Shown here piece after piece: positions 1 to 64,000 of a stretch of 64,000 nucleotides of DNA. Numbering within the stretch: the stretch's first letter is position 1; the number at the start of each line of letters is the position of its first letter. A program made the position numbers and the translations under genes. Origin of the DNA: Lachnospiraceae bacterium (GTDB taxonomy: Bacteria > Bacillota > Clostridia > Lachnospirales > Lachnospiraceae); NCBI GenBank assembly GCA_021202335.1, contig JAJQDE010000024.1, positions 1 through 64,000 of the forward strand, read 5' to 3'. The notes beneath the pieces were generated by a model. That model made no database searches. It saw nothing but the letters and a program-made list of their open reading frames with translations, and was not told the origin of the DNA.

Positions 1-10
1 GGATATTTTA

Positions 11-820
11 TTGCCATTTAAAATTGATGATGATGAAATTTTTGATTTGTATGAATTGGTAAAAACACAAGAGATAGCAAGATTAATTTTTAATGAAATT
101 GAATGTGAGGTATCTTCAAAAGATAGATACACAATAATAGAATCAGATAATTTTGATAGACCTAAGTTACTTGTGAATGTAAAGAATGGGGAAGAGTTTG
201 AAACATTTATAAGTCATAGTTTTGATAATGAATTGTCAATTATTTCTGTTGATTTTGGTGAGTTGACGAAAGATGAAAAATTATTTGGATATGATGATTT
301 ATATGTTCGTTTCAGAGTAAATAGTGAGAGCATTAAAGAATCATTATTTTGTCCAGTTCATAAAAAGAACTGGTTCCTAGAGAGTGGTTTTATGGAAACA
401 CAAATTGTTGATATAAAAATTAATCAAGAAAGAAATTTACCACATACCGTATGCAAAAATTATAGATTAAAAAAATATAAATTTGCGGTGTTTAAGAAGA
501 TACATTTGTTGGTTATGAGTAATAGTAGCGATGAAGTAGATTCTTTTGGAAACAGTATATATGAATGTCGTAAATTGGAAGAACATGACTGGGATAATTA
601 TTTAGGAAACAATTATGATGTTACAAATATTTTTGCATATCATTGGAAGGAAAAAAGTACGTGTGAAATGGGACTTTTAAATTTCAATAAACTAATAAGA
701 ATATCAACAGCCTCAACAATTTTGAAGATTATTGTTACATATGTGTTGGTAGTTATTGTGTTAGGAGCTTGTGGTAGTGGTTTACTGGAATTGATAAAAC
801 TTTTTTTTAAAATTGGTTAA
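11..820 (+). CDS. Hypothetical protein with C-terminal membrane helix
   Basis: A 269-residue ORF that I do not recognise. It is AT-rich, unlike the metabolic genes further right, and the soluble part is rich in acidic and aromatic residues. The last 35 residues form one strong hydrophobic segment (IVTYVLVVIVLGA) followed by a short basic tail, so the protein is probably tail-anchored in the membrane. The start is a TTG with only a weak GGA upstream. The frame is open to the window edge, so the true start may lie outside. Low GC and lack of a recognisable family fit accessory or transferred DNA. A conserved role cannot be inferred. Confidence 0.55.
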   Translation: MPFKIDDDEIFDLYELVKTQEIARLIFNEIECEVSSKDRYTIIESDNFDRPKLLVNVKNGEEFETFISHSFDNELSIISVDFGELTKDEKLFGYDDLYVRFRVNSESIKESLFCPVHKKNWFLESGFMETQIVDIKINQERNLPHTVCKNYRLKKYKFAVFKKIHLLVMSNSSDEVDSFGNSIYECRKLEEHDWDNYLGNNYDVTNIFAYHWKEKSTCEMGLLNFNKLIRISTASTILKIIVTYVLVVIVLGACGSGLLELIKLFFKIG

Positions 821-945
821 TTCTAAGATAAGAGGGGCTTTAGTGACAACAAAATGACAATATAATATCTAAAAAATTTAAATAATATGGAGGAGTCAAA
901 AATTTCATCCACTTCATAACAATTTTTAAATGACGAATTCGAGTA

Positions 946-1182
946 ATGGCTTATTCAGTTATAGAAGAATTGATTATTTATTTATGTAATCAGGAAGCAT
1001 TGGGATTTATGGAAGTTTGTGATGATTCAGATATAATGATCGGAGAGGATTCTGAAGAATGGGTATTTGATTTGTTTGGTGACAAGGATATTATTACTTT
1101 TTTGTATTCGGATTATATTTTGGAACCGGAACATCCATATCACGTTACGCATTGGAATGAGCAGCAGTTTTATACGGAATGA
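946..1182 (+). CDS. Small acidic hypothetical protein
   Basis: A 78-residue, strongly acidic protein with many Glu and Asp residues, several Trp/Tyr/Phe and no predicted membrane segment. There is no good Shine-Dalgarno before the ATG; the only GGAGG nearby lies about 55 bases upstream, in front of a 10-codon reading frame. An in-frame stop just upstream makes this ATG the first possible start. Small acidic proteins in AT-rich accessory DNA are often antitoxin, immunity or phage-related proteins, but no family is recognisable. It sits between two other orphan genes. Confidence 0.45.
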   Translation: MAYSVIEELIIYLCNQEALGFMEVCDDSDIMIGEDSEEWVFDLFGDKDIITFLYSDYILEPEHPYHVTHWNEQQFYTE

Positions 1183-1226
1183 TTTATGGATTAAATTTAA
1201 TAGAATAATAGAAAGGGGGATACAAA

Positions 1227-1832
1227 ATGATTGAACAGATGAAATGGGAGAATGTTTATCAACTTTGGGAAAGAGGGCAGTATTGCTTTCCAGAAGCCTT
1301 AGATGGTCCGCTCTTTACTGAATCGGTTTTTGTGAAATATGAGAGGAGCGATAGTTTTATCTATGGGTATGATTGGCTTGAAGCAGAAGCAGCACGGGAA
1401 AGGAAGAAATTGATTGAAGAAAATCCGACGGAGTTTTTGTATTTCACGAAACCTACAAATAAAGGTACGATTCAGACTGCAGAAATGCTGATAGAAGCAC
1501 AAAGCGAAGAAGAATGCGCCGCTATATGGATAGCTGCTACAGCTAAAGAATTATCTCAATACGAGCTAGGGAGAGATTTCTATCGTTATACAGAAGGGCT
1601 TTACCTAGCGGCACGTAATTTCCTACAGCCTCGATGCTTCTTATGGCATCATGCAATGAAAAGGTTGGTGCCGGGAATTATGCTTCCAATGTCTGTGCTG
1701 GAGAATATCGTTTGTAAGGAGCCTGAACCAGTTATGGGGCTTATTCAAATGAATACCATGTTGCTGAAAAGCTCTTATAGTATTTTGAAATATTTCTCGC
1801 GAAAGGACGCAGAAGCTTTGGTGGGGAAGTAA
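1227..1832 (+). CDS. Hypothetical cytoplasmic protein
   Basis: A 201-residue protein starting at an ATG with a strong AAGGGGG ribosome binding site, so it is very likely translated. It has no signal peptide or membrane helix. The N-terminal half is rich in Trp, Tyr and Glu and the C-terminal half looks helical. I recognise no domain. Base composition is intermediate between the AT-rich genes to the left and the restriction locus to the right. Confidence 0.6.
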   Translation: MIEQMKWENVYQLWERGQYCFPEALDGPLFTESVFVKYERSDSFIYGYDWLEAEAARERKKLIEENPTEFLYFTKPTNKGTIQTAEMLIEAQSEEECAAIWIAATAKELSQYELGRDFYRYTEGLYLAARNFLQPRCFLWHHAMKRLVPGIMLPMSVLENIVCKEPEPVMGLIQMNTMLLKSSYSILKYFSRKDAEALVGK

Positions 1833-1884
1833 GTCATTTGACAAAATATTTATAAGTGCACATAGGTGTGCACCCAAAAACCCT

Positions 1885-1913
1885 TTGACTTAAATTTCCA
1901 CTTATGCTACAAT
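1885..1913 (+). promoter_or_regulatory. Sigma-A promoter of the DUF2798 gene
   Basis: TTGACT (1885-1890), 17 bases, then TACAAT (1908-1913) with an extended -10 TG at 1905-1906. Transcription should start near 1920, giving an untranslated leader of about 140 nt before the ATG at 2063. Confidence 0.8.
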
Positions 1914-1945
1914 ACCCATTGGTAAAAATTGAACAACACATAAAC

Positions 1946-2037
1946 GACACAAGTGGTGCTTGGCACGTAAATCTGATCACGGTAGCTATGTTTTTGAAAG
2001 GATTTTCGCTAAAGCGGCTTGTGTTTTTTTGTGCCAA
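1946..2037 (+). promoter_or_regulatory. Structured 5' leader with crossing pairings (riboswitch or attenuator candidate)
   Basis: ACACAAG (1947-1953) is complementary to CTTGTGT (2018-2024), which runs directly into a T7 tract. TTGGCAC (1960-1966) is complementary to GTGCCAA (2031-2037), just past that tract. The two pairings cross, so they are mutually exclusive or form a pseudoknot. A small hairpin CGCT-aa-AGCG (2008-2017) sits inside. This resembles a leader with a conditional terminator. I could not match it to a known riboswitch class. Confidence 0.4.
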
Positions 2038-2062
2038 AAAATGAAGAAGAGGAGTGTTTTTT

Positions 2063-2698
2063 ATGCCAAGAAATCAATTTCAAAGGATGATATTTGCTTT
2101 AATTACGGTAATTATCACGGTAAATGCGTATGTGTTCTATAGCCTGTACGTCGTAAATGGAAGTACCCTGATGAGCGTTACGGGAGCGGACAGTGTGCTT
2201 CATGCAATTAAAGCGCAGGGCGGTGTGTATATGTTCGGCAGGATGCTGCCGATATGGGCGCTTATTTTAATTGAGTTTTGCTTTGCGTACCTTTTGGAGT
2301 GCGCGATGGGAAGCCCGTGCTCGTTCAAGCTTGCCAGCAAGAACTTTGATCCGAGGTCGACACATCCTGTGATTTTCGAGAGTGCGATTATCTGCGCAAC
2401 AGTAGGAATCATGGTGCCGTCAATGAGTTTTTTGGCGACGTTATTTTATTATCCGTATTATAACGGGTTCAATATTTTGACGATGCTTGCGAATTGGCTG
2501 AAATTAATGTGCTATAATTTCCCGTTTGCGTTTTTCACGCAGTTGTTCTTCATTCAGCCATTGGTGCGTACAATCTTCAAGCTGCTGTTTAGAAAGGACA
2601 TCGCGGCAAGACAGGATGGCGGTGCGCAAGAATTCAATCATCACAGAAACGAGGGCTTCTTAGGAAGCCCTTTTTTAGTGGAATGGAATAATAAATGA
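2063..2698 (+). CDS. DUF2798 family integral membrane protein
   Basis: The N-terminus (MPRNQFQRMIFALITVIIT) is typical of DUF2798 proteins, small multi-pass membrane proteins of unknown function in Firmicutes. Four hydrophobic segments are visible at about residues 8-30, 60-85, 110-140 and 150-180. I chose the ATG at 2063 because AGGAG lies 8 bases upstream; the tracked GTG at 2054 overlaps that site. The last 30 residues do not look like the family: they are hydrophilic and encoded across a perfect intrinsic terminator, and the stop codon falls after it. The C-terminus may therefore be altered by a late frameshift or lost stop. Confidence 0.75.
   Translation: MPRNQFQRMIFALITVIITVNAYVFYSLYVVNGSTLMSVTGADSVLHAIKAQGGVYMFGRMLPIWALILIEFCFAYLLECAMGSPCSFKLASKNFDPRSTHPVIFESAIICATVGIMVPSMSFLATLFYYPYYNGFNILTMLANWLKLMCYNFPFAFFTQLFFIQPLVRTIFKLLFRKDIAARQDGGAQEFNHHRNEGFLGSPFLVEWNNK
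2653..2676 (+). terminator. Intrinsic terminator lying inside the 3' end of the DUF2798 ORF
   Basis: Perfect 7-bp stem GGGCTTC / GAAGCCC with a TTAG loop followed by T6. The annotated reading frame runs through it for 22 more bases. Confidence 0.8.
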
Positions 2699-2727
2699 TT
2701 GTCATTATTTGGGTAAAATAATATAAT
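2699..2727 (+). promoter_or_regulatory. Promoter of the hsd locus
   Basis: TTGTCA (2699-2704), 17 bases, TATAAT (2722-2727), directly after the preceding stop codon. A GAAA-tetraloop hairpin, ACGGA-gaaa-TCCGT (2766-2779), lies in the untranslated region before hsdR. Confidence 0.75.
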
Positions 2728-2812
2728 TATACATAGGACAAAAGAATACAAAACGTTAGTTTTGGACGGAGAAATCCGTAGTATCATCAAGGGGCGAGGA
2801 GGCATAACTGTT

Positions 2813-5800
2813 ATGGGGAATTTTACATTTTTGGAATCACATTGGACGGATTTGGCAAGGCTCGGTGATTTATCGGAAAAGTATGTCTATTCTGATCCGA
2901 ATACGTCCATCATGAAACAGGGGATGTTAGCGGAAATCATGGTAAAGTATATGCTTGCTTACGATGGAATTGCAGAGCCGAAGTATGACAATACGCACGC
3001 AACCAGGATTCGGCTGCTGAAGCAGAATGACCTATTGCCATACGAAGTGAATAATACCTTGTATGTGCTTCGGAAAGCACGGAATGATGCCGCGCATAAT
3101 GGAGCAGAGGAAGGGGATAAGGCGTTAAGCAACCTGAACCTTTTATATGCCCTCTGCGTTTGGTATATGCAGACTTATGGGGATTATCAGTTTGTCCCAA
3201 AACCATATCAAGAACCTGTAGATTACGCTGTAAATTTGGATGAGTTAGAGAAGGAAAATAAAGAGTTGGAGGAGCGCAACAAGGCTCTTTTGATTGAGCT
3301 GCAGAATATTCAGCAGCAGGGAAAAGCGGACAGTAACCGCAGAGCTGTGGCATATACCAAAGCGATGGCGCTTAAGCTTACCGAGGCTCAGACAAGAGAG
3401 CTGATTGATGAGCAGCTGCGCAGGTGCGGTTGGGAAGTGGACACAGCGCAGATTCGTTATGCAAAAGGAAGCAGACCGACGAAGGGCAGAAATCTTGCGA
3501 TTGCGGAATGGCCTACGGATTCTAAGGTGGGCAATCATGGATTTGCGGACTATGCGTTATTTATTGGAGAAAAATTAGTAGGCATTGTGGAGGCAAAGAA
3601 AAAGCATACAAATATTTCTTCTGTCTTGGATGGACAATGCAAGGATTATGCAAAGGGGATTAAAGCCGAACACCAAAAATATGTGATTGGCAGGTTTGGC
3701 GCGTACATGGCTCCGTTCTTATATGCAACGAACGGCCGTCCGTATATCAGGCAGTATGAACAGATGTCAGGCATTTGGTTCCTTGATGTCAGAGAGTTCT
3801 ATAACGCGCCGAAGCCCTTGTCCGGCTGGCCGACACCGGAAGGGATAGAACAGGCATTGGAAAAGGACATTGCGGCAGCGGATAAGAAGCTTGCCGCTAC
3901 CGGATATGAGGTGCTGCAGGATCCGGGTGGGCTGAATTTGCGTTATTATCAGATAGAAGCCATCAAGGCTGCCGAGAAAGAAATTGCGGAGCATAAAAAT
4001 ACGGTACTTCTTGCCATGGCGACCGGCACCGGCAAAACAAGAACGGTACTTGGAATGATTTACAGATTTCTTGATGCCGGAAGATTTAAGCGAGTTTTGT
4101 ATTTGGTAGACAGGAAAGCTCTTGGCGACCAGACTATGGATACCTTCAAGGAGGTTCGGCTGAAAGAGCTTTTGACCTTAGACCGGATGTATGATGTGAA
4201 GTCCTTGGAGGATAAGGATTTTGAGAAGGACACCAGAGTACATATCGCCACGGTGCAGAGCCTTGTCAAGCGAATTCTTTACAACGAATCGGATAAAGCG
4301 CTTGGCGTATCTGACTATGACCTGATTATTGTGGATGAAGCGCACAGAGGATATATTTTGGATAAGGAAATGGGGAACGACGAAGCCCTATACCGCAATC
4401 AGGACGATTTTCGCAGTAAATACAGAGCAGTCATCGACTATTTTGACGCGGTAAAGATTGCGCTCACCGCGACACCGGCGCTTCATACAACGGAAATTTT
4501 CGGGAAACCGGTGTACTCCTATGACTATCGTACTGCTGTTATTGATGGGTATTTGGTGGATCACGATGCGCCGCATATCATTAAAACAAAGCTCTCCGAG
4601 GAGGGGATTAGGTTTGAGAAGGGCGCAACGGTTCCGATTTATGATCCGGTAACGAACACGATTATAAATAGTGATGAGTTGGAGGATGATTTAAAATTTG
4701 AGGTGGAGGATTTTAACAGGAAAGTAGTCAACAAGAGCTTTAATGAGGAGGTCTTGAAGGAGATTGCGAAGGACATTGATCCCAATGAGAAGGGGAAGAC
4801 GCTGATTTTTGCTGTTGACGATGCCCATGCGGACATGATTACCCAGATCCTCAAGGATTATTATACCGAGCAGGGGATTGCGGAGGAAGCCGTAATGAAG
4901 ATAACGGGTTCTATTGAAAATGGTAATCCGGTAAAAATCAAAGAAGCAATCCGCAGATTTAAAAATGAGACGTACCCGAATATTGTTGTTACGGTGGATT
5001 TGCTTACTACCGGTATTGATGTGGAGGAAATTGAAAATCTGGTTTTCATGCGAAGAATCCGCTCCCGCATTTTATTTGAGCAGATGCTTGGGCGCGCGAC
5101 CAGATTATGTCCGAGAATCGGGAAAACGCATTTTGAAATTTATGATGCGGTGGGCGTTTACAATGCGCTGCTTCCTGTTTCAAATATGAAGCCGGTTGTG
5201 GCAAATCCTGCGACAAGCTTTGACGATTTAATTGACGGCATGGACGATCTGGATTCCGACAGAGCCAGAGAAAATCAGATTGATTTAATTATTGCCAAAA
5301 TCCGCAGGAATAAGGCGGGAATGAGTGATGAGCTCCGCGCGCAGTTTGAGCAATTGTCCGGCGGCTTATCTCTGGAAGCGTTTATTGATTCCCTGAAATC
5401 CATGCCGGTTGACAAGGCTGTGGAAACAGTCAAAAAAAGCAGACAAGCCTTGGATTATGTGCGCAGGATGCCGCATGAGCACGAGAAATTTCTTAGCGAT
5501 GAGGAAGATATGGTTACAGCACATACCAGAGGCTACGGTGATGCGGTGAAGCCGGAGGATTATCTGAAGGAGTTTCGGGATTTCATTGACAATAATTTAA
5601 ATGAAATCGCTGCGCTTAATATTGTAGCAACCAGACCGAAGGAGCTTACCAGAAAATCCTTGAAAGAATTAAAGCTCATTCTTGATCGGGAAAGCTTTAG
5701 TGAGACTATGCTGCAGACGGCTTGGAAGGAAATGACCAACGAGGATATTGCGGCGGATATTATCAGCTTTATCCGGCAGCGCAGTATCGGAGACGCGCTG

Positions 5801-6052
5801 ATTAGCAAGGATGACCGTATTCACAATGCGATAGCAGGGACAAAGGCAGCCCATCCGGAGTTTAGCAAAATTCAGCTTGGTTGGCTTGACCGCATGGAGC
5901 AGCAGCTTCTTAGGGAATCGGTGATTAACAGGGAAACCTTTGAATCGGAGGCTTTTAAGAACAAAGGCGGATATAATGCTGTAAATAAAGCATTTGGGCA
6001 GAAGCTGGATGAGCTGATTGATGAAATTAATGACAGGATGTATTCGGCGTAA
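2813..6052 (+). CDS. hsdR: Type I restriction endonuclease, R (motor and nuclease) subunit
   Basis: HsdR of about 1079 residues, the ATP-driven translocase and endonuclease of a type I restriction-modification complex. Residues 1-110 resemble a DUF4145 domain; a coiled coil follows (about 135-170). The PD-(D/E)xK nuclease core is at about 245-262 (D followed by IVEAKKK). Superfamily 2 helicase motifs follow: Walker A MATGTGKT near 401, DEAH near 507, LTATP near 551, TTGIDV near 731 and QMLGRATRL near 755. The C-terminal 300 residues are helical, as in EcoEI-type R subunits. The ATG at 2813 has GAGGAGG 8-10 bases upstream; the tracked TTG at 2762 has none. hsdM and hsdS lie directly downstream. 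Confidence 0.95.
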   Translation: MGNFTFLESHWTDLARLGDLSEKYVYSDPNTSIMKQGMLAEIMVKYMLAYDGIAEPKYDNTHATRIRLLKQNDLLPYEVNNTLYVLRKARNDAAHNGAEEGDKALSNLNLLYALCVWYMQTYGDYQFVPKPYQEPVDYAVNLDELEKENKELEERNKALLIELQNIQQQGKADSNRRAVAYTKAMALKLTEAQTRELIDEQLRRCGWEVDTAQIRYAKGSRPTKGRNLAIAEWPTDSKVGNHGFADYALFIGEKLVGIVEAKKKHTNISSVLDGQCKDYAKGIKAEHQKYVIGRFGAYMAPFLYATNGRPYIRQYEQMSGIWFLDVREFYNAPKPLSGWPTPEGIEQALEKDIAAADKKLAATGYEVLQDPGGLNLRYYQIEAIKAAEKEIAEHKNTVLLAMATGTGKTRTVLGMIYRFLDAGRFKRVLYLVDRKALGDQTMDTFKEVRLKELLTLDRMYDVKSLEDKDFEKDTRVHIATVQSLVKRILYNESDKALGVSDYDLIIVDEAHRGYILDKEMGNDEALYRNQDDFRSKYRAVIDYFDAVKIALTATPALHTTEIFGKPVYSYDYRTAVIDGYLVDHDAPHIIKTKLSEEGIRFEKGATVPIYDPVTNTIINSDELEDDLKFEVEDFNRKVVNKSFNEEVLKEIAKDIDPNEKGKTLIFAVDDAHADMITQILKDYYTEQGIAEEAVMKITGSIENGNPVKIKEAIRRFKNETYPNIVVTVDLLTTGIDVEEIENLVFMRRIRSRILFEQMLGRATRLCPRIGKTHFEIYDAVGVYNALLPVSNMKPVVANPATSFDDLIDGMDDLDSDRARENQIDLIIAKIRRNKAGMSDELRAQFEQLSGGLSLEAFIDSLKSMPVDKAVETVKKSRQALDYVRRMPHEHEKFLSDEEDMVTAHTRGYGDAVKPEDYLKEFRDFIDNNLNEIAALNIVATRPKELTRKSLKELKLILDRESFSETMLQTAWKEMTNEDIAADIISFIRQRSIGDALISKDDRIHNAIAGTKAAHPEFSKIQLGWLDRMEQQLLRESVINRETFESEAFKNKGGYNAVNKAFGQKLDELIDEINDRMYSA

Positions 6053-6123
6053 AAACCAACAAGTTGGTTTGCGAATTTGTGTATACAAATTCGCGGGTTT
6101 GAGAAAGAATAGGGATTATAAAA
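6053..6123 (+). repeat. Palindromic pre-start element (copy 1) upstream of hsdM
   Basis: Two adjacent hairpins: AAACCAAC-aa-GTTGGTTT (6053-6070) and GCGAATTTG-tgtata-CAAATTCGC (6071-6094). A tail GGGTTTGAGAAAGAATAGGG follows, then the hsdM ATG. Related elements precede uvrB, gmd and the ABC transporter gene in this window. Confidence 0.7.
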
Positions 6124-7539
6124 ATGACAAATCAGGAGATTGTAGCTAAATTATGGAATTTGTGTAACGTGCTTCGGGACGACGGTATTACATATCACCA
6201 GTACGTTACGGAATTGACTTATATTTTATTTTTAAAGATGGCTAAGGAAACTGATACGGAGGGCGCGATTCCGGAGAAGTACCGTTGGGATGAGCTCAAC
6301 AGTAAAGACGGGCTGGAATTGAAAAAGTTTTATGAGGAGCTGCTTAAGGAGCTTGGAGAGAATTGCAGCGGGCGTATTCAGGAAATTTATTCCGGCGCAA
6401 GGACAAATATTGAAGAACCGGAGAACCTGAAAAAGATTATTACAAATATCAATGATTTAGACTGGTATTCCGCGAAGGAGGAAGGGCTTGGCAATTTATA
6501 CGAGGGGCTTTTGGAAAAGAACGCGAACGAGAAGAAATCCGGCGCAGGGCAGTATTTTACACCGCGCGTGCTGATTGATGTCATGACGGAGCTTGTCGCG
6601 CCGCAGCCGGGCGAGCGATGCAACGATCCTGCCTGCGGCACATTTGGGTTTATGATTGCAGCGGATGCGTATGTAAAGGCACACACGGATGATTTATTTT
6701 CGTTGGAGCCGGAACAGCAGGCATTTCAGAAAAAGGAAGCGTTTACCGGCGCAGAGATTGTGCATGAAACGCACAGGCTGGCTCTTATGAATGCGATGCT
6801 TCATGATATTGAAGGGAAAATTTATCTATGCGATACCCTATCCAATCAGGGGAAGGTTATGAAGGATTTTGACGTGGTACTGACAAATCCGCCATTTGGA
6901 ACAAAGAAGGGCGGAGAGCGCGCAAATAGAGATGATTTTACCTATCAGACAAGCAATAAGCAGTTAAATTTTTTGCAGCATATTTACCGCTCGTTAAAGG
7001 CGGATGGCAAGGCGAGGGCGGCGGTTGTCCTGCCGGACAATGTATTGTTTCAGGATGGCGACGGTGAGCGTATTCGTGTTGACCTTATGAATAAGTGTAA
7101 TCTTCATACTATTTTAAGGCTTCCTACGGGTATTTTTTACGCGCAGGGCGTTAAGACAAATGTGCTTTTCTTTACGAGAGAAAGGACGGAATTGAACAGT
7201 ACAAAGGAAGTTTGGTTTTACGACTTAAGAACCAATATGCCGTCCTTTGGCAAGACCAATCCGCTCAGGAAGTCAGACTTCGATGGGTTTGTAAAGGCGT
7301 ATACGGCAAAGGACAGACACGCGGTAGAGGATGAGAGATGGAGCGTATTCAGCAGGGAGCAGATTGGAGCAGAGGGCAAGAATAACAGTCTTGACCTTGG
7401 GCTGATTCGCGACGATTCGATTGTGGATTATGAAGATCTTCCAGACCCGCTTGAGAGTGCCGAGGAAGCAGTTTCGCAGCTGGAGGAAGCCGCAGATTTA
7501 TTGAAGGGTGTGATTGGGGAATTAAAGGCGCTGAGTTAG
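6124..7539 (+). CDS. hsdM: Type I restriction-modification DNA N6-adenine methyltransferase (M subunit)
   Basis: A 471-residue HsdM, which transfers a methyl group from S-adenosylmethionine to adenine N6 within the site chosen by HsdS. The N-terminal helical HsdM_N domain spans about 1-120. The SAM-binding motif I is DPACGTFGF near 168 and the catalytic motif IV is TNPPF near 254. Length is normal. It lies between hsdR and hsdS, the two partners it needs for restriction and for site recognition. The start is immediately preceded by a hairpin element whose tail supplies an AGGGA ribosome binding site. All visible catalytic motifs are intact. Confidence 0.95.
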   Translation: MTNQEIVAKLWNLCNVLRDDGITYHQYVTELTYILFLKMAKETDTEGAIPEKYRWDELNSKDGLELKKFYEELLKELGENCSGRIQEIYSGARTNIEEPENLKKIITNINDLDWYSAKEEGLGNLYEGLLEKNANEKKSGAGQYFTPRVLIDVMTELVAPQPGERCNDPACGTFGFMIAADAYVKAHTDDLFSLEPEQQAFQKKEAFTGAEIVHETHRLALMNAMLHDIEGKIYLCDTLSNQGKVMKDFDVVLTNPPFGTKKGGERANRDDFTYQTSNKQLNFLQHIYRSLKADGKARAAVVLPDNVLFQDGDGERIRVDLMNKCNLHTILRLPTGIFYAQGVKTNVLFFTRERTELNSTKEVWFYDLRTNMPSFGKTNPLRKSDFDGFVKAYTAKDRHAVEDERWSVFSREQIGAEGKNNSLDLGLIRDDSIVDYEDLPDPLESAEEAVSQLEEAADLLKGVIGELKALS

Positions 7540-7571
7540 TGGTGACCAGATGATGGAGGAGTTGCTTTCAG

Positions 7572-7658
7572 ATGTATGATATTAGACCGACTACAAAGTT
7601 TCAAAAGGATCTGATTTTGTATTTGACTAGAACTGGTTCGCATAGTGATTTGTTTTAA
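7572..7658 (+). pseudogene. YafQ/RelE-type toxin reduced to its N- and C-termini by an in-frame deletion
   Basis: The 28-codon reading frame begins MYDIRPTTKFQKDL, which matches the start of YafQ-family mRNA interferase toxins, and continues directly into LILYLTRTGSHSDLF, which matches the family's C-terminus. The roughly 60 residues between them, normally including the active site, are missing. The gene is therefore an internally deleted, inactive derivative lying in the gap between hsdM and hsdS. No intact antitoxin precedes it; only a fragmentary frame ending in LLSDV overlaps the start, and that is too short to assign. Recognition rests on family memory, not on a search. Confidence 0.6.
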
Positions 7659-7729
7659 ATGTATTCTGTTACGTATAGCGGTAGACGCGTTGGATAAAAG
7701 TCGCTGCAGGGAGCAATAAGAGGTGAATT

Positions 7730-9118
7730 ATGGCGAAAAAGGGGCAAGAGCTTACATTGGAAGAAAAGCTGGAGCAGGCGTTGGTTCCGGCAGAGGAACA
7801 GCCGTATGAAGTGCCGGAGAATTGGTGCTGGGTAAGATTGGGTGATTTATATAATATAAATCCTAAAACTGAAGCCGATGATGAAATGCCTGCTGCATTT
7901 ATACCAATGGAAAAAATTGAAGCGGGATTAATAAATTCGTATACTTACGATATACAAGAATGGGCTAAAGCAAAAAAAGGTCATACACGTTTTCAAGATG
8001 GAGATGTGGCATTTGCAAAAATATCACCATGCTTTGAAAATCGAAAATCAATGATATTAAATAGTCTTCCAAGTGGGGTGGGTGGGGGAACTACGGAACT
8101 CATAGTATTGAGGAGTAAGGTAGTTCTTCCTCGCTTTACATTTTGGTTGGTTTCGACGGAAGATTTTATTATTGGTGGAAAACAAACTTATAGTGGAACT
8201 GTTGGTCAACAGAGAATAAGTATGGATTATGTAAAAAAATATCACGTTCCCTTACCTCCACTAGCCGAGCAACAGCGAATTGTGGATAGAATTGAAAGCC
8301 TTTTTGCCAAATTGGATGAGGCTAAGGAAAAAATTCAGAATGTTTTGGATGAGTCGGAAAACAGAAAAAATGCAATACTGCATAAGGCTTTTACGGGGGA
8401 ATTAACTCAAAAATGGAGAATGAAACATGGTGTTGAATTAGCTTCATGGGAATTAAAAAGGATAAGCGATGTTACAAGACCAAGAGCGGGTTATGCTTTC
8501 GATAGCAAGAAATTTACGAATCAAGGCTATCAGGTTATTCGGATGGGTAATTTGTATGGTGAAAATCTTGATTTATCGCGTTCACCAGTATTTATCGCTC
8601 AAGAAGATGTTAATGAAGATGTTTTAGAAAGAGCATTGATACATTCAGGTGATATTTTGATTACGCTGACTGGAACAAAATACAAAAGGGATTATGGATA
8701 TGCGGTTCAAATAATTGGCGAATCAAAATTATTGGTAAATCAGCGTATTTTATGCCTTTCTCCGTTGGAAAATATTGAATCAGAATATCTTCTATATTAT
8801 CTTCATTCGGATGTATTTAGAGATATTTTCTTCAGTAATGAAACAGGAGGAGTAAATCAAGGGAACGTAAGTTCTAAATTTGTGGAGGGAATAGAGATTA
8901 ATCTGCCATGCAAAGATGAACAGCGAGTTATTGCGTCTATGCTTAATATGCTTATGGATAAAGAAAAAAATATAATAGAGTTAGCGACTGACGTGATTAA
9001 AAATGTTGATATAATAAAGAAATCCATCCTCGCCAAAGCCTTCCGCGGCGAACTCGGAACAAATGATTCGTCGGATGAATCTGCAATTGAATTGTTGAAA
9101 AACGTGTTGGAGGCATAA
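7730..9118 (+). CDS. hsdS: Type I restriction-modification specificity subunit
   Basis: A 462-residue HsdS, which sets the bipartite DNA target of the complex. Two target recognition domains are visible (about 20-180 and 235-400). Each is followed by a conserved helical spacer: QQRIVDRIESLFAKLDEA and EQRVIASMLNMLMDKEK. Each half ends with a related phrase (ILHKAFTGEL and ILAKAFRGEL), showing the internal pseudo-dyad of the family. Start by ATG with AGAGGTG upstream. The recognition domains are clearly more AT-rich than the conserved spacers and than hsdM/hsdR, which fits exchange of target recognition domains by recombination. Confidence 0.95.
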   Translation: MAKKGQELTLEEKLEQALVPAEEQPYEVPENWCWVRLGDLYNINPKTEADDEMPAAFIPMEKIEAGLINSYTYDIQEWAKAKKGHTRFQDGDVAFAKISPCFENRKSMILNSLPSGVGGGTTELIVLRSKVVLPRFTFWLVSTEDFIIGGKQTYSGTVGQQRISMDYVKKYHVPLPPLAEQQRIVDRIESLFAKLDEAKEKIQNVLDESENRKNAILHKAFTGELTQKWRMKHGVELASWELKRISDVTRPRAGYAFDSKKFTNQGYQVIRMGNLYGENLDLSRSPVFIAQEDVNEDVLERALIHSGDILITLTGTKYKRDYGYAVQIIGESKLLVNQRILCLSPLENIESEYLLYYLHSDVFRDIFFSNETGGVNQGNVSSKFVEGIEINLPCKDEQRVIASMLNMLMDKEKNIIELATDVIKNVDIIKKSILAKAFRGELGTNDSSDESAIELLKNVLEA

Positions 9119-9181
9119 AGGAATAAGCTGGAGGTGAGCCTGCATGACGGGTGATAAAAAGGAACTGCAAACCAAAAACAA

Positions 9182-9402
9182 GACACACTGTGTCCCGAAT
9201 TGAGTTGGTCACATTATCGTTTGCTCATGAGGATAGAAGATGTTAAGGCACGGGAATTTTATACAAGAGTTATGTGCAGAAAAGAGCGATACATTGGTTA
9301 AATATACTTTGCCGGAAGATAATAATCAGATATTTGCAGTGAAATATATGCCGTATCTGCCGACAGAAGAAGAATTAAAGAGGGAGTTAAATTTGAACGA
9401 TT
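9182..9402 (+). pseudogene. DUF1016 (YhcG-like PD-(D/E)XK nuclease) remnant with central deletion
   Basis: One frame from 9182 reads DTLCPELSWSHYRLLM then EDVKAREFYT, a well known segment of the N-terminal part of DUF1016 proteins. At about 9262 a different frame takes over with LCAEKSDTLVKYTLPED and YLPTEEELKREL, the C-terminal end of the same family. The middle, including the nuclease core, has been deleted and the junction is out of frame. The tracked ORF starting at 9240 is an artefact that reads from this C-terminal scrap into the following BRO gene. DUF1016 genes often accompany type I restriction loci. Confidence 0.7.
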
Positions 9403-9430
9403 TTAAAAAATTGATGAAGAATGAAATTGG

Positions 9431-9507
9431 GAGGTGCCGACCGATGAAAGATGATATACAGTTATTTGAAAATCAGAAAATTCGCACAGCATGGAATGAG
9501 GAAGAAG
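9431..9507 (+). repeat. Direct repeat, copy A (BRO gene 5' end)
   Basis: 77 bases from the ribosome binding site into the BRO coding region. They recur at 10695-10771 with about two mismatches. Confidence 0.85.
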
Positions 9508-10316
9508 AAGAATGGTATTTTTCTATTGTTGACGTAGTTGCGGCGTTGACAGATAGTGCAGACCCGAAGCAATACATAAAGAAGATGCGTTCCAGAGACA
9601 CTGAGCTTGACGCAAGGTGGGGTACAATTTGTACCCCTACTGTGATGATAGCCGCTGACGGGAAAAAATATCGGACAAATGCAGCTAATATTGAAGGAAT
9701 TTTGCGCCTTATCCAATCTATTCCTTCGCCCAAGGCTGAGCCTTTTAAAATATGGTTGGCGGAAGTAGGCAGGGAGAGAATTGAAGAAACAATAGATCCG
9801 GAGCTAACGATTGACAGAGCATTAGAAACATATTTGAAAAAGGGGTATAGCAGAGAATGGATTAATCAACGATTACAAGCGATACAGGTTCGTAAGGAAT
9901 TGACAGATGAATGGCAAAACAGAGGTGTGCAGCAGGGAAAAGAATACGCCATTTTGACAAATGAAATTACACAAGCATGGTCGGGTATGACGACAAAGCA
10001 ATATAAGCAGTATAAGGGACTGAAAAAAGAAAATCTCCGTGATAATATGACAACAACAGAGCTTGTTTTAAATATGCTTGCGGAAACTGCGACGACTGAC
10101 ATATCGAAAAATGAAAAGCCGGAAGGATTTTCACAAAATAAAGCTGTTGCCCGTCGGGGCGGCGGGGTTGCGAAAACTGCAAGACAAGCGCTTGAAGCAG
10201 AGACTGGTAAAAGTGTAATTTCATCCAAAGCCGCAGTTGAAATTAATCAGGCTGTAATAGAAATGATAGTTGAATCCGCTGAGATTGTGGAGCAACAAGA
10301 TAAAGTCGATGAATAA
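9444..10316 (+). CDS. BRO-N domain, prophage antirepressor-like protein
   Basis: About 290 residues. The N-terminal domain (IRTAWNEEEEEWYFSIVDV, then AALTDS) is the BRO-N DNA-binding fold found in phage antirepressors and baculovirus BRO proteins. In bacterial chromosomes these genes are common next to type I restriction loci. The C-terminal half is helical and ends in a long acidic tail. The true start is the ATG at 9444, with GGGAGGTG seven bases upstream; the tracked start at 9240 belongs to the DUF1016 remnant. A decayed copy of its 5' end lies at 10695-10800. Its role, perhaps regulation of the restriction locus, is unproven. Confidence 0.8.
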   Translation: MKDDIQLFENQKIRTAWNEEEEEWYFSIVDVVAALTDSADPKQYIKKMRSRDTELDARWGTICTPTVMIAADGKKYRTNAANIEGILRLIQSIPSPKAEPFKIWLAEVGRERIEETIDPELTIDRALETYLKKGYSREWINQRLQAIQVRKELTDEWQNRGVQQGKEYAILTNEITQAWSGMTTKQYKQYKGLKKENLRDNMTTTELVLNMLAETATTDISKNEKPEGFSQNKAVARRGGGVAKTARQALEAETGKSVISSKAAVEINQAVIEMIVESAEIVEQQDKVDE

Positions 10317-10718
10317 CGCAAATGCTTTTATGCGTTAGGTGTTATTTATAATGCAAAAAATCAAAAGTTGGCTATTGGAGAAGAAAAGCCGGGTTTTGAA
10401 AGGAAAAATCCGGCTATTGGAGAAGAAAAGCCAACTTTTGAAAAAATAAGTTCAATGTTGACCGCACAGAACTATAGCAGAAAAACTAATGACTATATTT
10501 TAAAGGTTTATGAAGCAATTGACCAAAATCAGATTTTTGGCGCACCGGAAGTGAAAAATATACTGGGATGCTCCACATCTTCGTCTAAAGAGATTATGAA
10601 AAAGATAAGAAATTTAGAAATAGTAGAACCGGTAAAAGGGAAGGGAAAGTATATTTTCAGGAGATATTTGAAGGACGTGATTAAAATCGAAAATGAGGTG
10701 CCAACCGATGAAAGATGA
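10317..10718 (+). pseudogene. C-terminal fragment of an AlbA-like/ATP-binding transcriptional regulator
   Basis: The frame encodes two copies of a Lys-Pro-rich linker (AIGEEKP, 42-bp period, at 10371 and 10413) and then a winged-helix-like domain (ILKVYEAI, FGAPEVKNIL, LEIVEPVKGKGKYIF). This is the usual tail of Firmicutes proteins with an N-terminal AlbA_2 domain, often annotated as putative DNA binding domain proteins. The N-terminal domain is missing. The frame is open up to the BRO stop codon and no convincing ribosome binding site precedes the tracked TTG at 10368, so I read it as a truncated gene. Confidence 0.55.
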
Positions 10719-10800
10719 TATACAGTTATTTGAGAATCAGAAAATTCGCACAGCATGGAATGAGGAAGAAGGACGTAGTTGCTCCGAAGAACACGACTAA
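10695..10800 (+). pseudogene. Decayed second copy of the BRO-N gene
   Basis: The ribosome binding site, the ATG at 10708 and the first 21 codons repeat the BRO gene at 9444 almost exactly. Then two short deletions relative to the intact copy (rejoining at GACGTAGTTGC and CCGAAG) shift the frame, and a stop follows after 30 codons. Confidence 0.8.
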
Positions 10801-10950
10801 ACAGCAAAAAACCATTTATGATATTATCTTGGAGTTGGCGAAATTAATTCAAAAGAAGCTGCCGGAATACTCAATGTTAGTGATAGAAGAGCAAGAACTA
10901 TTTTGCTGTTATGTATCAAAAAGGGGTAAAAGGCAGATATTTTAGGATTT
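10801..10950 (+). pseudogene. Winged-helix fragment of a second regulator tail, frameshifted
   Basis: Just after the BRO scrap, one frame reads TIYDIILELAK and another, from about 10843, reads INSKEAAGILNVSDRRARTI and stops. Together they look like a broken helix-turn-helix domain of the kind found at the end of Fic or AlbA_2 proteins. No start codon with a ribosome binding site serves it. A weak T-rich stretch (10957-10971) follows, with no stem I would trust as a terminator. Confidence 0.45.
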
Positions 10951-11032
10951 ATCCTTTTGGGGTTTTTTTTTGCGGGGAAATGGTTTATAATCAATATATC
11001 CATAAATTTTGCAGCAGACAAGGAGAACAGAT

Positions 11033-11575
11033 ATGGCATTAACGGAAATCAATACATATACAATAAACGATGTTTACAATCTTCCCGATGGGCAGAGAGC
11101 AGAGCTGATTGACGGAAAGGTTTTTTATATGGCACCGTCCACCAGGAGCCATCAAAGGATTGTGGGAGAGCTTTTTGCGACAATCCGCGAACATATCCGT
11201 AAAAACAACGGAAAGGGAGAGGTTGACATTGCGCCTTTCGGTGTGTTTATCGATGCGGATGATAAAAGCTATGTGGAGCCGGATATCAGCGTTATTTTGG
11301 ATGAAAATAAGCTTGACGACAAGGGCTGCAACGGGGCGCCGGACTGGATTATAGAGGTGGTGTCTCCCTCAAGCAGGAGAGTCGACTATACCACAAAGCT
11401 GTTCAAATACCGCTCCGCGGGTGTGCGCGAGTATTGGCTTGTGGATTCGGATAAAAGCCGGGTCATGGTTTATAATTTCACGCAGGACGATATGAAGGAG
11501 TACAGCTTTACGGAGGACATTCCTGCGGGGATTTATACGGACTTTACAATACGCATGTCTAACCTTGAATTATAG
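11033..11575 (+). CDS. Uma2 family (DUF820) PD-(D/E)XK nuclease-like protein
   Basis: 180 residues of the Uma2/DUF820 family, a restriction-endonuclease-like fold. The expected catalytic pieces are present: YVEPDISVI near residue 83, then DWIIEVVSPSSRRVDYTTK, followed by YRSAGVREYWLVD. The ATG at 11033 has AAGGAG upstream; the tracked start at 11009 does not. Biological function of the family is poorly defined, with roles suggested in mobile element or defence biology. It is the last gene of the restriction-associated region before the polyamine operon. Confidence 0.85.
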   Translation: MALTEINTYTINDVYNLPDGQRAELIDGKVFYMAPSTRSHQRIVGELFATIREHIRKNNGKGEVDIAPFGVFIDADDKSYVEPDISVILDENKLDDKGCNGAPDWIIEVVSPSSRRVDYTTKLFKYRSAGVREYWLVDSDKSRVMVYNFTQDDMKEYSFTEDIPAGIYTDFTIRMSNLEL

Positions 11576-11604
11576 GAAGTAAAGTATTGCTTGCAATATT
11601 TTGC

Positions 11605-11633
11605 TTGCATTTATGAAATATTTCACGTATAAT
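11605..11633 (+). promoter_or_regulatory. Promoter of the maa-polyamine operon
   Basis: TTGCAT (11605-11610), 17 bases, TATAAT (11628-11633). It lies just outside the duplicated block, so only one promoter serves both copies of the leader. Start of transcription is expected near 11640, at the first base of the repeat. Confidence 0.75.
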
Positions 11634-11640
11634 GTATTTC

Positions 11641-11912
11641 AGAATATTTAAGGCGATTGGAGCCTTATTGATTGGATGATAAATCCGTATTTTATAAGTT
11701 GGATAACTGCTTACGAAGTTGGTGACTATAAACCAAATCATGTGCGTTTTCGTACAACCCACTTGTGAAAATCAATAAGAGTAGTAAAAGTAAAATGTTT
11801 TGCTATATAGACTCTAATCACCCTGTTATATGTGCGCATGAATTGTATTCATGTGTTGCGGTAGTGTGAATGAATTTGCAGGTGGAAATCGGAAACGGTT
11901 TCCACCGTTTTT
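11641..11912 (+). ncRNA. Structured leader RNA candidate, copy 1
   Basis: Candidate RNA from the promoter start to the terminator. Visible pairings: AAGGC/GCCTT hairpin at the 5' end; TTATTGATT (11666-11674) with AATCAATAA (11770-11778), enclosing several small hairpins (GGAT/ATCC, GTGCG-tttt-CGTAC); AGAGT..ACTCT enclosing AGTAAAA/TTTTGCT; CATGAAT-tgt-ATTCATG (11837-11853). It ends in a strong intrinsic terminator. I could not match it to a known riboswitch or small RNA family. Confidence 0.45.
11881..11912 (+). terminator. Intrinsic terminator in leader copy 1
   Basis: GGTGGAAA / TTTCCACC stem with a 10-base loop followed by GTTTTT. It lies about 240 bases after the promoter and before any gene, as in attenuation. 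Confidence 0.8.
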
Positions 11913-11963
11913 ATCGTATAGGAAAACGCTGCCTGATTGGTAAGCCTTATGGGGGAATGGCAG

Positions 11964-12041
11964 ATGGATTGGGATAAGGAGCTGCACAGCGGGGAAATAT
12001 ATAATCCGAATGACAAAAAGATTATGGAAGAGAATATTTAA
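11964..12041 (+). pseudogene. Truncated acetyltransferase start created by the tandem duplication
   Basis: Has the same GGGGGA ribosome binding site and ATG as the intact gene at 12354. It encodes the first 23 residues, then runs into the next leader copy and stops. It could act as a translated upstream ORF. Confidence 0.75.
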
Positions 12042-12302
12042 GGCGATTGGAGCCTTATTGATTGGATGATAAATCCGTATTTTATAAGTTGGATAACTGC
12101 TTACGAAGTTGGTGACTATAAACCAAATCATGTGCGTTTTCGTACAACCCACTTGTGAAAATCAATAAGAGTAGTAAAAGTAAAATGTTTTGCTATATAG
12201 ACTCTAATCACCCTGTTATATGTGCGCATGAATTGTATTCATGTGTTGCGGTAGTGTGAATGAATTTGCAGGTGGAAATCGGAAACGGTTTCCACCGTTT
12301 TT
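12031..12302 (+). ncRNA. Structured leader RNA candidate, copy 2
   Basis: Same pairings as copy 1, ending in the second terminator (12271-12302). It lies directly ahead of the intact acetyltransferase gene. Confidence 0.45.
12271..12302 (+). terminator. Intrinsic terminator in leader copy 2
   Basis: Same GGTGGAAA / TTTCCACC stem and GTTTTT tract as in copy 1. Transcription from the single promoter must pass both terminators to reach the operon. Confidence 0.8.
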
Positions 12303-12353
12303 ATCGTATAGGAAAACGCTGCCTGATTGGTAAGCCTTATGGGGGAATGGCAG

Positions 12354-12968
12354 ATGGATTGGGATAAGGAGCTGCACAGCGGGGAAATATATAATCCGAA
12401 TGACAAAAAGATTATGGAAGAGCAGACAAAATGCATGGAGATGCTTTACGACTTCAACCAAACCCGTCCGGGAGAGCAGGAAAAGCGCGCTGCAATGCTT
12501 AAGGAGATGTTTGCGGAAATCGGCGAGGGCTGTTATATCGAGCCGCCCTTCCATTCCAATTGGGGCGGGCGGCATGTGCATTTTGGGAAGGGCGTGTACG
12601 CCAATTTCGGGCTGACCTGTGTGGATGATACGCATATTTACGTGGGCGATTACACGCTGTTCGGACCCAATGTGGTGCTTGCGACCGCAAACCATCCGCT
12701 CTGCGCCGGGCTTCGCGTCAAGGCATATCAGTATAACGTGCCCGTGCGCATCGGAAAAAACTGCTGGCTTGGTGCGGGCGTGATAGTTGTGCCGGGGGTT
12801 ACGATAGGCGACAATACGGTAATAGGCGCGGGAAGCGTCGTGACAAAGGACATTCCGTCGGGCGTGCTTGCCGTGGGAAATCCGTGCAGAGCAATTCGCC
12901 GAATCGGTGAGCACGACAGGGAATACTACTATAAAAACAGGAAAATTGACTGGGATAAACTGAATTAA
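12354..12968 (+). CDS. maa: Maltose/galactoside O-acetyltransferase-like hexapeptide acyltransferase
   Basis: 204 residues with the Mac N-terminal domain (KELHSGEIYNPND) and a left-handed beta-helix of hexapeptide repeats (IGKNCWLGAGVIVVPGVTIG, then VIGAGSVVTKDI). This places it in the maltose/galactoside acetyltransferase group using acetyl-CoA. The catalytic His is in the TANHPL segment. I chose the ATG at 12354 with GGGGGA eight bases upstream over the tracked TTG. It is the first gene of the operon, 17 bases before speD. That position allows a polyamine or other substrate instead of a sugar, but the family match alone supports only an acetyltransferase. Confidence 0.8.
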   Translation: MDWDKELHSGEIYNPNDKKIMEEQTKCMEMLYDFNQTRPGEQEKRAAMLKEMFAEIGEGCYIEPPFHSNWGGRHVHFGKGVYANFGLTCVDDTHIYVGDYTLFGPNVVLATANHPLCAGLRVKAYQYNVPVRIGKNCWLGAGVIVVPGVTIGDNTVIGAGSVVTKDIPSGVLAVGNPCRAIRRIGEHDREYYYKNRKIDWDKLN

Positions 12969-12985
12969 TTGGGGATTATACGGAT

Positions 12986-13807
12986 ATGGAAACAAAATTA
13001 AAATTATACGGTTTTAACAATCTCACGAAATCGCTGAGCTTTAATAGATATGACGTCTGCTACGCAAAAAGTGCAAGAGAGCAGCAGGACTATATAGCTT
13101 ATATTGACGAGCAGTACAATTCCGAGCGTCTTACCAAAATCCTTTTTCATGTCACGGAAATGATAGGCGCGCATGTGCTGAACGTGTCGAAGCAGGATTA
13201 TGAGCCGCAGGGGGCGAGCGTGACCTTTCTGATTGCGGAGTCAAATATGATACCGGCAGGACAGGAGAGCGCGGCGAGCGCGGCGCTTGCATATGAGGAT
13301 ACGCTGGCGCTGTCGGGCTATAACGATGAGGTGGTGGCGCACCTTGATAAAAGCCATATCACGGTGCATACCTATCCGGAGTACCATCCGGAAACGAATA
13401 TCGCGACGTTTAGGGTCGATATAGACGTGGCGACCTGTGGAGAAATCACGCCGCTCAGCACGCTGGATTTTCTGATCGGCAGCTTTGATTCGGATATTAT
13501 TACGATGGACTATCGGGTGCGCGGGTTTACGAGGAATGTGGAGGGCAGAAAGCTTTTCATGGATCACAAAATCACCTCGATACAGGATTATATAGACAAG
13601 TCCATTTTGGCAAAGTATGACGCGATGGACATTAATATCTATCAGGCAAACATTTTTCACACGAAGATGCTGATTAAGGAAATGGATTTGCAGAATTATC
13701 TGTTTAATTCGGATATTTATGAGATAACGCCAAAGACCAGGCTTCAGATAAGCAACAATCTCAGGCAGGAAATGATAGAGATTTTCAGCGGCACGAATAT
13801 TTATTAG
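12986..13807 (+). CDS. speD: S-adenosylmethionine decarboxylase proenzyme (SpeD, Escherichia coli type)
   Basis: 273 residues, the length of the large bacterial class. It removes the carboxyl group of S-adenosylmethionine to supply the aminopropyl donor for spermidine synthase. The proenzyme cleavage site is visible as LDKSHITVHTYPE: chain cleavage before Ser123 would make the pyruvoyl cofactor. It follows the acetyltransferase gene by 17 bases and precedes the basic amino acid decarboxylase by 25 bases, in one operon with speE, its functional partner. Confidence 0.95.
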   Translation: METKLKLYGFNNLTKSLSFNRYDVCYAKSAREQQDYIAYIDEQYNSERLTKILFHVTEMIGAHVLNVSKQDYEPQGASVTFLIAESNMIPAGQESAASAALAYEDTLALSGYNDEVVAHLDKSHITVHTYPEYHPETNIATFRVDIDVATCGEITPLSTLDFLIGSFDSDIITMDYRVRGFTRNVEGRKLFMDHKITSIQDYIDKSILAKYDAMDINIYQANIFHTKMLIKEMDLQNYLFNSDIYEITPKTRLQISNNLRQEMIEIFSGTNIY

Positions 13808-13832
13808 TATATGTATCAGGAGTGGAGCGAGC

Positions 13833-15290
13833 ATGTTAGAGCAGTCGCGCGCCCCCATTTTGGAGGCGCTTGAGAAAATGAAGAGGGACAGGCTTGTGCC
13901 CTTTGACGTCCCCGGGCATAAGCATGGGAAGGGAAATCCGGATTTGACGGAATTTTTGGGTGAAAAATGTCTTTCAGTGGACGTAAATTCCATGAAAATG
14001 CTGGATAACCTCTGCCATCCCGTATCGGTCATAAAGGAGGCGGAGGAGCTTGCGGCGGAGGCGTTTGGCGCGGCGCACGCGTTCTTTATGGTAGGCGGAA
14101 CCACATCGGCGGTGCAGAGCATGGTGCTGTCCGTCTGTAAGCGCGGCGATAAGATTATCCTTCCCAGGAATGTACACCGAAGCGTCATTAACATTATGAT
14201 TTTGTGCGGCGCAATACCGGTGTACGTTAATCCCGACATGGATCACAGGCTCGGGATTGCGCTTGGCATGAAGCTTGGCGATGTGGAAAAGGCTATTGCG
14301 CAAAATCCCGACGCGAAGGCAATCCTTGTGAATAATCCGACGTATTACGGCATCTGCTCCAATCTGAAAGCGATTACGGATTTGGCGCATGCCCACGGAA
14401 TGAAAATGCTGGTGGACGAGGCGCACGGCACGCAGTTTTATTTTGATAAGGATTTGCCGATGACGGCGATGGAGGCGGGAGCGGATATGGCGGCGGTGAG
14501 TATGCACAAATCGGGCGGCTCGCTGACGCAGTCGTCACTCCTGCTGACAGGTCCTGACATGAGTGAGGGATATGTCAGGCAGATTATCAATATCACGCAG
14601 ACCACGAGCGGCTCGTATCTGCTTATGTCCAGCCTTGACATTTCAAGAAGAAATCTCGCGCTTCGCGGTCAGGAGATTTTTGACAGGGTGAAGGAGATGG
14701 TGGAGTACGCAAGAAAAGAAATCAATCAGATTGGCGATTATTACGCGTATTCAAGCGAGCTGGTAAACGGCGATTCCATCTATGCCTTTGACATAACGAA
14801 GCTTTCGGTAAATACGCTTTCGGTGGGACTTGCGGGAATTGAGGTTTACGATCTGCTGCGCGATGAGTATGATATTCAGACGGAGTTTGGAGACCTGGGG
14901 AATATCCTTGCGTATGTTTCCGTGGGGGACAGACCGCGCGACATTGAGAGGCTTGTGAGCGCACTTGCGGAAATCAGACGTCTTTACAAGCGCGACGGCA
15001 GCGCTCTTATGACTTCGGAGTACATAAACCCGAGAGTGATTTTCTCCCCGCAGGATGCGTTTTACGGTGAGAAGCAGTCGCTTCCGCTTGCGGCGTGCGA
15101 AAATATGGTTTGCGCGGAGTTCGTGATGTGTTATCCTCCGGGAATACCGATATTGGCGCCGGGCGAGCTGATTACGCGCGAAATTATTGACTATATTGTG
15201 TATGCAAAGGAAAAGGGCTGCTCTATGACCGGACCGGAGGATATGCGACTGGAGCGGCTCAACGTGATGAGGGGAATCCGTTCGAAATAG
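13833..15290 (+). CDS. speA: Arginine/lysine/ornithine decarboxylase (PLP, fold type I), probably arginine
   Basis: 485 residues, matching the short Bacillus SpeA class. The N-terminal PGHKHGKG motif, the VDEAHG segment and the PLP-binding lysine in SMHKSGGSLTQSS are all present. The C-terminal Orn_DC_C part (FSPQDAFYGEK, CYPPGIP) is intact. The family cannot be told apart by substrate from sequence alone. The agmatinase gene two places downstream makes arginine decarboxylation to agmatine the best reading. Starts with ATG after an AGGAGTGGAG ribosome binding site. Confidence 0.88.
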   Translation: MLEQSRAPILEALEKMKRDRLVPFDVPGHKHGKGNPDLTEFLGEKCLSVDVNSMKMLDNLCHPVSVIKEAEELAAEAFGAAHAFFMVGGTTSAVQSMVLSVCKRGDKIILPRNVHRSVINIMILCGAIPVYVNPDMDHRLGIALGMKLGDVEKAIAQNPDAKAILVNNPTYYGICSNLKAITDLAHAHGMKMLVDEAHGTQFYFDKDLPMTAMEAGADMAAVSMHKSGGSLTQSSLLLTGPDMSEGYVRQIINITQTTSGSYLLMSSLDISRRNLALRGQEIFDRVKEMVEYARKEINQIGDYYAYSSELVNGDSIYAFDITKLSVNTLSVGLAGIEVYDLLRDEYDIQTEFGDLGNILAYVSVGDRPRDIERLVSALAEIRRLYKRDGSALMTSEYINPRVIFSPQDAFYGEKQSLPLAACENMVCAEFVMCYPPGIPILAPGELITREIIDYIVYAKEKGCSMTGPEDMRLERLNVMRGIRSK

Positions 15291-15334
15291 AGGGAAAGCG
15301 GATGTACCTTAATGTGCAGGAATGGAGGATTTTC

Positions 15335-16195
15335 ATGGAGCTTTGGTTTACGGAAAAGCATACGGAGAGTGTGAAGTTTTCCATACAGGTGGATAAGCAG
15401 TTGTATTCGTCGCAGTCGGAATTTCAGCGGATTGACATTTTTGACTCAAAGGAATTTGGAATATTTCTGACGCTCGACGGTTACATGATGCTGACGCAAA
15501 AGGATGAATTTATTTATCATGAAATGATGGTGCATGTGCCGATGTCTGTTCATCCGAACGTAAAAAAAGCGCTTGTGATTGGCGGCGGCGACGGCGGGAC
15601 GGTGCGTGAGCTTGTACGCTACCCGGAGATAGAGCATATAGACCTGGTGGAAATAGATGCGGAGGTCGTGAGCGCGTGCCGCAAATATCTTCGACAGACT
15701 GCGTGCGGCTTTGACGACGCTCGGGTTCATATTTACTATGAGGACGGTCTGAAATTTGTCCGCAAATTTTCAGATGAATACGATTTGATTTTAGTGGATT
15801 CAACAGACCCGTTCGGACCGGGCGAGGGTCTTTTCACAAAGGAGTTTTATGGCAATTGCTATAAGGCGCTCAAGGCGGACGGGATTATGGTAAACCAGCA
15901 TGAGAGTCCCTTTTACCCGAATGATGCGACCGCCATGCAGAGGGCGCATAAGCGGATTGTGGAGTCCTTCCCTATCAGCAGGGTGTATCAGGCGCATATA
16001 CCGACCTATCCGTCCGGGCACTGGCTTTTTGGGTTTGCCTCCAAGAAGTACCATCCGCTCGACGACTGCGATGCGGAGGGGTGGAAGAAGCGGGGGCTTC
16101 GGACGGGATATTATAACGTGCAGCTCCATAAGGGCGCGTTCGCGCTGCCTAATTACGTGGAGGAAATGCTTGAGCAGGTTGAGAAGAAACCGTAA
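15335..16195 (+). CDS. speE: Spermidine synthase (aminopropyltransferase)
   Basis: 286 residues. Rossmann methyltransferase-like fold with the decarboxylated-SAM site GGGDGGTVRE, the acidic VEID motif and the catalytic region LVDSTDPFGPGEGLFTKEFY. It transfers an aminopropyl group to putrescine. I chose the ATG at 15335 because GGAGG stands seven bases upstream; the tracked ATG at 15302 has no good site. It acts with SpeD, three genes upstream of the second spermidine route. Substrate could also be another diamine or triamine. Confidence 0.93.
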   Translation: MELWFTEKHTESVKFSIQVDKQLYSSQSEFQRIDIFDSKEFGIFLTLDGYMMLTQKDEFIYHEMMVHVPMSVHPNVKKALVIGGGDGGTVRELVRYPEIEHIDLVEIDAEVVSACRKYLRQTACGFDDARVHIYYEDGLKFVRKFSDEYDLILVDSTDPFGPGEGLFTKEFYGNCYKALKADGIMVNQHESPFYPNDATAMQRAHKRIVESFPISRVYQAHIPTYPSGHWLFGFASKKYHPLDDCDAEGWKKRGLRTGYYNVQLHKGAFALPNYVEEMLEQVEKKP

Positions 16196-16223
16196 AAATT
16201 CCGGCGAATGGAGAAATACAGAC

Positions 16224-17084
16224 ATGGAAAAAAACATTGAAACCTTTTTGGGCTGTGACAAGGAATTTGACGAGGCGAGAATAGTCATTTTCGGCGCGCC
16301 GTTTGACTCGACAACCTCATATCGCCCCGGGGCGCGCTTTGCTGGCAGGACGATGCGCGCGGAGTCTTACGGTCTGGAAACCTACAGCCCGTATCAGGAT
16401 TTGGATTTGGAGGACGCGGCGGTTTTTGACGGCGGAGAGCTGGAGCTGTGCTTTGGCGATGCGGCTAAGGCTTTGGACGACATTACGGCGTTTACGCGGA
16501 GAATATTGGACAGCGGAAAGCTTCCGGTTATGATTGGCGGTGAGCATCTTGTAACGCTTGGGGCTGTCCGCGCCGTGGCGCAGCGCTACCCTGATCTGCA
16601 CGTTATTCATTTTGACGCGCATGCCGATCTGCGCGACGATTACCTTGGCGCAAGGCTTTCCCATGCCACGGTTCTGCGCAGAGTGTGGGAGCTTGTCGGC
16701 GACGCGAGGATTTATCAGTTCGGTATTCGCAGTGGAGAGCGCGCGGAATTTGAATGGGGAAGTACGCATGTGTCCACGCATAAATTTGACTTTGCGGGCT
16801 TGGAGGAGCTTGTGGAGCGGTTACGGGGAAAGCCCGTGTATTTTACGCTGGATTTGGATGTGCTCGACCCGTCGTGCTTTCAGGGAACGGGAACGCCGGA
16901 GGCGGGCGGTGTGAGCTTTACGCAGCTGCTTGACGCGATTTTGAAGGTGGGAGAGCTGCGGATTGTGGGGTGCGACGTAAACGAGCTTTCGCCGATGCTT
17001 GACACAAGCGGGGCGTCTACGGAGGTGGCGCTGAAGGTGCTTAGAGAGCTTTTGCTCAAGCTTGAGGAGCGGTATATCAGATAA
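16224..17084 (+). CDS. speB: Agmatinase (ureohydrolase family)
   Basis: 286 residues with the di-manganese ureohydrolase signatures GGEH, HFDAHADLRDD and LDLDVLDPS. It hydrolyses agmatine to putrescine and urea. The tracked ORF starts far upstream inside speE in another frame; the true start is the ATG at 16224 with a GGAG upstream. It sits 28 bases after speE and 16 bases before the next gene, so it is co-transcribed. Together with the decarboxylase it completes arginine to putrescine. Confidence 0.93.
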   Translation: MEKNIETFLGCDKEFDEARIVIFGAPFDSTTSYRPGARFAGRTMRAESYGLETYSPYQDLDLEDAAVFDGGELELCFGDAAKALDDITAFTRRILDSGKLPVMIGGEHLVTLGAVRAVAQRYPDLHVIHFDAHADLRDDYLGARLSHATVLRRVWELVGDARIYQFGIRSGERAEFEWGSTHVSTHKFDFAGLEELVERLRGKPVYFTLDLDVLDPSCFQGTGTPEAGGVSFTQLLDAILKVGELRIVGCDVNELSPMLDTSGASTEVALKVLRELLLKLEERYIR

Positions 17085-17100
17085 GAAAGGAGTCAGGAAA

Positions 17101-18357
17101 ATGGGAAGAGTTTTAATCATCGGCTGCGGCGGCGTGGCAAGCGTGGCAATCCACAAATGCTGCCAAAACAGTGAGGTATTTGAGGAGATTATAATTGCGA
17201 GCCGCACAAAGGCGAAATGCGACGCGCTTAAGGAAAAGCTGGGAGACGGAAGGACAAAAATCGAGACGGTGCAGGTGGACGCTGACCAAAAGGAGCAGGT
17301 TGTGGCGCTGATTAAAAGCTGCAGACCCGACCTTGTGATGAATATTGCACTGCCTTATCAGGATTTGGCGATTATGGAGGCATGCCTTGAGTGCAGGGTT
17401 AATTATATGGACACGGCAAATTATGAGCCTGAAAACACTGACGATCCTGAGTGGCGGGCTGTCTATGAAAAGCGCTGCCGGGACGAGGGCTTTTCCGCGT
17501 ATTTTGATTATTCATGGCAGTGGGCTTATCGGAAAAAATTTGAGGAGGCAGGCATTACCGCGCTTTTAGGCTCCGGCTTTGACCCGGGAGTGACGCAGGC
17601 ATATTGCGCCTATGCGTTAAAGCATGAGTTTGACGAGATTGACACGATTGACATTCTTGACTGCAACGGCGGCGACCACGGCTATGCGTTTGCCACTAAT
17701 TTTAATCCGGAGATTAATCTTCGTGAGGTATCGGCTCCCGGAAGCTATTGGGAAAACGGCCGCTGGGTGGAGGTGCCGCCCATGAGCATCAAAAGGGAGT
17801 ACGAGTTTGCGCAGGTGGGCAAAAAGGACATGTATCTGCTCCACCACGAGGAGATAGAGTCGCTTGCAAAAAACATTCCGGGAGTGAAGAGAATCCGCTT
17901 TTTTATGACCTTTGGACAGAGCTACCTCGACCATATGCGCTGCCTGGAGGACGTGGGGATGCTGTCAACCACGCCGGTTTCCTTTGAGGGAAGGGATATT
18001 GTGCCTATTCAGTTTTTAAAGGCGCTGCTGCCTGACCCGGCAAGCTTAGGACCGCGCACTAAGGGAAAGACCAACATCGGCTGTATTTTCACGGGAAGGA
18101 AGGACGGCAGGGAGAAGAAATATTATCTCTATAATGTGTGCGACCATCAGGAATGTTACAGGGAGGTAGGCTCACAGGCAATTTCCTATACTACGGGTGT
18201 GCCGGCGATGGTGGGGGCGATGATGCTGCTTACGGGCAAGTGGAATAAGCCGGGCGTGTATACGGTGGAAGAGTTTGACCCCGACCCGTATATGGAGGCG
18301 CTGAACAAATGGGGGCTTCCGTGGCAGGAAAGCCGGGAGCCTGTGCTTGTAGAATAA
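17101..18357 (+). CDS. Carboxynorspermidine/carboxyspermidine dehydrogenase (Lys1-like)
   Basis: 418 residues of the saccharopine-dehydrogenase-like family. The N-terminal NAD(P)-binding motif is GCGGVASVAIHKC, and the C-terminal catalytic domain contains LLGSGFDPGVTQAY. In polyamine operons this enzyme condenses putrescine (or diaminopropane) with aspartate semialdehyde and reduces the product to carboxyspermidine (or carboxynorspermidine). The adjacent nspC gene is the expected partner. ATG at 17101 with AAAGGAG upstream. Substrate preference cannot be read from sequence. Confidence 0.9.
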   Translation: MGRVLIIGCGGVASVAIHKCCQNSEVFEEIIIASRTKAKCDALKEKLGDGRTKIETVQVDADQKEQVVALIKSCRPDLVMNIALPYQDLAIMEACLECRVNYMDTANYEPENTDDPEWRAVYEKRCRDEGFSAYFDYSWQWAYRKKFEEAGITALLGSGFDPGVTQAYCAYALKHEFDEIDTIDILDCNGGDHGYAFATNFNPEINLREVSAPGSYWENGRWVEVPPMSIKREYEFAQVGKKDMYLLHHEEIESLAKNIPGVKRIRFFMTFGQSYLDHMRCLEDVGMLSTTPVSFEGRDIVPIQFLKALLPDPASLGPRTKGKTNIGCIFTGRKDGREKKYYLYNVCDHQECYREVGSQAISYTTGVPAMVGAMMLLTGKWNKPGVYTVEEFDPDPYMEALNKWGLPWQESREPVLVE

Positions 18358-18370
18358 GAGGGAGAGAGCA

Positions 18371-19567
18371 TTGCAGCATAATTTTGATACAATCGTCCGC
18401 GACGGGCTTCAAAATCAAACGGCAACACCGTGTTATATAGTGAGCGAGTCGCTTTTGAAAAAAAATTTAGAGCTGCTGCGCCGAGTCAGCGATGCGTCGG
18501 GGTGTAAAATTCTTTTGGCGCAGAAGGCATTTTCAATGTATTCCTTTTATCCGCTGATTGGAGCATATCTCGATGGAGTGACGGCGAGCGGGCTTTACGA
18601 GGCAAGGCTTGGATATGAGGAGCTTTGCGCGGGCGCGGTTACGGATATCACGGGAGTGCAAAAAAGGTGTGAGAACCATGTCTTTTCGCCCGCATATCCG
18701 GAGGCGCATATGGAGGAGCTTTTGCAAATCTGCGACCACATTGTTTTTAATTCCTTTGCACAGTGGCGAAAATACCGGGACAGGGCTTTGGCGGCGGGAA
18801 AGGAATGTGGTATACGGATTAACCCGGAATGTTCGACGCAGGAGCACGCAATTTATGACCCGTGCGCGCCCGGCTCGCGGCTGGGCGTTACTGCGGCAGA
18901 TTTTGAGGAGGATGCGCTTGAGGGAATTTCAGGGCTTCATTTTCATTGTCTGTGCGAGCAGGACGCGGACGCGCTGGAGCAGACTGTGGAGGCGGTGGAG
19001 CGGAGGTTCGGCAAATATTTATATAAGATGAAATGGCTGAACTTCGGGGGCGGACACCATATTACAAGAGAGGGCTATGACGTTGACAGGCTGATAAGGC
19101 TTATCAGGCGAATCCGGGAGAAATATGATTTGACGGTCTATTTGGAGCCGGGGGAAGCAGTTGCGCTGAATGCGGGCTTTTTGGTGACAGAGGTGCTTGA
19201 GCTTGTGCAAAACGGCACTGTAACGAATGTAATCCTGGACACATCCGCGGCATGTCATATGCCGGATGTCCTTGAAATGCCCTACCGCCCGCCTCTTTAC
19301 GGGAGCGGTGAAGCCGGGGAAAAGCCGTACACGTACAGGCTTGGAGGCCCTACCTGCCTTGCGGGCGACATTATCGGGGATTATTCCTTTGACCATGAGC
19401 TTAAGCCGGGAGAGAGGCTTGTTTTTGGTGATATGGCGATTTATTCAATGGTAAAAAACAATACCTTTAACGGGATGCCTCTGCCGGATATTGCCGCGCT
19501 TGACGAGAGCGGGGCGCTTAAGACGGTAAAGCACTTTGGGTATGAGGATTTTAAGGGCAGGCTATAG
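18371..19567 (+). CDS. nspC: Carboxynorspermidine/carboxyspermidine decarboxylase
   Basis: 398 residues of the alanine-racemase-fold PLP decarboxylases. The N-terminal TPCYIVSESLL, the PLP lysine region LLAQKAF, the glycine-rich phosphate site NFGGGHHI and the C-terminal GPTCLAGD are all typical of NspC. It decarboxylates carboxyspermidine to spermidine, finishing the second route. Starts with TTG behind GAGGGAGAG, 13 bases after the dehydrogenase. It is the last gene of the operon; no clear terminator follows before the flagellin promoter. Confidence 0.92.
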   Translation: MQHNFDTIVRDGLQNQTATPCYIVSESLLKKNLELLRRVSDASGCKILLAQKAFSMYSFYPLIGAYLDGVTASGLYEARLGYEELCAGAVTDITGVQKRCENHVFSPAYPEAHMEELLQICDHIVFNSFAQWRKYRDRALAAGKECGIRINPECSTQEHAIYDPCAPGSRLGVTAADFEEDALEGISGLHFHCLCEQDADALEQTVEAVERRFGKYLYKMKWLNFGGGHHITREGYDVDRLIRLIRRIREKYDLTVYLEPGEAVALNAGFLVTEVLELVQNGTVTNVILDTSAACHMPDVLEMPYRPPLYGSGEAGEKPYTYRLGGPTCLAGDIIGDYSFDHELKPGERLVFGDMAIYSMVKNNTFNGMPLPDIAALDESGALKTVKHFGYEDFKGRL

Positions 19568-19598
19568 AAAAATGTTTTCAGAAAAATGTTTTCAGAAA
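19568..19598 (+). repeat. Short tandem repeat
   Basis: AAAAATGTTTTCAG occurs twice with a 14-base period in the gap between nspC and the flagellin promoter. Confidence 0.6.
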
Positions 19599-19607
19599 TT
19601 TTTTTCT

Positions 19608-19636
19608 TGCTAAACACGTTGGGAATATTGTATTAT
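19608..19636 (+). promoter_or_regulatory. Likely promoter of the flagellin-like gene
   Basis: TTGCTA (19608-19613), 17 bases, TATTAT (19631-19636) fits sigma-A. A TAAA at 19611 could belong to a sigma-D promoter, but the expected CCGATAT is not there. Confidence 0.5.
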
Positions 19637-19683
19637 GTAATTAGAAAAGTGTCAATTTCAGATTTGCAGAAGGGAGTGATTGC

Positions 19684-20439
19684 ATGAGCACGATTACCAA
19701 AATTAATTCCGTGACAGGCTATGGACAGATAGCGAGCGGAAAGAAAGTGAACAAGGCTTCGGATAACGCGGCGTCTATGGCGATTGCCAACAAGCTGAAG
19801 GCAAATGCAAACGCCACGAAGGTGGCGGCGAAAAATACCCGTGAGGGAATTAATGCCACGAAGATATCCGATGGCGCGTATGACAGCATTTTGGACAGAC
19901 TGCAAAGCATCAAGTCGCTTGCGGTTAAGGCGGCAAACGGCACAAACAGCTCATCGGATAAGCAGGCTTTGCAGGATCAGATTAATCAGCAGCTTGCGGG
20001 GATTGATGAGTCCGCGAAGAATACGATTTACAATCAGACAAAGCTTATGGACGGAAGCTATGCGACGATGGAAATTGCAAGCAATCCTACGGGGCAGGGA
20101 AGCGAAATCAAGCTTGAGAGCGCAAGGCTTGACGCGCTTGGCTTATCAGGCTTCAGCGTGACCGGCGACAGTATTGATATGGATGCGATTGACAGGGCGA
20201 TTGAGCAGGTGAGCGCTGACAGAAGCGTGGTGGGCGCAAACGCAAACGGGCTTGCCGCAAGAGAGCGTGCAAATCAGGTCGCTTATGAGAACATGACGGC
20301 AGCGCAAAGCCGCATAGAGGATTTGGATGTGGGCGAGGCAGTCACGGATCTGCGCCGCGACGAAGCAGTTCAGAGCGCTCAGATTGCAATGTTTAAGAAG
20401 GAGCGCGAGCAGGAGGCAATGATAACAAAGCTTCTGTGA
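19684..20439 (+). CDS. Short flagellin-like protein lacking the first D0 segment
   Basis: 251 residues. The N-terminal part (IASGKKVNKASDNAASMAIANKLK, interpreted in short pieces, then LAVKAANGT) and the C-terminal part (NMTAAQSRIEDLDV) are the two conserved flagellin regions, with almost no central variable domain. Compared with ordinary flagellins the first 25-30 residues, which form the D0 helix, are missing. The C-terminus (FKKEREQEAMITKLL) is unusually charged. It is a single-gene unit with its own promoter and terminator, and is not near a flagellin operon. It may be a minor filament component or an export-competent relative; polymerisation is uncertain. Confidence 0.8.
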   Translation: MSTITKINSVTGYGQIASGKKVNKASDNAASMAIANKLKANANATKVAAKNTREGINATKISDGAYDSILDRLQSIKSLAVKAANGTNSSSDKQALQDQINQQLAGIDESAKNTIYNQTKLMDGSYATMEIASNPTGQGSEIKLESARLDALGLSGFSVTGDSIDMDAIDRAIEQVSADRSVVGANANGLAARERANQVAYENMTAAQSRIEDLDVGEAVTDLRRDEAVQSAQIAMFKKEREQEAMITKLL

Positions 20440-20486
20440 TGGCTTGCAGACCTGCGTTATAATGCTTATATAGTATATAATAATAG

Positions 20487-20525
20487 CGCCTGCCGGGGAA
20501 ATGAAGCTTCGGCAGGCGTTATTTT
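20487..20525 (+). terminator. Intrinsic terminator after the flagellin-like gene
   Basis: CGCCTGCCG (20487-20495) pairs with CGGCAGGCG (20510-20518), followed by TTATTTT. Confidence 0.85.
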
Positions 20526-20604
20526 CGGACGGCTAAGGGCTTCCGTGCGGTTCCTGCGATATTAGAGTAAATTTAATGCTGATTAACCGGAGGTAACGAA
20601 CATA

Positions 20605-21261
20605 ATGATAAGAAACAAAGCTTTTGGGCGGAGATTTGTTATATATATTCTCGGCTTTTTTATAATGACTATGGGTATATCGCTTTCAGTAAAATCCAAT
20701 CTGGGAGTATCTCCCGTAAGCTCAATTCCGTATACGATTACCTGTGTATTCGGGATTGAAATGGGAAATGCCACTATTTTATTTCATGTTTTTCTTGTGC
20801 TTCGGCAGATAATACTGTTACGAAAGGATTTTAAACCGGTAAATTTATTGCAGATTGTTGTGGGTATCGTGTTTGGCAAATTTACAACCTTATGCAATTA
20901 TTTGGCAAATATGCTGCCGCCTGTTGACAATATGGGGCTTCGGATAATATTGATGCTTATCAGCACAATTCTGATAGCCGTGGGAATTTTCTTTTATCTG
21001 CCCGCCGATATTATGCCGCTTGCCGGAGAGGGAGCTATGCAGGCGGTTTCACGGATAACGAAAATAGAGTTCCCGAAAGTAAAAATAGGGTTTGATGTGA
21101 GTATGGTACTGATTTCTCTGATAGTGTGCCTGATTGCCCTTCACGGATTGGGAAGCGTTGGTATAGGAACGGTTATAGCATCGTTTTTGGTAGGATTTAA
21201 TTTGGGAAAGCTGACAAAAAAATTCGGAGCGTGGAGAGATAAATTGTTGCGTGTAAGCTGA
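20605..21261 (+). CDS. YczE/YitT-like multi-pass membrane protein (DUF6198-type)
   Basis: 218 residues with about five to six hydrophobic segments. The first (YILGFFIMTMGISLSVKSNLG) followed by GVSPVSSIPYT is characteristic of the YczE/YyaS group of membrane proteins of unknown function. The GGAGG lies ten bases before the ATG. It stands alone between the flagellin terminator and the TetR promoter. The neighbouring TetR regulator could control it only if it acted backwards, so a link is not supported. Confidence 0.75.
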   Translation: MIRNKAFGRRFVIYILGFFIMTMGISLSVKSNLGVSPVSSIPYTITCVFGIEMGNATILFHVFLVLRQIILLRKDFKPVNLLQIVVGIVFGKFTTLCNYLANMLPPVDNMGLRIILMLISTILIAVGIFFYLPADIMPLAGEGAMQAVSRITKIEFPKVKIGFDVSMVLISLIVCLIALHGLGSVGIGTVIASFLVGFNLGKLTKKFGAWRDKLLRVS

Positions 21262-21289
21262 TATGTATTATAGTGAAAATTTTATAAAA

Positions 21290-21332
21290 TTGAATGAAAT
21301 TCATTGAATTATATTCAACATTGTGGTATAAT
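21290..21332 (+). promoter_or_regulatory. Promoter and palindromic operator of the tetR-AKR operon
   Basis: TTGAAT (21304-21309), 17 bases, TATAAT (21327-21332). A 29-bp near-perfect palindrome (21290-21318) with outer half-sites TTGAAT / ATTCAA and inner AATTCA / TGAATT covers the -35 box and spacer, where a TetR dimer would block transcription. Confidence 0.8.
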
Positions 21333-21362
21333 GAAAGCAGCTTAAGAGAAATGAGGGAAAGC

Positions 21363-21968
21363 ATGACAAACCGACAAATCCGTGCTGTGGAAACAAAGAA
21401 GAAAATCATGGAGGCGGCGAAGGCACTGATTTCCGCAAATGGCTTTGAAAACATATCCATAGACGATATTGCCAAGGAAGCAGGCGTTTCCACGGGTTCC
21501 TTCTACACATACTTCAAAAGGAAGGAAGATGTGGTGGAGGAATTAAACCGTACAGATTTCTGCCGTTTGGCGGAAATTGTGAATGAGATGGAGGATAAAG
21601 ACATTTTGGAACGGCTGCGCTGCTATTGCAGAGGTTTTCTTGGAGGCATTGAGGAAACGGGAATTGAAATATGCAGGCAGTGGACGAAAAACAACCTTTC
21701 TCCCACCAGTATGCTGCTGAACGGAGAGGAAACGACCAAGTACAGCTACGACTACCGTGCCATGCAGTCGGTTTTGAGCGAGGGCGTAAGGCGCGGGGAA
21801 TTAAAGGGCGATTTGCCGATTGATGACCTTGCGCTGTTTTTTAACGCTGAGCTTTACGGGCTGATGATTGCGTGGTGCATGACGGATGGTGGCGTAAAGG
21901 GAACGGACAAGACAGATGCCTTTTGCGACACGGTAATCAAGGCGGCTTTAGAGCCGTACAGAAAATGA
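21363..21968 (+). CDS. TetR/AcrR family transcriptional regulator
   Basis: 201 residues. The N-terminal helix-turn-helix (ISIDDIAKEAGVSTGSFYTYF, read in part) is a textbook TetR DNA-binding domain; the C-terminal ligand domain is unassigned. I chose the ATG at 21363 with GAGGGAAA upstream; the tracked start at 21294 would lie inside the operator. It probably represses itself and the aldo/keto reductase 22 bases downstream by binding the palindrome over its promoter. The inducer is unknown. Confidence 0.92.
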   Translation: MTNRQIRAVETKKKIMEAAKALISANGFENISIDDIAKEAGVSTGSFYTYFKRKEDVVEELNRTDFCRLAEIVNEMEDKDILERLRCYCRGFLGGIEETGIEICRQWTKNNLSPTSMLLNGEETTKYSYDYRAMQSVLSEGVRRGELKGDLPIDDLALFFNAELYGLMIAWCMTDGGVKGTDKTDAFCDTVIKAALEPYRK

Positions 21969-21990
21969 AAAATTGGAATGGAGGATTAAA

Positions 21991-22833
21991 ATGGAATATG
22001 TAACAATGAATAATGGCGGTAAATGCCCGATAATCGGCATCGGGACTTATACTATTGCTCCGGCTGACGCCCAAAACAGCGTAAGGGAGGCACTCAAAAT
22101 GGGCTATGAGTGTATTGATACGGCAAATGCCTACGTCAATGAGAGAGCGGTCGGGCGCGGGATAAAGGAGAGCGGAGTTCCACGGGAAAGGATTTTTCTT
22201 TCCACCAAGCTTTGGGCGAGCGAATATGAAAACGAAAATGCAGTCGATGAAACATTAGAGCGGCTTGGCGTGGATTATGTGGATTTGCTGTACATCCATC
22301 AGCCTGCCGGGAACTGGCTTGCAGGGTACAGACAGCTTGAAAAAGCATATCGCGACGGCAAGGCAAAGGCGATTGGCATTTCCAATTTTGAGGGAAAATA
22401 TCTTGCGGAGCTTGAAACGAAATGGGAGATTGTCCCTCAGTTTATACAGGTGGAGGCGCATCCGTATTTTACACAGGAGGAGCTTCGAAAGGAACTGGAA
22501 CAATATAATATCAAACTGATGTCGTGGTATCCTTTGGGACACGGTGACAAGCTGCTGGTTGCCGAGCCGGTATTTGCAAAGCTTGGGAAGAAATACGGAA
22601 AATCTCCGGCGCAGGTTATTCTCCGCTGGCACACGCAGATGGGCTTTGTGGTGATTCCGGGCAGTAAAAATGCAGAGCATATTCGGGATAATCTTGATAT
22701 CCTTGATTTTAAGCTGACGGATGAGGATATGGCGGAAATCGAAAAGCTGAATTATGGCACTCGCTATTACAACCGTACAGACGAGGCGCTTGCGGGATTT
22801 GCGGCATGGCAGCCGGAGTATGAGAAGGAGTAG
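21991..22833 (+). CDS. Aldo/keto reductase
   Basis: 280 residues with the AKR signatures IGIGTYTI, DTANAYVNE (catalytic Asp/Tyr), LDTLLYIHQP-like segment VDLLYIHQP (catalytic His), GISNF and the NADPH-binding IPGSKNAEHI. It reduces aldehydes or ketones with NADPH; the substrate is unknown. ATG at 21991 behind GGAGG. It follows tetR by 22 bases and is presumably induced when the regulator is released. Confidence 0.92.
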   Translation: MEYVTMNNGGKCPIIGIGTYTIAPADAQNSVREALKMGYECIDTANAYVNERAVGRGIKESGVPRERIFLSTKLWASEYENENAVDETLERLGVDYVDLLYIHQPAGNWLAGYRQLEKAYRDGKAKAIGISNFEGKYLAELETKWEIVPQFIQVEAHPYFTQEELRKELEQYNIKLMSWYPLGHGDKLLVAEPVFAKLGKKYGKSPAQVILRWHTQMGFVVIPGSKNAEHIRDNLDILDFKLTDEDMAEIEKLNYGTRYYNRTDEALAGFAAWQPEYEKE

Positions 22834-22953
22834 GAGGAAGCATTTTGGATAATTAAGAACTTTACTATTATATATAGAATTGACGAACAGAGCAGAAGTG
22901 TAATTGTTGTTACGGTAAGGTATACGCCGAGTAGCTTTTAGCGTAAATTACAG

Positions 22954-22982
22954 TTGATTTCAGCGAGAAACTTGCATATAAT
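22954..22982 (+). promoter_or_regulatory. Promoter of the AbrB-type antitoxin remnant
   Basis: TTGATT (22954-22959), 17 bases, TATAAT (22977-22982). An inverted repeat AGTAGG / CCTACT follows at 22986-23010, at the expected transcription start. This is a likely autoregulatory operator. Confidence 0.7.
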
Positions 22983-23026
22983 AAAAGTAGGGAAATCCTA
23001 CTTTCCTACTTAAGGAGGCGCGGACT

Positions 23027-23217
23027 ATGGATGCAATTTTAGTAAACGATGCAAGAGTGATGTCTAAAGGACAGGTTACGATACCAAAGAATATCCGTGC
23101 TGTTTTGGGAGTTTCAGCAGGAGACAGGGTGAGGCTGAAAAAATAGGGATAATGTCTGAAGAAGATGTTGCAGAGTGGATTACGCAATCACGCCGAGAGG
23201 AAAATGAAAATTGTTAA
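23027..23217 (+). pseudogene. AbrB/MazE-type antitoxin with internal deletion
   Basis: From the ATG at 23027 (GGAGG upstream) the frame encodes MSKGQVTIPKNIRAVLGVS and GDRVRLKK, the swapped-hairpin AbrB DNA-binding domain, then stops at 23146. A different frame, overlapping the end of the first from about 23131, reads EAEKIGIMSEEDVAEWI to a stop at 23217, which is the usual C-terminal tail of these antitoxins. The stretch between the domain and the tail is deleted and the join is out of frame. The 39-residue product could still bind DNA. No toxin gene follows. Confidence 0.7.
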
Positions 23218-23266
23218 AAGCCTTTATGATAAAGATAGCGACTCATCATAAAGGCTTTACTTTTTT
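23217..23266 (+). terminator. Intrinsic terminator after the antitoxin remnant
   Basis: 14-bp perfect stem AAAGCCTTTATGAT / ATCATAAAGGCTTT with a 14-base loop, followed by ACTTTTTT. Confidence 0.9.
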
Positions 23267-23430
23267 GCAGTCTCACACGCAATGGACAAATTGCGCGCTT
23301 TGTAGTAGTATAGGAATTATATTCTATATTATGAGAACCTGCTGGCGCAGAACCTCATAATCGTATACTATAAAACAGACGCGCAGCTTGTTCTTTTTTT
23401 GCGCTGATTTATACATTTGTGGAGGAAAAT
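23267..23430. other. Intergenic region before uvrB with inverted repeats
   Basis: No gene is visible. TTATGAG (23329-23335) pairs with CTCATAA (23354-23360), and GCGCA pairs with TGCGC around a T-rich loop (23380-23405). I see no LexA-type box (GAAC-N4-GTTC) and no promoter I would trust. Confidence 0.5.
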
Positions 23431-23527
23431 AAAACCAACAAGTTGGTTTGCAAATATTGTGCTTACGCAAAATGAGCGTAGCTCATTATGAATTTGCAGG
23501 CTTGAGTAAGAATGGAGGCTTCATAAA
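23431..23527 (+). repeat. Palindromic pre-start element (copy 2) upstream of uvrB
   Basis: AAACCAAC-aa-GTTGGTTT (23432-23449) as in copy 1. An outer GCAAAT / ATTTGC stem (23450-23497) encloses TACGC / GCGTA, and the tail GGCTTGAGTAAGAATGGAGG runs up to the uvrB start. Confidence 0.7.
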
Positions 23528-25510
23528 ATGAACTTCAAGCTTCACGCTCCATATCAGCCCACGGGTGACCAGCCGCAGGCAATCGAGGCGCTCGTGAAGG
23601 GCTTCAAGGAAGGCAATCAATTCCAGACTTTACTGGGGGTTACGGGTTCGGGAAAGACCTTCACGATGGCGAATGTGATTGCGGCGCTAAATAAGCCCAC
23701 GCTTATCATCAGCCACAACAAAACCCTTGCGGGACAATTGTACTCCGAAATGAAGGAATTTTTCCCTGAAAACGCGGTGGAGTATTTTGTGTCCTACTAT
23801 GACTATTATCAGCCGGAGGCTTATATCCCATCGTCTGACACCTATATTGCAAAGGATTCCGCGGTGAATGACGAGATAGACAAGCTGCGGCTGTCGGCTA
23901 CGGCGTCGCTTACTGAGCGCAGGGATGTGGTCGTTGTCGCGTCCGTGTCCTGCATATACGGTTTGGGAAGCCCCGACGAGTATCAGGGCATGATGCTTTC
24001 TCTGCGCCCCGGCATGGAAAAGGATAGGGACAGTGTCATACGCGCACTGATAGAGATGCAGTATGACAGGAATGACATTGACCTTGAGCGCGGGCGTTTC
24101 CGCGTGCATGGGGATGTTGTGGACATAAATCCCGCGCAGGGCGGCGACAGCCTTATCCGCATAGAATATTTTGGCGACGAGATAGACCGTATATGTGAAA
24201 TAGATCCCGAGACAAGCAAGGTCACGGCGACGCTTGAGCATGTCACGATTTTCCCCGCGTCGCATTACGTGGTTGCGCCCGAGAGGATAAAGACGGCGTG
24301 TGAAAATATTGAGGCGGAGATGAAGGAGCGCGTGCGGTACTTTAAGAGCGAGGACAAGCTCCTTGAGGCGCAGCGCATATCCGAGCGCACGAATTTTGAC
24401 GTGGAGATGCTTCGGGAAACGGGCTTCTGTTCGGGAATTGAAAATTATTCAAGGCATTTGAACGGCACGCGTGAGGGCGACCCGCCGTACTGTCTTTTGG
24501 ACTTCTTTACGGACGATTTTCTTATCATAGTGGACGAGTCGCATATGACGATACCGCAGATACGCGGAATGTACGCGGGCGACCGTTCGCGCAAGAATAC
24601 ACTCGTGGAGTATGGCTTCAGGCTTCCCTCCGCTTTGGATAACAGACCGCTTAAATTCGAGGAGTTTGAGCAGAAGATAGACCAAATGCTTTTTGTGTCG
24701 GCAACTCCCGGCGTTTACGAGGGCGAGCATGAGCTTTTGCGCACAGAGCAGGTTATCAGACCGACGGGGCTTTTGGATCCTGAGATTATCGTTTGTCCTG
24801 TCGAGGGGCAGATTGACGACCTTATATCGCGCATAAACGAGCAGACGAAAAACCACAACAAGGTTTTAGTGACGACGCTCACAAAGCATATGGCGGAGGA
24901 TTTGACGAAGTATTTAAGCGAGGTCGGCATACGCGTAAAATATCTGCACTCCGACATTGATACGCTGGAGAGGTCGGAGATTATAAGAGATATGCGCCTT
25001 GACGTGTTTGACGTTTTAGTGGGTATCAACCTTTTACGAGAGGGGCTGGATATCCCCGAGATTTCGCTTGTCGCAATCCTTGACGCGGACAAGGAGGGCT
25101 TTCTGCGTTCCGCCACATCGCTGATACAGACCGTTGGGCGCGCGGCGAGGAACGCGCAGGGGCACGTGGTAATGTACGCGGACGTGATAACGGATTCCGT
25201 GCGTGAAACGCTTGACGAAACGGAGCGCAGGCGCAAAATACAGCAAAAATACAATGAGGAGCATAATATCACGCCGCAGACCATCAAAAAGGCGGTGCGC
25301 GATCTGATAAGCATTTCAAAGGCTGTCGCGAAGGAGGAGCAGGTGTTTGAGAAGGATCCTGAATCCATGGATGAGAAGGAGCTGAAAAAGCTTATAGCGA
25401 CGGTGGAGAAGAATATGCGCAGGGCGGCGGCTGATTTGAACTTTGAGGCGGCGGTAGAGCTTCGCGATAAAATGCTTGAGCTTAAAACGATGCTTGGAAA
25501 AATGGAATAG
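23528..25510 (+). CDS. uvrB: UvrABC excinuclease subunit B
   Basis: 660 residues, standard UvrB length. Walker [14 protein letters not shown] near 40, the beta-hairpin segment [11 protein letters not shown] used to probe DNA, VDESH, and helicase motifs [14 protein letters not shown] and QTVGRAARN are present. A C-terminal UVR domain ([13 protein letters not shown]) binds UvrC. It loads on damaged DNA with UvrA in nucleotide excision repair. Its start is preceded by a hairpin element. uvrA follows after 29 bases, so both are co-expressed. Confidence 0.97.
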
Positions 25511-25539
25511 TTGGCGAAGCTCAGAAATGAGGGATTAAT

Positions 25540-28410
25540 ATGAACGAACAGGAATTAAAAATGCTTCCGAAGGGGGAAGTAATAAGGATAAGGGGCGCAA
25601 ATGAGCATAACCTTAAAAATATCAATCTGGATATACCGCGAAACAAATTCGTGGTGCTGACGGGGCTTTCCGGCTCAGGAAAATCCTCGCTTGCCTTTGA
25701 TACCATATATGCGGAGGGACAGCGCAGATATATGGAGTCGCTTTCCTCGTATGCGAGAATGTTTTTGGGGCAGATGGAAAAGCCGAATGTGGACAGCATC
25801 GAGGGGCTTTCTCCCGCCATTTCCATAGACCAAAAATCCACGAACCGAAACCCGCGCTCAACCGTGGGAACCGTGACGGAGGTCTATGATTATTTCAGGC
25901 TTTTGTATGCGCGGATTGGTATTCCGCACTGTCCGAAATGCGGGAGAGAGATTAAGCGCCAGACCATAGACCAAATGACGGATCAACTGATGAGCCTTGA
26001 ACAGGGTACGAAAATCCAGCTTATGGCGCCTGTTGTGCGGGGAAGAAAGGGCGAGCACGCAAAGGTGATTGACCGCGCTAAGAAAAGCGGATATGTAAGA
26101 GTGCGCGTTGACGGAAGCATGTACGACTTGTCGGAGGAGATAAAGCTTGACAAAAACATCAAGCACAATATAGAGATAGTAGTTGACAGGCTTGTGGTCA
26201 GGGAGGGCATTGAGCGCAGACTCACGGACTCTATCGAGAACGTTATGGCACTCTCCGACGGACTGCTGCTTGTTGATGTGGCAGGCGGCGGAACTCTGAA
26301 CTTTTCGGACAGCTTTTCGTGCCCTGACTGCGGCGTCAGCATTGACGAGGTGGAGCCCAGAAGCTTTTCCTTCAATAATCCCTTCGGTGCGTGTCCTGAG
26401 TGCGTGGGGCTTGGCTATAAAATGGAGTTTGACGAGGATCTTATGATACCCGACAAAACCCTTAGCATAAATGAGGGCGCTATTACGGTTATGGGCTGGC
26501 AGTCCTGTGCGGATAAAGGGAGCTTTACGAATGCGATTTTGCAGGCGCTCTGCAAGGAGTACGGCTTTTCGCTTGACACGCCCTTTTGCGAGCTTTCGGA
26601 CGAGGTGCGTGATATGCTGATTAACGGAACGGGTGGCAGGACCGTCACTGTTTACTATAAGGGGCAGCGCGGTGAGGGCAGATATCCGATTGCCTTTGAG
26701 GGGCTGATTAAAAACGTGGAGCGCAAATATCGTGAAACCGCCTCCGAAATCACAAAGAGCGAATACGAAACCTTTATGCGCATCACGCCGTGCCGGGAAT
26801 GTGGGGGAAGGCGTTTGAAGAAAAGCTCGCTCGCAGTTACCGTGTGCGGCAAAAACATCCACGAGATAACCTCGATGTCCATCGGAAGCCTTTATGATTT
26901 TCTCGACACGATGGAGCTTACAAGTCAGCAGCAGCTTATAGGGAAAAGGATATTAAAGGAAATCAAGGCAAGAGTAGGCTTCCTGGCGAGCGTGGGTCTG
27001 GAATATTTAAGCCTTGCAAGAGGCACGGCTACGCTTTCGGGCGGCGAGGCGCAGCGCATCAGGCTTGCTACACAGATTGGTTCGGGGCTTGTGGGAGTCT
27101 GTTATATTTTGGACGAGCCGAGCATCGGGCTTCACCAGCGCGATAACGACAAGCTTATTTCAGCGCTCAAAAATCTGCAGGAGCTTGGGAATACTCTGAT
27201 AGTCGTAGAGCATGACGAGGACACCATGCTTGCGGCGGATCATGTGGTGGATATCGGACCGGGAGCGGGCGAGCACGGCGGCGAGGTCGTGGCGCAGGGA
27301 ACGGCGCAGGAGATTATGCAGGTGGAGCGGTCGATTACAGGTCAATACTTAAGCGGCAGACTGCAGATTCCCGTGCCTGCCGTCAGAAGAAAGCCCGCCG
27401 GCTGGCTTACCGTCAGGGGTGCGGCGGAAAATAATCTTAAAAACATAACCGTAAAATTCCCGCTTGGCGTATTTACGTGCGTGACAGGCGTGTCAGGCTC
27501 GGGCAAAAGCTCGCTTGTAAATGAAATTTTATATAAATACCTTGCAAAAAAGCTGAACCGCGCACGCACGATTCCCGGAAAATTCAAAAAAATAGAGGGG
27601 ACAGAGCAGCTTGACAAGGTTATCAATATCGACCAGTCGCCCATAGGCAGGACGCCGCGCTCGAACCCCGCGACCTACACGGGCGTGTTTGATCAGATAC
27701 GCGATTTGTTTGCGTCGACGCAGGATGCGAAGGCGCGCGGCTACACAAAGGGGCGCTTCAGCTTTAACGTCAAGGGCGGGCGCTGCGAGGCATGCGGCGG
27801 CGACGGTATCATCAAAATCGAGATGCATTTTCTGCCGGACGTGTATGTGCCCTGCGAGGTGTGCCAGGGGAAACGCTATAACCGTGAGACCCTTGAGGTC
27901 AAATATAAGGGGAAGAGCATTTATGATGTGCTCGACATGACGGTTGAGGAGGCGCTTAAATTTTTTGAGCCTGTTCCTTCCATTAGAAAGAAGATTGAAA
28001 CCCTGTATGATGTGGGGCTTTCCTATATTAAGCTTGGACAGCCGTCCACCACGCTTTCCGGAGGCGAGGCGCAGCGGATTAAGCTTGCGACGGAGCTTAG
28101 CCGCAGGAGCACGGGGAAAACCATCTACATTCTTGACGAGCCTACGACAGGGCTTCACTTTGCGGACGTCCATAAGCTTGTGGAGATACTGCAAAGGCTT
28201 GCGGAGGGCGGCAATACGGTGGTTGTAATTGAGCATAACCTTGACGTGATAAAAACTGCGGACTACATTATCGATATCGGTCCGGAGGGCGGCGACGGCG
28301 GCGGCACCGTGATTGCGGAGGGGACGCCGGAGAAGCTTGCGGAGGACGAACGCTCCTATACGGGAATTTATGTGAAAAAAATGCTGGAGCGCGCAAAAAA
28401 TACGCCGTAA
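25540..28410 (+). CDS. uvrA: UvrABC excinuclease subunit A
   Basis: 956 residues. Two ABC ATPase halves, each with Walker A ([14 protein letters not shown] and [13 protein letters not shown]), signature ([10 protein letters not shown] twice) and Walker B ([16 protein letters not shown]). Zinc-binding CxxC pairs are visible ([27 protein letters not shown]). It recognises DNA damage and loads UvrB. ATG with GAGGG upstream; the short gap after uvrB (GCGAAGCTCAGAAATGAGGG) contains the recurring AGAAATGAGG leader motif. About 285 bases without a terminator separate it from mbl. Confidence 0.97.
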
Positions 28411-28508
28411 AAATCCGGGCTAAAGTATTTAGGAATATGTCCGATATATAAAATAAGGCGTGAAATGCGGTAGTGTGAATAAAAAAATAAAAAAAGCGTG
28501 AAAACCCT

Positions 28509-28536
28509 TTGAAAATTGGCTGAATTAGGTTATAAT
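28509..28536 (+). promoter_or_regulatory. Promoter upstream of mbl
   Basis: TTGAAA (28509-28514), 16 bases, TATAAT (28531-28536). A 15-base sequence TGCGGTAGTGTGAAT (28466-28480) just upstream also occurs in both copies of the polyamine operon leader. Confidence 0.65.
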
Positions 28537-28695
28537 GTACGCGGACATAGTGCGTCGCATTGGAATAGGCTAAGACGAAACTGTTATAATAATTCATTAA
28601 GACCATGAATCGCAGTGAACGGCATAAAGTCGTTTATTATTGTGAAACGGATATGGAAAGCGACGTTATCAATCGGAATGAAAGGGGCAGCAGCC

Positions 28696-29691
28696 ATGCA
28701 ATATACAGATATTGGAATAGATTTGGGAACCGCCAGCATACTGGTTTACATCAGGGGCAAGGGCGTTGTTTTGAAGGAGCCGTCAGTGGTGGCGTTTGAC
28801 CGGGACACGGATAAAATAAAGGCAATCGGGGAGGACGCGCGTCTGATGCTGGGAAGAACTCCCGGAAACATCATTGCCGTCAGACCGCTTCGTCAGGGAG
28901 TTATTTCCGATTATAAGGTGACGGAGCAGATGATGAAGCACTTTATTCAAAAGGCGCTTGGGAGGAAAACCTTCCGAAAGCCGATTATCGCGGTGTGTGT
29001 GCCCAGCGGAGTTACGGAGGTTGAGAAAAAGGCGGTTGAGGATGCCACCTATCAGGCAGGGGCAAGAGATGTAAAGATTATTGAGGAGCCTATAGCTGCG
29101 GCAATTGGCGCGGGTATTGATATTTCAAAGCCCTGTGGCAATATGATTGTCGATATCGGCGGAGGCACATCGGACATCGCGGTTATCTCATTGGGCGGCA
29201 CGGTAGTCAGCGCGTCCATCAAGATAGCGGGCGACGACTTTGACGAGGCAATCGTGCGCTACATGAGGAAGAAGCACAATCTTCTCATCGGCGAGAGGAC
29301 TGCGGAGGATATTAAAATTAAAATCGGTTCAGCCTTTAAGCGTCCGGAGGTGGACTACATGGACGTCAGGGGTCGTAATTTAGTCACGGGGCTTCCAAAG
29401 ACAATCCGGGTATCGTCGGAGGAAACGGAGGAGGCGCTGCGCGAAACAACGGCGCAGATTATCGACACAATCCACAGTGTGCTTGAGAAAACCCCGCCGG
29501 AGCTTGCGGCGGACATTGCCGACCGGGGCATTGTGCTTACGGGAGGAGGAAGCCTTCTTCGCGGGCTGGAGGATTTGATAGAGTCAAGAACAGGTATAAA
29601 CACGATGACGGCGGAGGATCCAATGACCGCAGTCGCAATCGGAACGGGCAAGTATGTTGAATTTTTGGCGGGCGCCCGGGACGAGCTTTGA
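28696..29691 (+). CDS. mbl: MreB/Mbl actin-like rod-shape protein
   Basis: 331 residues with the actin-fold motifs IGIDLGTASILVYI (phosphate 1), VDIGGGTSDIAVIS (phosphate 2) and VLTGGGSLLRGL (adenosine). MreB paralogues polymerise under the membrane and guide lateral wall synthesis. The gene order with two flagellar basal-body genes downstream equals mbl-flhO-flhP of Bacillus, which favours Mbl. I placed the start at the ATG at 28696 with AAAGGGG upstream, because the extra 27 residues of the tracked ORF are not part of the family. Confidence 0.9.
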   Translation: MQYTDIGIDLGTASILVYIRGKGVVLKEPSVVAFDRDTDKIKAIGEDARLMLGRTPGNIIAVRPLRQGVISDYKVTEQMMKHFIQKALGRKTFRKPIIAVCVPSGVTEVEKKAVEDATYQAGARDVKIIEEPIAAAIGAGIDISKPCGNMIVDIGGGTSDIAVISLGGTVVSASIKIAGDDFDEAIVRYMRKKHNLLIGERTAEDIKIKIGSAFKRPEVDYMDVRGRNLVTGLPKTIRVSSEETEEALRETTAQIIDTIHSVLEKTPPELAADIADRGIVLTGGGSLLRGLEDLIESRTGINTMTAEDPMTAVAIGTGKYVEFLAGARDEL

Positions 29692-29713
29692 TTTTGATAA
29701 GGAGGATTAACGG

Positions 29714-30490
29714 ATGCTTAGAGGTTTATACACGGCATATACCGGCATGCTGAACGAGCAGTACAGGATGGACATTATGTCCAACAATCTTGCGAACGCG
29801 GACACTACGGGCTACAAAAAGGAAGGCTCCACGAGTCAGGCTTACGATGAGGTTATGGCGGTGAAAATCAAGGATTTGTCGGAAAATCCGAATGTGCCAA
29901 AGGAGCTGGGGAATATGAGCCTCGGAGTGAAGATAGGCGAAACATATACTGATTTTTCACAAGGCTCGCTCAGGATAACGGATAACACATATGATTTGGC
30001 GCTGGGCGGCGACGGCTTCTTTAATATTGAATTTACCAACAAGGCGGGTGAAACCTCCACGAAATACACGCGTGCAGGCGATTTTACGGTGACGAAGGAC
30101 GGCTGGCTTGTGACGAAGGACGGAGATTATGTTCTCGGCGAGAACGGCAGGATACAGCTTTCGACCACCGCAGAAAGCACGGTCATTGACGGCGAGGGCA
30201 ATATATATCAGAACGGGAGTCTTGTTGCGAGCTTGAAAATTACAAGCTTTGAGGACACTAATTACCTGACTCATTACGGGGAAACGATGTGGGACGCTAA
30301 GGATGGCGCGGTGTCATACGACACTGAGGATCCGAATGTTTATCAGGGCTATTTGGAAATGTCCAATGCCAACGTGGTAAAGGAAATGGTAAACATGATT
30401 ACGATTTCCCGACAGTATGAAACAAATCAAAAAATGATTACGACCTTTGATGATTCGCTGGAAAAATCGATGGAGTTAATCAGATTATAA
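29714..30490 (+). CDS. flhO: Flagellar basal-body rod/hook protein (FlhO-type)
   Basis: 258 residues. N-terminal Flg_bb_rod motif (MSNNLANADTTGYKK) and C-terminal Flg_bbr_C motif (SNANVVKEMVNMITISRQYE) are those of FlgG/FlgF-class axial rod proteins. They are exported through the flagellar type III system and assemble the distal rod. GGAGGATTAACGG precedes the ATG, 22 bases after mbl. Outside the main flagellar cluster, this pair corresponds to FlhO/FlhP of Bacillus. Confidence 0.88.
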   Translation: MLRGLYTAYTGMLNEQYRMDIMSNNLANADTTGYKKEGSTSQAYDEVMAVKIKDLSENPNVPKELGNMSLGVKIGETYTDFSQGSLRITDNTYDLALGGDGFFNIEFTNKAGETSTKYTRAGDFTVTKDGWLVTKDGDYVLGENGRIQLSTTAESTVIDGEGNIYQNGSLVASLKITSFEDTNYLTHYGETMWDAKDGAVSYDTEDPNVYQGYLEMSNANVVKEMVNMITISRQYETNQKMITTFDDSLEKSMELIRL

Positions 30491-30503
30491 GGAGGAATAA
30501 AGC

Positions 30504-31322
30504 ATGGTCAGATCATTGTGGACAGGCGCGACCGGCATGATCGCGCAGCAGCTTAACGTGGATAATATTGCGAATAACCTTTCAAATGTGAACACAACCG
30601 GCTATAAGACGGAGGTTATGGAATTTAAGTCGCTTTTGTATCAGACAATCCAGACAAAGAGCACCACGGCGAATATGGAGCAGAAGCCCATCGGCGCGGA
30701 GGTCGGGCTGGGCGTGAGAAATTCATCGATTACATCGGTTTTCACACAGGGAAGCCTTTACGAAACGGACGGCGATACTGATTTTGCCATTGACGGCGAC
30801 GGCTTTTTCGGTATTTTGGGAACGGACGGCGAAACATATTATACAAGGAACGGTAATTTTGTGTTTGCGGTAGGCACGGACGGGCTGATTCTTACCACTA
30901 CCGACGGAATTCCGGTGCTTGATTCGGAGGGCAATACGATTGTACTTGACGGTGATGAGTATGTGTACAGTCAGATTACGGTTTCAAAGGACGGAACGCT
31001 CATGTACCCGGATGACGACGGCGTGGCGCAGAGCCTTGATATCACGCTCGGCTTATGGCAGTTTAATAATCCTGCGGGTCTGAGCAAGGAGGGCGACAGC
31101 CTTTATGCGGTGACGGATGCGAGCGGCGAGGCGATGAACGAGGCGGAAAACGAGAGTCTGCCGCAGAGCACTATTATACAGGGATATCTTGAAGGCTCTA
31201 ATGTGCAGGTGGCCGATGAGATGGTAAATCTGATTGTGGCGCAGAGAGCATACGAAATGAATTCAAAGGTTATCACGACCTCTGATGAGATGCTGCAGCA
31301 GGCGAACCAGTTGAAGAAATAG
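30504..31322 (+). CDS. flhP: Flagellar basal-body rod protein (FlhP-type, FlgG-like)
   Basis: 272 residues, paralogous to the preceding gene: IANNLSNVNTTGYKT at the N-terminus, a central DFAIDGDGFFGIL segment, and SNVQVADEMVNLIVAQRAYE at the C-terminus. Distal rod protein of the flagellum. GGAGG start site, 13 bases after flhO, clearly in the same operon. Confidence 0.9.
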   Translation: MVRSLWTGATGMIAQQLNVDNIANNLSNVNTTGYKTEVMEFKSLLYQTIQTKSTTANMEQKPIGAEVGLGVRNSSITSVFTQGSLYETDGDTDFAIDGDGFFGILGTDGETYYTRNGNFVFAVGTDGLILTTTDGIPVLDSEGNTIVLDGDEYVYSQITVSKDGTLMYPDDDGVAQSLDITLGLWQFNNPAGLSKEGDSLYAVTDASGEAMNEAENESLPQSTIIQGYLEGSNVQVADEMVNLIVAQRAYEMNSKVITTSDEMLQQANQLKK

Positions 31323-31347
31323 CATAAAACTTAGAATGGAGAATAGT

Positions 31348-31737
31348 ATGGATATTAGCGGAGTAGGTTCGGCGTATGCCGATTATCTGACAAGTCAGGC
31401 GTCGTCGCAGAATGCAAGCGCGCTTAAGACGACGCTCGAAAGCGCGGCTTCGTCCACGGACGAGGATGAGCTGATGGATGCCTGCAAGGAGTTTGAGTCA
31501 TACTTTTTGGAGCAGGTATTTGACGCCATGCTGGAAACCACAAAGGTGTTTTCGGATGAGGACGAGGAGGACGGATACGCTTCAAAAATGGTGGATTATT
31601 TTAAGGACTTTGCGGTTCAGGAGCTGTGCGATGAGGCGACATCCGGAGACGGCTTGGGGCTTGCAAATATTCTTTATGAACAGATGAAGCGCAATTATGG
31701 TATAGGAGCAGATATCGTTTCTGCGGAGGAAGTATAA
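31348..31737 (+). CDS. Rod-binding protein (FlgJ N-terminal-like)
   Basis: 129 residues with the rod-binding domain (DACKEFESYFLEQVFDAML and MVDYFKDFAVQELCDE), corresponding to FlgJ without its muramidase half, as is usual in Firmicutes. It probably chaperones or caps rod assembly for the two upstream gene products. I prefer the ATG at 31348 (GGAG seven bases upstream) to the tracked ATG at 31336. A strong terminator ends the operon. Confidence 0.88.
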   Translation: MDISGVGSAYADYLTSQASSQNASALKTTLESAASSTDEDELMDACKEFESYFLEQVFDAMLETTKVFSDEDEEDGYASKMVDYFKDFAVQELCDEATSGDGLGLANILYEQMKRNYGIGADIVSAEEV

Positions 31738-31742
31738 CAGAC

Positions 31743-31776
31743 AGCCGGACCGAAAGCTTTGCGGTTCGGCTTTTTT
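31743..31776 (+). terminator. Intrinsic terminator of the mbl-flagellar operon
   Basis: AGCCGGACCG (31743-31752) pairs with CGGTTCGGCT (31762-31771), ten pairs including one G-T, followed by TTTTTT. Confidence 0.92.
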
Positions 31777-31812
31777 CCTGTTTGAGGCAACGGATTCAAA
31801 GGAGGGACGTGC

Positions 31813-34056
31813 TTGGAAACGCTTAAGGGCTTTGTTGAGCACATTATATATAAAAATCCGCAAAACGGTTACAGTGTTCTCAATCTTGCGGCGGGCGGGC
31901 TGCAGATTACCTGCACGGGGATTTTCACAAATATTGACGAGGGCGAGTGCATCGAGGCCGAGGGAGAATATGTGGAGCATGCGGTATACGGCAGGCAGTT
32001 TAAGACAGAGCGTTTTTGTGTGGTGGAGCCGGAGGATGCGGCTGCGGTAGAGCGTTACCTTGGCTCGGGTGCGATCAAGGGTGTGGGAGCCGCGCTTGCG
32101 GCAAGGATTGTCCGGCGCTTTGGCGACGATACCTTCCGCATTATTGAGGAGGAGCCTCACCGCCTTGCGGAGATAAAGGGCATCAGCGAAAAAAAGGCAA
32201 GGGAAATAGTGGAACAGGTCGAGGAGAAAAGAGATGTGCGCGAGGCGATGATTTTTCTCCAAAAATATGGCATCACAAACGCGCTTTCCCTCAAAATATA
32301 CAAGCAGTACGGTATGGGGCTTTATAAGGTGATGCAGGAAAATCCCTATCGGCTTGCCGAGGATATCTCAGGGATAGGATTTCGCATCGCCGATGAGATT
32401 GCAGCAAAAATCGGCATACACACGGACTCCGATTACCGTATACGCAGCGGTATGCTGTATACGCTTGTTCAGGCGGGGGCTGAAGGGCATGTGTATCTTC
32501 CCGCACAAGCGCTGCTGGAACGGGCGGCGGCAATGCTGGAGCTTACGCGGGAGCAGATTGAGCCGCAGCTTGAAAATCTTGCGATTGACAGGAAAATCGT
32601 CATAAAGGAGAAGGACGGGGAGCGGTGCGTATACTCCAAGGCCGCTTACTATGCGGAGCTGAACTGTGCGAGGATGCTTTTTGAGCTGCAGCGGGCGTTT
32701 GGCGATGCGGACATGCTTACCGATATGGAGAAGGAGCGGCTGGAGGATAAGCTTAAGAGGCTTGAGGAAGCAAACCGCATGGAGCTTGATGAGCTGCAGA
32801 GGCGCTCCGTAATCAGTGCGGTGGAAAACGGTATTTTTATATTGTCCGGAGGGCCCGGAACGGGAAAAACCACTACAATAAACATGATTATCCGTTACTT
32901 CGAGGACGAGGGGCTTGACATTTTCCTTGCGGCGCCTACCGGGCGCGCTGCAAAGCGCATGACAGAGGCGACGGGCTTTGAGGCAAAGACTATACACAGG
33001 CTTTTGGAGCTTAACGGCACGGTGCCGGAGGAGGACAGGGCAAATACGGCGGCGCATTTTGAAAAAAACGAGCTTAATCCTTTGGAGGCGGATGTCATTA
33101 TAATTGACGAGATGTCGATGGTGGATATCTACCTGTTTCAATCCCTGCTGAAGGCAATTGCGCCGGGGACAAGGCTTATCATGGTGGGCGACCGCAATCA
33201 GCTCCCCTCCGTCGGAGCGGGGCAGGTGCTTAAGGATTTGATGGAGAGCGGCAAAATCAGGTCGGTTGTATTGTCGAGGATTTTCCGTCAGGCGGGCGAG
33301 AGCGATATCGTCGTGAATGCGCACAGGATAAACGAGGGGAAGGAAATAACGCTCGATAACAAGAGCAGGGATTTTTTCTTTTTGGAGCGCGATAATGTAA
33401 ATGTGATTTACAAGCATATGATTTTGCTGATAACGGAAAAGCTTCAACGGTATGTTCAGGCGGGAATGTATGATATTCAGGTGCTGACTCCGATGCGCAA
33501 GGGCGCGCTCGGCGTGGAAGCGCTCAATAAAATCCTTCAGCAGTATCTGAACCCGCCGGCAGCAGGCAAGCCTGAGCTTGCGCATGGAGATACCATGCTG
33601 CGGCTTGGAGATAAGGTGATGCAGATAAAAAATAATTATCAGCTTGAATGGGAGATTGTAAGCAAATACGGCATTGCGGTGGACAGCGGGCAGGGAATTT
33701 TTAACGGGGATATCGGTATTATAAAGGAAATCAACGAAACCGCAAGGACAGTGCTGGTGGAGTTTGACGATTTGAGGCGCGTGACCTATTCCATCAATGC
33801 TTTGGACGAAATCGAGCTTGCCTATGCGATTACAATTCATAAATCGCAGGGAAGCGAGTACCCTGCCGTAATAATGCCCCTGCTTGCGGGACCTAAAATG
33901 CTTTTCAACAGGAATCTGCTGTATACGGGCGTCACAAGAGCCAAAAGCTGTGTGACAATCCTCGGAAGCCGTGAAACGGTCCGGCAGATGATAGCAAACG
34001 AAAACGAACAGAAACGATATACGGGATTAAAGGACAGAATATGCGAGATATTTTAA
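31813..34056 (+). CDS. recD2: RecD2-type ATP-dependent DNA helicase
   Basis: 747 residues. N-terminal OB-like and helix-hairpin-helix parts (SGAIKGVGAALAARIV) precede a superfamily 1B helicase core: Walker A GGPGTGKTTTI near 346, APTGRAAKRM, IDEMSMVD, GDRNQLPSVGAG and the C-terminal AITIHKSQGSEYP. RecD2 is the RecBC-independent form of RecD and unwinds DNA 5' to 3' in repair. The start is TTG with GGAGGG six bases upstream. comFC overlaps its 3' end by 16 bases. Confidence 0.93.
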   Translation: METLKGFVEHIIYKNPQNGYSVLNLAAGGLQITCTGIFTNIDEGECIEAEGEYVEHAVYGRQFKTERFCVVEPEDAAAVERYLGSGAIKGVGAALAARIVRRFGDDTFRIIEEEPHRLAEIKGISEKKAREIVEQVEEKRDVREAMIFLQKYGITNALSLKIYKQYGMGLYKVMQENPYRLAEDISGIGFRIADEIAAKIGIHTDSDYRIRSGMLYTLVQAGAEGHVYLPAQALLERAAAMLELTREQIEPQLENLAIDRKIVIKEKDGERCVYSKAAYYAELNCARMLFELQRAFGDADMLTDMEKERLEDKLKRLEEANRMELDELQRRSVISAVENGIFILSGGPGTGKTTTINMIIRYFEDEGLDIFLAAPTGRAAKRMTEATGFEAKTIHRLLELNGTVPEEDRANTAAHFEKNELNPLEADVIIIDEMSMVDIYLFQSLLKAIAPGTRLIMVGDRNQLPSVGAGQVLKDLMESGKIRSVVLSRIFRQAGESDIVVNAHRINEGKEITLDNKSRDFFFLERDNVNVIYKHMILLITEKLQRYVQAGMYDIQVLTPMRKGALGVEALNKILQQYLNPPAAGKPELAHGDTMLRLGDKVMQIKNNYQLEWEIVSKYGIAVDSGQGIFNGDIGIIKEINETARTVLVEFDDLRRVTYSINALDEIELAYAITIHKSQGSEYPAVIMPLLAGPKMLFNRNLLYTGVTRAKSCVTILGSRETVRQMIANENEQKRYTGLKDRICEIF

Positions 34057-34745
34057 TAAATCTGCTTTTTCCGCTGCGCTGCCCTGTCTGCGACGGGATA
34101 GTGCCTGCGGGCACCGGAAGGATATGCAGGGCATGTGCGGGGAAAATCCGTTATATTTCAGAGCCGGCATGCAGAAGGTGCGGCAGACAGCTTAAGGAGG
34201 ACACGGAGGTTTTCTGTACTGCATGCATGAGCGAGGGGCATATATTTGACAGGGGCGTTGCGCTCTATGATTATCAGAGCATGAAAAACAGCATATACCG
34301 CTTTAAATACAAGGGACGCTGCGAATATGCGGATTTTTATGCGGAGGATATATACAGGCGCCTGAAAAACAAAATTCTTGCCATGGAGGCGGATGCCATC
34401 ATACCGGTGCCGCTGCACAGATCGAGGCTCAGGAGCCGGGGCTACAATCAGGCGGAGCTGATTGCAAAGCGTCTGTCCGAGCTTACGGGTATTCCGATGC
34501 GGAAAAATTTAGTGAAAAGGGTCCGGAAAACGGTTCCCCAAAAGAAATTAGATGCGCGCGGCAGGCAAAATAATTTGAAAAAGGCTTTTAATATTAAGTC
34601 AGATGTTGTAAAATTAAATAAAGCTATCCTTGTTGACGATATTTTTACAACGGGCAGCACAATGGACGCCGTGGCAGGAGAGCTTAAGCGCCGCGGAGTT
34701 GAGCGTGTTTACTTTGTAGCCTTATGCATAGGGGAAGGCTTTTAA
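34041..34745 (+). CDS. comFC: ComFC-type phosphoribosyltransferase-like competence protein
   Basis: 234 residues. N-terminal zinc-ribbon cysteines (CPVCDG, CRACAG, CRRCGR, CTACMS) are followed by a type I phosphoribosyltransferase domain with the PRPP loop VDDIFTTGSTMDA and the IPVPLHRSRLRSRGYNQA segment typical of ComF. The family is needed for DNA uptake in competent bacteria; the exact reaction is unknown. The ATG overlaps recD2 by 16 bases, showing translational coupling. Followed by yvyF, as in the Bacillus comF region. Confidence 0.92.
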   Translation: MRDILINLLFPLRCPVCDGIVPAGTGRICRACAGKIRYISEPACRRCGRQLKEDTEVFCTACMSEGHIFDRGVALYDYQSMKNSIYRFKYKGRCEYADFYAEDIYRRLKNKILAMEADAIIPVPLHRSRLRSRGYNQAELIAKRLSELTGIPMRKNLVKRVRKTVPQKKLDARGRQNNLKKAFNIKSDVVKLNKAILVDDIFTTGSTMDAVAGELKRRGVERVYFVALCIGEGF

Positions 34746-34771
34746 ATTATGATATAAACGGAGGGATTTAT

Positions 34772-35185
34772 ATGAATGTAAGGAATTGCAGAAAATGCGG
34801 AAAGCTTTTTAATCATATTGCAGGCGCGCCTATATGCCCTTCATGTAAAGAAGCGCTTGAGAAAACCTTTCAGGACGTGAAAAAGTATATCAGGGAGCAC
34901 CGCACCGCCGATATTCAGGAGGTTTCCGAGGCGTGCAGCGTGGAGGCAAGCCAGATACAGCAGTGGATAAGGGAGGATCGCCTTGAGTTTACGGAGGATT
35001 CGCCCGTTAAGCTTCCCTGCGAAAACTGCGGCGAAATGATTCGCTCCGGGAAATACTGCGAGAAGTGCAAAAGGGAAATGGCAAAGAACCTCTCTAACGC
35101 CGTTAAAAAGCCGCAGCTTCAGGCTGAGGAGCCGAAAAAGACACAGCCGTCGGGGAATAAAATGCGTTTCCTCGACAGGATATAG
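34772..35185 (+). CDS. yvyF: YvyF-like flagellar operon zinc-ribbon protein
   Basis: 137 residues. N-terminal CRKCGKLFN and CPSCKEA, and a later CENCGEM and CEKCKRE, give two zinc ribbons around a helix-turn-helix-like segment (DIQEVSEACSVEASQIQQWI, read in part). This layout is that of YvyF/TIGR03826, a protein regularly found between comFC and flagellar genes. ATG at 34772 with GGAGGG upstream; the tracked start at 34724 overlaps comFC and is unlikely. Function unknown, probably regulatory. Confidence 0.85.
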   Translation: MNVRNCRKCGKLFNHIAGAPICPSCKEALEKTFQDVKKYIREHRTADIQEVSEACSVEASQIQQWIREDRLEFTEDSPVKLPCENCGEMIRSGKYCEKCKREMAKNLSNAVKKPQLQAEEPKKTQPSGNKMRFLDRI

Positions 35186-35194
35186 GTACGGCGT

Positions 35195-35593
35195 ATGTTG
35201 AACGAAGAAAGAATTAAGCTGATGACAAAAATGGCATGCTATGAGGCGTGCGAGGGCAAAAAAAATGTTGCCGTCGGAAGCTATTTCAGGAGTGACTATA
35301 TCGGGCTTCAGGTGATTAAATCCGTTATAAGCGCCACGATTGCCTTTGTCATACTGTTTGGAATGTTCATTCTGTATGATTTTGAGGAATTTATGGCGGA
35401 TCTTTATAAAATAGATTTACTTGCCTATGGAAGGTCGGTGATTGTCTGTTATCTGATTTTTGTGGCAGCCTACGGCGTTATTTCTTATGGCGTGTATACC
35501 TACCGCTATACAAGGGCGAGAAGAAGCCTGAAAAGATATTACAACAATCTGAAAAGGCTTGCCTATCTCTATGACAGGGAGGGCAAGCATTAG
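35195..35593 (+). CDS. Unknown small membrane protein
   Basis: 132 residues with two membrane segments at about 49-70 (VISATIAFVILFGMFILYDF) and 90-108, flanked by basic residues. The C-terminal 25 residues are strongly basic and aromatic (RRSLKRYYNNLKRLAYLYDR). It starts nine bases after yvyF and lies in the operon leading to cdaA. I do not recognise the family. Confidence 0.7.
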   Translation: MLNEERIKLMTKMACYEACEGKKNVAVGSYFRSDYIGLQVIKSVISATIAFVILFGMFILYDFEEFMADLYKIDLLAYGRSVIVCYLIFVAAYGVISYGVYTYRYTRARRSLKRYYNNLKRLAYLYDREGKH

Positions 35594-35630
35594 ATTGCTG
35601 ATTGGATATGGGAGAGAATGGGGGTTTTCT

Positions 35631-36587
35631 ATGACCGGACTGTTGGTTTTTCGTGAACAGTTAAAGAAATTTTACGGCAGATATGAAGTGTATATTACGC
35701 CCTTGAGCAAGTTCGCGCTGGCTTTGGTGACGCTGCTGGTGATTAACGGCTCCATAGGCTACATGAGCGAGCTGAAAAGCTTTGCGGTGGTTTTGGTATT
35801 GGCGCTGATGTGCTCGTTTTTGCCGATGAACTTTATAGTATTGATTGCGGCTTTGGTGACGCTCGGGCACTTGTACAGCTTTTCCATGGAGTGCGCAATC
35901 GTGGCGCTTGCGTTATTTTTGCTTTTGTTTATCCTGTATCTGCGGTTTTCTCCCCGGGATACGCTGATAATCCTTCTGACGCCCATTTGCTTTGTGCTGA
36001 AAATACCGTATGTCATTCCTATTGCGGCAGGTCTTGTGTGCACGCCATTTTCGGTGGTGTCGGTGGCGGGAGGAGTGATTGTTTACTATACTCTGAACTA
36101 TATGGACGTCAGCGCGTCCGTGCTGAGCGCCTTTGACGAGGACGGGTCGCTTGAAAAGTTCAGATATGTGATTGACGGTCTGCTGGGGAACAAGGCGATG
36201 CTTGTGACGCTTGTCGCCTTTACGGCGACGCTGCTTGCCGTGTACGTCATCAGAAGGCTGAGTGTGGATTATGCGTGGACGATAGCGATGATTACGGGCG
36301 CGCTTTTGGATATTCTGATATTATTGTTCGGAGATTTGATGTATAATACCAATCTTTCGATTTTGGGGCTGATATTTGGAAGCCTTGTCGCGGTGGCAAT
36401 CGCGAAGATACTTGAATTTTTCGTGTTTAACGTGGATTACTCAAGGACGGAGCATGTGCAGTTTGAGGACGACGAGTATTATTATTATGTGAAAGCCGTT
36501 CCCAAAAACACGGTGGCTGCGCCTCAAAAGCGCGTTAAGACAATCAGGGTACCTGAAAAGGCAGTCAGACAGCAAAAGAGGGATTAA
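35631..36587 (+). CDS. Unknown polytopic membrane protein co-transcribed with cdaA
   Basis: 318 residues with about eight hydrophobic segments between residues 25 and 270. A cytoplasmic tail follows that is first acidic and tyrosine-rich (EDDEYYYYVKAVP) and then strongly basic (KRVKTIRVPEKAVRQQK). The start is the ATG at 35631; the tracked start at 35559 lies inside the previous gene. It ends five bases before the cdaA start, so it is made from the same message as the c-di-AMP cyclase. No family recognised. The membrane location and tail make it a candidate partner or regulator of CdaA. Confidence 0.75.
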   Translation: MTGLLVFREQLKKFYGRYEVYITPLSKFALALVTLLVINGSIGYMSELKSFAVVLVLALMCSFLPMNFIVLIAALVTLGHLYSFSMECAIVALALFLLLFILYLRFSPRDTLIILLTPICFVLKIPYVIPIAAGLVCTPFSVVSVAGGVIVYYTLNYMDVSASVLSAFDEDGSLEKFRYVIDGLLGNKAMLVTLVAFTATLLAVYVIRRLSVDYAWTIAMITGALLDILILLFGDLMYNTNLSILGLIFGSLVAVAIAKILEFFVFNVDYSRTEHVQFEDDEYYYYVKAVPKNTVAAPQKRVKTIRVPEKAVRQQKRD

Positions 36588-36592
36588 GAAGA

Positions 36593-37462
36593 ATGACCAC
36601 GTTTATGGATAGCTTAAGTTCATATTTTTCATCGTTATCTTTACACAGTCTGAGTATAAGATGGCAGGATATAGTGGAAATTATCATTATATCCTTTTTG
36701 TTGTATTATATTATGGTGTGGGTGAAGCACACAAAGGTCTGGGTGCTCATGAAGGGTATTATCGTGATACTGGTCTTTGTGCTTTTGGCAATTTTGTTTC
36801 AGATGAATACCATAATATGGATTGTCGAAAATGTCCTTAGCATTGCCGTGATTGCGGTGATTGTCATTTTGCAGCCGGAGCTGCGGCGCGCGCTTGAGGA
36901 GCTTGGAAGAAAAACCTTTATTTCAGGCTTTATGCCCTTTGAGAAAGCGCCGGAGGAGCGTTTTTCGGATAAGACGGTGAACGATCTGGTAAAGGCGAGC
37001 TTTGAGATGGGCAAGGTAAAGACCGGCGCGCTGATTGTCATTGAGCAGTACGTGCTGCTTACGGAATATGAAAGAACGGGTATTGAGATTGACGCGCTGA
37101 TATCAAGCCAGCTTCTGATTAACATTTTTGAGCACAATACGCCGCTTCACGACGGTGCGGTAATCATACGCGGAAACCGGGTGGTTTCGGCGACCTGCTA
37201 TCTGCCGCTCTCGGACAATATGGGAATCAGCAAAGAGCTTGGCACAAGGCACCGCGCGGCGCTTGGCATCTCCGAGGCAACGGATTCGCTTACCATTGTC
37301 GTGTCGGAGGAAACGGGCAACGTCAGCGTGACCTACGAGGGAGAGCTGTACAGAAACCTGGATGCAAACGGCTTGAGGGAAAAGCTCCATATGATACAGA
37401 ATAAGGAAACGGAGGAAAAGAAACGCAGGCTGTGGAAAGGCAGGGCTAAGGATGAAAAGTAA
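36593..37462 (+). CDS. cdaA: Diadenylate cyclase CdaA
   Basis: 289 residues. Three N-terminal membrane helices (about 25-45, 55-72, 78-95) precede a DAC domain. The catalytic motifs are LHDGAVI (DGA at 187-189) and GTRHRAALG (RHR at 219-221). It makes c-di-AMP from two ATP. c-di-AMP controls potassium and osmolyte transport and cell-wall balance in Firmicutes. The downstream cdaR gene overlaps by 11 bases and glmM follows, the conserved arrangement in which CdaR and GlmM bind and regulate CdaA. Confidence 0.96.
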   Translation: MTTFMDSLSSYFSSLSLHSLSIRWQDIVEIIIISFLLYYIMVWVKHTKVWVLMKGIIVILVFVLLAILFQMNTIIWIVENVLSIAVIAVIVILQPELRRALEELGRKTFISGFMPFEKAPEERFSDKTVNDLVKASFEMGKVKTGALIVIEQYVLLTEYERTGIEIDALISSQLLINIFEHNTPLHDGAVIIRGNRVVSATCYLPLSDNMGISKELGTRHRAALGISEATDSLTIVVSEETGNVSVTYEGELYRNLDANGLREKLHMIQNKETEEKKRRLWKGRAKDEK

Positions 37463-38813
37463 AATTCGCAGACTGACTGCTCTGATTACAAACAATATCG
37501 GAATTAAGCTTTTGGCGCTAATCGTATCATTGGGTCTGTGGTTTGTGGTAAACAACATTACCGACCCTGTTGATAAGGTGAAGTTTAACAACATTGCCGT
37601 GGAAATAATTAACGACGAGGCGATAACCGACAGCGGAAAGGTTTATGAGATTATTGACAATACCGGAACCGTGAACGTTGAGGTCAGCGGCAAGCGTTCC
37701 GTGCTAAGCTACATTACGAAGGACAATATAAAGGCAGTGGCGGACATGGAGGAGCTTACCTTCATGAACACAATCGGCATTGAGGTTTCGAGCACGAGGA
37801 ACAATTCGGATCTTGAGTTTAAGACCAATATTGACAGTGTGAAGCTTTCGATAGAGGATATGAAACGCGTTCAAATGATTATCAGCACTTCGACGAGCGG
37901 GGAGCCTGCGGACGGCTATATCGTGGGAAGCGTAAGCTCAAGCCAAAACATCGTGCAGCTTTCGGGTCCCGAATCGGTAATTGACCAGATTGACCATGTG
38001 GCGGCTGTGGCAAATATTGACGGATATTCTTCCGACATCAGCACGAGCGTCGAGCTGAAGCTTTACGATGCGGATGAAAACGAGATTACGAGCAGCTCCG
38101 TTAAGATGAATATAGCCACCGTGAACGTGTCCGTGACAATCCTTGCCACAAAGGAGGTTCCGCTGAGCTTTACGCCTGCGGATGAGCCTGCGGACGGCTA
38201 CATTGCAAACGGTGAGATTGTGAGCGTGCCTGAAACCGTCATGCTTGCGGGAAAGAAGTCCGTGCTTGACACGGTGTCGAAGCTGACGATTTCCGATTCG
38301 GCGCTGAGTTTGGCGGATGAAACGGAGGATGTGACCGCAATCATCAACATTAAGAAGTATCTGCCCACGGGAACGCAGCTTGCCGACAGCAGCTTTAACG
38401 GAAACGTGAGCGTTACGGTAGGGATTGAACCGCTGGTGACAAGGGAGCTCTCGATACCGGCAAAGAACTTTGCGGCAGGCTTTAACAGCAACGGGCTGCC
38501 TGAAAATCTCGAGGCGGCGCTGAGCGCATTTGAGGACGATGAGGATGCCGTGCTTACGGTAACGATATCGGGAACTGAGGCGGCGGTTGAGGCTGTTGAT
38601 GAGGACAGCGTGATTGGCGTTATTGACATGGATAAGGTATTTGAGAGCCTTGAGCTGGATGAGTGGTCGGAAGGAAGCTATACGGGTGAGGTTGTGTTCA
38701 ATTTCAAGCTTCCGGAGGATGTGACGGTTGAAACGGACACGGCGTACACGCTGACAGTGGAGCTGCGGGAAATTCAGGACGATGAAGGCGACGATGGCTC
38801 GGACGATGAATAA
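37452..38813 (+). CDS. cdaR: CdaA regulatory protein (YbbR-domain)
   Basis: 453 residues. One N-terminal membrane helix (IGIKLLALIVSLGLWFVV) and then an extracellular part built of about four YbbR repeats. A recurring phrase, EPADGYI, marks repeats two and three. The C-terminal tail is very acidic. CdaR modulates the cyclase activity of CdaA from the outer face of the membrane. It overlaps cdaA by 11 bases, which supports coupled translation. Confidence 0.93.
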   Translation: MKSKIRRLTALITNNIGIKLLALIVSLGLWFVVNNITDPVDKVKFNNIAVEIINDEAITDSGKVYEIIDNTGTVNVEVSGKRSVLSYITKDNIKAVADMEELTFMNTIGIEVSSTRNNSDLEFKTNIDSVKLSIEDMKRVQMIISTSTSGEPADGYIVGSVSSSQNIVQLSGPESVIDQIDHVAAVANIDGYSSDISTSVELKLYDADENEITSSSVKMNIATVNVSVTILATKEVPLSFTPADEPADGYIANGEIVSVPETVMLAGKKSVLDTVSKLTISDSALSLADETEDVTAIINIKKYLPTGTQLADSSFNGNVSVTVGIEPLVTRELSIPAKNFAAGFNSNGLPENLEAALSAFEDDEDAVLTVTISGTEAAVEAVDEDSVIGVIDMDKVFESLELDEWSEGSYTGEVVFNFKLPEDVTVETDTAYTLTVELREIQDDEGDDGSDDE

Positions 38814-38823
38814 TGGGGGTATA

Positions 38824-40179
38824 ATGGTAATGGCAAGACTTTTTGGAACGGATGGAGTAAGGGGCGTGGCAAACGATGAGCTTACGCCCGAGCTTGCGAT
38901 GAAGCTTGGCCAGGCGGGGGCATATGTGCTTTCAAAGGAGAAGGAGCACAAGCCTACGATAATGGTGGGCTGTGATACGCGCATATCGGGCGACATGCTT
39001 GCAAACGCTCTGATGGCGGGCGCGTGCTCCGTGGGTGCGAATGTGGTGTACGTGGGCGTGCTTCCCACGCCTGCCATAGCGTATCTTACAAAAAAATACA
39101 GAGTGGATGCGGGCGTGGTGATTTCCGCCTCGCACAATCCCGTTGAATTTAATGGAATTAAATTTTTTGACGGAAACGGCTTTAAGCTTCCCGATGCGAT
39201 GGAGGATGAAATAGACGAGCTGATCAAGAGCGGAATGAAGGATATCAGCTTTCCGACAGGCGCAAGCGTCGGCAGGGAAAAGTACCGCGCGGACGCAAGG
39301 GAAGAGTATATCAACCATTCCGTGAGGGCCGTGCCCGTAAAGCTGACGGGAAAGAAGATTGTGGTCGACTGCGCGGAGGGGGCATCATACTATACCTCCG
39401 TGGAAACGCTAAAGGAGCTGGGCGCGGAGGTGGTCGCAATCCACAATAATCCCGACGGCACGAATATTAACGCAAACTGCGGCTCGACGCATATGGAGGA
39501 GCTTCAGGCGCGCGTGGTGTATGAGAAAGCGGACGTCGGGCTGGCGTTTGACGGTGATGCGGACCGGCTGCTTGCAGTGGACGAAAACGGCAATCAGATT
39601 GACGGTGATGTGATTATGGCAATTGTCGGCAATCACATGAAGTCAAAGGGGCAGCTCAAGGATAATACCATTGTGGCGACGGTAATGAGCAACCTCGGAT
39701 TTTTCATTATGGGCAGGGAAAACGGTATTAATATAGAGCAGACAAAGGTGGGCGACCGATATGTGCTTGAGAGGATGCTTGAAATAGGGGCAAATCTCGG
39801 AGGCGAGCAGTCGGGGCATATCATTTTCCTTGATGAGAACACCACGGGGGACGGTCTGCTGAGCGCGCTCCATCTTCTTCAGGTGATGGTGGAAAGCGGC
39901 AAGCCGCTTTCGGAGCTGGCGTCGGTAATGACGGTGCTGCCGCAGGCGCTTGTGGGAGCAAAGGTGCCGAACCATAAAAAGGAAAGCTACATGGAATATG
40001 CGGAAATCGCGGAGGCGATAGCGCGCGTGAATGAAAAATTCGAGGGGGAGGGCAGAGTCCTTATCAGACCCTCGGGCACGGAGCCGCTTGTCCGCGTGAT
40101 GATAGAAGGCAAAGACAGGCAGCTCATTGAAAAGGAGGCAAAGGCTCTCGCGGAGCTTATTCAGAACGTTATGCTTTGA
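38824..40179 (+). CDS. glmM: Phosphoglucosamine mutase
   Basis: 451 residues. Catalytic phosphoserine loop ISASHNPVEFNG near residue 100, metal-binding DGDADR near 243, sugar-binding GGEQSGHI near 327 and phosphate-binding RPSGTEPLVRVM at the end. It converts glucosamine-6-phosphate to glucosamine-1-phosphate for UDP-GlcNAc. GGGGG stands seven bases before the ATG at 38824; an in-frame ATG two codons later is also possible. The gene follows cdaR by ten bases; GlmM is known to bind and inhibit CdaA. Confidence 0.96.
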   Translation: MVMARLFGTDGVRGVANDELTPELAMKLGQAGAYVLSKEKEHKPTIMVGCDTRISGDMLANALMAGACSVGANVVYVGVLPTPAIAYLTKKYRVDAGVVISASHNPVEFNGIKFFDGNGFKLPDAMEDEIDELIKSGMKDISFPTGASVGREKYRADAREEYINHSVRAVPVKLTGKKIVVDCAEGASYYTSVETLKELGAEVVAIHNNPDGTNINANCGSTHMEELQARVVYEKADVGLAFDGDADRLLAVDENGNQIDGDVIMAIVGNHMKSKGQLKDNTIVATVMSNLGFFIMGRENGINIEQTKVGDRYVLERMLEIGANLGGEQSGHIIFLDENTTGDGLLSALHLLQVMVESGKPLSELASVMTVLPQALVGAKVPNHKKESYMEYAEIAEAIARVNEKFEGEGRVLIRPSGTEPLVRVMIEGKDRQLIEKEAKALAELIQNVML

Positions 40180-40223
40180 CAAAAGCAGTGAGCGAACCAA
40201 GGTTAGCAGAAATGAGGAAAGCT

Positions 40224-40487
40224 ATGGTAAGTCAAAAGGTAAAAATTAAAAATCCGACAGGTCTGCATCTGCGTCCCGCAGGCACCCTGTGCAAGGAAGC
40301 GCTGCAATATAAATCACTGATAACCTTTACCTTTAATGGCAATACCGCAAATGCAAAGAGCGTGCTCAGTGTGCTCGGCGCATGTGTAAAAAACGGTGAT
40401 GAGATTGAGATTATCTGCGAGGGCGAGGACGAGCAGAATGCTTTAGCGGCGTTGGTTAAAGCGATTGAGGGCGGACTTGGCGAATAA
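40224..40487 (+). CDS. ptsH: HPr phosphocarrier protein
   Basis: 87 residues. The active-site His15 in NPTGLHLRPAG and the regulatory Ser46 in NAKSVLSVLG are both at their standard positions. Thus it can both pass phosphate from enzyme I to sugar permeases and be phosphorylated by HPr kinase for carbon catabolite control. ATG at 40224 behind GAGGAAA; the tracked start in the glmM stop region is not used. A small hairpin (GCGAACC-aa-GGTTAGC) and the motif AGAAATGAGGAAA lie just before the start. Confidence 0.93.
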   Translation: MVSQKVKIKNPTGLHLRPAGTLCKEALQYKSLITFTFNGNTANAKSVLSVLGACVKNGDEIEIICEGEDEQNALAALVKAIEGGLGE

Positions 40488-40500
40488 AATGGGGAAAAAT

Positions 40501-40529
40501 AGCCCGAATTGATGAGGTTCGGGCTGTTT
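40501..40529 (+). terminator. Probable terminator after ptsH
   Basis: AGCCCGAA (40501-40508) pairs with TTCGGGCT (40518-40525), then GTTTG. The stem is strong but the T tract is short. Confidence 0.6.
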
Positions 40530-40599
40530 GCGTATGAAAACCGGAATAAATCTCCGGCGTCAGGTAAAGCATAAATTTAAACACAAATGGAGGATTAAT

Positions 40600-41451
40600 G
40601 TGAAAAAAATAATAGTGACGGGCTGTAACGGGCAGCTTGGAAGGGCAATTAACCGGATTTATGCCGGCAGCAGGGAATATGAGTGCGTAAACACGGATGT
40701 GAAGGATTTGGATATCACAAATATCGACGCGGTTTTAAAGCTGCTCGATGAGGTCAGACCCTATGCCATCGTGAACTGTGCGGCGCATACTAATGTAAAT
40801 GCATGTGAAACGGATGTGGACAATGCTTACCGCATCAATGCAATCGGACCGAGAAACCTGAGCATTGCCGCGACGCGCGCGGGGGCAAAGCTTATACATG
40901 TTTCGACGGATTATGTGTTTGACGGACAGGCAGTTGTCCCGTACACGGAATTTGACCGCCCCGACCCTAAGGCGGTTTACGGAAAGACAAAGCTTGCGGG
41001 TGAGCGCTTTGTGCAGGAGTTTGCAAGGGAATACTTTATCATCCGCACGGCCTGGCTTTACGGGGACGGAAAGAACTTTGTGCGCACCATGCTCGGGCGT
41101 TCACAAACGCATGAGCAGGTGAAGGTGGTAGGGGATCAGTTAGGCTCGCCCACAAGCGCGGACGAGCTTGCAAGAGCGATAGAATACCTTTTGCCTACCG
41201 ACAATTTCGGGCTTTTCCACGGCACCTGCGAGGGTATCACAAGCTGGGCTGATTTTACGCGCGAGATATACAGGCTTGCGGGCAGGAGCACGGAGGTCGT
41301 CACCGTCACGAGCGAGGAATATGAGAAAAACACCACGGGCATTGTAGCGCCGCGCCCCGCTTACTCGGTGCTTGAGAATTATATGCTCAAGCTTACGACA
41401 GACTTTATGTTTGCCGATTGGGAAAAGGCGATTGCACAGTATTTAAAATGA
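40600..41451 (+). CDS. rmlD: dTDP-4-dehydrorhamnose reductase
   Basis: 283 residues of the extended short-chain dehydrogenase type. N-terminal NAD(P) motif TGCNGQLGRAI, the STDYVFDG phrase and the catalytic YGKTKLAGE are characteristic of RmlD/RfbD, the last step of dTDP-L-rhamnose synthesis. It starts with GTG at 40600, with TGGAGG seven bases upstream; the tracked ATG begins in the terminator. rmlA, rmlB and rmlC are not in this window, so they must be elsewhere if rhamnose is made. Confidence 0.88.
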   Translation: MKKIIVTGCNGQLGRAINRIYAGSREYECVNTDVKDLDITNIDAVLKLLDEVRPYAIVNCAAHTNVNACETDVDNAYRINAIGPRNLSIAATRAGAKLIHVSTDYVFDGQAVVPYTEFDRPDPKAVYGKTKLAGERFVQEFAREYFIIRTAWLYGDGKNFVRTMLGRSQTHEQVKVVGDQLGSPTSADELARAIEYLLPTDNFGLFHGTCEGITSWADFTREIYRLAGRSTEVVTVTSEEYEKNTTGIVAPRPAYSVLENYMLKLTTDFMFADWEKAIAQYLK

Positions 41452-41455
41452 AAAG

Positions 41456-41591
41456 AGGAAGAACCAACATAGTTGGAAGAACCAACTTTGTTGGAAGAAC
41501 CAACATAGATGGTTCTGCAGGTTTGTGACTGAGCGTTGCTTGCACAAACATTGCATTATGCGTAAAAAGCAGCGCAGAAATGAGGGAAATT
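41456..41591 (+). repeat. Triple CCAAC-type palindrome array upstream of gmd
   Basis: Three tandem units of about 18 bases, each an imperfect palindrome: CCAACatAGTTGG, CCAACtttGTTGG and CCAACatagATGG, separated by AAGAA. A tail TTCTGCAGGTTTGTGACTGAG and AGCGCAGAAATGAGGGAAA lead into the gmd start. It shares the CCAAC-N-GTTGG core with the elements before hsdM and uvrB. Confidence 0.7.
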
Positions 41592-42665
41592 ATGAATAAT
41601 ATTGCACTTATTACGGGAATTACGGGGCAGGACGGTTCATACCTTGCGGAATTTCTGCTGGGAAAGGGCTATGAGGTTCATGGGCTGATACGCCGTCACA
41701 GCATCTCAAACACGATGCGCATTGACCACCTGATCCAATCCGATTATTATAAGGTTAAATTTTTCCTGCATTATGCAGAAACCACGGATTCGTCAAACCT
41801 GATGCGCATTATCGGAGAAATCCGCCCTACGGAGGTGTATAACCTTGCGGCGCAGTCGCATGTGGGAGTGTCCTTTGAGGTTCCCGAATACACTGCGGAC
41901 GCGACGGGCGTGAGCACCTTAAAGCTGCTCGAGGCAATCCGCGTAAACGGCGGAAACTGCCGTTATTATCAGGCGTCCACCTCGGAGCTTTTCGGAGGGC
42001 TTCCGGAAACCGCTCCGCAGAGTGAGAAAACGCCCTTCTACCCTAAGAGTCCGTACGGCGTGGCGAAGCTTTACTCCTATTGGATAACGGTAAATTACAG
42101 GGAGTCCTACAATATGTTTGCCTGCAACGGCATCCTGTTCAATCATGAATCTCCCAGACGCGGCGAGAATTTCGTGACAAGGAAAATCACGCTTGCCATC
42201 GCAAACATCATAGCGGGAAATCAGCAGAAGCTTTCGCTTGGAAACATGAATGCAAAGAGAGATTGGGGCTTTGCGGGCGATTACGTTGAAGGAATGTGGC
42301 TGATGCTCCAACAGAGCACACCGGGCGATTACGTGCTTGCCACAAACGAAACGCATACGGTCCGTGAGTTTGTCGAGGCGGCATTCGGAGAGCTTGGGAT
42401 TGAGCTTCGCTGGGAAGGCGAGGGCGTAGGTGAGAAGGGCTACGATGCCAAAACCGACAGGCTTTTGGTGGATGTGAACCCTGAGTTTTACCGCCCTGCC
42501 GAGGTTGAGTTTTTGTGGGGAAATCCCGCAAAGGCCGAAAAAGAGCTTGGCTGGAAACGAAAGATTGGCTTCAGGGAGCTTGTTGAGCTGATGATGGATG
42601 CGGATTTAAAGGCGGTGGCAGGAATGTCCTGCGAGGAATATAAGGAAAGGCAAATGGAAGAATGA
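41592..42665 (+). CDS. gmd: GDP-mannose 4,6-dehydratase
   Basis: 357 residues. NADP-binding [15 protein letters not shown] at the N-terminus, catalytic Ser-Glu in ASTSELFGG and Tyr-Lys in [10 protein letters not shown]. It makes GDP-4-keto-6-deoxymannose. The fcl gene, which turns this into GDP-L-fucose, overlaps its stop by four bases, so the two form a unit. ATG at 41592 behind GAGGGAAA; the tracked ATG at 41580 lies inside the ribosome binding region. Confidence 0.96.
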
Positions 42666-43603
42666 ATAAGTCGGATAAAATATATGTAGCGGGTCACAGA
42701 GGGCTTGTCGGCGCCGCCATTGTAAGGAGCCTTAAGGCTAAGGGCTATACAAATATTATCGGAAGAACCCATGCGGAGCTTGATTTGACGAACCAGCAGC
42801 AGGTGAGGGATTTTTTTGAAAAGGAAAAGCCGGACGTGGTGGTGTTGGCGGCGGCAAAGGTCGGCGGCATCAATGCGAATAACACCACGCCTGCGGAATT
42901 TGCATATGAGAATATGCAGATACAGTGCAATGTGATTAAATGCTGCCACGATTATAAGGTGAAAAAGCTTTTGTTTTTGGGAAGCACCTGCATTTACCCT
43001 AAAATGGCGCCGCAGCCCATTCCGGAGGACGCGCTTTTGACCGGTCCGCTTGAGCCTACGAATGAGGCTTACGCCATCGCAAAGATTTCGGGGCTTGAGA
43101 TGTGCAGGTTTTACAAGAGGCAGTACGGCGACGACTTTATAAGCTGTATGCCCACGAACCTGTACGGACCGCATGACAATTATGATTTGGAAGGCTCACA
43201 CGTAATGCCCGCCATGATCCGCAAGTTCCATGACGCAAAGGTGAGCGGCGCTGCGAGTGTTGAGCTTTGGGGGACAGGCACGCCGCTGCGCGAATTTCTG
43301 TATGTCGACGACATGGCTGACGCGTGCGTGTTCCTGCTTGAGAATTATGACGGAGAGCAGCATGTCAATATCGGTACGGGAAAGGAAGTGACGATAAAGG
43401 AGCTTGCCCAAACCGTAAAGCAGGTTGTAGGCTATGAGGGTGAAATCGTTTGGAACAGCGATATGCCGGACGGCACGCCCAGAAAGCTGACGGATGTCAC
43501 AAAGCTGCATAATCTGGGCTGGACACATAAGGTTGAACTGGACGAGGGCGTCCGGCTTGCATATAATTGGTTTAAGGAGAATGTCAGGACTGCCAGACTT
43601 TAG
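42662..43603 (+). CDS. fcl: GDP-L-fucose synthase
   Basis: 313 residues. [15 protein letters not shown] binds [18 protein letters not shown] carries the catalytic Ser-Cys and [11 protein letters not shown] the Tyr-Lys pair. Epimerase and reductase completing GDP-L-fucose. The ATGA overlap with gmd indicates translational coupling. The pair implies that the surface polysaccharide (or a glycosylated protein) contains fucose or a related 6-deoxy sugar. Confidence 0.96.
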
Positions 43604-43629
43604 CATTTCACGCTTGTCCGGCAGGTAAA

Positions 43630-43647
43630 GTTTGAAAATTTTCAAAC
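43630..43647 (+). promoter_or_regulatory. Perfect 18-bp palindrome before the Spo0A-like gene
   Basis: GTTTGAAAATTTTCAAAC, a complete self-complementary sequence, 15 bases before the start codon. It may be an operator or a hairpin of the recurrent pre-start type; there is no T tract. Confidence 0.6.
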
Positions 43648-43662
43648 GTAAGGTTGAGAGGA

Positions 43663-44016
43663 ATGGATGAAAGTCCAAGGCTGAGGGTGCTGGAAAGTAC
43701 TACATATCTGTTGCTTCACACCGGCTTTCAACCGAGGCAGAGAGGCTGCCGGTATTTGCGGGAAGCAGTGTGGATTGCATGGAAGGAGCCCGGGATGCTT
43801 ACCTCAGTGACAAAGCTCCTCTATCCCGAGGTCGCAAAACGCTTTGGAACTACGGATAAACATGTGGAACGCGCAATTAGAACGGCTATCGAAACAGCAT
43901 GGATAAAAGGAAATGCCGATATGCTTACGGAAGTATTCGGAGATTTGTTTACGGACAGAAATCTAAGACCTACCAACTCTGAGGTGATTGCGGCATTAGT
44001 GGCTTGCATTGTTTAA
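43663..44016 (+). CDS. Receiver-less Spo0A C-terminal-like DNA-binding protein
   Basis: 117 residues made only of a Spo0A C-terminal DNA-binding domain. The recognisable parts are GCRYLREAVWIAWKEP, SVTKLLYPEVAKRFGTT, VERAIRTAIETAWIKGN and a final RPTNSEVIAALVA. The N-terminal receiver domain of Spo0A is absent and no truncated receiver is found upstream. It lies between fcl and a glycosyltransferase gene on the same strand, so it is probably a dedicated regulator of this polysaccharide cluster. ATG at 43663 with GAGAGG very close; the start is not certain. Confidence 0.82.
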   Translation: MDESPRLRVLESTTYLLLHTGFQPRQRGCRYLREAVWIAWKEPGMLTSVTKLLYPEVAKRFGTTDKHVERAIRTAIETAWIKGNADMLTEVFGDLFTDRNLRPTNSEVIAALVACIV

Positions 44017-44042
44017 GATGCGGTCAGGAATGGAGGATTTAA

Positions 44043-44981
44043 GTGGAATATTCAAAACTGTTGAGTATCATTGTACCGTGCTATAATGAGGAGGAGAGTG
44101 TGCCGCTGTTTTACGCGGAAGCGGTAAAGCAGGAGGCTTTTTTCCATGAGAAGGATGTGGAGCTGGAATTTATCTTTGTAAACGACGGCTCAAGGGACGG
44201 TACGGTAAAAGCAGTAAAGGCACTGCATGAAAAGGATGAGAGAGTGCATTTGGTGTCGTTTTCAAGGAATTTTGGAAAGGAATCGGCGATTATCGCAGGG
44301 CTTGAAAAGGCAGAGGGCGATTTTACGGTGCTCATGGATGCGGATTTGCAGGATCCGCCCGCGATTTTGCCGGAAATGTACGGCTATATTGAGCAAGGCT
44401 ATGATTCGGTTGCGACAAGGCGGGTGGACAGAAAAGGCGAGCCGCCGATCCGCTCCTTTTTTGCAAGACGCTTTTACGGGCTTATGCGGAAAATATCAAA
44501 GACGGAGATTGTGGACGGCGCGAGGGATTACAGGCTGATGACGCGTCAGGTAACGGATGCTATTTTATCCATGAAGGAATACAACCGCTTTTCCAAGGGT
44601 ATTTTCGGCTGGGTCGGCTACAATACGAAGTGGATTGAATATGAGAATGTGCAGAGAGCCGCGGGAGAAACGAAATGGTCGTTTTGGAAGCTGTTTCTGT
44701 ACTCGCTGGACGGAATTATGGCATTTTCGACGGCGCCTCTTTCCATCGCGTCATTTTTTGGAATTTTGTTTTGCGTGATAGCGTTTGTATTTATGATATT
44801 TATTTTTGTTAAGGCGATGATTTACGGCGACCCTGTGGCAGGCTGGCCGTCGATGATGTGTATTATCTCGCTCATAGGCGGTGTACAGCTCCTTTGCATA
44901 GGCATTATGGGACAGTATATGAGCAAGATGTATATGGAGGTCAAGAACCGGCCAAAATATCTTGTTAAGGATGAATTTTGA
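44043..44981 (+). CDS. GT2 polyprenyl-phosphate glycosyltransferase (GtrB/DPM1-like)
   Basis: 312 residues. GT-A domain with IIVPCYNEEESVP and the metal-binding LMDADLQDPPA, followed by two membrane helices near 230-300. This arrangement is typical of enzymes that charge undecaprenyl phosphate with a single sugar (GtrB, DPM synthase). The start is GTG with GGAGG upstream. The following gene overlaps its stop codon by one base. A second copy of this class lies at 59209. Confidence 0.9.
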   Translation: MEYSKLLSIIVPCYNEEESVPLFYAEAVKQEAFFHEKDVELEFIFVNDGSRDGTVKAVKALHEKDERVHLVSFSRNFGKESAIIAGLEKAEGDFTVLMDADLQDPPAILPEMYGYIEQGYDSVATRRVDRKGEPPIRSFFARRFYGLMRKISKTEIVDGARDYRLMTRQVTDAILSMKEYNRFSKGIFGWVGYNTKWIEYENVQRAAGETKWSFWKLFLYSLDGIMAFSTAPLSIASFFGILFCVIAFVFMIFIFVKAMIYGDPVAGWPSMMCIISLIGGVQLLCIGIMGQYMSKMYMEVKNRPKYLVKDEF

Positions 44982-45733
44982 TGGAGAACGGTTTGGTGAG
45001 CATTATCGTCCCGGTATACAACGCGGAGAGCTTTATCCGGGAAACAATACAGTATGTGCAGGCGCAGACCTATGAGAACTGGGAGCTGATTTTGGTGGAC
45101 GACTGCTCTTCGGATAAAAGCCGTGACGCGATAGAGGAAATCGCCCGCGCGGACAGCAGACTCAGGTTGATCCGCAGACAGGAGAATGGCGGCGCGGCAA
45201 GCTGCAGGAATCTGGGAACGGCGAACGCGCGCGGGCGCTACCTGTGCTTTTTGGACGCGGATGATATTTGGGAGAGCGTGAAGCTTGAGCTTGAGCTTGA
45301 GTTTATGGACGAAGGCAAGTGCTTTGCATTTACGGGGTATGAGTTTGCGGACGGGAACGGCAGAGGGCTTGGGAAAGTCGTGCATGTACCGGAAACAATC
45401 ACATACGCAGAGGCGCTTAAGAACACCACGATTTTTACCTCTACCGTGATGATTGACCGGAGCGTTGTCGCGGATGAGGATATCATGATGCCGTGCATTG
45501 CAAGCGAGGACACGGCGACATGGTGGAATATACTTAAAAAATATGGTCCGGGCTACGGCTTGGACGAATGTCTTGTGCGGTACAGAAGGAGCGCGGGGAC
45601 GCTTTCCTCAAACAAGCTTGAGGCAGTAAAAAGAATTTGGAATTTATATCGCAGGCACGAGAGGCTTTCGATTGCGCAAAGCATTTACTGTATGGTGTTT
45701 TGGGCATTTAGGGCAGTATTTAGGAGAATGTGA
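44981..45733 (+). CDS. GT2 family glycosyltransferase
   Basis: 250 residues. The N-terminal IIVPVYNAESFIRETI and the acidic FLDADDIWES motif give a GT-A fold of family 2. Probably adds one sugar of the repeat unit on the cytoplasmic side. Starts in a TGATG overlap with the preceding gene. Acceptor and donor are unknown. Confidence 0.88.
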   Translation: MENGLVSIIVPVYNAESFIRETIQYVQAQTYENWELILVDDCSSDKSRDAIEEIARADSRLRLIRRQENGGAASCRNLGTANARGRYLCFLDADDIWESVKLELELEFMDEGKCFAFTGYEFADGNGRGLGKVVHVPETITYAEALKNTTIFTSTVMIDRSVVADEDIMMPCIASEDTATWWNILKKYGPGYGLDECLVRYRRSAGTLSSNKLEAVKRIWNLYRRHERLSIAQSIYCMVFWAFRAVFRRM

Positions 45734-45759
45734 GGATTATAAAAAGCGGAGGAAGGCAA

Positions 45760-47166
45760 GTGGGACGGTTAGAGGCGTTAAAGCGGACTGTGATTTTACA
45801 AATGTCCCTGATAGGGCTTGTATTTCAGACTGCCCTGTACATTTATGTGTGGCAGCAGGTCTATAATGATATCATGCAGAGCGGTATGTGGCGAAGCTTT
45901 TACAGAAAGGGCTTCTGGCTTTTGGCAGCAGTCTATTTTGTGCTGCTTTTGTTTTTTACGGCTACATACGGAGGGCTTAGGATTGGCTACCTCAAGCCTA
46001 TGGATGTGTTCTTTTCGCAGGTTATTTCGATTATCTGCACCAATGTTGTGTCGTATTTTCAGATATCGCTGCTTTCGCTGCAGCTCGTGACGCCTTATCC
46101 GCTTCTTTTGATGATGCTTGGCCAGTTTGTCATTTCCGCCATGTGGACGCTTATAAGCCACAGGCTTTACAAGCGTTTTTTCCCGCCGAGGAAGCTGCTG
46201 TTTATCAGCGGGGAGCGCCCTGTTGAGGATATTCTGAAAAAGTTTGAAACGCGCAGGGACAAGTACCGGATTGTGAAATGCATCTATGAGAGCGAGGGAC
46301 AGCGGACAATTGAGCAGGAAATATTGGACGGCTGCGACGGCGTGGTGCTTTGGGACATGAATACGGGGCTTCGCAACAAGCTTTTGAAGTTCTGCTACAG
46401 TAAAGGCGTGCGGGTCTATCTGATGCCCAAAATCCCTGACATAATGGTGCAGGGCTCAGAGCAGCTTCATTTGTTTGACACGCCGATTTTGCTCATGCGG
46501 GAGTATGCGATGACCATTGAGCAGCGTTTTATCAAGCGAACGATTGATTTGGTATGCGCGCTGCTGCTGCTTGTTATCTCATCGCCATTTATGCTTTTTA
46601 CGGCGATTGCCATAAAGCTTTATGACGGAGGTCCGGTGCTGTACAGTCAGGTGCGCTGCACGCGGGACATGAGAGAATTTAAGATATTGAAATTCCGCAG
46701 CATGAGAACAGATGCGGAGAAGGACGGCGTGGCAAGGCTCGCCTCGAAGCACGACAGCCGGATTACGCCGATAGGGCGGTTTATCAGAAAGGTGCGTATT
46801 GACGAGCTTCCGCAGCTTTTTAACATTTTGAAGGGCGATATGTCGTTTATCGGTCCGCGCCCGGAGCGTCCTGAGATTATCAGGCAGTATCAGGAGGAGA
46901 TGCCGGAATTTACCTTCCGCACAAAGGTCAAGGCGGGGCTTGCAGGCTACGCGCAGGTGTATGGAAAGTACAATACGACACCCTATGACAAGCTTAAGCT
47001 TGACCTGTTTTATATTGAAAATTACAGCGTGTGGCTTGATTTGAAGCTCATGCTTTTGACAGTAAAGATTTTGTTTCAGCCCGACAGCACGGAGGGCATA
47101 GGCGAGAACCAGACAACCGCGATGCGTAAAATAGCAAATCAGATTAGGGACGAGGAAAAAATGTGA
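45760..47166 (+). CDS. Initiating polyprenyl glycosylphosphotransferase (bacterial sugar transferase)
   Basis: 468 residues. Four N-terminal membrane segments, a CoA-binding-like middle and a C-terminal catalytic domain: RTIDLVCALLLLVISSPFM, FRSMRTDAEKDG, IDELPQLFNILKGDMSFIGP (in part), RPERP and KAGLAGYAQVYGKYNT. It transfers a sugar-1-phosphate to undecaprenyl phosphate, the first step of repeat-unit assembly. Start by GTG at 45760 with GGAGGAAGG upstream. The Wzz-like gene overlaps its end by four bases. Confidence 0.93.
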   Translation: MGRLEALKRTVILQMSLIGLVFQTALYIYVWQQVYNDIMQSGMWRSFYRKGFWLLAAVYFVLLLFFTATYGGLRIGYLKPMDVFFSQVISIICTNVVSYFQISLLSLQLVTPYPLLLMMLGQFVISAMWTLISHRLYKRFFPPRKLLFISGERPVEDILKKFETRRDKYRIVKCIYESEGQRTIEQEILDGCDGVVLWDMNTGLRNKLLKFCYSKGVRVYLMPKIPDIMVQGSEQLHLFDTPILLMREYAMTIEQRFIKRTIDLVCALLLLVISSPFMLFTAIAIKLYDGGPVLYSQVRCTRDMREFKILKFRSMRTDAEKDGVARLASKHDSRITPIGRFIRKVRIDELPQLFNILKGDMSFIGPRPERPEIIRQYQEEMPEFTFRTKVKAGLAGYAQVYGKYNTTPYDKLKLDLFYIENYSVWLDLKLMLLTVKILFQPDSTEGIGENQTTAMRKIANQIRDEEKM

Positions 47167-48206
47167 ACGGTGAAATGATTATACGGCAGGGAATTGACAG
47201 CAAGGCTCTTCTTGTGACGCTGATATGCGGGCTGCCGCGGCTGCTGCTTTTGGCGGCGGCGGGGGCAGTCCTTGGCAGCGGCTTTTATCTGGCGGCTGCC
47301 TTGTATGCGTCAGGGAACGCAATGCTTGTGTCGGAAACGGAATACTATATTGACTTTGCGCAGGGCAGGCTTGAGGCAAAGGATTACTATAACGACTATA
47401 CCTGGAACGACGTGATTGCCACGGATTTAATTCTCGGGCGCATGATGGAGGAGCTTGGAGAGGATTACGATAGGGAAGAGGTTAAGCAGATGCTGTTTGC
47501 CGATATCTTATCGGATGTGAGATATCTGACCATCACCGTAACGGGAAGCGACGAGGCTTCGGTGAGTGCCGTGAGCGCCGCTTTTGAAAATGCAATTGCC
47601 ATATTCGGCGGGAGCATGGACGAATTTGACTCAATATATAAGATAGAGGATAACGGAATACGAAAGGAGCATGTTGAGCTTTTCTCGTGGAGAGCGGCAG
47701 TCTTGGGAGCAGCGGTATTTGCGGGAATTGGAATATTTTTCATTGCGCTTGCCTTTATGGTGGGGGATCGTTTTTATACAAAAACAGATGTTGCTAAATT
47801 TTTGGAGCTGCCTGTGTGCGGGCTTTCCTATAAGGACGGCGTAAGGGCGGATTTCCGGGAGCGGCGGTTATTGGAGAGCTTAAAAGAGCTGCAAGGGCAG
47901 AGCGGGGCTGAAAAAATATATCTTTTGGATGCGGCGGGCGGACAGGATGCGGACGCGTTTGCCAAAAGACTTGGAGCGCTTGACGCGGATATTGCCCGGA
48001 ATGTGGTTTCCGTGTGCGGGAGCGCGGTTTTTGAAGAGAACGCGCTTATTTTGGCAGTCGTGCCCTTCGGAAGGGTATACAGAGAAAAAATAACAGACGA
48101 AATTAATAACGCGGCGGCACGCGGGCGCAAGGTGTCGGGCGCGGCGCTTGTGCAATGCGACAGGCGTTGGATGAGGCTTTATTACGGAAAGGACGTGGAA
48201 AAGTGA
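47163..48206 (+). CDS. Wzz/YveK-like chain-length protein with kinase-like domain lacking Walker A
   Basis: 347 residues. Two membrane helices, about 24-48 and 174-198, bracket an external helical domain, as in Wzz-type co-polymerases. After the second helix comes a cytoplasmic domain that looks like a Rossmann remnant of a BY-kinase (KIYLLDAAGGQDADAF, then a final ALVQCDRRWMRLYYGK resembling the kinase end). The Walker A P-loop and the tyrosine cluster are missing. GTG start overlapping the previous gene. Likely sets chain length without its own phosphorylation. Confidence 0.72.
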   Translation: MNGEMIIRQGIDSKALLVTLICGLPRLLLLAAAGAVLGSGFYLAAALYASGNAMLVSETEYYIDFAQGRLEAKDYYNDYTWNDVIATDLILGRMMEELGEDYDREEVKQMLFADILSDVRYLTITVTGSDEASVSAVSAAFENAIAIFGGSMDEFDSIYKIEDNGIRKEHVELFSWRAAVLGAAVFAGIGIFFIALAFMVGDRFYTKTDVAKFLELPVCGLSYKDGVRADFRERRLLESLKELQGQSGAEKIYLLDAAGGQDADAFAKRLGALDADIARNVVSVCGSAVFEENALILAVVPFGRVYREKITDEINNAAARGRKVSGAALVQCDRRWMRLYYGKDVEK

Positions 48207-48985
48207 AGCTGCAGGTATTGGTGTCGGCGGTCAATGAGGACGCGGCTTCGCTTGCGGAGCGCATGAACCTTGAGAGCGACGCCGTAATCATTAATCAGAC
48301 TGACTGTTTTGACTATCAGGAATATCGGCATAAGAATAAAAGAATACAGTGCTTCTGCTTTGCGGAGCGCGGAGTGGGCTTGAGCCGCAATAACGCGCTG
48401 ATGCGGGCGGAGGGCGATATTGTGCTTTTTTCCGACGAGGATATTGTGTATGACGAGGGCTACGAGCGGAAGGTTTTGGATGCGTTTGAGGCAAATCCGG
48501 AGGCGGATTTTCTGCTTTTTAACATGCGCGTGGGGCAGGCGAGGGCAACGTATTACACCCAAAAGCGCCACCGCGTACACATTTGGAATTCGGGGCGCTA
48601 TCCGACGTACTCCTTTGCGGTGAGGCGCGAAAGGCTTCATGCTTCAAACATTACATTCTCGCTTTTGTTCGGCGGCGGCGCAAGGTACAGCAACGGCGAG
48701 GACAGCCTGTTTTTGAAGGAATGTATTAAATACGGCATGAGAGTGTACGCGGTGCCCATAGAGCTTGGCGCTGAGCGCGAGCGGGAATCCACATGGTTTA
48801 ATGGCTATACGGACAAATTTTTTATAGACAGAGGCGTGCTTTACCACTTCCTGTATGGCGCGCTGGCGTACCCGATGGCGGTGCGGTTCATTGCCGCGCA
48901 TGGTGATAAGATGTGTGCGGAAATCCCGCGCAGGAATGCGCTTGCGCTGATGAAAAAGGGGATAAGGTCGGTAGGAGGTTACTGA
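48203..48985 (+). CDS. GT-A type glycosyltransferase (GT2-like)
   Basis: 260 residues. It lacks the usual VPVYN start but has LVSAVNED, an ERGVGLSRNNALMRA segment and the acidic metal site LFSDEDIVYDEG. The domain order fits a GT2-like transferase. It starts with GTG at 48203, overlapping the previous stop, so it is translationally coupled. Donor and acceptor unknown. Confidence 0.78.
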   Translation: MKLQVLVSAVNEDAASLAERMNLESDAVIINQTDCFDYQEYRHKNKRIQCFCFAERGVGLSRNNALMRAEGDIVLFSDEDIVYDEGYERKVLDAFEANPEADFLLFNMRVGQARATYYTQKRHRVHIWNSGRYPTYSFAVRRERLHASNITFSLLFGGGARYSNGEDSLFLKECIKYGMRVYAVPIELGAERERESTWFNGYTDKFFIDRGVLYHFLYGALAYPMAVRFIAAHGDKMCAEIPRRNALALMKKGIRSVGGY

Positions 48986-48986
48986 T

Positions 48987-50102
48987 ATGGGACAGGCAGG
49001 CTCAGTGCTCTTCTATGCCGCGCTAGCTTTAATAACGTGCGTTATGGCATGGCATGTAAAAAGCACTGCCGGAGCTGAAACAACGGACGGCGATCTTCGG
49101 CAGAGGGGGATAAATAAGCTGTATCTTGGAGGCATCTTTGCCGTGCTTTTTGCCGTTTCCGCGCTGCGCTACGGCATTGGAAACGACTATGAGCAGTATA
49201 CGGTTACGGCGCATGAGGCGTATGTCGGCGGCTATGTGGTCACGGAGGCGGGCTTTAACCTTTTGGTGAAGGCGGTTTATACGCTGTTTGGCAGGGAGTG
49301 CTATGAGGCGATTTTTGCCATATTTGCCTTTGTCACGCTGCTTGTGTTTCTGCATACGCTGTATAGGGACAGTGCGGATTTTGCGCAGAGCTTTTTCCTG
49401 TTTATGACGCTTGGGATTTATTTCCAGACCTTCAATACCGTCCGGTATTATTTTGCCTTGTCCGCAGCGCTGTGCTGCATGAGGTATGTGCTTGAAAAGG
49501 ATTATATCCGCTTTGTCTTTTTCATACTGATTGCCGCGCTGTTTCATAAATCGGTGCTTTTGGTCATTCCCGCATATCTGCTTGCCTCAATTGAATGGAA
49601 GCGTTGGATGCTCGTGTCCGGAGCGGTGTTAAGCGCCCTGTGCTTTGCGGGGCGTGGAGTTATCCTAAAGCTTGCGCTTGCGCTTTATCCGTCCTACAAA
49701 AATACGATTTACCTTGAGGGGGGGATGAGCGTCACAAGCGTGGTGCGGATTGCTGCCGTGCTTGCGCTGTATCTGTGGACTGCGCATTATATTGGAGGCA
49801 GGTGGAAGGATTATCGGAAAATCAGGTTTTACGGGCAATTGAATTTTCTTGCGCTTCTTGCGGCGACCTTCTTTTCGTTCCTGCCGGTGGTGACAAGGAT
49901 TGTGTATTATTTCAGCATATCACAGCTTTTTCTGCTCCCGCTTTTGCTGAAGCAGATTGAAGACGAGCGGGTGAGAAAAAGGGTTAAGCTGATTGCGGGG
50001 CTTGTGTGCATAGCTTACTTTGTACTGTTTCTCAGGGAAGCAGCTCAGGCGGGCGTGGGTCTTTTGCCATACCGCACATGGCTCTTCAATGAGGAGGGAT
50101 AG
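48987..50102 (+). CDS. EpsG-like polysaccharide polymerase (Wzy type)
   Basis: 371 residues with about ten membrane helices. LRYGIGNDYEQYT after the second helix and the TFNTVRYYFALSAALC segment are characteristic of the EpsG family, which polymerises lipid-linked repeat units. It starts one base after the preceding stop. Its presence indicates a Wzx/Wzy-type pathway. Confidence 0.88.
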   Translation: MGQAGSVLFYAALALITCVMAWHVKSTAGAETTDGDLRQRGINKLYLGGIFAVLFAVSALRYGIGNDYEQYTVTAHEAYVGGYVVTEAGFNLLVKAVYTLFGRECYEAIFAIFAFVTLLVFLHTLYRDSADFAQSFFLFMTLGIYFQTFNTVRYYFALSAALCCMRYVLEKDYIRFVFFILIAALFHKSVLLVIPAYLLASIEWKRWMLVSGAVLSALCFAGRGVILKLALALYPSYKNTIYLEGGMSVTSVVRIAAVLALYLWTAHYIGGRWKDYRKIRFYGQLNFLALLAATFFSFLPVVTRIVYYFSISQLFLLPLLLKQIEDERVRKRVKLIAGLVCIAYFVLFLREAAQAGVGLLPYRTWLFNEEG

Positions 50103-50115
50103 AGAGGGATTTTCC

Positions 50116-50946
50116 ATGAACGATATAAAATTCAGTGTGATTATCGTATGTCTGAATGCGGGAGAGCGTCTTGGGGCGACTGTGGAAAGCGTGCTTTGCC
50201 AAAGCTACGGCAACCTTGAGATTATATTGAAGGACGGCGGCTCCACGGACGGCTCCGTCGAGAGGCTGTCGGGGACGGTGAACGACGACCGGCTTCACAT
50301 ATATGAACAAAAGGACAGCGGCATTTACGACGCCATGAATCAGGCGGTCGCGCTTGCCGAGGGGGAGTATTTTATATTTCTGAATGCGGGCGACAGCTTT
50401 TACGACGAGGATGTGCTTGATAAAATCTGCGATGTTATTTTAAGCAAAAAAGGTGAAATGCCCGATATTATATATGGAAATATGTATCACAAGGCGCTTG
50501 GAACAATGATTCAAGCCGCGCCGGAGATAAACGGGTTTGCCTGCTACCGCAATGTGCCATGCCACCAGACCTGCTTTTACAGTTACAAAATGTTTGAAGA
50601 GCGCGCATATAAGCCGGAATACAATGTGCGGGCGGATTACGAGCACTTTTTATGGTGCTTTTACGAAAAAAAGGCGAAAATCAGGTATGCGCCCGTGACG
50701 GTTGCAGTATATGAGGGCGGCGGCTACTCGGAAACGCCGGAAAATAAAAGGCTTTCCCAAAAGCAGCATCGGGAAATCGCACTGCATTATATGGGAAGAA
50801 GGAAGGTCAGGAAATACAGCCTGCTCATGGCGCTGAGCCTTGCGCCGCTTCGCAGCGCGATTGCGGAGAATAAATATCTGGCGGTATTTTATAATAAATT
50901 CAAGAGTCTGATATATAAAGTCAAAAAAGCTAAAGGAGGGCGTTGA
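50116..50946 (+). CDS. GT2 family glycosyltransferase (WcaA-like)
   Basis: 276 residues. SVIIVCLNAGERLGATVES, the LKDGGSTDGS phrase and FLNAGDSFYDED metal-binding segment. This subgroup often adds galactose or similar sugars in capsule clusters. ATG at 50116 behind GAGAGGGA; the tracked start at 50020 overlaps epsG. The next gene overlaps or abuts its end. Confidence 0.87.
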   Translation: MNDIKFSVIIVCLNAGERLGATVESVLCQSYGNLEIILKDGGSTDGSVERLSGTVNDDRLHIYEQKDSGIYDAMNQAVALAEGEYFIFLNAGDSFYDEDVLDKICDVILSKKGEMPDIIYGNMYHKALGTMIQAAPEINGFACYRNVPCHQTCFYSYKMFEERAYKPEYNVRADYEHFLWCFYEKKAKIRYAPVTVAVYEGGGYSETPENKRLSQKQHREIALHYMGRRKVRKYSLLMALSLAPLRSAIAENKYLAVFYNKFKSLIYKVKKAKGGR

Positions 50947-50948
50947 TA

Positions 50949-52250
50949 TTGAGAATACTGTGGTTGTGCAACATCATGCTTCCGTTTATCGCAAAAAGCC
51001 TTGGACAGAAGATTATAGTGAAGGAGGGCTGGCTGTCGGGACTGGCGGGAAAGCTTGTCCTGAACCAAAATCAGAATAACATAACATTTGCTATTTGCTT
51101 CCCGGCATCCGACAGCCTGAACATGGTCAACACCGATACGTTGCTGTTTGTAAAGTCGGTGGCGGACGGGATTGACTATTATATTTTCAGGGAGGACACG
51201 CAGCATCCGGAAAATTACGACGAGGGGCTTGAGGAGAGCCTGGGCGCGATCATAGAGGATTTTAAGCCCGATGTGCTGCATATCTTCGGAACTGAATATC
51301 CTCACACGCTTGCCGCCGTTAAGGCTTTTGGCAAGCCGCAGCGCACGCTGATAGGAATACAGGGGCTTTGCAGCGCGATTGCGGAGGCGTATATGGCGGA
51401 TTTGCCGATTGACGTGCAGCAGAAGCGGACGCTAAGGGACAGGATTAAGAAGGACGGACTTGCCGAGCAGCAGGAAAAGTTCAGGCTTCGCGGCGAGCAT
51501 GAGGAACAGGCGCTGTCATTGGTCGGACACGTCACCGGAAGGACGGATTTTGACAGGGAAATGACGGATAAGCTTGCGCCGCAGGCGCAGTACCATTTTA
51601 TGAATGAAACGCTGCGGGGCGAGTTTTACACGGACACGTGGAATATTGACACCATCGAGCGGTATTCGCTCTTTGTAAGTCAGGGAAATTACCCGATTAA
51701 GGGACTGCATTATGTATTGGAGCTGCTGCCGGAAATATTGGAAAAGTATGAGAACACGATGGTATATGTGGCGGGAGATGTGATAACGGGACACGGCAGT
51801 ATTCAGGATAAAATTAAGCTTTCGGGCTATGGAAAGTATTTGCTGAGCCTGATTAAGAAGAACAGGCTGGGGAAGCATGTAAAATTTGTGGGGCGCCTGA
51901 ACTCTGACAAAATGTGCGCAAGATTTTTAAAAACACACGTTTTCTTATGTCCGTCCGCCATCGAAAATTCACCTAATTCGGTAGGTGAGGCGATGCTTTT
52001 GGGCGTTCCCGTCGTGTCCGCCGATGTGGGCGGCGTGCATAATCTGCTGACGGATCAAAAGGATGGAATACTTTATGGCAGGGATAATCCGGACGGATTA
52101 AAGGACGCAATCCTGCAGATTTTTGACGACGACAAGCTTGCGATGTACTTTTCGGCGAATGCGCGCCTGCACGCGCTTGCGACCCACGACCCCGGAACGA
52201 ATTATAACAGGCTTTTGGAGATTTACCATGAAATTAACGATAGTGTCTAA
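50949..52250 (+). CDS. GT4 family glycosyltransferase
   Basis: 433 residues. GT-B fold: N-terminal LRILWLCNIMLPFIAK, C-terminal donor domain with YVAGDV, KFVGRLNS and the E(x7)E motif in SAIENSPNSVGEAMLLGVPVV (in part). Start by TTG at 50949, because GGAGGG is eight bases upstream; the tracked TTG at 50943 is too close. The next gene starts inside its 3' end (23-base overlap). Confidence 0.88.
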   Translation: MRILWLCNIMLPFIAKSLGQKIIVKEGWLSGLAGKLVLNQNQNNITFAICFPASDSLNMVNTDTLLFVKSVADGIDYYIFREDTQHPENYDEGLEESLGAIIEDFKPDVLHIFGTEYPHTLAAVKAFGKPQRTLIGIQGLCSAIAEAYMADLPIDVQQKRTLRDRIKKDGLAEQQEKFRLRGEHEEQALSLVGHVTGRTDFDREMTDKLAPQAQYHFMNETLRGEFYTDTWNIDTIERYSLFVSQGNYPIKGLHYVLELLPEILEKYENTMVYVAGDVITGHGSIQDKIKLSGYGKYLLSLIKKNRLGKHVKFVGRLNSDKMCARFLKTHVFLCPSAIENSPNSVGEAMLLGVPVVSADVGGVHNLLTDQKDGILYGRDNPDGLKDAILQIFDDDKLAMYFSANARLHALATHDPGTNYNRLLEIYHEINDSV

Positions 52251-53430
52251 CTATATAAACCATCACCAGATTCCGATGTCAAATGAGCTGTACGGGCTGC
52301 TTGGAGAGGACTTTGCCTTTGTGCAGACACAGCCCATGGAGGAGGACAGAATCCGGATGGGCTGGCAGGAGGAGGTCAGCAGTATTCCGTATCTGCGCCT
52401 GTATTATGAGGAGCGCAAAATCTGCGCCGACCTGATTTTGGAAAGCGACGTCGTTGTCTTTGGCGGCGTGGAGGATGAGAGCTATATTAAGCCCAGGCTG
52501 AATGAGGGGAAAATCGTAATCCGCGCAAGCGAGCGGCTTTATCGGGAGGGACAGTGGAAATCCATTTCCCCGCGGGGCAGGAAAAAGAAATATGAGGATC
52601 ACACGCAGTATGCGGACAAGCCTGTATATCTCTTGTGCCATGGCGCATATGTGGCGTCGGACTTTAACATTGTACATGCCTATCCCGGCAAGAAATTCGT
52701 GTGGGGATATTTTCCCGCCGTAAATACCTACAAGCTCGACAGTCTGTTTTTCAGGAAAATGCATGTGGACAGCCTTGGCAAAAGGCAGGTGCGCCTTTTG
52801 TGGGCAGGGCGATTTCTGAAGCTCAAGCATCCGGAATACGCAATCAGGGCGGCATATTATTTAAAGCGGCGGAGAATCTCCTTTCACCTTGACATGGTGG
52901 GCGGAGGGGAGCTTGAAGGGAAGCTCAGGCGTATGGTAAGACGCTGCGGGCTTGATACGTATGTGACCTTCCACGGCTTTCTTCCACCGCAGAACGTGAG
53001 GCGCTGCATGGAGGAGGCGGACATTTTCCTGTTTACCAGCAATTATCTTGAGGGCTGGGGAGCAGTTCTGAACGAGTCCATGAACAGCGCATGCGCGGTC
53101 GTTGCGGGACACGGCATCGGGGCGGTCCCGTTTCTGATAAAGCATAAGGAGAACGGGCTGGTGTACAGGACGGGGAGCTTTAAGGAATTTTTGGAGTATG
53201 TATTGCTGCTTTGCAGCGACGACGGACTGCGTGAGCGGCTTGGAAGAAATGCCTACGATACGATTATCAGAGAGTGGAACCCTAAAGAGGCGGCGCACAG
53301 GCTGTATGGCTTCAGCAAGGGGCTTATGGCGGGCGAGGTGAAGCCGTGCGAGGACGGTCCGCTCAGCATAGCGCCTGTTATTTCACCTAAGAAGGGCTAT
53401 GCCTATACCCGTGAGAGGTGCGTATTATGA
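52228..53430 (+). CDS. GT4 family glycosyltransferase
   Basis: 400 residues of GT-B type. N-terminal MKLTIVSNYINHHQIP, central LLWAGRFLKLKHPEYAIRA, and the donor-binding FTSNYLEGWGAVLNESMN. The ATG at 52228 has GGAG upstream and lies within the preceding gene. The 105-base extension in the track is out of the conserved region. The stop overlaps the start of the next gene by ATGA. Confidence 0.88.
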   Translation: MKLTIVSNYINHHQIPMSNELYGLLGEDFAFVQTQPMEEDRIRMGWQEEVSSIPYLRLYYEERKICADLILESDVVVFGGVEDESYIKPRLNEGKIVIRASERLYREGQWKSISPRGRKKKYEDHTQYADKPVYLLCHGAYVASDFNIVHAYPGKKFVWGYFPAVNTYKLDSLFFRKMHVDSLGKRQVRLLWAGRFLKLKHPEYAIRAAYYLKRRRISFHLDMVGGGELEGKLRRMVRRCGLDTYVTFHGFLPPQNVRRCMEEADIFLFTSNYLEGWGAVLNESMNSACAVVAGHGIGAVPFLIKHKENGLVYRTGSFKEFLEYVLLLCSDDGLRERLGRNAYDTIIREWNPKEAAHRLYGFSKGLMAGEVKPCEDGPLSIAPVISPKKGYAYTRERCVL

Positions 53431-54545
53431 ACCGGACAAAAAGCAGAATTTATGTCTGCCATACCTTTTATCATGTATATGTGGCGATTTTGAAGGAAAT
53501 GAAGGTCAAGCGGGAGGAAAGCCCGCAGGAGTACCAAAGGGCGGATATTGCGCTAAGCTCTCTTTCCACTGATTTCGAGGGCTTGGGCGGGCGGCTTTTG
53601 CGCACCGGAATTTTCGGCGAGGTGTTTTCGTTGGATGAAAAGCGTGAGGAATTTTTTCCGGAGCTTGCAAAATACCGCAAAAATTACGGCAATCTGCTGC
53701 GGCATATGCTAAACCGCATAATTTTCACGAAAAAGCTTGCAAAGTGCGAGGCGCCGTATCTGGAAACGATTGATTTTAAGGCGTATAGGGATATTTATGT
53801 GTTCTGCGACAGCGATCCTGTCGGCTACTATCTGAATTACAGGCATATTTACTATCATGCGGTGGAGGACGGGCTTGACTGCCTGAAAAACCTTGATGAC
53901 GCGTATGTGGCAAACAGCTCGCATTTTAAGCTTAAGGCATGGCTTTCGCGCAGGAACGTTATTTTTATCATGAACGGCTGGGGAAAATACTGCATTGACA
54001 TGGAGATTAACGACCGGAGCGTTGTGCCGACGGACTGCCCGCGTTTTGTGGAGGAGCCGAGGAAGCCGCTTGAGAGGGCGCTGACGGCGCAGCAGAAAAA
54101 GCTGATGATACAGGCGTTCATCGAGGACGCGGATGCGCTTACAAGGCAACTGACGCCCAAGTATGAGGGGGAGGAGTTTGCCTGCTTTCTGACAGAGCCG
54201 CACCCCGCAGACGAGGAGGCGCGCAAAAGGGTCTGTCTTGACGTGCTTGAGCGTTACTGCAAGGGCTATCGGGTTCTGATTAAACCGCATCCCAGGGATA
54301 TGACGGACTACGGGGCGCTTTGCCCGGACGCGGTGGTGCTGCGGGGGCGGTTTCCCGTGGAGGTTTTGAATTTTTTTGACGGGCTTAAAATCAGGCGGGC
54401 GGTATCAATCCTTACCACGGCGATGAACAGCATGGATTTCGTGGAGGAAAAGATTAATCTCGGCGCGTCCTTTTGGGACGCCTATGAGGAACCGGAGAAG
54501 CATGCGTTCAACAAAAAGGCAGGGCTTACGCTTGCAGATAATTGA
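53427..54545 (+). CDS. GT52/polysialyltransferase-like glycosyltransferase
   Basis: 372 residues. The N-terminal RIYVCHTFYHVYVAILKEM and the later LIKPHPRD motif with a TTAMNS segment resemble family 52 enzymes and the related polysialyltransferases, which often add sialic acid, galactose or similar sugars at chain ends. No sialic acid synthesis genes are in this window, so the sugar is open. It starts in a four-base overlap with the preceding gene. Confidence 0.65.
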   Translation: MNRTKSRIYVCHTFYHVYVAILKEMKVKREESPQEYQRADIALSSLSTDFEGLGGRLLRTGIFGEVFSLDEKREEFFPELAKYRKNYGNLLRHMLNRIIFTKKLAKCEAPYLETIDFKAYRDIYVFCDSDPVGYYLNYRHIYYHAVEDGLDCLKNLDDAYVANSSHFKLKAWLSRRNVIFIMNGWGKYCIDMEINDRSVVPTDCPRFVEEPRKPLERALTAQQKKLMIQAFIEDADALTRQLTPKYEGEEFACFLTEPHPADEEARKRVCLDVLERYCKGYRVLIKPHPRDMTDYGALCPDAVVLRGRFPVEVLNFFDGLKIRRAVSILTTAMNSMDFVEEKINLGASFWDAYEEPEKHAFNKKAGLTLADN

Positions 54546-54548
54546 AAG

Positions 54549-54626
54549 GTGTGAAAATAAATTTTCACACGGCAAATTCGGGCGTAAACCCAAATTTGCG
54601 GGCATGGGAAAGAGTGAGGGACTGAG
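54549..54626 (+). repeat. Palindromic pre-start element (copy 4) upstream of the ABC transporter
   Basis: GTGTGAAAAT-aa-ATTTTCACAC (54549-54570), ten perfect pairs. Then GCAAATT-c-GGG / CCC-a-AATTTGC (54572-54599), and a tail GGGCATGGGAAAGAGTGAGG before the ATG. The tail matches those before hsdM and uvrB in spacing and composition. Confidence 0.7.
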
Positions 54627-56366
54627 ATGCTGAAAATATTAAGAAAAATCAATATTCTCATGGATAGGAAGCAAAAGGGCGAGATGGCGCGGCTGCTTGT
54701 GATGATGATTATATCCGCAGGGCTGGAAACAGGGGCGGTCATGATGGTCATGACCGTGGTGCAGCTTATCATAAATCCTGATGTCCTGGTGCAGGGCGAC
54801 ACCTACCGAAAAATCTGCGATATGCTGCATTTGGAGAGCGCCGTGCAGTTCTCGGTGCTTGCGATACTGTTTCTCATCGGGCTTTATGCCGCAAAAAATA
54901 TATTTGCGTTTTTCATGCAAAGAAGCCTTTACCGTTTTGTGTATGGCAATCAGTTTAAGACGGCAGCCAGTCTGATGAAGAATTTCGTGAGGCGTGAGTA
55001 TGAGTATTATCTGAATGCGGAAACGGCTGTTATTCAAAGGAGCATTACATCGGACGTAAACAATATGTATGCGCTTATCATGTCGGTGCTGCAGATTGCG
55101 TCGGAGCTGATAGTGGCAGTTTTCCTTGTGGCAGCGCTTGCGATTGAGGATCCTGTTATGACGCTGGTGATTGCGGTCATTCTGATGGTGACGCTGGTGG
55201 TCATCAAAAACATCATTAAACCCATAATGAACCGCACGGGAAGAGAAAATCAGGACTACGGCGCGTCGATGTACGCGTGGATTTCACAGACGGTTCAGGG
55301 AATAAAGGAGATAAAGGTCGCGGGGCGCGAGCAGTATTTCATCGGGGAATACTGCAAGGTCGGCGAGGGATATGTCAAGGCAATGGAGCGTTTTTCGCTG
55401 TTCAACAACACGCCGAAGCTTCTGATAGAAACAGTTTGTATCGCGGGGCTTTTGTGCTATATCATGGTGCTGATCGTGTCGGGCGTGGACGTGGCGGGGA
55501 TGGTGTCACTGTTTGCAGCCTTTGGCATTGCGGCAATGCGGCTTCTTCCGGCGGCGAGCCGCATCAACAATCAAATGACGAGTATGGCGTTTAACGAGCC
55601 GTTTTTCTTTAACGTGAGCGACAACCTGATTGAAGAAACGGACGAGGCGCATACGGATATTTCCTATGCGGTGGCGGCAAAGGAAAAGCTTCCCGTTAAA
55701 AGGGAAATCCGCCTTGAGGGGATTACCTACCACTATCCCGGATCAGACAAGCTGATTTTCGATAACGCCACGGTGAGCTTCCCGATTGGGAAGTCCATTG
55801 GCATAAAGGGCGCAAGCGGCGCCGGAAAGACCACGATCATCGACATACTTTTGGGGCTTTTGAAGCTGCAGGGCGGCAGAGTGCTTGCGGACGACACGGA
55901 TATTCAGCTTCATTACAGGGAGTGGCTTGCAAACGTGGGTTACATTCCGCAGATGATTTTTCTTTTGGATGCGGATATAAGAAAGAACGTTGCCTTTGGC
56001 GTACCCGAGGAGGAGATTGACGACGATAAGCTTTGGTATGCCCTGCGCGAGGCACAGCTTGACGGGTTTGTGAAAACCCTTCCGGAGGGGGCGCTCACAG
56101 GCATCGGCGAGCGCGGCATACGCCTTTCGGGCGGACAGCGGCAGCGAATCGGGATTGCGAGGGCGCTGTACCATGACCCCGAGGTGCTGATTTTGGACGA
56201 GGCGACCTCCGCGCTTGACAATGAAACGGAGGCGGCAATCATGGACTCAATCAACAGGCTGCACGGCAAAAAGACGCTTATTATCATTGCGCACAGGCTG
56301 CAGACGATAGAGAAATGCGACATGGTGTTTACTGTCGAGGATGGCGGGATAGTAAGGGAGAGGTAA
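54627..56366 (+). CDS. ABC exporter, fused membrane and ATPase domains (MsbA/PglK-like)
   Basis: 579 residues. Six membrane helices in the first 320 residues, then an ATPase with Walker A GASGAGKTTIIDILLG, signature LSGGQRQRIG and Walker B VLILDEATSALD. In a polysaccharide cluster such a half-transporter most likely flips a lipid-linked glycan, like PglK, instead of exporting a drug. ATG behind GAGGG; preceded by a hairpin element that separates it from the glycosyltransferase block. Confidence 0.9.
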   Translation: MLKILRKINILMDRKQKGEMARLLVMMIISAGLETGAVMMVMTVVQLIINPDVLVQGDTYRKICDMLHLESAVQFSVLAILFLIGLYAAKNIFAFFMQRSLYRFVYGNQFKTAASLMKNFVRREYEYYLNAETAVIQRSITSDVNNMYALIMSVLQIASELIVAVFLVAALAIEDPVMTLVIAVILMVTLVVIKNIIKPIMNRTGRENQDYGASMYAWISQTVQGIKEIKVAGREQYFIGEYCKVGEGYVKAMERFSLFNNTPKLLIETVCIAGLLCYIMVLIVSGVDVAGMVSLFAAFGIAAMRLLPAASRINNQMTSMAFNEPFFFNVSDNLIEETDEAHTDISYAVAAKEKLPVKREIRLEGITYHYPGSDKLIFDNATVSFPIGKSIGIKGASGAGKTTIIDILLGLLKLQGGRVLADDTDIQLHYREWLANVGYIPQMIFLLDADIRKNVAFGVPEEEIDDDKLWYALREAQLDGFVKTLPEGALTGIGERGIRLSGGQRQRIGIARALYHDPEVLILDEATSALDNETEAAIMDSINRLHGKKTLIIIAHRLQTIEKCDMVFTVEDGGIVRER

Positions 56367-56391
56367 CAGCGGATGAAAGGGGCGGATTAGT

Positions 56392-57414
56392 ATGAAGCTT
56401 AGTATTATTGTACCGGTTTACAATATGGCGGCGGGCGGCAGACTCAGGTTCTGCCTTGATTCGCTTGTAAAACAGACTATATCAGACTATGAGATTATCG
56501 CGGTGGACGATGCGTCAACGGACGACTCTCTTAAAATCCTTCAGGAATATGAGTCCGACTATCCATGGAAATTTAAGGTGATACAATCCTATGAGAACGT
56601 AAAACAGGGCGGCGCCAGGAATAAGGGCATCGAGGCGGCGCGCGGCAGGTGGATCGGCTTTGTGGATTCGGACGACTGGGTTGCGCCGGACATGTATGAA
56701 AAGCTTATAGCCAGGGCGGAGCAGACCGGCGCGGATGTGGCGGGCTGCGATTACTGCATGACGGATGAACAGAGCATGAAAATCGGGAAAATCGTAACGA
56801 ACAACACGCCTGAGCAGACGGGCGTGATCGACCACCGGAAATATAAGCTGCTTGTGATGAACCCGGGAAGCATGGTAATCAAGGTATACTTAAAAGAGGT
56901 AATTGACGCTCATCGTCTCCGTTTCCCCGAAAGGACCTTCTATGAGGACAATTGCGCTTCGCCGATATGGATGCTGCATTTTACGCATTTTGAGAAGGTG
57001 GAGGAGCCGCTGTATTATTATTATCAGCATGACGACTCAACCGTACACGGGATTAGCGCACAAAAGTGCGAGGCAAGGCTTCTTATGGGGAAGCGCCTGA
57101 TTGAGGAGGCAAGGCGCTGCGGCTTTTACAAGCCGTACCGTCAGGAATTTGAATTTGCCTTTTCAAAGCTCTACTACATGAACACGCTGTTTACCTACAT
57201 GCTCGGCATGAAAAGACCGCGGCTTTCCTTCCTCAGACAGATTGCGGACGGCATAAGGCAGGAGTTCCCCGATTTTCAGGACAACATTTACTATCAGAAG
57301 GAATTTGACGGGGAGCAGAAGCGTCTCGCCGCAATGCATATGAAATCGCCGCTTCAATTTATGGTTTATTTTAAACTCCTGCAGACATACAGAAAGCTGC
57401 GGAAGCGGGTTTAA
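56392..57414 (+). CDS. GT2 family glycosyltransferase
   Basis: 340 residues. IIVPVYNMAAGGRLRFCLDS, DDASTDDSLKIL and the FVDSDDW metal site place it in GT family 2. A C-terminal 120-residue helical extension is typical of capsular transferases. It starts 25 bases after the ABC transporter. Donor unknown. No terminator is visible in the 173 bases that follow. Confidence 0.9.
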   Translation: MKLSIIVPVYNMAAGGRLRFCLDSLVKQTISDYEIIAVDDASTDDSLKILQEYESDYPWKFKVIQSYENVKQGGARNKGIEAARGRWIGFVDSDDWVAPDMYEKLIARAEQTGADVAGCDYCMTDEQSMKIGKIVTNNTPEQTGVIDHRKYKLLVMNPGSMVIKVYLKEVIDAHRLRFPERTFYEDNCASPIWMLHFTHFEKVEEPLYYYYQHDDSTVHGISAQKCEARLLMGKRLIEEARRCGFYKPYRQEFEFAFSKLYYMNTLFTYMLGMKRPRLSFLRQIADGIRQEFPDFQDNIYYQKEFDGEQKRLAAMHMKSPLQFMVYFKLLQTYRKLRKRV

Positions 57415-57587
57415 AGCCCCGTTTTCCATGTTGTGCTGGACAAACCTTGTAAAATCGTGCATACTAAAGACAGTGCGGTTAAAAGCTGCTGCTGTCACGG
57501 AAATGTTATCGCATGGCAGCGGTATTGTTCCGCAACGGTCATATAAAAAACATCAGCGAACCGGAGTTCGCAGAAGCAAGGAAAATC

Positions 57588-59195
57588 ATGAGAAAATTCT
57601 TTGATAAAAATAAATTTCAGGCAATATTTGCCATCCTGCTTTTCGTGCAGGTTTTATACATGATATATTGGGGAAACGTAAAAAGCGGATTTTACGTGGA
57701 TGAATTTTTTACTTTTGATAATGCCCATTATATGTCAGCCTCCACCCCGCAAAGGGTTAAGCTGTATGACGCTGACTATATGGAATATGATAAATGGTTT
57801 GATTTGTCGGAGCTTAAGGCGACGCTGACGGTGGAAAAAAGCAATTCTCTTTTTAACGACGGATTGGCGTATAATATTAAAGCCTTTATGAAAAAGCCAT
57901 ACATGGCGCTTTTAAACTATGTGGAAACTGTTTTTTTTGAAGGACAGCTTAATAAGTGGAGCGGTATCAGCATGAATATATTGTTCTTTGCGATAGGACA
58001 GATATTTTTGTATCTGCTGGCAAAGAAAATCACAGGCAGTGAAACGGCATCGCTGCTGACGACCGCGATGTTTGGATTTTCAGGCATCGCAGTCAGCATG
58101 GTTGCTTTTGTCAGGTTTTATATGCTTGTAAATATGTGGATGATCATTTTTATCTATCTGCATGCTTTAATGTGGACGGAAAATAATTTGAGAAAAAATA
58201 TTGTGTATGAAATTTTGGCGATGGCAGTGTTGTATCTTGCTTTTAAAAACTCGCCCTTGGCAATGATAGAGGGAGCGGCAATGATAGCGCTGTTCTCAAT
58301 AGCCGTATTTTTCAGAAAAAGGAAAAGACAGTTTTTATTTTATGCGCTGCCGATATTGACGGGAGGTATTCTGTATGTTGCGTTGTGTACGGAATACATG
58401 CAGATTTTATTTCACTTAAATGATGTTGCTGCCGGCGGTACGGGAGTAGGAGTGGCGGCAGTAAGTCTGGTTAAAAATCTGCTCAGCCTGACACCCGGGA
58501 ATTTTGTGGAACGAAGCGTCAGACTTGTAAATTTTATTAATGACTATCTGTTTGGACATGTGTTTGTCATGGCGTTATTTGTCCTTTGCGCGCTGGCGGC
58601 AGCGGCAGGAAAAATATTTTGCAGGGAGCTGCCGGATGAAAGCAGGAGCTTTGCTTACATTATGGTGGTTCCTGCAATTATAATATATTTTATTGCTTCC
58701 GTATGCCTGGGACTTGGAGAAATCAGGTATAATTCGTTTTTGTACCCTATGATATCCGTTGCGGTAATCGCAATTGCGGCGGACATAGGGAATACCGGAA
58801 GGAGGAAGCTGACGGTAACGGTTATTTTGGCTTTGACCGTATGCTTGGAGATTTACTTTACGGTGTCAATTCCACGCGTGCAGAATTCATATCCTGAAGA
58901 TAAGCAGGGAGTGGAGTCTGTAAGAAAAAATCAGGGAATTGATAACATTGTGGTTGATTATGAAGCGGATGACAGAGTGATGTATGAATGTCTGGCGTAT
59001 GGTGATGATACGACAAGGGTAATGTTTACACGTTTTGAGACGTGTGATTTTAGCGAAGCTCCGGATACGGCGCTCGTATGGCAGTCGGTAAATTGGAGCA
59101 CGGATGCTGTGGATAAGCTCAAGGCGGCAGGTTATACGGTGGTTGAGCAGATTGCGCAGACACATGAAAGCCTTGTGTTTTTGTGTCAGCGATAA
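57588..59195 (+). CDS. GT39/ArnT-like multi-pass membrane glycosyltransferase
   Basis: 535 residues with about eleven membrane helices. The first loop has GFYVDEFFTFDNAHYM, with the acidic pair expected at the active site of GT-C enzymes that use a lipid-phosphate sugar. The C-terminal 90 residues form a soluble domain. The next gene, a GtrB-like enzyme, would make the lipid-phosphate sugar donor, so the two form a likely pair. I chose the ATG at 57588 (AAGGAAA upstream); the tracked start overlaps the leader hairpin GCGAAC / GTTCGC. Confidence 0.75.
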   Translation: MRKFFDKNKFQAIFAILLFVQVLYMIYWGNVKSGFYVDEFFTFDNAHYMSASTPQRVKLYDADYMEYDKWFDLSELKATLTVEKSNSLFNDGLAYNIKAFMKKPYMALLNYVETVFFEGQLNKWSGISMNILFFAIGQIFLYLLAKKITGSETASLLTTAMFGFSGIAVSMVAFVRFYMLVNMWMIIFIYLHALMWTENNLRKNIVYEILAMAVLYLAFKNSPLAMIEGAAMIALFSIAVFFRKRKRQFLFYALPILTGGILYVALCTEYMQILFHLNDVAAGGTGVGVAAVSLVKNLLSLTPGNFVERSVRLVNFINDYLFGHVFVMALFVLCALAAAAGKIFCRELPDESRSFAYIMVVPAIIIYFIASVCLGLGEIRYNSFLYPMISVAVIAIAADIGNTGRRKLTVTVILALTVCLEIYFTVSIPRVQNSYPEDKQGVESVRKNQGIDNIVVDYEADDRVMYECLAYGDDTTRVMFTRFETCDFSEAPDTALVWQSVNWSTDAVDKLKAAGYTVVEQIAQTHESLVFLCQR

Positions 59196-59208
59196 GGGGG
59201 AAGGATAA

Positions 59209-60171
59209 ATGTACAAAATATCAGTGGTAGTGCCGGTGTATAATGAGGAAGGCAATGTGGCAAAGCTTCATGGAGAAATAAAGGCGGTCTGTGAGGCGAA
59301 TAGTTATATCTATGAGATTATATTTATTGACGACGGCTCGAGCGATGGCACGGTTGAAATATGTAAGGGCTTAAAGCCGCTGAAGCTTATCAGATTCCGC
59401 AAAAATTTCGGTCAGACTGCGGCTATGGACGCGGGAATCAAGGCGGCGCAGTATGATTATATCGTGACTATGGACGGCGACGGGCAGAACGACCCGGCGG
59501 ATATTCCGCATATGCTTGATTATATGCAGGAGCAGGATTTGGATGTGGTATCGGGATGGCGCAAGAACAGAAAAGACTCTTTCATGAAGAAATTTGTTTC
59601 AAGAGGAGCAAATTTTCTAAGAGGTATCCTTGTAAAGGATAATATCCATGACAGCGGCTGTTCCTTAAAGGTTTATAAAAGAGAATGCTTTGCGGGGATG
59701 AACCTGTACGGCGAGCAGCATCGCTTCATTCCGGCTTTGCTTAAGATAAAGGGATTTACGGTCGGTGAAGTCGTGGTAAATCACAGGGCGAGAACCTCCG
59801 GAAAGACAAAGTATAATTGGAAGCGCACATTTAAGGGGTTTGTGGATATGATTTCCGTGTGGTTTTGGAATAAATACTCAACAAGGCCACTGCATATATT
59901 GGGGACGATGGGAATTGTGTGCCTTGCGATTGGCGGCTGTTGCGGAATTTGGTCGGTGGCTCTGTTTTTAATGGGCAGGAAGATGAGTAATAATATCATG
60001 CCGCCTATATTGACCGTGTTTTTTGTCATTATGGGTATGTTGATGTTTGTGTTTGGGCTTATGAGCGAGATTTTGATTAAGACATATTATGGCGTGCATG
60101 TGGATATGCCGTACAGTATCAGGGATGTTATTGAAGTTAAGGAGGAGGGAGAAAAAGAACACGCTGATTAA
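59209..60171 (+). CDS. GT2 polyprenyl-phosphate glycosyltransferase (GtrB/DPM1-like)
   Basis: 320 residues. VVVPVYNEEGNVAKL, FIDDGSSDGT and TMDGDGQNDPADI, followed by two membrane helices near 240-300. It charges undecaprenyl phosphate with one sugar. Second copy of this class in the cluster (the other is at 44043). It follows the GT-C gene by 13 bases and should supply its donor. Confidence 0.9.
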   Translation: MYKISVVVPVYNEEGNVAKLHGEIKAVCEANSYIYEIIFIDDGSSDGTVEICKGLKPLKLIRFRKNFGQTAAMDAGIKAAQYDYIVTMDGDGQNDPADIPHMLDYMQEQDLDVVSGWRKNRKDSFMKKFVSRGANFLRGILVKDNIHDSGCSLKVYKRECFAGMNLYGEQHRFIPALLKIKGFTVGEVVVNHRARTSGKTKYNWKRTFKGFVDMISVWFWNKYSTRPLHILGTMGIVCLAIGGCCGIWSVALFLMGRKMSNNIMPPILTVFFVIMGMLMFVFGLMSEILIKTYYGVHVDMPYSIRDVIEVKEEGEKEHAD

Positions 60172-60204
60172 TAAATTTGCGGTAACATTGTTATGGAGGA
60201 TTTG

Positions 60205-61925
60205 ATGTTGAAGAAAAAGAGGCTGCCGATTGGCATAGATGATTTTGAGGAAATTGTTACCAGGGATTATTATTATATAGATAAAACAGGTATGATAAAA
60301 GAGCTTTTGGAGAACGGCGGGAAAGTGAATCTTTTCACCCGCCCGCGGCGTTTCGGGAAAAGCCTTAACATGAGTATGCTCAAATATTTTTTAGAGATTG
60401 GCGCGGATAAGGCTTTGTTTGACGGGCTTGCGATTTCACAGGAAACGAAGCTGTGCGATGAGCATATGGGGAAATATCCCGTGATATTTGTCAGCTTAAA
60501 GACGGCTCACGGCAGGGATTTTGAGCAGGCGAGAAATGAGATGTGTTCGATTATCGGAGCAGAAGCGGCGAGATTTCAATTCCTGCTCGAAAGCGATAGG
60601 CTTAGTGAAGATGACAGGCAGCGTTACAAAAAATTGATTCAAGTTGATGATACGGGGAGAGGCGAATTTGCACTTTCTGATGCTACGCTGACACGCAGCT
60701 TGAATACGCTTTCCGTACTTCTGCACAAGCATTACGGCCGCAAGGTAATTATCCTTATAGACGAGTATGACGTGCCTTTGGCAAAAGCTGACACGCAGGG
60801 GTATTACGGTGAGATGATTGGGCTTATCCGAAATATGTTCGACGTTGCGCTGAAGTCAAACGCAAGCCTTGAGTTTGCTGTTATGACGGGATGCCTGCGA
60901 GTATCTAAAGAGAGTATTTTCACAGGCCTTAATAATTTAAAAATGTACACGCTTCTTGACGCGGAGTGCGATGAACAATTCGGTTTCAAAGACGCGGAAG
61001 TGCGGCGGATGCTGGAATATTACGGACTGTCGGAGTATTATGAGCTGACAAAGGAGTGGTATGATGGCTATATAGTTGGTGACACGAATGTTTATAATCC
61101 GTGGGATGTGATAAACTGGTGTAACCAGCTCCTGACTAACCCTAACAAAACGCCCAAGAGCTACTGGACTAATACAAGCAGCAACACGGAGCTTCGCAAT
61201 TCATCCATAAGATGGGCGACGGCGTGGCAAAGGCGCAGATAGAGCGCCTTATCTCGGGAGAGAGCGTGCAGAAGGAGATACAGGAGCAGCTCACCTACAA
61301 CACGATGTACGACAGCATTGAAAATATGTGGAGCCTGCTTTTTGCCACGGGCTATCTCACGCAGAGCGAGGTGCCGATAGGCAATCTTGTGCGGCTTGTG
61401 ATACCAAACGAGGAAATAAGGGGGATTTTCAAAGACTCTATTTTAGAGATGTTTAACGAGAGCATAGCGGACGACGGAGCGGACGCACTGGCTTTCTGCG
61501 ACGCGTTAAAAAACGGGGACGCAGCGGAAACGGAGAGGCTTTTTAATGAGCTTATAAAGCGGACGGCGAGCGTGCGCGACACGGCGGTGAGGAAGGAATT
61601 TAAAGAGAATTTTTATCACGGCCTGCTGCTTGGGATATTGAGCGTAAAGGGAAGCTGGGACATCGAGTCGAACAGGGAAGCGGGCGCCAGGTATCCTGAC
61701 ATTGCGATAGGAATAGATGAGGGCGACGGGACAGGCATTATCATTGAAGTGAAGTATGCCCAGGACGGGCGCTTTGATGCGGCAATCGAAGAGGCAATGC
61801 GCCAGATTGACGAAAAGGGCTATACGGAAAGGTTTAAGGACGACGACATGGGCAAAATCCTGAAGGTCGCTTTTGCATGCCATAAGAGGCAATGCAGGGT
61901 GGCTGTTGAGGGTGAGAAGAATTAG
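60205..61925 (+). pseudogene. AAA-ATPase-like/PD-(D/E)XK nuclease family gene split by one frameshift
   Basis: The first part begins LPIGIDDFEEIV, then YYYIDKT, FTRPRRFGKSLNMSML (P-loop) and IILIDEYDVPL (Walker B), the AAA-ATPase_like domain. The reading frame shifts near 61195; the other frame restores the expected QFIHKMGDGVAKAQIE and ends in a PD-(D/E)XK domain (RYPDIAIGIDEGDG, IIEVKYAQDGR). One missing base, probably a G after CTTCG, explains the break. The product would normally be about 570 residues. Start by ATG 60205 or TTG 60208 behind GGAGGA. This family is highly repeated in gut Firmicutes and Bacteroidetes and its function is unknown. A sequencing error is possible. Confidence 0.85.
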
Positions 61926-61934
61926 AGGCGAAGT

Positions 61935-63071
61935 ATGAAAATATTAATTATATCGCATGAATATCCTCCTATCGGCGGGGGAGGCGCTAACGCGTGTTTT
62001 TTCCTTGCGAGGGAATTTATGAGGATAGGGCATAGTGTGACGGTGCTTACCGCAGGGCTTGGCGGGCGGCAGGATGAGGAAACTACCGCCAGTGGCGCTG
62101 TGATAAAAAAAGTGAAGTGCAAACGGAAAAGCGAGGCGAGCAGCAGTTTTGCAGAGATGCTTTCATTTCTCGTGTCTGCATGGAAGCAAGCAGGAAAGCT
62201 CGTCAGAAAAAATAATTATGATTTTTGCATTGCTTTTTTTGGTATACCTAGCGGACCGCTTGCTCTTTATTTAAAAAAGAGATATAAGCTGCCTTACCTT
62301 ATAAGGTCGGGCGGCGGAGATATTCCGGGGGCACAAAAGAGGTTTGCCGCAGTTTATAAGGTTATTGCACCGATATTGCGGAAAGTATGGAAGGAATCGG
62401 AAGGCATAGTAGCAAACAGCGAAGGTCTTAAGAAGCGCGCTGCGCAGTTTGAAGACAGGTATCCTATATATGTGGTGGAAAATGGTGTCGATTCGGAATT
62501 TTTTCATCCGGATGTTTCAAAACGGTATGCAAATTGCATTAATATATTGTTTGTGTCAAGGCTTATAGAGGGTAAGGGATTGCAATTTGTCATACCCAAG
62601 ATTATGGACATTCAAAGGGCTGTATTTGAAAGAACAGGTAGAAGCATATGCCTTACAGTAGTTGGAGATGGTCCATACAAAGAAGATTTAGAAAGGCTTG
62701 TAAGCGAATTTAAGTGCAGTGAATTGGTGAAATTTGTGGGAAAGAAAGATAAGGAACACACGGCTGACATTTATCAAGCGGCAGATTTGTTTATTCTGCC
62801 TTCTCTTTCTGAAGGAATGCCAAATGTGGTCTTGGAGGCAATGTCGAGCGGACTTCCGATAATCATGACGCCGTGCGAGGGCAGCGGTGAACTGGTTACG
62901 GATAACGGATATATATCAGATATTGACGGGTTTGCTGATAAGATTATAGATTTGTGCGTGAACAATGAGTTAAGGTATAAAATGGGCGAAAACAGTGTAA
63001 ATGCGGTGAAGGAGCGGTTTAATTGGCATAGAACGGCGGAGGCTTATATTAGGCTTATTCAAAAAGCCTGA
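61935..63071 (+). CDS. GT4 family glycosyltransferase
   Basis: 378 residues. GT-B fold with N-terminal ISHEYPPIGGGGANACFFL, central VENGVDSEFFHPD, and donor-binding FILPSLSEGMPNVVLEAMSSG with the E(x7)E motif. Retaining transferase, probably of a hexose or deoxyhexose. It lies 10 bases after the broken ATPase gene and 28 bases before the flippase gene. Confidence 0.92.
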   Translation: MKILIISHEYPPIGGGGANACFFLAREFMRIGHSVTVLTAGLGGRQDEETTASGAVIKKVKCKRKSEASSSFAEMLSFLVSAWKQAGKLVRKNNYDFCIAFFGIPSGPLALYLKKRYKLPYLIRSGGGDIPGAQKRFAAVYKVIAPILRKVWKESEGIVANSEGLKKRAAQFEDRYPIYVVENGVDSEFFHPDVSKRYANCINILFVSRLIEGKGLQFVIPKIMDIQRAVFERTGRSICLTVVGDGPYKEDLERLVSEFKCSELVKFVGKKDKEHTADIYQAADLFILPSLSEGMPNVVLEAMSSGLPIIMTPCEGSGELVTDNGYISDIDGFADKIIDLCVNNELRYKMGENSVNAVKERFNWHRTAEAYIRLIQKA

Positions 63072-63098
63072 CGGTGTGTGAGCTTGGAGTTGAGGAGA

Positions 63099-64000
63099 AT
63101 GAAAAGAGAAAAAGCGCTTGCGGTTAATACAATTATGCTTGGAATCGGCTATGTGGTGCCATTCGTGGTGAATATGCTGTTTTTGCCGGTGTATACGTCA
63201 AAGCTTAGTCAGGAAGAATATGGAATATATGATTTTATCAGTGTGATTTCTTCATTGCTGATTACAATTACCACGCTCCAGATAAAGCAAGCGGGTATGC
63301 GTTATCTGATGAAGTACAGAAACACAAATGAAGAAAAAGAAACGCAAAAGGTAATTACCAATGTATTATCGTTTGTGTTTGTTTCTTCTTTGCTCTTGTT
63401 CATTATAGTGCTGTTTGTACTCAGAGGATCGGATGGAGCCACAAGAGTGCTTATAGCTGTGTACTTTGCGGTACAGGTGCATGTTGATACGTTGAAACAG
63501 CTTATAAGAGGATTGGGGAAAAATAAAGAGTATGTGATAGGAGTAGTGGTACAAACACTCAGCAGCTTTCTTCTTGTAGTGGCTTTCCTTACATCTGATG
63601 GCGCAGGCTTGAATGGATTACTGTTTGCAAATGTTATTGCCTTTATTATGGCGGGTGTTTATTTAGGATATCAGGTGCCTGTCCATGTGAATTACAGTGT
63701 TAAGCTTGTTTCGGTTTCCTATATGTGCGGAATGCTTAAATTTTCTACACCTATTGTATTTAGCTCCATATCTATATGGATTGTGAAGCTATCAGACAGG
63801 CTTGTGGTAACATTCTTTTTGGGAGCGGCTTCAAACGGCATTTATTCTGTGGCTAATAAAATTCCAAACCTATTGTCGCAGGTGTTTGAGGTATTTAACC
63901 TTGCATGGCAGGAGAATGCTTCAATTACAATAGATGATAAGGATTCAGATGCTTATTATAGCAGGGTATTCAAGGCTATGTTTGCTATGCTGCTTGGCAT
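63099..64000 (+). CDS. Wzx-type polysaccharide flippase (MOP superfamily), 3' end outside the window
   Basis: Open to the window edge (300 codons seen). The sequence begins MKREKALAVNTIMLGIGYVV and continues with LFLPVYTSKLSQEEYGIYDF, which is the classic start of Wzx/RfbX flippases. Eight or more hydrophobic segments are present, and KLSDRLVVTFFLGAASNGIY is the second conserved block. It flips the lipid-linked repeat unit across the membrane for the EpsG-like polymerase. The ATG at 63099 has GAGGAG directly upstream. Absent from the ORF track because it has no stop in the window. Confidence 0.88.
   Translation, partial: MKREKALAVNTIMLGIGYVVPFVVNMLFLPVYTSKLSQEEYGIYDFISVISSLLITITTLQIKQAGMRYLMKYRNTNEEKETQKVITNVLSFVFVSSLLLFIIVLFVLRGSDGATRVLIAVYFAVQVHVDTLKQLIRGLGKNKEYVIGVVVQTLSSFLLVVAFLTSDGAGLNGLLFANVIAFIMAGVYLGYQVPVHVNYSVKLVSVSYMCGMLKFSTPIVFSSISIWIVKLSDRLVVTFFLGAASNGIYSVANKIPNLLSQVFEVFNLAWQENASITIDDKDSDAYYSRVFKAMFAMLLG

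Follow-up and report, generated by a model that had tools for sequence, protein, structure and literature searches.

A probable superfamily of short non-coding mobile elements at the start codons of unrelated genes in a Lachnospiraceae bacterium

We have identified a set of short, non-coding elements in the genome of a gut-type Lachnospiraceae bacterium (2.74 Mb, 65 contigs), which probably constitute a superfamily of mobile DNA. They would enter the spacer that separates the SD (ribosome-binding) sequence of a gene from its start codon, reading in the same direction as the gene, and supply a new SD. They fall into three families and occupy ~147 non-overlapping places in the host genome (75 alpha, located with a covariance model, 41 gamma and 31 beta); these counts come from pattern and model searches, and the total is an estimate because thresholds differ per family. 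The original prediction was made from four copies, and the genome-wide search that it proposed has revealed many further ones, including those recovered with the alpha covariance model. It had also raised the possibility of a mobile miniature element, for which the high copy number, the tandem and nested copies, the patchy spread, the empty sites and the differing types at one site all speak.

The window, which is the whole 64,000-nt stretch that was analysed (G000:C59:1-64000), contains the four predicted elements, before hsdM, uvrB, gmd and an ABC transporter gene, as inspection of the sequence confirmed, and each takes up the room in front of a start codon. The hsdM, uvrB and ABC transporter copies belong to one family (gamma), and the gmd copy belongs to a related but different family (beta). 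The predicted CCAAC palindrome (AAACCAACAAGTTGGTTT) is the same at hsdM and uvrB, gmd has three AGAACCAAC..GTTGG units, and the ABC transporter copy has GTGTGAAAATAAATTTTCACAC instead. The hsdM element fills the entire 71-nt gap between the hsdR stop codon (6050-6052) and the hsdM ATG (6124), both genes being identified by Pfam; it has no P1 hairpin and carries the CCAAC palindrome in its place. The smaller relatives also claimed for the window did not hold up, as AGAAATGAGGR has 6 matches compared to 3.5 expected, which is not above chance. The features are as follows; the parts of the hsdM element, the new SD of the uvrB element and the SD-like stretch before the gmd element were read directly from the sequence.

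6053-6123, + strand: gamma element before hsdM (from the sequence and its genome-wide relatives)
6053-6070, + strand: palindrome AAACCAACAAGTTGGTTT of the hsdM element
6071-6094, + strand: P2 hairpin of the hsdM element, GCGAATTTG-tgtata-CAAATTCGC
6111-6114, + strand: element-borne SD of the hsdM element, AGGG
23421-23425, + strand: displaced native SD of uvrB, GTGGAGGAA (from the sequence and comparison with relative G011)
23431-23527, + strand: gamma element before uvrB (ATG at 23528), with an extra hairpin nested in P2
23462-23466, + strand: P2 loop strand CTTAC of the uvrB element, one side of the proposed pseudoknot
23506-23510, + strand: its proposed partner GTAAG, directly 5' of AATGGAGG
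23514-23518, + strand: element-borne SD of the uvrB element, GGAGG
41454-41459, + strand: SD-like AGAGGA directly before the gmd element
41460-41585, + strand: beta element before gmd (ATG at 41592), three AGAACCAAC..GTTGG units followed by P2
41529-41540, + strand: loop CTGAGCGTTGCT of the gmd element, complementary to AGCAGCGCAG at 41568-41577
41582-41585, + strand: SD of the gmd element, GAGG
54549-54626, + strand: gamma element before the ABC transporter gene (ATG at 54627)
54549-54570, 54572-54599 and 54614-54619, + strand: P1, P2 and the SD (in GTGAGG) of the same element

Two other repeats were seen in the window. An exact 300-nt direct repeat (11641-11940 and 12031-12330, 390 nt apart) is either a recent duplication or an assembly effect. 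A 77-nt repeat is 97% identical between 9431-9507 and 10695-10771, and its first copy lies inside a BRO-N-domain open frame adjoining hsdM/hsdS.

The three families are built on a common plan: a P1 hairpin and a P2 hairpin are followed by an SD and the start codon, and a pseudoknot joins the P2 loop to the bases that immediately precede the SD. Gamma reads GGCAAATTTGTG-CTTGC-GCCCAAATTCGC-GGGTTTGA-GCAAG-AATGGAGGATTAAG-ATG, beta reads AAGAGTGAAAAATAAATTTTTCACTC-GGCAAGTTTGTGA-CTGCGCGCTGCT-TGCACAAACATTGC..AGCAGCGCAG-AAATGAGG..ATG, and alpha, the largest family and the one with no copy in the window, reads TAGTGTGAAAAATAAGCTCGATAGCTTATTTTTCACAC-GGCTATTTGTG-CCGGAGCG-TCACAAATAGC-TTTGATGGCA-GACGCAAATCTGATATTTGCGTC-GCCCCGTCGCGTAAAA-CGCTCCGG-AATGGAGATTAAG-ATG. 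The elements are ~70-160 nt long. In some copies, the hairpins are separated or interrupted by additional palindromes such as AGAACCAACTTTGTTGGTTCT, and tandem and nested copies occur. The similarity far exceeds chance: the tail pattern GCRGGYTTGAGYARGAATGG has 56 genome matches against none for the reversed-pattern control, the tail pattern of the gmd type (beta) has 50 against 1, and the P1 pattern has 88 against 7. Two loci of the same genome (L054 and L067) contain internal deletions that join the 5' arm of P1 straight to the tail (TAGTGTGAAAAATAAATTTGCGGG), which apparently arose by recombination at AAATTT.

Forty-nine of the 59 sense alpha copies run right up to the start codon of an open frame (exactly, with one within 3 nt; a frame was counted if it had at least 50 codons or ran off the locus), and the remainder include tandem or degenerate copies. 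At the 5' junction, an SD-like heptamer (at least 6 of 7 positions) is present in 38 of 58 alpha copies, whereas a control stretch of the same length, located further upstream, had it in 0 of 58. In an earlier set, which overlaps in part with this one and comprises P1-bearing copies of every type, 20 of 36 had a 5' SD, against 0 and 2 of 36. The SD is present twice, a native one on the 5' side and an element-borne one on the 3' side. Some of the 5' SDs are the tail of another element in a tandem, many are not, and about one third of the 5' ends are without a clear SD. As for target-site duplications, an SD-like sequence lies on both sides, but the 3' SD is also conserved as a part of the element. 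The junctions are uncertain by a few bases, because the nearest genomes compared are only ~85-95% identical in the compared proteins.

Comparison with relatives revealed that orthologous genes can lack the element, as the original prediction had suggested should be checked; empty sites were found at uvrB, soj/parA and an ftsA-like gene. The uvrB region of the host genome consists of TTTGTGGAGGAAAATA, the gamma element and ATG. In G011, it reads TTTGGTGGAGGAATTTTCGT-ATG, with GGTGGAGGAATTTTCGT directly before the ATG, and the promoter stretch GTATACTATAAAACAGA/TTATACTATAAAACAGA is common to both genomes. None of the genus relatives whose uvrB upstream region was read has such an element. The soj/parA site is empty in G010 and G012 (GGGGAGGAATAGA-ATGGGG). 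In G006, a gamma-like element follows right after GGGGGAGGA, and the encoded protein is 95% identical to that of the host genome, in which an alpha element follows GGAATGGAGAA. The ftsA-like gene is preceded by a beta element in the host genome, and no element was seen before it in those genus relatives that were examined. The occurrence of two element types at the same orthologous site, together with the empty sites in sister species, argues strongly for repeated insertion into the spacer between SD and start codon. The host genome contains soj/parA twice (C63:57672 and C63:59354, 99% identical over the matched part), and the second copy carries an internal TGA.

In the model that we propose, an element, read in the same direction as the gene, would enter downstream of the SD and upstream of the start codon, leaving the native SD at its 5' junction. 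Its 3' end would bring a new SD that is suitably spaced from the native ATG, and the gene would stay translatable. In the inserted RNA, the hairpins P1 and P2 would form, with P3 in addition in alpha, and the P2 loop would pair, as a pseudoknot, with the stretch just 5' of the new SD; this fold could keep the new SD accessible. We infer that the SD/start region is the target and that the elements spread by transposition, although gene conversion between SD-like sequences may be an alternative.

The predicted RNA fold is best documented in alpha. In 21 copies of the host genome, pairing across P1, P2, P3 and the pseudoknot amounts to 97.5%, and 13 pairs have changed on both sides. In 66 aligned matches from several genera (7 of them antisense readings), 96.4% of cells are paired, pseudoknot included, compared to 37-46% when the alignment is slid. 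Two-sided changes occur in 35 of 46 pairs, compared to 21.9 in shuffles, and none of 500 shuffles scored as high. The model used for the alignment did not include the pseudoknot, whose strands nevertheless beat all 5000 shuffles, even when distinct strand pairs only are counted. The alpha variants are CCGGAGCG/CGCTCCGG, CCGAAGCG/CGCTTCGG, TCTGAGCG/CGCTCAGA and CGCAG/CTGCG. In gamma, the variants CTTGC/GCAAG, CTTAC/GTAAG and CTTAT/ATAAG lend the pseudoknot modest support (63 of 65 pairs; 214 of 5000 shuffles were equally good). The beta copies are too alike for covariation, and the complementary strands are kept in a relative (L178).

Conservation of the fold and of a pseudoknot directly 5' of the SD would also suit a translational riboswitch or leader, in which the pseudoknot senses a ligand or protein and thereby controls the downstream gene, the many copies forming a regulon. 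In topology, alpha is an H-type pseudoknot that encloses a hairpin and is reminiscent of SD-proximal riboswitches. The unpaired probability of the new SD is 0.51 with the pseudoknot held, 0.44 in the free fold and 0.37 in the shuffled element, a modest effect in the expected direction. However, the downstream genes are unrelated (uvrB, parA, yidC, holA-like, D-lactate dehydrogenase-like, hsdM and gmd) and the same genes in relatives are without the element. An anti-SD switch, in which CTCC would pair with the SD instead of the loop, was rejected, as this alternative pairing is without covariation. We consider such a riboswitch or leader rather unlikely. The elements may still act as the shared translational control device envisaged in the original prediction, since the structure next to the SD is conserved, but neither the choice of genes nor the one switch model examined points to it.

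The P1 hairpin begins with GTG, ATG or TTG followed by A-rich codons (NTG-AAA-AA) in 50 of the 51 alpha copies with an identifiable motif, usually at a distance of 5-6 nt from the SD core. This NTG may be a genuine start codon that opens a mini-frame, or it may simply follow from the sequence of P1. In the former case, the native SD could drive translation of a short leader peptide, with re-initiation at the new SD. However, the frame is not conserved; it ranges from 3 to 118 codons, P1 contains one-base indels and 19-20-nt hairpin insertions, and two distant copies read GTG-TAA. A leader mini-gene is doubtful, and a coding peptide was rejected on account of the frame.

No mobilising enzyme was identified in searches for a Y1 transposase and a reverse transcriptase. 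The elements have no terminal inverted repeats, as in the alignments the end TAGTGTGAAAA.. is not repeated in inverted form by the end ..GGAATGGAG, and are therefore not classical MITEs. These features, together with the single orientation and a hairpin directly 3' of a GGAG-like target, resemble REP-like elements, for which a Y1 (RAYT/TnpA) transposase would be the mobiliser and the SD "GGAG" would serve as foot or target tetranucleotide; the logic of IS200/IS605 is similar. However, the Y1 transposase (PF01797) is absent from the host genome and from G009, the richest two of the genus, and in other genomes its occurrence does not follow copy number, which makes this route improbable. A reverse transcriptase or group II intron was rejected as the common mobiliser, since PF00078 is absent from several carriers (G030, G165, G269 and G312); Rfam scans also gave no group II intron match.

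The distribution of the elements is patchy. Copy number ranges from 0 to 49 among genus mates (49 in G009). Alpha is present at E<=1e-8 in at least 12 of 295 genomes of the order, from nine genera and two families; strict filters were applied and ten candidates were scored per genome, so that these figures and the copy counts are lower limits. Some carriers in the order have ten or more copies and most genomes have none. Such a combination of patchy occurrence and many copies is typical of mobile elements. The exact tail pattern, searched over all 84,980 species, was found in four stretches, of which two are contigs of a single Bacillota MAG, one is from a Lachnospiraceae MAG and one, as a pattern match alone, from a planctomycete MAG. 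The presence of alpha in nine sampled genera could reflect an ancestral, immobile leader RNA that was lost many times, but this is very improbable given near-identical and tandem copies at unrelated genes in one genome, differing families at the same gene, the native SD kept beside the element and the absence from most of the order.

Alpha copies also occur in three unverified fecal "phage" scaffolds (L319, L320 and L321; MT836788, MT838414 and MT837007), where they show a further pseudoknot variant, GCAGGCG/CGCCTGC, and precede an enolase-like gene and two other open frames. Phage carriage was rejected, as these scaffolds are probably bacterial contamination, and the only pattern match in viral_contigs lies within an open frame and is apparently due to chance. 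No element was found on plasmids.

Insertion between SD and start codon, followed by replacement of the SD, appears to be a little-known route by which mobile DNA settles beside genes without silencing them. Most short bacterial repeats are thought to persist by landing in harmless intergenic DNA. The present elements occupy a highly sensitive spot of the gene and apparently survive by carrying the missing part along. If this is confirmed, the elements would provide exchangeable translation starts from a natural source, would lie at the start of perhaps 5% of the genes in a host species and would pose the question of which enzyme recognises a ribosome-binding site.

A search of largely open-access literature found no published description of such elements, and their novelty is thus provisional. 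Like MITEs and REP/BIME repeats, they are short, non-coding, multicopy and hairpin-forming, and they are dispersed (~147 places, with no conserved frame). They differ in the missing terminal inverted repeats and in the lack of a Y1 transposase in the richest genomes. The preQ1-II type of SD-proximal riboswitch has an H-type pseudoknot and an embedded hairpin next to the SD, as in alpha. The present elements, however, match no Rfam family at the gathering score, precede functionally unrelated genes and are distributed like mobile DNA. The pneumococcal BOX, RUP and SPRITE repeats are likewise small, interspersed, modular, transcribed, judged parasitic and inserted into one another (PMC3049150). 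Compared by description only, those repeats are over-represented between convergent genes, whereas the present elements lie at gene starts with an SD at both ends.

Rfam scans at gathering and relaxed thresholds returned no family above threshold on an element, one tRNA gene aside, and no riboswitch match at relaxed thresholds. The nearest known family is the TD-2 RNA (RF03162, clan CL00124), a weak match on the opposite strand. TD-2 was described from Treponema, reportedly in a 2017 survey. Six sub-threshold matches were obtained in the scanned loci (38.8, 32.4, 31.0, 28.2, 28.1 and 27.9 bits), the best of which lies below the gathering score of 48.7 bits, and the matches that were aligned run antisense to the gene downstream. 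The four that were checked lie exactly on gamma elements, antisense (L170 1501-1585, L169 1502-1586, L171 1501-1583 and L002 1442-1533). Both TD-2 and gamma contain two adjacent long hairpins, with TGAAAA/TTTTCA in the first stem and TTAC in the second loop, and the TD-2 tail reads GCAAAATTTGG, like GCAGATTTTGG of gamma. The layout and several sequence blocks agree in the aligned Rfam matches. TD-2 differs in being filed as an sRNA, and, if the kinship is real, may have been modelled on the wrong strand. TD-2 is a lead to the nearest relative, not evidence of membership. We tentatively suggest, as a possibility short of even likelihood, an order-wide class of mobile element that targets the translation initiation region, with a native SD before its own NTG and a replacement SD behind a pseudoknot, and that may correspond to the TD-2 RNA of spirochaetes in reverse. 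The elements described here may then explain an Rfam family of unknown function.
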